From a virus, in IMG/VR virus record IMGVR_UViG_3300021364_000796, positions 1 to 27,657 of that record: a DNA stretch of 27,657 nucleotides; one strand, given 5' to 3'. The position numbers and the translations under genes are program-made. The number at the start of each line of letters is the position of its first letter. The stretch's first letter is position 1. The notes beneath the pieces were generated by a model. The model was given only the letters and a program-made list of their open reading frames with translations. It did no database searches and was not told the DNA's origin. This document shows positions 1-27,657 of the stretch, piece by piece.

Positions 1-1476
1 TTCAAAGCCAGAGCTTTCCATTACATTTATAAAAGCTTCTATTTCTTCTTGTTGCGTTTGTTGAGAAGGGTTAACATCTCCAAATGGTGTTTTGCTAACT
101 AAACTATCCCAAGCTCCTTGCCAAAAACCGGCTTTATCTTGTTTAGTGGGATCTAAATTTAATTGATATGCTTTGTTTATGGTAATGTAATCTGTAAGCG
201 CAGTGTTAAAAGCCTTAGCAAAAGGATGGTCGCTTTTTAATTTAGTTATATTTTCTGGTATTTCACCTGTGCTTGCTATTTCTTGAATAAGATTTAAACC
301 AGTTTCATATTTAGTATCACCTAAAAATAAATTACCTGCTGTTTGACCTCTTTGAAAAACGCTAGCGCCTTTGTCAAAGTTTTCTGGGTCTGATTCTCTA
401 TAATTGTTTAATTTTTTAGCAAGTGCTACGACTTTATAGTACTGTTTTGTTAACGCGTTATTAAGTTCTTGTACTTCTGTAGTTTCAGCTTTTTGTCTTG
501 CGTCTTCATTTATTTTTATAATATCATCAGGAGCTTTATCAAAACTATATATTTCACCTGTAAAAGGATCATAAAGTTTTTCACCATCTACTTCTTCGTC
601 TCTAACAAATCGTCTGCCTTTAGCTCTTACTTTAAAGTTTAAGTTGTCTTGATCAGTTTCTTTTAATTGATTAGATAACTCTTGGTTAGTTACGTTTTCA
701 ACAAATATTTGTCTAGCTTTAGGTATATCTATAGATCTTAAATTAGATTCTTCATTTGGTTTTTTTCCTGTATAACTAAAAACAACACCAGTTCTATCTG
801 AGTTTTTATAATCTCTTTCTATTTTACTTTTACCAAATAAACCTAAAGGTTTTCCTTTTTCAAAAGTATTTTCATCTATAGTAAAGTCAAATTCATCTGT
901 AACAATTCCCATTCCAGGAACTGTTCCAACAGCCGCTGGACCTGTGGTTTCATAATAGCTTAATTCAGGCACATCAAATTCACCACCTCTTTTTTCTTGA
1001 ATATATTGTTGTAATTTTTGATGCTGTCTAAGTCTTTCAGTTGGAGTACCACCAGCAAAAATATCAGATCCTATATATTCTAAAGCTTCACGTTCTAAAG
1101 GTTGAACACCTGTAACTACAACTTCTTCAAGCTCTATAGGTTTAGCAGCGTCAATAATAGCGTCTTGCTTAGCGTTTTGTTTTCTACGTTTTTTTATTGC
1201 TTTTTCGCTATTGTCTATTTTGGGTAAATCCAAAGAAATATCTTCCGAATCTAATACCAAAATCTCGGGTGCTGGCCCGGTTACCGGTGTTGCAGTTGCA
1301 CCCTTTGCCGCAGCACCGTTTGTCTTTCCCTCAGTTGGGGTTGTTTGTATTTCGTCTGTAACTTCTGTAGTTTCAAGTCCATGCTTGTTAACATACTCAT
1401 CTACAGATAGCTGCTCATTGTTTGCAGCTTGAGTAACTTCGTCTAGTGTGTATTCAAATCCTTGATACTTAAACAT
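1..1476 (-). CDS. N-terminal 492 residues of a large virion/cargo-type protein (partial)
   Basis: From ATG at 1476 the minus strand stays open for 492 codons to the left edge without a stop, so the gene is cut by the window. The first ~35 residues form a small domain, FKYQGFEYTLDEVTQAANNE then LSVDEYVNKHGLE. After it come a Thr/Ala/Pro linker, a basic patch (KAIKKRRKQNAKQ), and mixed segments such as PIELEEVVVTGVQPLEREAL, FLGDTKYETGLNLIQEIA and KAGFWQGAWDSLVSKTPFGD. From memory, similar 'F.YQG..YTL.EV..A....S.DEY' starts precede very large virion proteins in marine phages. In crAss-like phages giant cargo proteins and a virion RNA polymerase lie in this position. Function cannot be fixed from this part. 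Confidence 0.7.
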   Translation of the reverse strand, partial: MFKYQGFEYTLDEVTQAANNEQLSVDEYVNKHGLETTEVTDEIQTTPTEGKTNGAAAKGATATPVTGPAPEILVLDSEDISLDLPKIDNSEKAIKKRRKQNAKQDAIIDAAKPIELEEVVVTGVQPLEREALEYIGSDIFAGGTPTERLRQHQKLQQYIQEKRGGEFDVPELSYYETTGPAAVGTVPGMGIVTDEFDFTIDENTFEKGKPLGLFGKSKIERDYKNSDRTGVVFSYTGKKPNEESNLRSIDIPKARQIFVENVTNQELSNQLKETDQDNLNFKVRAKGRRFVRDEEVDGEKLYDPFTGEIYSFDKAPDDIIKINEDARQKAETTEVQELNNALTKQYYKVVALAKKLNNYRESDPENFDKGASVFQRGQTAGNLFLGDTKYETGLNLIQEIASTGEIPENITKLKSDHPFAKAFNTALTDYITINKAYQLNLDPTKQDKAGFWQGAWDSLVSKTPFGDVNPSQQTQQEEIEAFINVMESSGFE

Positions 1477-1487
1477 AATTTGATTGT

Positions 1488-3071
1488 TTAATTAGTTGAT
1501 AATCCAGGTAACATAGGTCTTTGTTCAAACGTTTCTATAGACACGCCTTCTATAGGATTATCACCTATTAATTTCATTAATTCTTTTTTCATTGCTTCGT
1601 TTTCTGGAAGCATGCTTATTAAAGCTCTAACTCTAGCTGGATCGCTAAGATCAAAAGACATGTCTGTCGTGAATATAGTTTGATCTTCTCCAGCTACTTT
1701 ACTACCAGATTTATAACCTAATTCTATAACAGGAGCAACGTCACCACCGCCGGCAGGTACAGTTCCAGGTAAAACATTAACTTTTAAAATATCTTTACCG
1801 CCTACTTTCTTGTTAGTGAAATAAGATTCAGTATTTTTAAAAATATCTGTATAAACACCCGGAGCTGCGTCAGCTATTTCTTTAGCGGTTTTAGCAGCTT
1901 TTCTTTCTGCAGCTGTAGGTTCATCTGTTGTAATTTTTCTAACAGAACCTTGCTTACCTTCCGGTAATATATCGTACATGTATTGGGCTAAAGATTCTGT
2001 AAATACTTTAGAAGTTTCTGTGTCAAATGTGGTTCCTATTTGACCGTCAGCTAACTTAAGTTTAAAACCATCTGGATATAAAGGTTTACCATCTGGTCCT
2101 AGTATATTTCTACCTTGTTGTAGCTGGTGGTTCCAAAGGTTATTTGCAGCAGCAGGTCTTTTTAAATATGTTTTAGCTTTAGCGTTTATAAAGTCTCTTG
2201 TAGATCCAGCTACTTTAGCCATATCTATTTTTTGGTAATCATATTCAACATCACCGCTTTGTATTGTGTCAATAGTGTCTTGTATAAAACCATCTCCTAA
2301 TACATTGTTTTTTACTACACCAGCTTGATTAAAATACTTTAAAGTTTCTTTTCTAATATCATCAATAACGCCTGCGTCAAAAGTGTATATGTCTACAGGA
2401 TTAGCATCAATAAAAGGGTTTTTAATATTTCCTTCTTGAAAGTTTTTTAATATTTGATCACTAGTATATTTAGTTCTTATATTTAAATCATTGTCTAAAT
2501 ACCAATTTTCTTCTCCGTTTTTTGTACCGCGAAGTAGCGCTGGCATCGCAAGTTGGTAATTCATAGATCTAACTGGGTCTATACCAACTGTAGACACGCC
2601 ACCAGGCGTATTAACATTAGCGTAATTATCTACAACATCATTAGTATAAGACTCAGCGGCGTTTTTTCTGGCTTCTGCTAAACTTATTAACTCATTTAAT
2701 TTAGAACTATAAATACTAAAATTTTTAGTAGCATCTTCATCACCTCTTCGCATACCCATGTATGCTTCACCTTTTTTTCTTATAATATCTAAAGCTAAAT
2801 TATTGAAACTTTCATTTGTAGAACCAGCTTGTTTTAAAAAATCACTGTAGTTTTCTTGAATAAACTTAGCGTTTTCATCTAAGATTTTTTGAGTTCTTTG
2901 AACTTCTAGCGATGCTGCTTTTGAAACACCTTCTATGGTTGATGCTATAGAGTTACCAATGTTTTGTATTGCGTTACCCCATATAGCGCCACTTTTAGTA
3001 TCTACTACAGTTTGTGGGTTTTCATAAGCACCAGAGCGCCCGTAATTTCTTGCGAATTGTGGTAAAGCCAT
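1488..3071 (-). CDS. Probable internal virion protein (527 aa)
   Basis: A 527-aa soluble protein. It starts MALPQFARNYGRSGAYENP; residues ~30-150 are helical and charged (NSIASTIEGVSKAASLEVQR, FIQENYSDFLKQAGSTNESF, NELISLAEARKNAAESYTND); the rest is mixed, with DPARVRALISMLPENEAMKK near the end. There is no signal peptide, membrane segment or enzymatic motif. It sits between the S74 protein (3-nt gap) and a large downstream gene, the place where short-tailed phages encode proteins packed in the head and ejected with DNA. That placement is the only basis for the role. Confidence 0.6.
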   Translation of the reverse strand: MALPQFARNYGRSGAYENPQTVVDTKSGAIWGNAIQNIGNSIASTIEGVSKAASLEVQRTQKILDENAKFIQENYSDFLKQAGSTNESFNNLALDIIRKKGEAYMGMRRGDEDATKNFSIYSSKLNELISLAEARKNAAESYTNDVVDNYANVNTPGGVSTVGIDPVRSMNYQLAMPALLRGTKNGEENWYLDNDLNIRTKYTSDQILKNFQEGNIKNPFIDANPVDIYTFDAGVIDDIRKETLKYFNQAGVVKNNVLGDGFIQDTIDTIQSGDVEYDYQKIDMAKVAGSTRDFINAKAKTYLKRPAAANNLWNHQLQQGRNILGPDGKPLYPDGFKLKLADGQIGTTFDTETSKVFTESLAQYMYDILPEGKQGSVRKITTDEPTAAERKAAKTAKEIADAAPGVYTDIFKNTESYFTNKKVGGKDILKVNVLPGTVPAGGGDVAPVIELGYKSGSKVAGEDQTIFTTDMSFDLSDPARVRALISMLPENEAMKKELMKLIGDNPIEGVSIETFEQRPMLPGLSTN

Positions 3072-3074
3072 TTT

Positions 3075-4142
3075 TTATATTCGTTTAAATTCTACGTCAA
3101 GTTTAGAATAATCGACAAGATCATACCCATCGTTTCCTTTTATTACAGCTTCTTTTGGTACTTCATTAGACATAACACCTTGATATGTGTGACTACCGTG
3201 TTTTTTATCTATATATTCAAATGAATATATTTTTAAACCACTATTAGATCTACCAATTAGTTTTATATTCTTTTTTAACCTTATATCAGAGCCTGTGTAT
3301 ACTGGAGCCGTAGGTGTTATACCTCCACCTACAGGGACAATACCTTGAGACGTTAAAGTGTTGACAGGTGTAACTTGTGGAGTAAATCCTCCGAAATTCA
3401 TTGCAGCTCCTTGAATACCGCTTCCAAGTATTTGCGTAGAACCGCTAATACCAGAAGACATTATATTAGCAGCGTTTTGCCTAGCTGCTGTTGATACTTG
3501 TTGTTGCCCAGTTATCTGCGCTTGCAACCTATTTAACTGCTCTGTTTCTCTTCTTTCTTTTTCACCATAAACAAACTCTCTACCAAGAACATCAGCTTGT
3601 TGTATACGCTGCGCTTCTGTCATCTGAGCTTGCTGCACCCGCTGCGCTTCAGACATTTGTTGTTGTTGTAAAAATTGTTCGCCTTGAGCTGCTAGTTTAT
3701 CGTTTTGAGCTTCTTGTAGTTCTAACGATTGAGATACACCTCTTTTACTTTGCAAAGCAGCTTGAGCAAGAGCAGTTGCACCACCTGCACTAGCACCAGT
3801 AGCAGCTAATAAATCTAATGTATTAGCTAAAGCTATATCAGCTTCTTCCGCTTGGAATTTAGCAGCTTGAGTTGCAACGCCTAGATTTTCAAAAGGATTA
3901 GATAATATACCTGAATTATCAATAATCATATCTTCTAAAGAAACTACATCATCATACGGATTTATAATTTCTTGGCGAGCAAGTTCTAGCTCGTCCATCT
4001 CCGCTGATAAAGCGTTTGCTCTGTCTTCTGCCCTTCTCGCTTGTTTAGATTGCGCATTACTAGCGGACTTACTAGCTGCATATGCTCCACCAGCTGTGAT
4101 AACCGACCCCGCTATAATAGCTCCTGCTGTTCCTATGGCCAT
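3075..4142 (-). CDS. Internal virion/tail protein with C-terminal S74 chaperone domain
   Basis: A 355-aa protein. Residues 1-25 are hydrophobic and small (AIGTAGAIIAGSVITAGGAY), like membrane-inserting ends of podovirus ejection proteins. The region 25-225 is Ala/Gln-rich helix with a 10-residue repeat (MSEAQRVQQAQMTEAQRIQQ at 163-182). The linker 226-283 is Gly/Pro/Thr-rich. Residues 285-355 form a peptidase S74 intramolecular chaperone: SDIRLKKNI at 285-293, YSFEYI, YQGVMSNEVPKEAV and YDLVDYSKLDVEF. In known S74 proteins the chaperone aids trimerisation and cuts itself off at the Ser before Asp, here Ser285. At ~71 residues this is a short form. An ejected or tail-tip role is inferred. Confidence 0.78.
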   Translation of the reverse strand: MAIGTAGAIIAGSVITAGGAYAASKSASNAQSKQARRAEDRANALSAEMDELELARQEIINPYDDVVSLEDMIIDNSGILSNPFENLGVATQAAKFQAEEADIALANTLDLLAATGASAGGATALAQAALQSKRGVSQSLELQEAQNDKLAAQGEQFLQQQQMSEAQRVQQAQMTEAQRIQQADVLGREFVYGEKERRETEQLNRLQAQITGQQQVSTAARQNAANIMSSGISGSTQILGSGIQGAAMNFGGFTPQVTPVNTLTSQGIVPVGGGITPTAPVYTGSDIRLKKNIKLIGRSNSGLKIYSFEYIDKKHGSHTYQGVMSNEVPKEAVIKGNDGYDLVDYSKLDVEFKRI

Positions 4143-4144
4143 AA

Positions 4145-4549
4145 TTAATTAATTTTTTTAATATTTTCATAAGATGGTTCTGAATCTTCAAACCACCCGT
4201 GTTTTTTTAATGATTTTCTAATACCTTTGCTTCTTCCTATAAACAACATATATTTAAACCCCATTAATAAAGCTGCATTTTCAGCAACCTCTACTAATTC
4301 ATCTATTAAATAAGATCTATCTTTTTTATAATTAGGATCTGATATAATATATTCTAACCAACACCCTTTTGAATTTGTTTGGTATATAAATCCAGCTATT
4401 ACAGGTTTATTATTTTCTTCTATAATAATACCACCACTTCCGTTTTCAGGTAAAGAATCTTTAGCTGGAACTGGCCACTTGTGACCTTGCCACCAACTTG
4501 CCAACATATCCCAGTCTTCTTGTTGGATTTTTCTTGATTTTAATTCCAT
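4145..4549 (-). CDS. GNAT-like N-acetyltransferase fold protein
   Basis: A 134-aa protein. It has DWDMLASWWQGHKWPVPAKD at 13-32, LPENGSGGIIIEENNKPVIA, then AGFIYQTNSKGCWLEYIISD, the helix SYLIDELVEVAENAALLMGF, and a closing KSLKKHGWFEDSEPSYEN. This is the GNAT order of strands and helices, as seen in small acetyltransferase-like proteins common among marine phage tail genes. The acetyl-CoA loop motif (R/Q-x-x-G-x-G/A) is not intact in SDPNYKKDRSYLI, so activity is doubtful. It lies between tail genes (5 nt and 2 nt gaps), suggesting a role in assembly or virion modification. The substrate is unknown. Confidence 0.7.
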   Translation of the reverse strand: MELKSRKIQQEDWDMLASWWQGHKWPVPAKDSLPENGSGGIIIEENNKPVIAGFIYQTNSKGCWLEYIISDPNYKKDRSYLIDELVEVAENAALLMGFKYMLFIGRSKGIRKSLKKHGWFEDSEPSYENIKKIN

Positions 4550-4554
4550 ATAAT

Positions 4555-5997
4555 TTAATAACTTGATTCCACGTACTCAGATGATACGGCAAATAGCTCA
4601 CGGGTTTTACCACCGTTACCTACCACTTGTGTACTATCATCTGTTCTTATAGTCACAGTTGCGTAGTAACCTTTTACACCTGAAATAGTATCACCCCACG
4701 TAACTTCACCCGCTGTCTCTTGACTGTTATTTATAAGATTAGCAAAATACTTACCTTCTTTTTTGTAGAAGCCAGCGTAATATTGTATACCATTTTGTGA
4801 ATAACCACCTTCGTCGTAACTTATTATAGATAGGTTTGCGTTATTAAGATCTGGTCTTATCGAGTTAGAAATGTCCGTTAACTCAAAGCTTCTAGCCGCG
4901 TTAAATTCAGAAACTTCCCAACCTGTAGATCCTTCGTAGTTTATTGTTTTAAATACTTTAGACAAGCTTACCTGTGGGTTGAATATAAAAGTTACACTAG
5001 CTTTAGAATATATACCATAAAATTTAGACCTGTTGTTATCTTGCCCAGGTTCTTGGTAGTTGTGTATATATAGTTGTCCGTCTTTTACACTGTAGTATCT
5101 AGACTTAAAACTAAACGCTTGCTCTGGTTTGTATGTAAATCTACTGGTCCAACCTCTAACAGTTTCATCATACGATAAAGTTTGATAAGTATCAGTAATG
5201 TCTTCGCCTTGCAAACTAACGGTGTACTGCTTCGTGTATATATCCCACGCGCCTACGGCTTTATCATTGATACTCAAACTAGAAAGTTCATCTCTAAAGT
5301 AATCATACATGCCGTAGTTAGATATTTCAGTGATACCATCTTGTGATAAACGTAGCACGGCATTTCTATTTTTATCTACAAAATATTTTCTATATCCATA
5401 CACTGCAAAACTTTCTGGATTATTACTTATACCAAAGTTACCAGCGTAAGGAATTATCTGTCCGATAACTAGATTAGCAGATGTAACAGTTCCACCACCC
5501 TCGGCAGAGTATATAGCATCTTTATCTATAAGCGCTCTGCTAACTTTATTTTGTTGAAATATAATAAGGTTTGTATCTTCAGCATACAACTTTTGTATAC
5601 TACCATTTGCTGGATCCGCAGCTTTTGTTATGTCTTCACCAACACTAAATACATTTGTGTCATTGATACCAGTTCTAGAGTTAAATATACCAGAGTATAT
5701 AAGCGCGTTACCTCTTGTACTTCCATTAGGTTCGTCATCTACAAGATAGGCTCTTACACCATAATCTATGTTAGTGTTGTTATAGCCACCACGTATACGA
5801 GCTTCTTCAATAAACCAACTAGCATCTTGAGCGTCTTGAGAATATGGTCTAGTAGTTACAGGATATGCACCTGACACGCCTGTTGGTATCCCAGTACTAC
5901 CGTCCCACGCTGGTGGTATAACGCCTGTTGGTGTTTGAGTATGTGTCTTCTTTAATAAAAAAGAGTTAAAGTATTTTACTTCTACTACTGCTCCCAT
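4555..5997 (-). CDS. Tail protein, distal partner of the large nozzle protein
   Basis: A 480-aa protein beginning MGAVVEVKYFNSFLLKKTH. Its core has ASWFIEEARIRGGYNNT, GVRAYLVDDEPNG, IYSGIFNSRTGINDTNVFSV, LYAEDTNLIIFQQNKVSRAL and SQDGITEISNYGMYDYFRDE. It ends with a smaller beta domain and FAVSSEYVESSY. The repeated short beta blades (residues ~70-290) suggest a beta-propeller as in podovirus nozzles. It is just 12 nt after the 1499-aa gene. It would be a structural part of the tail, possibly the tip. Recognition of the family is from remembered marine phage proteins; the fold is inferred. Confidence 0.7.
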   Translation of the reverse strand: MGAVVEVKYFNSFLLKKTHTQTPTGVIPPAWDGSTGIPTGVSGAYPVTTRPYSQDAQDASWFIEEARIRGGYNNTNIDYGVRAYLVDDEPNGSTRGNALIYSGIFNSRTGINDTNVFSVGEDITKAADPANGSIQKLYAEDTNLIIFQQNKVSRALIDKDAIYSAEGGGTVTSANLVIGQIIPYAGNFGISNNPESFAVYGYRKYFVDKNRNAVLRLSQDGITEISNYGMYDYFRDELSSLSINDKAVGAWDIYTKQYTVSLQGEDITDTYQTLSYDETVRGWTSRFTYKPEQAFSFKSRYYSVKDGQLYIHNYQEPGQDNNRSKFYGIYSKASVTFIFNPQVSLSKVFKTINYEGSTGWEVSEFNAARSFELTDISNSIRPDLNNANLSIISYDEGGYSQNGIQYYAGFYKKEGKYFANLINNSQETAGEVTWGDTISGVKGYYATVTIRTDDSTQVVGNGGKTRELFAVSSEYVESSY

Positions 5998-6009
5998 ATT
6001 TTTTCTATA

Positions 6010-9000
6010 TTAAAACGTACAAGGTAACGCGTATGATGTTCTTTTACCAAGCGTAAAATCAGCTGTATAAGCACCATCTTTAGTAAATTCAGGATTACTA
6101 GGAACTCCAGGAACTCCTACAGTTTGCAACCTTCTGTATCTAAAACCTTCTGGATCATTGTTAATCTCTGTTGCTACATTAGTAAGCGCTTGATCTGTAT
6201 ATAAGGTAGTAACATATTTTGCAAAAGGTTCTGCCGCGTAATATCTAGTGCTTGTAGGTACGAAAAAACCACTACAAACATTGTTGTCAGCTATTTCATA
6301 TTCGTAAACGCCTGGGACGTTACTAGCCCACTGCACGCTGGGATTATTAAAGTCACCAAATTCATACTCTGCTTGTATATCAAGGTTTACATTTTTAGTA
6401 CAATCAATAGAACCAGACGTGCTACTGCTAACCGTATTACCATGGTAAGCACCCCAAGGAACACCGGCAGCAGTTCCATCATTTAATCTTGATTCTAAAT
6501 TACCTATTAAGAACCTATATTCTCCACCATCATTAAAAGCAAAGACCTGAGCTCCTTCAACTTGACCATTTGTTGTTGCGTTGCTTACTAATATACCTGT
6601 TGCTCCATATGCTGTGTTACCAAGAGAATCCCATCCGTTAGAAGTAGGTGATGTCACACTGTCATATCTCCAAGTACCAGCAACGCTTGGGTAAAGGCCT
6701 TGACTAATAGCTCTGCCTTCAATATCCTCTGCGTCTGTCCAAGTATTAACTGTAGTGTTTTGCTTAAATCTTAAGTTCCACCTAACATTAAGCTCTGTTG
6801 TATCAACAACTATCCTTGTATTAACACCTCTTACTATTAAATAGAAAACATTACCTCCACTTACAAGAGTGCGTGGGAATAAATTTCTTTTTTTATTATA
6901 AAATTTACCTGTGTATGTTGGATTTGGAAAAGAAGCACAAATATCTATGTCTAAATCATTAGTAGGTCCAAACCCAGTAGGAAAACTTATACCATTTAAA
7001 TTATTAAGTGATTGTCCTCCTAGATAATTTGGTAAATCAGCAAAAGCAGTTGTTAAGCTTGTCGCAGGATCAACAAACCAAATGGCTGTTCCTTCGCCGT
7101 CGGATATTGAGCCAGACGTAATAAAATCACTTGGAAAATTAGAAGTACCACCAAAGTTTACAGTGTAAAGTATATTTGTGCATAATTGATCTGGATTTCC
7201 AGCGTCACAAATTCTAAGAGTAAAATCAATAAGTCCACTAGCGTTAGGATCTGTATTTTCAACAGTGCTACCTACAATTACAAATTGACCTGGAAAATCT
7301 TGAGTTGGTATACTATAAGTTAACCCTTGTGTATATGTATTAGTATTAGGATTGTTTGTACTAGAACCGTTAGTACCAGATAATTGTGTAATTATTACGG
7401 TTTGACCTACCGTAGCATTTATTACCGTTGCTGCTGATGGTGTAGAGGTATTTGTAGGCGGTTCATTTGTAAGCGAGCCCTGCTGGGTAAGTGTACTAAT
7501 ACTACCAGAAACATCTACTGTAAAAGTAAATGTATATGCTTCTGCTTGTCCAGCATTAGAACCGTAATAAAAATAACTATTAGTTTGTATTTTAAATTCT
7601 CCGCTTCCAAGAGAAATAAGTGTAAAGTTACTTGTTCTGTTAAAACCTAAATCGTCTTGAACGGTCATTGTTGCCGTAGCTGTTGTTAGATCTTGACCTA
7701 GTATATCTTTAAACTTAAACACGCTTGTTATATCATCACCAGGATCGTTAGCTTCTGTATGATCATAGATAAAGTTATCTATAAGATAAGCTTCACCTGT
7801 TGACGATGCTACAGCTGTGTTAAGATCATTTATAAGTCCAGCCGTGCTAGTTTCATAAAATAAATCAAGTCTTGATACCGTTGGCGCTGTTTCTAGTATA
7901 GCTAAGTTTTCGTATTTTTTATACGTTGGAGTACCTTGGTTTTCAATATTTAATAAACCAAATTGATCTGCAACAGTATTTTGACTTGTAACAAATTCTG
8001 CTATAAAAGGGTTTGATTCAGATTTGAAAAAAGCATAATATGGGTTTGCGTCATCTGTTATAGGGGTGTTTTTAACAGCTTCAGCTACATCAAATAAATC
8101 AAATAAATCTTCTATGTTGTTTGTAGTAAATGAAAGTCTAGAATCTGTAGGTATGTATTGACTGTTACCAATGTTACTAAAAGATCTATTTGTATTTTCT
8201 ACCCTACCAAAGAGTCTAACAGAACTTCTAAAAGTTTTATCTTGCGGCCCAACTTCTGATAAATCTCTAGGAACTTTGTTTATGTTATCATTTAAAAGTG
8301 TTATAAAAGATGTGTTTTGCTGAGAGTTAGATCCTGACCAATCCGGCAGTCCTTTAATAGCGCCATTAGTGTAAACGTTGTAATATTCTTGTTCTAGTTG
8401 TTTAACAACTATCTTATAACTATACCAACCCAATGGTTTATATTGTGATGAACTAGCATCACTATCATATAAACCAGGTGTTAAATTTGTTTCGTTTTTA
8501 TCGCTAGATATTACTTCGTTAAATAAAACTTTTAACGAATCACCTATGAAATCAAGTGAATCATTGGTTGATCTATAAGGCAAATAAACAGTATCCGCAC
8601 CAAAGTCATCTCCTGTTTGAGGAGATTGATCATTAGATAATATAACGGTTGATTGTCTACCATATCTATCAGAAAGAACAATACCTACTTGATAGTTCCT
8701 ATTTTGTTTAACAGAGTGGTTTGGGTATTCAACGGTTGAAAAAGCAGAAAATATTTCATTGTCTACATCAGTTGTAGAATATTTATCAGTTACCGCCACT
8801 TGATATTTTATAAAACTAGGAGGAGTGTGTTTTGTTTGAAAATTAGAATATACAACTCTGTTAGAAATTATTTCTTGACCTAAAGCTTTTACAGGTACTT
8901 TATCGTAAACCCTTGTTATTTCATTATCAGGTAAAGTTTTGTATGGTTTTTGAGAAAGATACGAATATTCAAAAAACGAATAATCACTAGTTATACCTTG

Positions 9001-10509
9001 AGTTGCGTTTCTAGTTCTAATATCATCAATAGGTAGTGTTTCTACAACTTGCAAAGCTAAACCATCTGACTCTTTGTATATAATATCAACTTCTTCTATA
9101 TGAAAGTTTTTTTGCAAATCACTAAGAGCGCATGGTAACGGTATTTGTAAATCTATTTTATTAACTTTATTTTCCATAAAGTCAACAACCGTACTAGAAA
9201 ACGTTTGTTTTTCGTCACCTTGTAAAAAATAACCATCTTGCTTTGGTATAAAACAAGGTTGTGTAAAAGGAGCTATTAAAGAATATTCACCATCATCAAA
9301 TTTAAATCTATAACTAAATCTAACAAATTTATCTTCTAAAAATTGAGGATCACCCGCAAAGGTTTGATCGTAATATGGGTTAGCGGTAGAGCCGTTAGGT
9401 AGATTAATGCTAGTAACATCATACATAGATGTTTCTAATCTATTAAATTCTAAAGCTAGATTATCAGATAGTGTTACCTCTTTGTTTAAAGTTATTGTTG
9501 TCCCATTTACATCTATTACATATGCAAAAATTTGTTCTTGAGTTGTGGTAACTAATATTCCTAAGCCATCGTCTATAGTTCCAACAACATTATCAACTTC
9601 TATAACTTTAGAGTTTACAACAGCACCGTTAACATCAGCTGTAGCTACTTGAGCTCCAGACGTATTTGTGTTATAACCACTAGTTTTAAAAACGTTTATA
9701 GCTTCATAAGGATAATATTTTGCAACTGATATATTATCTTCGTTTGTATAATAACCTTCTATAGATGTAATTGTTAACTCACCGTCACTACCATCTACGC
9801 CTACCGTATCACTTTCTTGATAACCATTTCCAGAGTCTATTATTTCAACACCTGTTATAAAACCAGGGCCACCGCCGAAAGCAAAAACTCTAACAACAAG
9901 TCCGGATCCATTACCCGTTATAGCTGTTGTAGTGTAAATACCGTTAAAGTAGTTGCTACCTTGATCAGATACGCTAACAGTAGCTACTCCACCTCCGTTA
10001 GTTATATTATTCTCAGCAACTTCATTTGCTTTACTTACGTTTATTTTTCTAGGTTGATTTCTGTTATCTGTAAAAAACAAAAAATCTTCTAAAAGATTTA
10101 TACCTATTATAGGTCTATTTGTAGAAAAATTAAGAAAAGCTCCTTCTACTAATTTAGTTATAACATTAGTTCTTATGTCATAAGAGTATATAAAGTTATT
10201 AGCGTTTGGAAAATAAGTTGGAGTTGAAGTAAGATAGTCATCTGTATAATCTGTAAAAAACAAATATATAATATTATTAAACTCATCTACAAAATAACCA
10301 ATACACGAAAGACCAGTTACACCTGAATCATTCTCAAAGTCAGCAACGCTGTGGTTTCCCAAAACGTTTTCTAACGCGCCAACATCATCACCTTCTGACT
10401 TGCTAACTTGTATGTTAACAGCGTCGCGATATTCACCTTGTGGCACAAGCCTAGAATCAAGGTCTTTGTTCATCTTTGATTTGATGAACGCGTTTTTAAC
10501 TTCAGCCAT
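6010..10509 (-). CDS. Large tail hub/nozzle ('muzzle'-type) protein
   Basis: A 1499-aa protein. Residues 10-55 hold SKMNKDLDSRLVPQGEYRDA and SEGDDVGALENVLGN, a signature I associate with large tail tube/nozzle proteins of marine phages. About 170-250 is a Gly/Tyr-rich beta repeat (GSNYFNGIYTTTAITGNG; GVEIIDSGNGYQESD). About 1015-1122 looks like an Ig-like domain (TVGQTVIITQLSGT; ending NILYTVNFGGTSN). The C-terminal ~370 residues are variable beta, ending FTLGKRTSYALPCTF. It would form the tail below the connector rings and gate DNA release. Length and place match the ~1,400-aa muzzle of crAss-like phages, but homology to it is not shown here. It may be part of a split protein with the 480-aa gene. 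Confidence 0.75.
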   Translation of the reverse strand: MAEVKNAFIKSKMNKDLDSRLVPQGEYRDAVNIQVSKSEGDDVGALENVLGNHSVADFENDSGVTGLSCIGYFVDEFNNIIYLFFTDYTDDYLTSTPTYFPNANNFIYSYDIRTNVITKLVEGAFLNFSTNRPIIGINLLEDFLFFTDNRNQPRKINVSKANEVAENNITNGGGVATVSVSDQGSNYFNGIYTTTAITGNGSGLVVRVFAFGGGPGFITGVEIIDSGNGYQESDTVGVDGSDGELTITSIEGYYTNEDNISVAKYYPYEAINVFKTSGYNTNTSGAQVATADVNGAVVNSKVIEVDNVVGTIDDGLGILVTTTQEQIFAYVIDVNGTTITLNKEVTLSDNLALEFNRLETSMYDVTSINLPNGSTANPYYDQTFAGDPQFLEDKFVRFSYRFKFDDGEYSLIAPFTQPCFIPKQDGYFLQGDEKQTFSSTVVDFMENKVNKIDLQIPLPCALSDLQKNFHIEEVDIIYKESDGLALQVVETLPIDDIRTRNATQGITSDYSFFEYSYLSQKPYKTLPDNEITRVYDKVPVKALGQEIISNRVVYSNFQTKHTPPSFIKYQVAVTDKYSTTDVDNEIFSAFSTVEYPNHSVKQNRNYQVGIVLSDRYGRQSTVILSNDQSPQTGDDFGADTVYLPYRSTNDSLDFIGDSLKVLFNEVISSDKNETNLTPGLYDSDASSSQYKPLGWYSYKIVVKQLEQEYYNVYTNGAIKGLPDWSGSNSQQNTSFITLLNDNINKVPRDLSEVGPQDKTFRSSVRLFGRVENTNRSFSNIGNSQYIPTDSRLSFTTNNIEDLFDLFDVAEAVKNTPITDDANPYYAFFKSESNPFIAEFVTSQNTVADQFGLLNIENQGTPTYKKYENLAILETAPTVSRLDLFYETSTAGLINDLNTAVASSTGEAYLIDNFIYDHTEANDPGDDITSVFKFKDILGQDLTTATATMTVQDDLGFNRTSNFTLISLGSGEFKIQTNSYFYYGSNAGQAEAYTFTFTVDVSGSISTLTQQGSLTNEPPTNTSTPSAATVINATVGQTVIITQLSGTNGSSTNNPNTNTYTQGLTYSIPTQDFPGQFVIVGSTVENTDPNASGLIDFTLRICDAGNPDQLCTNILYTVNFGGTSNFPSDFITSGSISDGEGTAIWFVDPATSLTTAFADLPNYLGGQSLNNLNGISFPTGFGPTNDLDIDICASFPNPTYTGKFYNKKRNLFPRTLVSGGNVFYLIVRGVNTRIVVDTTELNVRWNLRFKQNTTVNTWTDAEDIEGRAISQGLYPSVAGTWRYDSVTSPTSNGWDSLGNTAYGATGILVSNATTNGQVEGAQVFAFNDGGEYRFLIGNLESRLNDGTAAGVPWGAYHGNTVSSSTSGSIDCTKNVNLDIQAEYEFGDFNNPSVQWASNVPGVYEYEIADNNVCSGFFVPTSTRYYAAEPFAKYVTTLYTDQALTNVATEINNDPEGFRYRRLQTVGVPGVPSNPEFTKDGAYTADFTLGKRTSYALPCTF

Positions 10510-10515
10510 TTAATT

Positions 10516-11730
10516 TTAGTGTTTAATCCATTTAGACTTACCTCTCATAACCTGAACAAGTTCGTTAAGTTTGAGATTAGACAAACGTATTTTAGCGTTT
10601 CTAAGTTTAGCACTACGTTCTTTTTTCAAACGCATTACCACATACTCCGGTTGGTTTATTTGAGATGCTATTATAGCATGCGATATATGTGCATAGATGG
10701 CTTCTTCTGCTAGCTTTGGTATCCTAGTATCTACATCAGTAGAAAGCCCATCAGAAATGTATTCTATGACTACAACTCTATCTACTAAATTAGCAGAAAA
10801 AGAAAATTTATTGTATCTTTCATCTATGGTAAAATATCCATTAGCATTAGCAAACTGTGGGTCAAGTCCAAACAGTTGACCGTAGCCGAACTCTGGATAG
10901 CCGTAATAATATTCCCAGCCTAATATAGTATCGTTAAGTAAATCTTGGTTGTTTGCGTTTTTAAGAAAGTTGTTTTTCCAGCGATAATCAGTTATAGAAG
11001 TTGTGTCAATATTGTTACCAAACTCATCTTGAATTGGTACACCTTTATTATCATCTAAAAAAACGTCTGTTGGATTTGTAGTAAGACCATCGCCTGGCAT
11101 TATAACGTGCTTAACACCAGAGTTATCTATCCAATATAAGTTAACGTAGTTAACGTAATCTTGAGGCATAGGTATGCTCAAGTTGTGAGGTACAGTAACC
11201 TCTAATTTGTTTACACTTTTTAAAGTGTCATAGCTAAATTCTTGTAAACCGCGTTTAGCATGGAATACAACATCAGTTCTTTTTACACTAGGTATAAGTT
11301 TACCATCACCTACGTATGCTACTAAAAAGTTATTTACAACATCATCTAAAGATATATACGCATATGATCCGTAGTTTTTTTCTACAGCATCGCCATACGC
11401 TTTCTCCTGCTGTGTGCTTGCATAGTTGCCACCATCCAATTTTTTTAACTGTACAACTATATATAGGTTATTAACTGGGGGCGTGTTAAAAACAATAGTA
11501 TTATTTTCAACGGTATAATCAGCAACAACTTCACTCCAAGAACCAGGCGTAGCACTAGCGCTAGTGTATATTTTAAAATTATTTAAAGAATAATTAACAT
11601 TAGTGTTACTAGCTGCACCAAATACTAAATTAGTATTAAATGTTGTAGTAAAGCTAACAGTGCTTCCATCACCTCTAAAACCCTGAGCACCTTCGTAATA
11701 TTGTCTATTGTTTTCCGTAAGTAAGCTCAT
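10516..11730 (-). CDS. Connector/ring protein, copy B2, with extra N-terminal domain
   Basis: A 404-aa paralogue of the 194-aa protein. Residues 127-171 (SLDDVVNNFLVAYVGDGKLI; VVFHAKRGLQEFSYDTLKS) and 336-404 (RIPKLAEEAIYAHISHAII onwards) match copy B1. Between them the beta region is expanded to ~150 residues with Tyr/Asn-rich loops (GWEYYYGYPEFGYGQLFGLD). A new domain of ~110 residues precedes the core: FRGDGSTVSFTTTF at 18-31 and DYTVENNTIVFNTPPVNNLY at 71-90. That pattern resembles the N-terminal attachment domain of T7-type tail fibres. It may be the outermost ring, carrying a docking domain for fibres or the tail hub. Confidence 0.7.
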   Translation of the reverse strand: MSLLTENNRQYYEGAQGFRGDGSTVSFTTTFNTNLVFGAASNTNVNYSLNNFKIYTSASATPGSWSEVVADYTVENNTIVFNTPPVNNLYIVVQLKKLDGGNYASTQQEKAYGDAVEKNYGSYAYISLDDVVNNFLVAYVGDGKLIPSVKRTDVVFHAKRGLQEFSYDTLKSVNKLEVTVPHNLSIPMPQDYVNYVNLYWIDNSGVKHVIMPGDGLTTNPTDVFLDDNKGVPIQDEFGNNIDTTSITDYRWKNNFLKNANNQDLLNDTILGWEYYYGYPEFGYGQLFGLDPQFANANGYFTIDERYNKFSFSANLVDRVVVIEYISDGLSTDVDTRIPKLAEEAIYAHISHAIIASQINQPEYVVMRLKKERSAKLRNAKIRLSNLKLNELVQVMRGKSKWIKH

Positions 11731-11733
11731 GCG

Positions 11734-12516
11734 TTAACTTTTTTTATTTATTTCGTTCTGTTGTATTTCCGACGCTGCGGCTTGAACAATTTGAGGATCT
11801 CTAATGATGATACCGGAATATTGCAGTATTCTAAGTATAACATTAGTTTGTTCTTCTGGTAATAATTCAAAATCATATGAAGCTCCTGGGTTATAATTGT
11901 ATTGTCCTAAACCACCAACGCTATATGCCCAAACAACATTAACAGGTCTTCTTATGAAGTTTGCTTGTATATCGCTTGTTATAGTTGTTGGAGCTACACT
12001 CAGTGAACCACTCTCGTAAAGATATGTTGGAAAATTTGTGCTAGGCATTGTTAACTCAGATTTTTGTATTTCGTAAAAATCATCTCGCTGTAATCTTTGC
12101 AATTCAACTGGATAAGTACCAGCAGTATAAACTACAGTGCCTAATTTGTAAAAAGAAAAATTACCCTGAGTTCCGTCCCACGGTGCTATTATTTGATAGT
12201 TATCATCGTATACAACACCAGCACCTGTTATAAGATCCGTGGTAGGAAGATTAAATCTACCACCAGAATAAGTACAATCACCAATACATTTGAATGTAGA
12301 TATTTTTTCATCTATACTCATCTGCCTATTAGTGTAATCATAATCAGCTTGTTGTACTCTTAGTTGTTGATTTAAATCGTCAAAATATTGTTCGAATATA
12401 TCTAATTGTACTTGTGTAGCTGTTTTATTAAACTCATCAGGCGTCATATAACCACGTTGCTCTTTGTTTAATATAAGCAACACGGTTTGATATACGTTGT
12501 TTACGTTAATCGCCAT
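11734..12516 (-). CDS. Connector/ring protein, copy A2
   Basis: A 260-aa paralogue of the 232-aa protein. It shares MAINVN.VY..VL.IL..E, then TP.EFNK.ATQ.Q..IF, YFD.LNQ.LR and DEKIS in the first 75 residues, and YNYNPGASYDFELLPEEQ with ILQYSGIIIRDPQIVQAAA near the C-terminus. The central beta region is ~25 residues longer (it holds GGRFNLPTTDLITGAGVVYD and IIAPWDGTQGNFSFYKLG). It sits 11 nt after copy B1, in the same order relative to a B gene as copy A1. It probably forms a second ring or adaptor in the connector stack. Confidence 0.7.
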   Translation of the reverse strand: MAINVNNVYQTVLLILNKEQRGYMTPDEFNKTATQVQLDIFEQYFDDLNQQLRVQQADYDYTNRQMSIDEKISTFKCIGDCTYSGGRFNLPTTDLITGAGVVYDDNYQIIAPWDGTQGNFSFYKLGTVVYTAGTYPVELQRLQRDDFYEIQKSELTMPSTNFPTYLYESGSLSVAPTTITSDIQANFIRRPVNVVWAYSVGGLGQYNYNPGASYDFELLPEEQTNVILRILQYSGIIIRDPQIVQAAASEIQQNEINKKS

Positions 12517-12527
12517 GCTGTTTTATT

Positions 12528-13112
12528 TTAGTCGAAATTAGTAAATACTAATCTTGATTTAGCTGTTTCTAACTTATCTGTTTTTTCTATAAGTAATCTT
12601 TGTAACACGTCTGGTCTAGTATCACCTCTATTCGCTAATATAGCGTAAACCATGCAGGAGTATAGCGCTTCTTCTGCTAGTTTAGGTATAGCAGCTGACT
12701 CATCAGTGGTAAGCGCGTTTGATAAATATTTTAAAACTAAATCTCCTTTAGCTACGTCAGTAGCGTTAAAAACTATTTGTTTGTTAGCATAATCTACATA
12801 GTACTCACCTGCTGCTGGAGCAGGGTTAGAAGTTTCTTCTAATGTTTCAGGTGGAGTATCTACTGTTATAGATATGATAGCAACCATTGACGATGGAAAA
12901 TCAAGTGGGCTAGTAAATGTAGCTTCTTCTTCTATAAATTGACTTTTTAAAGTTTCATAAGCAAACTCTTGAAGACAACGTCTAGCGTGGAATACTACTT
13001 CAGTTCTTACAGCGTCTGGTATTAATTTTCCAGGACCTGTATAAGATATTAAAAAGTTGTTTATAACATCATTCAATGATATAAAAGCGTTTGATAAAGA
13101 TGTATCTGCCAT
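12528..13112 (-). CDS. Connector/ring protein, copy B1
   Basis: A 194-aa protein. Residues 12-57 carry LNDVINNFLISYTGPGKLIP and VRTEVVFHARRCLQEFAYET; a small beta segment fills about 58-135; the C-terminal helices start at IPKLAEEALYSCMVYAILA (142-160). This helix-beta-helix plan resembles P22 gp4/T7 gp11-type connector proteins. The helical parts are repeated in the 404-aa protein downstream, making it the short version of a duplicated gene. It would stack under the portal with copy A1. Ring position is inference. Confidence 0.7.
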   Translation of the reverse strand: MADTSLSNAFISLNDVINNFLISYTGPGKLIPDAVRTEVVFHARRCLQEFAYETLKSQFIEEEATFTSPLDFPSSMVAIISITVDTPPETLEETSNPAPAAGEYYVDYANKQIVFNATDVAKGDLVLKYLSNALTTDESAAIPKLAEEALYSCMVYAILANRGDTRPDVLQRLLIEKTDKLETAKSRLVFTNFD

Positions 13113-13117
13113 GTCTA

Positions 13118-13816
13118 TTATTTTTGTCCGTCAATGTCTATTTGTTGTTCTTTGCTTGTTGCTAGCTGTAAAGCTAATTGATCTCTAGTCATTACGCCTG
13201 CGTATCCTAGTATTTTGTCTACTAGCAATGGTTGATCTGATTGGTGTAGTTCAAAATCCACAGAGTCATTAGGATTATAAATATAATTACCTAGTTCTGT
13301 ATCAATAGTGAATCCCCATTTAACATCAGATGGATATTTTAAAAAGTTTAAAGTAACACCAGTTCCTGTTAAAGTATCAGGATATAAAGTTAATTTTTGA
13401 TTTTCGTATTTATACACGGGATAAAACTCTGTAGGTTTTGTAAGTGGAGATTGATTTGTAGTGTATACTTCATACTCTTGTATTCTTTGAACTTCTCTAT
13501 CATTATATATGACAGTACCAAGCTCTTGAACATTGTTTGGTACATCAACTACTGTTGTACCGCCGTTGAAGTTTACAACTTCGTTTCTTTTAAACAAAGA
13601 TATTTTTTCGTCTAATAACGCGTATCTATCAGCATACGCTAGACTAGTTTGAGGTTGTCTTAACAATTGGTTAAGTTCGTCAAAATATTCTGTAAATATT
13701 TCTTGCTGCGACTGAGTAGCAATTTTATTAAACTCAGTAGGTGTAAGCACACCTCTTTTTTCTTGCTGCAATATTACAAGAACTGATTTGTATACCTGAT
13801 TTACGTTTATAGCCAT
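13118..13816 (-). CDS. Connector/ring protein, copy A1
   Basis: A 232-aa protein starting MAINVNQVYKSVLVILQQEK, then TPTEFNKIATQSQQEIFTEY and FDELNQLLR; the middle is beta-rich (TVIYNDREVQRIQEYEVYT). It ends with NPNDSVDFELHQSDQPLLVD and KILGYAGVMTRDQLALQLAT. The first ~55 residues and the C-terminal VDFEL...KIL.YAG segment match the 260-aa protein two genes downstream, so the two are paralogues. By position just after the capsid genes and before the large tail protein, it is a candidate head-to-tail connector ring. The role is inferred; the paralogy is directly visible. A 5-nt gap separates it from its partner gene. Confidence 0.7.
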   Translation of the reverse strand: MAINVNQVYKSVLVILQQEKRGVLTPTEFNKIATQSQQEIFTEYFDELNQLLRQPQTSLAYADRYALLDEKISLFKRNEVVNFNGGTTVVDVPNNVQELGTVIYNDREVQRIQEYEVYTTNQSPLTKPTEFYPVYKYENQKLTLYPDTLTGTGVTLNFLKYPSDVKWGFTIDTELGNYIYNPNDSVDFELHQSDQPLLVDKILGYAGVMTRDQLALQLATSKEQQIDIDGQK

Positions 13817-13847
13817 TTTTAATTATTTATTTTTGTTGGGCGTATTA

Positions 13848-13865
13848 GGCCCGAGTGAACGGGCC
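13848..13865 (-). terminator. G/C-rich hairpin before the connector cassette
   Basis: On the minus strand GGCCCG, loop TTCACT, CGGGCC gives a perfect 6-bp G/C stem, extendable by two A/T pairs past a single-base bulge. It stands out in very A/T-rich surroundings. It lies in the 67-nt gap between the 256-aa gene and the first connector gene. No U-run follows (TAATACGCCCAAC), so an attenuator, RNA-processing site or stabiliser fits better than a simple terminator. Confidence 0.5.
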
Positions 13866-13883
13866 CTATACTATTGTTACATG

Positions 13884-14654
13884 TTATTTTAACTTTTTCT
13901 CGATAGATTTGAAAACTTCTACGCCTTCATCTGTCTTAAAGAAAGCTGCCATAGCAGAGTAAGGATTTTCATCAAATGGTACTGTCATAAGCTTTTTTCC
14001 ATTTGACGCCCAAGAGAACGATCGTTGATCATCTGACAACTTAATGATTTTAGCTTCAGCAGCTTTAACCGCAAAGTTTCTTAGTTGAACATTGTCATCT
14101 TTAGCTAGCTCTATAAATAAAACTGGGTTTTGTCTAGCAAATATAAGCGCATCACGTTTTAATTCTTTTGATGACATTGTATTTACTTTACTACCAACCT
14201 CAACTCTCATTATAGCTTCTAGTTGATCTACATCCATACTTCTAGCAGCATTCAATGCGTCTATTTGAAGTTCCATCATATCAAGCTCGTCAGTTGCCTC
14301 TACAACAGAGTCGAACTCTTTATAACGTTTTCCCTTCATTGGGTGATACAAAGATAATAACTTTTGCAACGCTTGTTTTTCTTTTGGTACAACTAAAGCA
14401 CCGTCTTTAAATAAAATAGTACCTAGTGTAACCTCACCTTTTTGATCGTCTACAAATGGTGAGTTTTGATTTGTAGCGTAGCGTAATTCTCTTTGTGTAT
14501 TTGTTTCACTATCATACCAAAGTAGCGGAACTTTCGCGCTGTGCTTTGATGGTATTCTTAGTGTTAAGGGTTTGTACCTTCCTGTTACTAGGTACGTTCT
14601 ATCTTTTATTTCCCAACCTTGTTCTAAAGCTGGAGCTTCTTTTGTTTTTGCCAT
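13884..14654 (-). CDS. Conserved capsid-adjacent phage protein, function unknown
   Basis: A 256-aa protein. The first ~95 residues look beta-rich (WEIKDRTYLVTGRYKPLTLR, ATNQNSPFVDD, GTILFKDGALVVPKEKQ). The rest is helical, with LQKLLSLYHPMKGKRYKEFD, SSKELKRDALIFARQNPVLF and a C-terminal DENPYSAMAAFFKTDEGVEV. Similar proteins occur in marine phages near structural genes, from memory, without assigned function. A head-completion, decoration or tail-adaptor role is possible by position between capsid and connector genes. It alone is bracketed by the two longest intergenic gaps (79 and 67 nt), each with a hairpin, so its dose relative to the capsid is probably set separately. Confidence 0.6.
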   Translation of the reverse strand: MAKTKEAPALEQGWEIKDRTYLVTGRYKPLTLRIPSKHSAKVPLLWYDSETNTQRELRYATNQNSPFVDDQKGEVTLGTILFKDGALVVPKEKQALQKLLSLYHPMKGKRYKEFDSVVEATDELDMMELQIDALNAARSMDVDQLEAIMRVEVGSKVNTMSSKELKRDALIFARQNPVLFIELAKDDNVQLRNFAVKAAEAKIIKLSDDQRSFSWASNGKKLMTVPFDENPYSAMAAFFKTDEGVEVFKSIEKKLK

Positions 14655-14690
14655 GATATAATATAATAAAAATGTTAATAAGTGTAATAA

Positions 14691-14717
14691 TTACCCCCGT
14701 CGATAAGACGAGGGTAA
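14691..14717 (-). terminator. 11-bp hairpin after the capsid gene
   Basis: On the minus strand TTACCCTCGTC, loop TTATC, GACGGGGGTAA forms an 11-bp stem with one T-G wobble. It lies 17 nt after the capsid stop. The bases that follow (TTATTACACTTATTAAC) are A/T-rich but not a clean U-run. It may be a partial terminator, an mRNA 3'-stabiliser or a processing site that raises capsid transcript levels, as hairpins after capsid genes do in other phages. Confidence 0.6.
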
Positions 14718-14734
14718 ATACTACATAGGTAATC

Positions 14735-16198
14735 TTACTTAGTAAACAATACAAAGTTGTTAGCACCTTGTACACATAGACATCTTTCAGATAGGAAGTT
14801 TACTTCCATAGCATCAAGATCACTAGTGAACGCACCACCAACAGAACCAGTCAACCAAGTCTTCATACGACGATCGTCAGTTTGAGACGCTCGGTAACGT
14901 ACGTGCAAGAATGGACGACGAATGTTTGAACCAAGAATTTGATCATATACAGTTGATGTACCTGCAGGAATCAATACTCCGTCAATAGCACTTGTGCCAT
15001 ATCCTGGAGGAATCAATCCGTCTTCGATAGCACCTCTTGTAGAAGCATCATTTAGATATTTCCAGTCAGTTTTGTAGAAGTCATAAGAACCTCTGCGGAA
15101 ACCTGAGAAACCTAAATTCAACGCCATATCTTCTGAATTTTCGAAGATACCATAAGAAGTACCACCAGAGTAAGCAGCGTTTACAGCGGCTAGCATATCA
15201 TCAAAACCTAGAGAAGTTTCGCGGTTCAAGAAAAGCATGTTTTCTTCAATAGCACCTTGAGTATCTAAGTTACGTAAGATATTATCAAACTCTCCTAATT
15301 GTGAAGCAGCGGCGTTAAAGCCAGACTCTACATTACCACGAGCTTGAATAGCAGCAAATAAACCTTCTGTACCTTTGTAACCAGCTCCAAAAGCAGAACC
15401 AGCGCCTAACGTGTCATCAGCTTTTTCACCTTCAACCACGCTCATTTCAAGATAATCTTCGAAACGTAGACGAGTTTCAGACTCAGCTTTTAGATACCAT
15501 AGGTAACCTCCAGTTCCATCTTCAGTTGCAACTTCTACCCAACCAATCTGAGCTGTGTCAGAACCAGAAACAACATATTTGTTACGGATAATAACTGGTG
15601 AGTTAGAGAATTGAGTGAAAGAAGGATCTACACTTACATAACCATCAGCAGCAGTAGCTGAAGTGTTGTTAGGTGTAGAAGAACCTTTTGCGTACTCAGA
15701 GCCATAAACAAAGATTTTAACTCCAGTAGTAGCAAGCGCAGCTGTAGTAGTAGCATCGTAAGGAGCCACAGTAAGCGCACCGGTAGTAAGGTTAGAAGCA
15801 GTTACAACAGCCTTAAGTTCGTTACCAGCACCATCAAGTGCTACAATTGTAGCCTGTGGAGATACAACGTTTTTAACGTCTGCAGCTACAGGAATAGTAA
15901 TTGTATTCACTTGATCGTTGGTACAACCATCATAAGAGATGTGTAAACGGTTTTGCTCAGACCAGATAACTTGGTCAGAAGTCATAGGCATTTCAGCTCC
16001 TACCATACGTAAGAATCCAGAAAGCGTACGGTTTCCGTAACGCTCTACTTCAGCTTCGTAAATTTCAGGTAGATACTGTTGTGCAAATGTATCAGAATCA
16101 CCAGCGCCAGCACCTCCGTTAAAAGACAGGAAGTTTGTGTCTAGCAATTGTTGTTTTTGACTTGGGACGATACTCCCAAATAATGGATCTAATGCCAT
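14735..16198 (-). CDS. Major capsid protein
   Basis: A 487-aa protein. It has an N-terminal arm (MALDPLFGSIVPSQKQQLL), an early helix (YLPEIYEAEVERYGNRTLSG), and an inserted beta-rich region (about 85-200) with much Ala, Thr and Gly. Then come LWYLKAESETRLRFEDYLEM at 233-252 and a conserved C-terminus, ending NFLSERCLCVQGANNFVLF. That ending and the LRFEDYLEM stretch are shared, from memory, by HK97-fold capsid proteins of many marine phages. Its Arg codons are nearly all CGN, unlike the AGA-rich portal, consistent with high expression. A strong hairpin follows the stop. It builds the icosahedral shell with the scaffold and portal encoded just upstream. Confidence 0.9.
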   Translation of the reverse strand: MALDPLFGSIVPSQKQQLLDTNFLSFNGGAGAGDSDTFAQQYLPEIYEAEVERYGNRTLSGFLRMVGAEMPMTSDQVIWSEQNRLHISYDGCTNDQVNTITIPVAADVKNVVSPQATIVALDGAGNELKAVVTASNLTTGALTVAPYDATTTAALATTGVKIFVYGSEYAKGSSTPNNTSATAADGYVSVDPSFTQFSNSPVIIRNKYVVSGSDTAQIGWVEVATEDGTGGYLWYLKAESETRLRFEDYLEMSVVEGEKADDTLGAGSAFGAGYKGTEGLFAAIQARGNVESGFNAAASQLGEFDNILRNLDTQGAIEENMLFLNRETSLGFDDMLAAVNAAYSGGTSYGIFENSEDMALNLGFSGFRRGSYDFYKTDWKYLNDASTRGAIEDGLIPPGYGTSAIDGVLIPAGTSTVYDQILGSNIRRPFLHVRYRASQTDDRRMKTWLTGSVGGAFTSDLDAMEVNFLSERCLCVQGANNFVLFTK

Positions 16199-16209
16199 AA
16201 TAAATTATT

Positions 16210-17400
16210 TTAATTTTTTAATGTTACTTTTTTGATTTTCAATTTTGAAGAATCAACTCCGCTAATTGCTTTAACTTTTAATCCATTTACAAATACTTCA
16301 CCAGAAGCTGTTTGACGTGGTTCAGTCGAAATGTTTTTCGATTTAGCCATGACTTCTTTAACAGCATCAGCTTTTCCTTGTTCATAAAAGTGTTGAGCAA
16401 TGGTATCAGCGTTTCTAGCAGCATACAAAGCTTTGTGGTATCCCTGCATATCACCTATTTCACCTTCTTTATTTAGAAACGTTCCAATAAAGTTAGTGAT
16501 ATCTGATTGTGCTTGGGCTACGTTTTTAGGGTTTTTAATACCGTATCTAAATTTTTTCTCACCAACTTTAAAATCAAAACCTTTGAAATTATCGTTTAGT
16601 AGATTATTAGTACGATCAATAAAACCTTTATGTCTACTTTGAACTGCTTTTTGCTCTTCATTGTATCGGTTGAAAAAGTCTAATGCTTTTTGTTGCTCTT
16701 GGGTTACGCCCGGTCTCAACTTGATTTGGTCGTAGTATTTACCTTTTAAGCTTTCAAGAAAGTCTTTAGCTTTTGCAGCCTCCTCTTTGAACGCAATTTT
16801 CTTTTTGCGTATGTCTTTTGGTTCGTCTATATCTTCATCATATTCAAAGTCTTCTAGTAAAAGACTTACATCTTCAGAATCTAAATGTGGTTTAGTTTGT
16901 TTATAATATTCCCTAATTAAAGTTTTATTATCAACGTTGGTATAATCTGCATTAAGCCTAACATAGTCTTCTACAGTTCCACCAGTTTCTTCCATAAAAG
17001 CAACTAGCTTATCAATATTTTCTGGTAGTTGTTTTTGCTCTACAACTGTTTGTTGCGGCTGTTCCTCAACAATTTCTTCTTCAGTGTCTTCAACTACAGT
17101 TAAAGGAGACTCTACTGTTTCTTCGGTGGTCCGTACTTCTTCAACCACTTCTTCGCTGTGGCTACTGTCTTTGGGCTCTTCGATAATAGCATCGCTATCA
17201 TTTGTCTCCTGTGCTTGAACGGCATCGTCTTGTTCTTTTTTTATTTCTACTTTTGTAACTTCAGGAATTACTTCTCCTTGAGATTCAACACCTTCTTTAG
17301 GTATTTCAATTTTAGTTACTTCGTTTGATTTACCTAAATTCTTAGGCTTAGAAGGTGTTTTTATTTTAAACTCTCCTTCTTGTTTTACTTCTGTTGACAT
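16210..17400 (-). CDS. Probable capsid scaffolding protein
   Basis: A 396-aa protein directly upstream of the capsid gene (11-nt gap) and downstream of the portal. The N-terminal third (about 25-130) is strongly acidic and low in complexity, with many Glu/Val pairs (EEVVEEVRTTEETVESPL; VVEDTEEEIVEEQPQQTVVE). Residues ~140-330 are helical with several charged stretches (DIRKKKIAFKEEAAKAKDF). The C-terminus is strongly basic (SSKLKIKKVTLKN), as expected for a scaffold tail that contacts capsid subunits. Scaffold sequences are poorly conserved; the call depends on position, acidity and helical content. It would line the prohead interior and leave before or during packaging. Confidence 0.7.
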   Translation of the reverse strand: MSTEVKQEGEFKIKTPSKPKNLGKSNEVTKIEIPKEGVESQGEVIPEVTKVEIKKEQDDAVQAQETNDSDAIIEEPKDSSHSEEVVEEVRTTEETVESPLTVVEDTEEEIVEEQPQQTVVEQKQLPENIDKLVAFMEETGGTVEDYVRLNADYTNVDNKTLIREYYKQTKPHLDSEDVSLLLEDFEYDEDIDEPKDIRKKKIAFKEEAAKAKDFLESLKGKYYDQIKLRPGVTQEQQKALDFFNRYNEEQKAVQSRHKGFIDRTNNLLNDNFKGFDFKVGEKKFRYGIKNPKNVAQAQSDITNFIGTFLNKEGEIGDMQGYHKALYAARNADTIAQHFYEQGKADAVKEVMAKSKNISTEPRQTASGEVFVNGLKVKAISGVDSSKLKIKKVTLKN

Positions 17401-17433
17401 AATATAATAGTATAAAATTAAAGGATTTTATTT

Positions 17434-19854
17434 TTAACGAGGTTCAAACTGTTCAAGTCCAAATCCTCCTAACGAGTCAAATCCTGATGACTCAAAGTTC
17501 TTAGGTAGTTCGTCGTTTTTACGCTGTGAAATCATTTCCGATTGTTGCGTACCGATTATTCTAGCACGCTCGTCTTTACGATCTTCTATTTCTTTTTCTC
17601 TTTGCGTTTGTGCTTCAGCTTCTATTCTGGCTAACTGCATATCATATTGAAACTTCTGCTCCATTAGTTGTCTTTTTATTTGAGCTTCCATTTCCATTTT
17701 TTTAATTTCAAATTGAGACTTACCTTGCTCAAGTTGTAATTTACTTTCAGTAAGCGCTTGTTGTTTTTGAACTTCTGCTAAAGCTGCTTGTTCAGAAGAC
17801 TGGGCATTTGCTTGAGCTTGAGCTTGTATATTTTCTAATTGTATAGCTCTTTCTCTTTCAGCTTTTTGCCTTTGTTTTTGTTTTAAAAGTTGGTTTGCTA
17901 ATTTAGTATTATTAATCTGTCTTATATCTATAGCGTCTTCTAAACCTATTTGACCGGCTTGTATAGCTATTTGAATATTTGCTTCTAATACTTGTTTTTC
18001 TTCTTGTTCTGGTTCAAGCTCTAAAAATATACCAAACTCATGCAAATTTAATTTTTCTATTTCTTGTAAGGTATTTACGTTTGAGTTGTTTATAGAACTC
18101 ATTAAAGCATTTTTCAATAGCGGAAAACTTAAAGCATCTGAAGCTTTTAAACTAATATTTTCAGATACTCTAATTGTTAAATACATTAAAGACTGAAGTA
18201 TATGCTTTGTAGCTGTGTTAGACGCGGCTGCTGCTAATTTTTGTAAACCAACTAACGAGTCTTGGCTTGGTTGACTACCGTCTCTAGCTTCATTTAATCC
18301 GGTCACATCTCGTATCATCTGTAGATAATACTGATACGTCTGAACTAAAGACTGTATTTTACCCATTGCTGAAGAAGTTTGAAGTTCTTGAATAGGTACT
18401 TTCCCAGAGTTTAAATCACCATCTTGCGTTAAACTTCTACCAACAATACTACCAGTTTGGAAGTACATGTTCAAAGCTTCTTGCGGATTATAACTTGTGC
18501 CATTGCCAAGATCAACTTCAGCCAAACCGTCAACATCTACAAACACACCGTCTGGCACCATACGTGCTAACACCTGTTGTATTTTTAAATGCGTAAGTTG
18601 TATCATATCAGCGAAGCCAATACATTTACTTACAACACTTTCTATACGACCTTTATACATGCGAGGAGCAGTAATATTATAGTTCATTTGAACTTTAGTT
18701 TGATCGCTATAAGGGCGCGTCATGTTCTCGGCTAACTCCCACTTTAACATTTTTTCGTAACCAAGTATCTTTGCTCCACTATATAACACTTCAATTGCTC
18801 TATGTACTTTATTATAGTTTTCAGCGTTTTCAGGTGGATTAAAAGAATCGTCTTTTTCTAAAGCTTTTTCAAGACCTTGATCTGTTTCTTTTATTTTAAA
18901 CACCTGGTTGTTGTAAGTTTTATATTCAAAAAATAAAACTTGAACTTGGTTATATTGATCGTCTTGGCCATAATAATTACGGGTGTAATTAACATCACCT
19001 GGATATTTTTCTATTTCTTCTAAGTCACTATCAGTTAAATAAGGAAAAAGTTTTTTAACTTCTTGCAAGCTCATAGACTTTAATTCACCAACATAATATA
19101 TATCTTCGAAGTTTGGATCTTCAGTGTATGAGTATACTAAATTAGCTGGATCAACATAATCAACTGTGATTCCATTCGCTAGATTAAAATCAGTTTTAAC
19201 GGCTGATATACCTAATACGGTTAAATCATAAGCTAATCTTTTTTTAATCTCGTCGTACTTGTTATAGCTTAAAACATTTTCAATAAGTTCTTCTTCTGCA
19301 ATCTCTACAGACTGTTTATAGTCTAACTGCATATAAAGTTCTAACTCTTGCTCTGTAGCTGGTAATTCTTTTATTTGTTTATTAGAAAAGAAATTTTGAC
19401 CAGTAAGTTGATTTAATGTCTCTATCTCTTGACGACTTTGCATGTCGCTTATAGCGTTAAATATAAATTCAGTTCTTTCTTTTAAAGCAAATGGATCTGT
19501 TGCAAAAGATTTTATTTCATAACCTTTATCAGTCATGCCATTTACAACAATGTCTACAAATTTAGATAACACCGCAACTGGTTTCCAGTCTAAGTTTAAA
19601 TAAGATAAATCACCGTTAATAGAAAGTTCATCTTTATACTTAGCTACGGACTGTTCGCCTCTAGCGTAAAGTCTAAGTCTGTGAAAGTCTTGCCAGTTGT
19701 TTCCGAAACGACCACCGGCACCTAAGCCCTTGTCACCTCTAAACCATTCGTTTTCAATAGCTCTACCTACTTGATAACCGTAGTCATAAGTATTTTTCTC
19801 TGCGTCTGGTACTACCTGACTTGGAAAAGAACTATTAACATTAGTGTAAACCAT
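17434..19854 (-). CDS. Portal protein
   Basis: An 806-aa protein. It forms the ring at the unique capsid vertex through which DNA enters and leaves. Near the N-terminus are RLRLYARGEQSVAKYKDELS at 59-78 and GDLSYLNLDWKPVAVLSKF at 81-99, followed by VDIVVNGM, a pattern I associate with portals of marine and crAss-like phages. The middle is mixed alpha/beta. Residues about 650-780 form a very long Gln/Glu/Lys-rich coiled coil (KQRQKAERERAIQLENIQAQ and many similar stretches), ending in a Gly/Phe-rich tail, DSLGGFGLEQFEPR. The barrel-type extension is longer than in the ~500-600-aa portals. Its place between terminase and scaffold supports the call. Confidence 0.88.
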   Translation of the reverse strand: MVYTNVNSSFPSQVVPDAEKNTYDYGYQVGRAIENEWFRGDKGLGAGGRFGNNWQDFHRLRLYARGEQSVAKYKDELSINGDLSYLNLDWKPVAVLSKFVDIVVNGMTDKGYEIKSFATDPFALKERTEFIFNAISDMQSRQEIETLNQLTGQNFFSNKQIKELPATEQELELYMQLDYKQSVEIAEEELIENVLSYNKYDEIKKRLAYDLTVLGISAVKTDFNLANGITVDYVDPANLVYSYTEDPNFEDIYYVGELKSMSLQEVKKLFPYLTDSDLEEIEKYPGDVNYTRNYYGQDDQYNQVQVLFFEYKTYNNQVFKIKETDQGLEKALEKDDSFNPPENAENYNKVHRAIEVLYSGAKILGYEKMLKWELAENMTRPYSDQTKVQMNYNITAPRMYKGRIESVVSKCIGFADMIQLTHLKIQQVLARMVPDGVFVDVDGLAEVDLGNGTSYNPQEALNMYFQTGSIVGRSLTQDGDLNSGKVPIQELQTSSAMGKIQSLVQTYQYYLQMIRDVTGLNEARDGSQPSQDSLVGLQKLAAAASNTATKHILQSLMYLTIRVSENISLKASDALSFPLLKNALMSSINNSNVNTLQEIEKLNLHEFGIFLELEPEQEEKQVLEANIQIAIQAGQIGLEDAIDIRQINNTKLANQLLKQKQRQKAERERAIQLENIQAQAQANAQSSEQAALAEVQKQQALTESKLQLEQGKSQFEIKKMEMEAQIKRQLMEQKFQYDMQLARIEAEAQTQREKEIEDRKDERARIIGTQQSEMISQRKNDELPKNFESSGFDSLGGFGLEQFEPR

Positions 19855-22080
19855 CTATTTTATTATTTTTGAAGTATAACCTGTGTTATCATATTTTTTA
19901 AAACTTATATTCACTGGTTCTTTTTTAACCTCTGCTACCGGTGAATATTTATTTTTATTGCAAGCCATAATAGCTAAACCAGAACTTATCGTAGCATCAA
20001 ACTTTGTTCTGTTGTTTATGTTAAACTTAGCCCAGTCTTCGAGCGTACGTTGAAAATACATCTGACCATACTCTGTTTCTTTTAAACCTACGTGGTCTTC
20101 AATATACGATTCTATAGCTGCAGCATGTGCTTGCTTAATATCTTCAGATGAGTTTGGTATCCCACCTATTTCTCTTTCTGCAACCGAAAGTTTATTATAT
20201 ACTTTGTCTGGTCTGTTAATAGAAAACTGTCTATAACCTCTTCGCTTTAAGTAATACAACAATCTTGGTTTGTTATTCTCTGCTAGTATTGGCATCCCAT
20301 AAAAGTGTAATGCCATAAGCACGTCTTCGAAAAATATTTCAGCAGTTGGAGGTCTTGATATATATTCTAAAAAAAACATATTAAAAGGAGCTTCTTCCAT
20401 ACTAAACTTAGTAAGGCCGTGTAAAGAACCTTTAGAACCTTTTTTATCAACTGTACCTGATATATCGTAAGAGTCACATCCAAACGCACCTATATGTTCG
20501 TTGCCTGGATATTTAACTCCATTCTTTATTATTACACGATTTTGTAATCTTGCAGGCGGAATCCATGAAACTAAAAACCTACCGTTTTTATCTGGTATAA
20601 AATTAACAGTAGTATCTTTTATTCCCCCCGCCCATTGGAAATTACCTTGAGTAACCAAAGCTTTATTCCTCATATCTTCATTGTAATCTATCTGCTCGTA
20701 TATTTTAGTTAGATTAAATAAAGATAATTTAGCTTCATCTCTGAACGCGTGTTTCTCTGTGCGAGGAAACTGTCTATAGTATTCATTTAAACCGTCCTGA
20801 TCATTTCTAAGACCATCTACTTCGTTCTCCCAGTGTTCTATAACGCCTGTTGTGATTAAGTCCCCGTGCGGATCTTTAACGGCGTCTTTTGGTTTTTCGA
20901 ATACAGGTACGCCATAAGCATCGATGAATCCTTCGTAATTCCATTCCATAGGTATGAACAAACTATATAGTCCTGAGCTAGTCTGTCCATTGCGGTTTCT
21001 TTGCGTAACGTCTGAAGCATAGTATAGTTTTTTAAAGTTTTCACCACCTTTATCAAGAGCGTTGCTCGTTGATCCCATCATACACTTACCAACTATCTTA
21101 CTACCTAATCGCATTGTGGTTTTTGTAACACGCCAGTTGTTTAATATATTATCTGGCTTTTCCCATTTACCACTTTCATCGTGAACTAACAGTTTTAGTT
21201 TTTCACCGTCATAACTGTTATCACCTGTGTTTTTCCAGTCAATAGTTGTATCAAGACCTTCTATTTCCTCTGACGTAATACCTTCATCTAGTTTTTTTCT
21301 AGTTAGTTTCGATGCTGGTACCCTGTATGCTAACTCTGTTTTTGGGCGATCCATACCGTCTTGTATAGGACGGAAAAAGAAAGGGTAGTTAATCGATATT
21401 GGTACTACCTTGTCGGTAAACATTTTTTTAGCATCAGCCCCTGATTTTGATAGTATACCGAATCTTGAGTCCGAGCTAATGGTTGCTTGGTTAACTGTGT
21501 CTGCTGAAGCCATAAAGGAGAAACCAGATCGTCGGTTTTTGAGGTAGCATATACCGTAACATCTCTGGTCTGCTTTACAAGCTTCCCAGAAAATGTAGAA
21601 TAATCTATTTGATTCCCTATAGTCTGCTGCCCCAACGTCAATCTTAGACCACTGCAAGAACATATAGTGAGAACCAGTGATGTAAGTAGCCAAGCCTCTA
21701 TTATAGAACCAATATCCTTCTTCACGTCTTCTAAATTCTTCGTCAATATAATCGTACCACTCTTCTTTGAAACTATTAGGATAACGCTGCCAATCGAAAA
21801 CACTTTTTATTTTAGATAGAGTTTTTGGGTATTCTGCTTTAACCCACATTTGCTCTTCTACTTTTTTAGAATTACTAAAAACATTTTCAGGTTCTTTTGG
21901 CAAAGCTATTTTAAGGTTTTGTATTTCAATAACCTCTCCTATAGTTCCGTCTTTACTAATGACAACAACGTCGTGTTCAACGTCGTAACCATACTCCCAC
22001 TTTTTATACCTATTGTTTCTTTTTAAAACCTTAGGCTTTATGTGGTCTTCTATCGTTTTAACTAAAGACTGCTCGTACAT
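19855..22080 (-). CDS. Terminase large subunit
   Basis: A 741-aa DNA-packaging motor ATPase/nuclease. The ATPase half has LKNRRSGFSF at 180-189 in the Walker A position, Walker B LKLLVHDE at 295-302 with catalytic Glu302, and a coupling motif CMMGSTSN at 333-340. The RNase-H-like nuclease half has GAFGCDSYDISGT (Asp536) at 531-543, EIFFEDVLMALHFYG at 581-595, and TKFDATISSGLAIMA at 692-706 (Asp695). The QFPRTEKHAFRDE stretch at 437-449 is typical of terminases. The P-loop lacks the classical GKS/T: its basic residues precede the Gly. It works with the portal encoded next (stop TAG directly abutting the portal ATG) to fill proheads and cut the genome. Length is on the large side for the family. 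Confidence 0.92.
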   Translation of the reverse strand: MYEQSLVKTIEDHIKPKVLKRNNRYKKWEYGYDVEHDVVVISKDGTIGEVIEIQNLKIALPKEPENVFSNSKKVEEQMWVKAEYPKTLSKIKSVFDWQRYPNSFKEEWYDYIDEEFRRREEGYWFYNRGLATYITGSHYMFLQWSKIDVGAADYRESNRLFYIFWEACKADQRCYGICYLKNRRSGFSFMASADTVNQATISSDSRFGILSKSGADAKKMFTDKVVPISINYPFFFRPIQDGMDRPKTELAYRVPASKLTRKKLDEGITSEEIEGLDTTIDWKNTGDNSYDGEKLKLLVHDESGKWEKPDNILNNWRVTKTTMRLGSKIVGKCMMGSTSNALDKGGENFKKLYYASDVTQRNRNGQTSSGLYSLFIPMEWNYEGFIDAYGVPVFEKPKDAVKDPHGDLITTGVIEHWENEVDGLRNDQDGLNEYYRQFPRTEKHAFRDEAKLSLFNLTKIYEQIDYNEDMRNKALVTQGNFQWAGGIKDTTVNFIPDKNGRFLVSWIPPARLQNRVIIKNGVKYPGNEHIGAFGCDSYDISGTVDKKGSKGSLHGLTKFSMEEAPFNMFFLEYISRPPTAEIFFEDVLMALHFYGMPILAENNKPRLLYYLKRRGYRQFSINRPDKVYNKLSVAEREIGGIPNSSEDIKQAHAAAIESYIEDHVGLKETEYGQMYFQRTLEDWAKFNINNRTKFDATISSGLAIMACNKNKYSPVAEVKKEPVNISFKKYDNTGYTSKIIK

Positions 22081-22355
22081 TATCTTGATCTGCCCTCTGC
22101 AAAACCTTTAAAACTTTTTTCTTTAGTTTCTCCAGGTTTATCTTCAAGCATACTTTTTTCTTCTTCTATTCTAGCAAGTATTTCAAACGCGTCGAATATA
22201 GCAAGCTTCTTAGTGGCGGCTGCGTTTTTAAGTCTGTCTGCAGAAACATCATCTTCAGTATTGGTAATGATTTTTTCTTCAGCAACTTTAATTAACTCGT
22301 CAACTGCTTTTTGCCCAGCTCGGATTATATTCCTCCTCGTTTCCTTTGAACTCAT
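22080..22355 (-). CDS. Probable terminase small subunit
   Basis: A 91-aa helical protein with RRNIIRAGQKAVDELIKVAE at 7-26, then a polar linker and a second long helix (SADRLKNAAATKKLAIFDAF into EILARIEEEKSML), ending in a basic tail. It lies directly upstream of the large terminase gene, whose ATG shares a base with this stop (22080). Position, size and helical make-up fit TerS, which binds the packaging site and loads the large subunit; no helix-turn-helix is clear, so the call rests mainly on context. The ATG at 22355 makes a 56-nt overlap with the GroES-like gene; no other ATG occurs before residue 68, so the overlap appears real unless a non-ATG start is used. Confidence 0.5.
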   Translation of the reverse strand: MSSKETRRNIIRAGQKAVDELIKVAEEKIITNTEDDVSADRLKNAAATKKLAIFDAFEILARIEEEKSMLEDKPGETKEKSFKGFAEGRSR

Positions 22356-22905
22356 ACTTAACTAAAATATCATTTGATTGCATACAGTATAGTCTTTGTT
22401 TATCTATGATAAACTCAAACTCTCTATTTGATTTAAAACCAACTAGATCACCTTCGTTTATACCTAAAGTTTTTAAGGTTTTGTTTCCTATCTTTACTAT
22501 ACCTTTATTTTTTTCCTCTGGTTCTTGAGACCATTGATCAGTGTTTTTTATTGGTATGATAAAACAGTGTTCACCAACCGGCTTCCACTGATATATATTT
22601 CTGTAAAGATATATTTGATCTAATTGACAAAGATATTTATTGTCATCTAGGGTTTTACTACTATCGACTTCCTTACCCTGATGGTTGTAATATCTTCTAA
22701 ATACATTATGGTGTATGATAACCTCATCACCTTCTTGTATTGGTGTTGAATAAGCAGATGGTGTTGATAACACTATAGCTCTTCTGCTTATAAGCTTAAA
22801 GTTTTCTATACTAGAATTAACTATAAGTTTATCACCGTTTAAATTAATTTCATTGTCATATCTGTTTTCTACAGGTGTGACTATAAAATCAAAAACACTT
22901 CTCAT
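22300..22905 (-). CDS. GroES-fold-like protein, extended (201 aa)
   Basis: A 201-aa protein, about twice GroES length. The N-terminal part follows the chaperonin-10 order: strand FDFIVTPVENRY, a loop with NGDKLIVNSS, strand RAIVLSTPSA, then IQEGDEVIIHHNVFR at 56-70, where GDEV is the usual GroES turn. The C-terminal part shows a second partial copy: INEGDLVGFKSNREFEFIID and LYCMQSNDILVKYEF. Between them is an inserted region (about 75-125) with Tyr and Asp. The loop is not a clean GG.xL.G, so GroEL docking is less certain than for the 87-aa protein. It sits just upstream of the terminase and capsid genes. Capsid folding or another assembly role is inferred. Confidence 0.55.
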   Translation of the reverse strand: MRSVFDFIVTPVENRYDNEINLNGDKLIVNSSIENFKLISRRAIVLSTPSAYSTPIQEGDEVIIHHNVFRRYYNHQGKEVDSSKTLDDNKYLCQLDQIYLYRNIYQWKPVGEHCFIIPIKNTDQWSQEPEEKNKGIVKIGNKTLKTLGINEGDLVGFKSNREFEFIIDKQRLYCMQSNDILVKYEFKGNEEEYNPSWAKSS

Positions 22906-23132
22906 TAATATTCTAAATCATATTCAACGGATATAGCCATGTTAGAATTAAACTTCTTCCATGGCAATACCTCGTTGTTTTTCTTTATAAATATGTTATA
23001 AGAAGCATCTACATCTTCAAAAAGAATATGCGATATTTCATGACCACCATACACCTGTTGACCTATAGCGTAATGCATCGCATCGTTCTTATAATCAGAA
23101 CCAATACTGATTTTTCTTATAACAGTACTCAT
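22905..23132 (-). CDS. Conserved small phage protein (75 aa)
   Basis: A 75-aa protein, mostly beta-strand by pattern: VIRKISIGSDYKNDAMHYAI, GQQVYGGHEISHI, an SYNIFIKKNNEVLPWKKF segment and MAISVEYDLEY at the end. The start RKISIG.DY...AMHY..GQ and end of this kind recur in marine phages, from memory, always as hypothetical proteins upstream of packaging genes. It overlaps both neighbours by a single base (TAATG), so it is translated in a coupled chain with the coiled-coil protein and the larger GroES-like protein. Function unknown. Confidence 0.6.
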   Translation of the reverse strand: MSTVIRKISIGSDYKNDAMHYAIGQQVYGGHEISHILFEDVDASYNIFIKKNNEVLPWKKFNSNMAISVEYDLEY

Positions 23133-23401
23133 TAGTCCTCTGATTTAACAACAGCTAGTTCACCGTTATCTTCTTTTTCGATTTCAGTATAAGTACCATC
23201 TTCTAGGTTAATATTGATAGATCCGTATTTTTCTTCTAGCTGCTTTTTAGTTTCTTCGATACCTTCATTAATACCAGCGATCTTATGTAGCAAAGAGTGT
23301 TTGTTTGCTTCTAGTTGACCGATCTGATTAACAATAGTACCTAGTTCTGATTGTTGTTCTTTAATTTGTTTAAGCTCTTCAGCTGTAATTGATTTTGACA
23401 T
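23132..23401 (-). CDS. Coiled-coil protein of unknown function (89 aa)
   Basis: An 89-aa acidic protein. Residues 6-60 form a long heptad-like helix (EELKQIKEQQSELGTIVNQI and onwards to EETKKQLEEKYG), followed by a short beta region (SININLEDGTYTEIE) and an acidic tail. It probably oligomerises. The leader is purely A/T (AATTTAATTAA) with no Shine-Dalgarno sequence. Its last base is shared with the start of the following gene. This helix-plus-strand arrangement is common among short marine phage proteins near the terminase, but no role is established. A packaging or assembly accessory function is a guess. Confidence 0.6.
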   Translation of the reverse strand: MSKSITAEELKQIKEQQSELGTIVNQIGQLEANKHSLLHKIAGINEGIEETKKQLEEKYGSININLEDGTYTEIEKEDNGELAVVKSED

Positions 23402-23435
23402 TTAATTAAATTTAATTGATTATTAATAACTTATA

Positions 23436-23834
23436 CTACTTATTGTTACTTGATTTTTTGTTTTTTTCCCACGTTCGCCCTACGAAATACGCGCCGTAAA
23501 CGGTTATAAGTAGTGATTGAAAAATAGGTATATAAGCCTCATCTACTTGAAAACCACCAATGTTACCATCGAAAAAAGATAGCGCTGTAAAAATAACCGT
23601 CAAATAAACTAACACAAGAGGGCGAATGTTTTTTGAAAGAAAACTATCACTCTCCATATCTAGCTTCCAACGCTCTGTTACTTGATCTTGAGCGTCTTTG
23701 TCGGCTTGTTCTAAAAGCTCTTGTAGCTTTTGTTTAGCAGCTAATCGTTCTTCATCTGTAGTGGTAAGTTTGTCAATAACATTACCTACATCTTTAATTA
23801 GGTTACCAGATAAAAGGCTTAAAAGTTTTTTCAT
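23436..23834 (-). CDS. Holin, GTA/3TM-holin-like
   Basis: A 132-aa protein. It has an N-terminal amphipathic helix (MKKLLSLLSGNLIKDV), a charged coiled-coil-like segment (residues 26-52), then the family hallmark ERWKLDMESDSFLSKNIRP at about 54-72. Two hydrophobic segments follow, at about 72-89 and 103-120 (VYLTVIFTALSFF; FQSLLITVYGAYFVG), with a basic C-tail. The W..D..SDS.L...RP pattern matches the gene-transfer-agent holin family (GTA_holin_3TM). Holins form holes in the inner membrane to release or activate the endolysin; the M15 endolysin lies ~1.2 kb upstream in the same operon. The N-terminal helix may be the third membrane-associated segment. Confidence 0.75.
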   Translation of the reverse strand: MKKLLSLLSGNLIKDVGNVIDKLTTTDEERLAAKQKLQELLEQADKDAQDQVTERWKLDMESDSFLSKNIRPLVLVYLTVIFTALSFFDGNIGGFQVDEAYIPIFQSLLITVYGAYFVGRTWEKNKKSSNNK

Positions 23835-24256
23835 TATTTACGAGGCATACGATATTGTATATCTTCAGGATTTCCAGATTCTTGCCAATCTCTAAGATCA
23901 ATTTTGTTGTCTGCGCCTTTTTTTCCTAAACTAGTTTCATCATGTTTCCAATTTCTTCTTCTATATTCTTCATATCTAGCTCTAGATCCAAGAGGTAGAT
24001 CTTTCATTTTTTTATCTTCATTGTGCACGGCTGAACCTCCGCTCATACCAGTGAATTTATATGGAGACATTTCCATAGCTGACGCTTTGTCATCAACAGC
24101 ATTATATCCATCTGGACCTTCTAAATTTTCTCTTTCTTGTTTAACAGATTCCATGTGAGCTACAGAACCTTCCATCATTAGTCCAGTTTGTTTCCCTTTA
24201 TCATCATACATTTTAATACAAGATGATTTTTCCATTGGTGATTTATCGTAAGGCAT
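23834..24256 (-). CDS. Hypothetical charged protein (140 aa)
   Basis: A 140-aa hydrophilic protein rich in Lys, Glu, Asp, Met and Gly. Segments include MPYDKSPMEKSSCIKMYDDK, a repeated KFTGMSGGSAVHNEDKK-type region, and a basic GSRARYEEYRRRNWKHDE stretch near residues 93-107, ending IQYRMPRK. There is no membrane segment or known motif, and it is probably largely disordered. Its leader is A-rich (AAAACAAAACAAA) without a Shine-Dalgarno sequence. Its stop overlaps the holin ATG by one base (TAATG), so it is translated just before the holin. Function unknown. Confidence 0.6.
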   Translation of the reverse strand: MPYDKSPMEKSSCIKMYDDKGKQTGLMMEGSVAHMESVKQERENLEGPDGYNAVDDKASAMEMSPYKFTGMSGGSAVHNEDKKMKDLPLGSRARYEEYRRRNWKHDETSLGKKGADNKIDLRDWQESGNPEDIQYRMPRK

Positions 24257-24272
24257 TTTGTTTTGTTTTAAT

Positions 24273-24581
24273 TTATTTTGTTTTGTTATAAGCTTCTTTT
24301 TCCCAAGGTAAGTTTTTAGCTCCTTCTTTAATACTTGAGCGAGGTATTACCTTACCTTTCCAGTATACATTTTTATTATCGTAATCAAGATCACCTCTAC
24401 GCATTTGATCTATGTGTATCATTTCGTGATCAATTACTTCTTGTATTCTATCGCAAGGTACATCTTTATTTATAATAATAGTACCGTTGTTGTTAGCTTT
24501 ACCTAGCACACCATCTTCCATTGTTACATGGTATATAGGTGTGTTATCTAAGCTATATGGAGGTTTAATTTTAAAAGCCAT
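24273..24581 (-). CDS. HExxH metallopeptidase-like protein
   Basis: A 102-aa protein read from the ATG at 24581 (MAFKIKPP...). An upstream in-frame ATG at 24638 would add 19 residues but would overlap the real 51-aa gene. The zinc motif DHEMIHIDQ places His52, Glu53 and His56 as HExxH, and a later LPWEKEAY at 91-98 supplies a candidate third ligand Glu. HExxH plus a downstream Glu in E-x-E-A is the layout of small gluzincin-type proteins such as SprT- and ImmA-like peptidases. Substrate is unknown. It lies in the lysis block, so a role in envelope or virion protein processing, or attack on a host protein, are all open. The motif is directly visible; activity is inference. Confidence 0.65.
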   Translation of the reverse strand: MAFKIKPPYSLDNTPIYHVTMEDGVLGKANNNGTIIINKDVPCDRIQEVIDHEMIHIDQMRRGDLDYDNKNVYWKGKVIPRSSIKEGAKNLPWEKEAYNKTK

Positions 24582-24582
24582 A

Positions 24583-24738
24583 TTAGTTATTATAAGGTAC
24601 TTTATCGTTAAACCACGCTTGTCTAGCAGAGCAACCACAAGGAATATTCAAACCTTCTGAAACTTTATCTACAATAGTTTTTATACCAGTAGCTTTAGTA
24701 AATTTCGCTATGTCGTCTCCTAGTCCTTTTGATTTCAT
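24583..24738 (-). CDS. Mini-protein with Cys-Gly-Cys motif (51 aa)
   Basis: A 51-codon frame starts MKSKGLGDDIAKF, contains NIPCGCSARQ with Cys34 and Cys36, and ends DKVPYNN. It starts in TAATG overlap with the basic protein and stops one base before the ATG at 24581. That spacing is exactly what this operon uses elsewhere and rules out the longer 121-aa reading of the downstream gene. Short proteins with a C-G-C-x-x-R-Q motif occur in many marine phages, from memory. The Cys pair might bind metal or a partner protein. No function can be assigned. Confidence 0.65.
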   Translation of the reverse strand: MKSKGLGDDIAKFTKATGIKTIVDKVSEGLNIPCGCSARQAWFNDKVPYNN

Positions 24739-25010
24739 TACCACTTAACTTTATCAGCCCAGTAAGCTGCAGACATTTTTCCTTTCTTAATATTTTTAGC
24801 GTGTCGCGCTTTGAAACTAGCGCGTTTCTTTTTCATACGCTCAGACTCACCTGCTTTAGGTTTACCTGCTGTTTTAGCACCTTGTTCACCGAATCTAATA
24901 ATTTTTTCTTTACCAGACTCACAAGCTTTTACTATATGAGATTTTTTGGGGTGGCTCGGAGTTCTCCGGGGTTTATTACACTTAAGTGTTTTTTTATCTA
25001 CCTTTGCCAT
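24738..25010 (-). CDS. Small highly basic protein of the marine-phage type
   Basis: A 90-aa protein very rich in Lys and Arg. It has a conserved-looking core, RFGEQGAKTAGKPKAGESER, and a C-terminal half with ASFKARHAKNIKKGKMSAAY followed by WADKVKW. Proteins with this ending recur in marine phage genomes, from memory, as uncharacterised proteins. The charge suggests binding to nucleic acid or a head-completion/virion role; neither is shown. Its TAA stop shares one base with the ATG of the next small gene (TAATG), indicating coupled translation. Confidence 0.65.
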   Translation of the reverse strand: MAKVDKKTLKCNKPRRTPSHPKKSHIVKACESGKEKIIRFGEQGAKTAGKPKAGESERMKKKRASFKARHAKNIKKGKMSAAYWADKVKW

Positions 25011-25011
25011 A

Positions 25012-25473
25012 TTAAATTACTCTATAAGTTGTTTTGCCATCTATACGCTCAGCCCGTAAACACCTGTTTCTATTTTGATCTTCAGAAACCCAGCTGATAT
25101 GCACCCAGTCAGGGTTTTCATCTGTACCAAACTCCCAGATCATTTGATCAAAGTTTAAGTTTTCTTTTATCCAATTAAACATTTCAGCGTTTGTAGCGTG
25201 ACCATAAGTGTCGTCAATATCAATTGCTCTACCTTGGCAATGTTGTGATCTAGAACTTCCGCCTATAGCTTTATTAAGCTCTATAGATCTAAAAAATGAA
25301 TTTACTTTTATAGGATCATTAACCCACTTACGCAACGGTTCAAATATATTTTCAGCAACACCAATCATATTACTAAGCTCGTATTCGTTGGGTTTATTTT
25401 CTAAACCAAGACGTATAGCTGTAAGACTTCTTGTAGCCTCTTTATAACTTATGTGCTTACTTATATTTTCCAT
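25012..25473 (-). CDS. Endolysin, peptidase M15-type
   Basis: A 153-aa protein with the zinc-ligand layout of M15 D-Ala-D-Ala/L-Ala-D-Glu peptidases. FFRS at 60-63 supplies the usual Arg; SQHCQGRAID at 76-85 gives His78 and Asp85 as ligands; WVHISW at 123-128 gives His125. The phrase 'IGGSSRSQH..GRAIDID' is typical of the Peptidase_M15_3 family. There is no signal peptide, so release to the cell wall would need a holin. It would cleave the peptide stems of peptidoglycan at the end of infection. It sits between the membrane/coiled-coil gene (6-nt gap) and a small basic protein (1-nt gap). Family call is confident; the exact bond cleaved is not visible. Confidence 0.88.
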   Translation of the reverse strand: MENISKHISYKEATRSLTAIRLGLENKPNEYELSNMIGVAENIFEPLRKWVNDPIKVNSFFRSIELNKAIGGSSRSQHCQGRAIDIDDTYGHATNAEMFNWIKENLNFDQMIWEFGTDENPDWVHISWVSEDQNRNRCLRAERIDGKTTYRVI

Positions 25474-25479
25474 TTAATT

Positions 25480-25812
25480 TTATTCATTCATACAAGCCTC
25501 TAGTTCTTTAACCTTAAGCTTTAGTTGATCAACATCAGTAACAACTTTTTCTTGATACTTCTCTAAATATATTAGACGCATGTTTTGTTCAGCGTCATCT
25601 GGTAATGCTCCTAGTTCTCCACGCGGCCATTTAATTCTAAACTCAGAGTTCATCTCAAGCTCAGACTCCATACGCATAAGATCTATATGCATTTGTTGTA
25701 TCTCAGCTATCAGTGTAAAATAAACTCCTGCTATTGAAAGCAAACCAGCGCAGATAGCAATTATTGTTTTTACATTGACGTTGAATTTAGTGTTTTCACT
25801 AAGTTCTGCCAT
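25480..25812 (-). CDS. Single-pass membrane protein with coiled coil, lysis-associated
   Basis: A 110-aa protein. A short polar N-terminus is followed by one membrane helix at about residues 14-36 (VKTIIAICAGLLSIAGVYFTLI). A charged, helical, coiled-coil-prone region follows (MHIDLMRMESELEM and, near the end, TDVDQLKLKVKELEACMNE), with a central KWPRGELGALPDD linker. The topology resembles Rz-type spanins and small coiled-coil phage membrane proteins. It lies 6 nt upstream of the endolysin gene. A role in lysis (spanin-like or holin accessory) is inferred from topology and position; no lipobox or second spanin partner is visible. Confidence 0.6.
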   Translation of the reverse strand: MAELSENTKFNVNVKTIIAICAGLLSIAGVYFTLIAEIQQMHIDLMRMESELEMNSEFRIKWPRGELGALPDDAEQNMRLIYLEKYQEKVVTDVDQLKLKVKELEACMNE

Positions 25813-25815
25813 TGT

Positions 25816-25974
25816 TTATTTTTTTTTAAGATCTATCCATTTAGTAACGGTATAGCCTATAGTAACTATTAACAATAATATTTTTAAACCCATTTCAAGC
25901 TCTGTAAATGTTGTTACTCCTAGTGTAGTACCGTTTATAGCGTAAATTTTTAAATCTTGTAAAGACGACATCAT
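25816..25974 (-). CDS. Small single-pass membrane protein (52 aa)
   Basis: Translation of the minus strand between the 68-aa and 110-aa genes gives a complete 52-codon frame starting MMSSLQDLKIY and ending TKWIDLKKK. It fills the gap, with 1 nt to the upstream gene and 3 nt to the downstream one. Residues 29-44 (about GLKILLLIVTIGYTVT) form one hydrophobic helix, followed by a basic tail. That would place the C-terminus in the cytoplasm by the positive-inside rule. It precedes another membrane protein and the endolysin, so an accessory holin or anti-holin role is plausible. A second in-frame ATG lies immediately after the first and either could be the start. Confidence 0.65.
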   Translation of the reverse strand: MMSSLQDLKIYAINGTTLGVTTFTELEMGLKILLLIVTIGYTVTKWIDLKKK

Positions 25975-25975
25975 C

Positions 25976-26182
25976 TTATCCTTTTGCTCTCGATGTAATA
26001 GGACCTTGTAGGTCGTAAGACTTGCAAGGGTATTTTTTAATTTGCATGCCTTTAATACCTGAGCTGCTACCTTTACCCATTGGAAAACCGCTAGTATCTA
26101 GTGGTCCGTCCCAAATATGAGATTCTCCGATCTGCCCTTCTAATACTGGCTTTTTAATGATCTTATCTATTGCGTGTTCCAT
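25976..26182 (-). CDS. Small hypothetical protein (68 aa)
   Basis: A 68-residue protein of Gly, Lys, Ser and Pro with no membrane segment. Recognisable pieces are ESHIWDGPLDTSGFPMGKG and a C-terminal YDLQGPITSRAKG. It sits 5 nt downstream of the Ala/Gly-rich gene and its stop is one base from the start of the next small gene. The tight packing supports it as a real gene. No function can be assigned. Confidence 0.6.
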   Translation of the reverse strand: MEHAIDKIIKKPVLEGQIGESHIWDGPLDTSGFPMGKGSSSGIKGMQIKKYPCKSYDLQGPITSRAKG

Positions 26183-26187
26183 AGTTT

Positions 26188-26898
26188 TTATTTTACATTG
26201 TAAGTTTTTCCATCAACTTCAAAAGTAGAAGCGCCTGATTTTTCCGCGTCAATTTTTGCTTTAATAAAAGCATTACCCTGAAGAGGTGACATACCTAAAG
26301 GTGTTTTAACAGAAGCTTGTCTTTGCAATGCAGAACCGTAAATCGTTTCAGCCATACCTCTAGTTTTATCACCAAACAAATCTTTAGCTCCACCAATTTC
26401 ATTACTAGCCATTGGAGGTTGAAAAGTTTGAGAAGCATCTATACCCACACTTGATAATTCAGGATCTACCATACCCATAGGTGATGCTGGTTCTATTTTA
26501 AATGTTTTACCAGCAAAAGGATTCGTTGGGTCCATAGCTCCACCGCTCATTGTTGCTCCTGCACCCATCACTCCACTAGCAGCCCCAGCAGCTTGCGCGG
26601 CTTGCGCAGCTTGAGTTGGATCCGCAACTGGATTTTGAGCTAATACTTGCCGTCCTAATTTACCAAACATTCCAGGCATTTGGGCTAATCTTTCGTATTT
26701 AGCTCTATCAAAATTACCGCTAGCAGCAGCTTTTCTTCCAATCGCAGCCCCTATACGAGCTACACCTCCCATGAACGTAGCCGGCGAACCAGAATCTTGA
26801 TCATGCCTAGCATTTTCTAAGTAGTGAAGTCTCGCAGACGGTTTTAAATTTTTATCGTACGCTTTTTTATAATCGTACTTCATTCCTTTTTTAGACAT
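26188..26898 (-). CDS. Ala/Gly/Met-rich protein of unknown function
   Basis: A 236-aa protein. It starts with a charged segment (KKGMKYDYKKAYDKNLKPS, ARLHYLENARHD). Then come a Gly/Ala stretch (GGVARIGAAIGRKAAASG), an Ala-Gln run near residues 95-105 and a Gly/Ala/Met-rich centre. The C-terminus is ordered and ends in TFEVDGKTYNVK, a short beta-hairpin-like motif. There is no signal peptide or clear membrane segment. Composition suggests a flexible virion or accessory protein. It begins 2 nt after the winged-helix gene stop. I do not recognise a function; a minor virion component is the likeliest guess. Confidence 0.6.
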   Translation of the reverse strand: MSKKGMKYDYKKAYDKNLKPSARLHYLENARHDQDSGSPATFMGGVARIGAAIGRKAAASGNFDRAKYERLAQMPGMFGKLGRQVLAQNPVADPTQAAQAAQAAGAASGVMGAGATMSGGAMDPTNPFAGKTFKIEPASPMGMVDPELSSVGIDASQTFQPPMASNEIGGAKDLFGDKTRGMAETIYGSALQRQASVKTPLGMSPLQGNAFIKAKIDAEKSGASTFEVDGKTYNVK

Positions 26899-26900
26899 AA

Positions 26901-27344
26901 TTATCTTTCTTTATCTTTGTTAACGTTTTTAATAGCAAACGAGTAAACTTTATCGCTGTAGCTTTTGCCTTTCATTATACTATTTCTTCTAGTGCTAGTA
27001 GGTATATCTTCTTCACCTAGCATTATTTTATATACTCTTGATATTAATTGTTTACCTTTAAACGAAACTTTATATATATTATACTTCTGTGTAGTTCTAT
27101 TATTTCTTCGCCAAAGCGTAATCCAATCATTTTGTAAAAGCTTGTTCCATCTGCGGTTATCCCAACTAAAAGAATATGTACCGTCTTGAAAATCTTTTCT
27201 AGTAAACATATCCATGCAGTCTAAATAAATTAAAAGTTCTAGCTCTGCATCGTTTAAACCATTGTTTTTACAAGCCCACTTACGTATTATACGATAGTGT
27301 TTAAGAAGATTTAAATCCCTAATGTCACTAGCATCTATTCTCAT
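26901..27344 (-). CDS. MarR-like winged-helix protein
   Basis: A 147-aa basic protein. Its order of elements fits a MarR-type winged helix: helix 1 (LLKHYRIIRKWACK), helix 2 (LNDAELELLIYLDCM), a short FTRKDF turn, a WNKLLQNDWI recognition-helix segment, a wing with YNIYKVSFKGK, then a long closing helix (QLISRVYKIMLGEE). The C-terminal tail is rich in Lys, Arg and Ser. It would bind DNA in the cytoplasm and could control the late operon it sits in, but no operator is evident. Its start overlaps the co-chaperonin stop by 4 nt, so the two are probably translated together. The fold is inferred from pattern only; no sequence signature proves DNA binding. Confidence 0.55.
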   Translation of the reverse strand: MRIDASDIRDLNLLKHYRIIRKWACKNNGLNDAELELLIYLDCMDMFTRKDFQDGTYSFSWDNRRWNKLLQNDWITLWRRNNRTTQKYNIYKVSFKGKQLISRVYKIMLGEEDIPTSTRRNSIMKGKSYSDKVYSFAIKNVNKDKER

Positions 27345-27604
27345 AGTACAACTACAACATCAATATCTCGTATAACGTAAAAAACTTCTTTATCTACTTC
27401 AAGGCGATGGCTAGCGTTTTTATCATAGAATATTGTTTGACCTTCTTCTATACCTTTAACATCATTACCGCAATGAAGTACAGTTGCTTCTTTATAACGA
27501 ATATCAACTCTTTGTTTGCCGGTTAACATAAGACCACCATCTGTTTTTTTAATGGTATCTTCTTTTTTCTTTTTTATTACTATATTTCTACCTATTGCTT
27601 TCAT
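27341..27604 (-). CDS. GroES-like co-chaperonin
   Basis: An 87-aa protein, close to the ~95 aa of bacterial GroES. It shows the family pattern: an N-terminal strand (IGRNIVIKKK), a loop with GGLMLTG at residues 23-29, a central strand (EATVLHCGND), EEGQTIFYD at about 53-61 and a C-terminal VIRDIDVVVVL strand. The loop matches the GroES mobile loop (GGIVLTG), whose hydrophobic triplet docks onto GroEL; here the triplet is LML. Phage-encoded co-chaperonins such as T4 gp31 are known to cap host GroEL so that the capsid protein can fold. The gene lies upstream of the capsid genes on the same strand and overlaps the next gene by 4 nt (ATGA). I infer the same role here. The fold assignment is fairly secure; action on capsid protein is inference. 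Confidence 0.82.
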   Translation of the reverse strand: MKAIGRNIVIKKKKEDTIKKTDGGLMLTGKQRVDIRYKEATVLHCGNDVKGIEEGQTIFYDKNASHRLEVDKEVFYVIRDIDVVVVL

Positions 27605-27656
27605 CTCCTACTCTTAAGTTATTGATTACACAATCTGTAGAAAGTATAGTGGTAGC
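27588..27656 (-). CDS. C-terminal end of an upstream gene (partial)
   Basis: Reading in from the right edge, one frame stays open for 22 codons and ends with TAG inside the start of the co-chaperonin gene, ending in LRVGDESNR. This would be a 17-nt overlap. A second frame gives a 12-residue end (...YRLCNQ) stopping at 27619, with a 14-nt gap to the next start. Neither is recognisable and too little is present to choose firmly. Gene density makes it very likely that one of the two is the real 3' end of a gene that lies mostly outside the window. Confidence 0.35.
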   Translation of the reverse strand, partial: ATTILSTDCVINNLRVGDESNR

Positions 27657-27657
27657 C

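Follow-up and report, generated by a model that had tools for sequence, protein, structure and literature searches.

The window, which is the whole 27.7-kb virus record analysed here, carries its tail region on the minus strand in the order terminase, portal, scaffold-like ORF, major capsid protein, 256-aa ORF, A1, B1, A2, B2, and a two-gene muzzle homologue. The features of interest are listed below.

4555..5997, minus strand: muzzle homologue, C-terminal part (PF25729, crAss_MUZ_C)
6010..10509, minus strand: muzzle homologue, N-terminal part, the next gene after B2 (phrog_14478)
10516..11730, minus strand: B2, predicted ring/adaptor protein with a fibre-type domain, probably inserted, 404 aa
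10519..11370, minus strand: B2 ring body, residues 121-404, helices and beta domain (phrog_13977)
11371..11436, minus strand: B2 linker, residues 99-120 (..DGGNYAS..KAYGDAVEKNY), of low confidence in the model
11437..11688, minus strand: B2 predicted fibre-type jelly-roll domain (ND), residues 15-98
11689..11730, minus strand: B2 N-terminal arm, residues 1-14 (..ENNRQYYEG)
11734..12516, minus strand: A2, partner virion protein directly upstream of B2 (phrog_14543)
12528..13112, minus strand: B1, extra ring-type paralogue without the domain, 194 aa
13118..13816, minus strand: A1, paralogue of A2 (39% identity), paired with B1

The window muzzle matched PF25729 with an E-value of 2.1e-10 and 41.3 bits, above the cut-off of 27 by which a Crassvirales muzzle is recognised, and the score for the crassvirus major capsid protein family PF23898 was 12.6 bits, under its cut-off of 27. 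Of the several ring protein genes that mark Crassvirales (R1, R2, R3/R4), two of ring type, B1 and B2, were found in the window, and by sequence the A proteins could be placed with neither ring nor hub proteins.

Ring body, distribution and probable insertion site

The body of B2 matched phrog_13977 over residues 117-393 (E 3.7e-39), and residues 1-116 were covered by no Pfam or PHROGs match in the scan of the window proteins. In the full-length AlphaFold2 model, which was built from 47 sequences and had a mean pLDDT of 64 with poor linkers, residues 121-404 resembled the portal-vertex chains of phicrAss001 (Z 9.2 for 7qoi_FS and 9.1) and the T7 adaptor gp11 (7ey7_M, Z 6.5), and Foldseek paired the ring body with 7qoi_FS at an E-value of 4.6e-4. 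Two characters of the adaptor family were found in B2, namely the predicted fold of a helical bundle with a beta domain and a gene adjoining the muzzle gene. As modelled, B2 is a podophage tail ring (adaptor) protein, and the phage is related to the crassviruses. By sequence, B2 alone hit only a prohibitin chain among solved structures (E 1), and the profiles of B2, the domain, A, and the combined B proteins gave no meaningful match to the solved relatives.

The original prediction, that B2 has about 110 extra N-terminal residues relative to B1 with the strand motifs of a fibre N-terminal domain, was borne out in its description of the sequence. The extension amounted to 115 residues (B2 residue 122 aligned with B1 residue 7, 69% identity over 51 aa), and the motifs GDGST...F and YTV..N.I.F..PP were located where they had been placed, in GDGSTVSFTTTF at residues 20-31 and DYTVENNTIVFNTPPVNN at residues 71-88. 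The GDGST motif was variable, with DAGGTAGQ at the same place in several relatives. The further claim that the domain is peculiar to a second copy of B did not hold, because most relatives have a single A-B pair whose B protein bears the domain. Relatives of the 116-aa N-region were encoded in 264 IMG/VR stretches, and in all of the best 80 IMG/VR relatives the B2 alignment started at residue 1 or 3, so the extension is no chance feature. The A1-B1 pair was present in 15 of these 80 loci, and the others had only A2-B2, with a domain-bearing B. B2 represents the common form; B1 is additional and exceptional, and in four loci (L002, L008, L010, L067) it was cut to 123 aa so that the helical parts remain and the beta domain is gone. 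In a tree of the ring body with the N-region left out, a branch with a support of 100/100 parted the domain-less relatives from the domain-bearing B2 proteins together with B1, which formed a long branch; the tree suggests that B1 likely lost the domain. No B2 relative turned up when contigs of bacterial and archaeal genomes were scanned, and 50,697 phage records contained no tblastn match to the domain, so that no cultured domain-bearing phage was among them. The viruses of the domain-bearing clade are numerous, related to crAssphage, and mostly marine.

Comparison with the domain-less relatives pointed to a probable site of insertion. The rings of Maribacter phage Panino, MW202828, Flavobacterium phage elemo, the Cellulophaga phages phi38:1 and phi13:2, and related IMG/VR contigs consist of a short arm (e.g., MAYISQYQYYENNGNTPEDANWGSYQYVSL) followed by the ring. 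The five named phages share with B2 the homologous ring body and the gene order A-B-muzzle, but they lack the inserted domain and have an arm of about 15-25 residues. The order in B2 is ..ENNRQYYEG, the domain, and then ..EKNYGSYAYISL. As the ring of the domain-less relatives is preceded by a short arm, the domain was probably inserted between the arm and the ring body, which is the simplest reading of the sequences. Homology between the arms of domain-bearing and domain-less rings is suggestive only (p 0.06-0.75 per sequence in shuffles). In the related XD domains of CBA120 the first and last strands adjoin (PMC8825819), which suits an insertion. The domain in B2 is followed by a ring/adaptor body, so it is not the N-terminus of a fibre or tailspike. 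Among 47 relatives the arm had a mean pairwise identity of 86%, and its residues 1-11 were of low confidence in the predicted model.

Predicted fold of the N-terminal domain

A second AlphaFold2 model, of residues 1-116 from 33 sequences, had a mean of 74, with ten-residue blocks of 84-91 over residues 21-90, and both models agreed on a compact beta-jelly-roll at residues ~13-97. In the VIA search this domain matched the N-terminal domain of the T7 fibre gp17 (gp17-N) with Z scores of 7.4 (2.2 Å over 70 aa), 7.0 (1.9 Å over 67 aa), and 6.8, and it also matched the Carin 1 tail (7.3), LME-1 (7.0), Kp7 (7.0), HRP29 (6.7), CBA120 TSP4 (7rfv, 6.9, rmsd 2.1 Å over 63 residues), and T4 gp10 (5iv5_AC, 5.0), and the scores went down to 3.5 at rank 50. 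VIA scores of 7-8 may be unspecific, and a Z near 7 can be common in small beta domains. Of the 18 highest-ranking rows, 17 were phage chains, for the most part from fibres, tailspikes or tail complexes, and since one functional class fills the top ranks, the assignment of a fibre-type fold is persuasive despite a Z of about 7. Foldseek in the PDB returned the same names with modest E-values (best 2.1e-3), and in BFVD 53 matches were found at E<=1e-3, of which the named ones were mostly tail fibres or tailspikes. The phicrAss001 hub chains were absent among the domain matches listed, which excludes nothing.

The sequence evidence pointed more faintly in the same direction. None of 33 members scanned at E<=10 matched PF03906, and ten of the 33 matched PHROG 18673 'tail fiber' (best 1.5e-4). 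In the cases with a listed stretch this match spanned no more than ~25-35 residues at the Y.V..N.I.F..AP strands, which supports a fibre-type domain and does not prove it. In hhalign the domain scored P 0.0075 against 12 fibre N-domains with a probability of 5%, which is not significant alone, and unrelated controls gave P 0.21-0.72; in this weak match residues 17-32 of B2 and the fibre profile were paired in the register of the structural alignment. Matches of single members to Lipocalin_4, CBM_X2 and other Pfam families were weak and scattered and were discarded.

Of the proposed T7 gp17-like fibre N-terminal domain, the predicted fold and its fusion to a ring/adaptor protein stood, and membership of PF03906 by sequence did not. 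The prediction for residues 1-120, for which a fold unrelated to fibre attachment would have told against the idea, resembled fibre-attachment domains, the best solved matches being the N-terminal domains of fibres and tailspikes. The fold of the domain and the architecture of B2 are well supported. The B2 domain resembles gp17-N (PF03906 / IPR005604) in predicted fold (68-70 aligned residues at Z 6.8-7.4), strand order, and the register of the first hairpin, but it sits on a ring instead of a fibre shaft with a receptor-binding part, and has no Pfam or significant sequence match. It shares the jelly-roll class with XD2/XD3 of T4 gp10 and XD2 of CBA120 TSP4, which are platforms receiving other fibres, although those proteins are trimeric and fibre-like baseplate proteins, not ring proteins. 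Like B2, the gp11 adaptor has a helical ring with a beta domain (in gp11 the fibre-dock jelly-roll); what B2 has in addition is another beta domain, placed between the arm and the body.

Fibre anchors and a possible docking role

A ring with a fibre-type domain had been suggested to reverse the usual arrangement, with a check on whether the receptor-binding protein lacks the domain; the reversal was examined here in the sense of a move of the domain from fibre to ring. In G003, a long relative, two large fibre-like proteins begin with MAIIYSYP..., and a 57-residue query from one of them found the same N-terminus in G001, G002, G006, and G007. A related form of the anchor occurs in elemo (MARIKTYTIDTLISDNDIIIGSDADNNNETKNF), and the same class, judged by eye, begins large ORFs of MW202828 and phi38:1. 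Tail-protein PHROGs matched one of the two G003 proteins weakly, and the MAI[IL]YSYP proteins are putative fibres on the strength of their architecture and such weak matches. The short crass-type N-terminal anchor was thus common to the fibre-like proteins of the domain-bearing phages and of the domain-less phages examined. The domain profile found no copy other than that of B2 in eight long domain-bearing records, and nothing in seven domain-less records. Neither set showed a second copy by sequence, and because the anchor class is shared by phages with and without the ring domain, no swap from fibre to ring is visible within the group; there was no evidence for the reversal. Capture of the domain from the phage's own fibre was likewise rejected, since neither the domain-bearing nor the domain-less relatives searched showed it at another place. 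Moreover, the jelly-roll fold is also the receiving side of the joint in T4 gp10 and CBA120 TSP4 (PMC8825819), so the fold cannot tell plug from socket.

Several known joints bear on the position of the domain. The T7 fibre domain occupies the space that separates adaptor from nozzle (PMC6702177), and its counterpart in Vibrio phage Peru-2 is inserted where the symmetries of adaptor and nozzle mismatch (PMC13320782, a preprint). In phicrAss001, residues 15-26 of ring R5 bind the muzzle and handle the symmetry mismatch by two conformations. Its fibres are attached through gp22 residues 1-26 to separate hub proteins, which are themselves bound to R1 and R2; of these ring proteins, phi13:2 has the homologue of R3/R4 alone (PMC10172136). 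The system of phicrAss001 (R1-R5 and the hub proteins THA/THB) resembles that of the window in the ring body fold, the adjoining muzzle gene, and fibres with a short N-terminal anchor, but no such inserted domain has been described in its rings, and its fibres rely on the separate hub. Because the domain directly follows the arm of a muzzle-adjacent ring, it would lie at the site of the T7 fibre. This site in T7 and Peru-2, together with the socket role of the fold in T4 gp10 and CBA120 TSP4, makes a docking collar at the ring-muzzle joint, which helps to seat the tail fibres, our first choice and the best explanation by analogy, and we hold it with about even confidence.

The function of such a collar is inferred. 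The ring would be a dodecamer, as its family suggests, and the arm and the domain would be placed at the ring-muzzle joint like the N-terminal residues of R5. Twelve domains would then form a collar helping to seat tail fibres whose own N-termini would be only the short crass-type anchors (MAI[IL]YSYP...), and the adaptor itself would supply the gp17-shaped domain which in T7 comes from the fibre, filling the adaptor-nozzle gap. The domains of gp17-N and the XD type act as trimers and the ring would present twelve, so the geometry must differ. The domain-less relatives use the same class of anchor, which means that fibre docking as such does not depend on the domain. A more specific version, in which the ring contributes the gp17-type side of the joint with the fibre and the twelve domains are the hub, with the direction of the joint inverted relative to T7 and no separate hub proteins, is tentative and rather doubtful.

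An alternative is that twelve jelly-rolls decorate the tail neck and weakly bind sugars of the host surface, with no part in fibre docking. Ig-like decorations are common on capsids and tail tubes and have been proposed as accessory host binders (PMC13320782, PMC11313276), and the domain has diverged more quickly than the ring (identity 58%, vs 80% for the ring helices) and tolerates an extra ~80-100 residues ahead of its last strand (L048, L049, L051-L054, L057, L058). However, the best fold matches are fibre anchors and not Ig decorations, a nearly invariant arm precedes the domain, and the domain is under purifying selection and is not hypervariable. In comparisons of B2 with four close relatives, dN/dS was 0.09-0.25 for the domain, as against 0.06-0.11 for the ring, and the values for the domain are more in keeping with docking or a structural role than with a receptor-binding role that evolves fast. 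We regard adhesion as unlikely. A purely structural role, in which the domain fills the ring-muzzle slot taken up by the fibres in T7 and bridges the 12:6 mismatch or braces a two-polypeptide muzzle without touching the fibres, appears slightly less probable still. The muzzle homologue is two adjacent genes in the domain-bearing genomes examined and one gene in four of the five domain-less relatives (MW202828, elemo, phi38:1, phi13:2), and the two conformations of R5 residues 15-26 show that ring residues can handle the mismatch (PMC10172136). Yet Panino has a split muzzle without the domain, domain-less rings cope with the same mismatch, and a clamp needs no fibre-type fold.

The last alternative is that the domain does not derive from a fibre but from duplication of the jelly-roll fibre dock of the adaptor itself, and that its likeness to gp17 comes only from a shared simple fold. 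T7 gp11 does have a small jelly-roll fibre dock (PMC6702177), and the domain also matched a 170-residue portal-neck chain of T5/DT57C (putative identity), VP1, and GTA tail chains at Z 5.9-3.9. The fibre N-domains scored higher (up to 7.4), and the profiles of domain and ring body found no mutual match; such a duplication is very improbable.

A ring/adaptor protein with a fused gp17-type domain was not described in the literature searched, which covered few subscription journals. The docking collar would bear on the seating of fibres in phages with crassvirus-type tails other than those of the gut lineage, for which the domain offers a specific and testable attachment site. A ring protein with such a built-in docking domain would show that the two partners can exchange the fibre joint or that it can be doubled. 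The domain is conserved across hundreds of environmental contigs, from phages without a solved structure, and the annotation of these proteins, listed merely as 'virion structural protein' or hypothetical, is hereby corrected.

Other genes of the window and its relatives

Insertions were also observed in the neighbouring proteins. Five A2 homologues of 401 aa (L038, L041, L042, L055, L060) carry a large insertion, which in L042 consists of glycine-rich 'GGTGY' beta repeats, and residues ~172-358 of the window muzzle form an insertion with motifs resembling these repeats. At 3075-4142 the window encodes a virion protein with an internal/ejection-like start and an S74 chaperone-like end (PF13884, E 0.011, below the cut-off). 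A candidate peptidase M15 endolysin (PF08291, 3.1e-15) lies at 25012-25473, and a holin-like protein with three TM segments (PF11351, 7e-6) at 23436-23834. A GroES-like gene (PF00166, 2.8e-7) is located at 27341-27604; G003 has a GroEL gene (L176 8193-9746, PF00118, 6.6e-55), and GroEL-like ORFs are also present in MW202828 and elemo. Downstream of its tail genes, G003 carries one ORF of 2744 aa (L178 2594-10828), a stretch of which matches the phage polynucleotide-kinase family phrog_415 (1.4e-5), and MW202828 has an ORF of 3859 aa in a comparable place.
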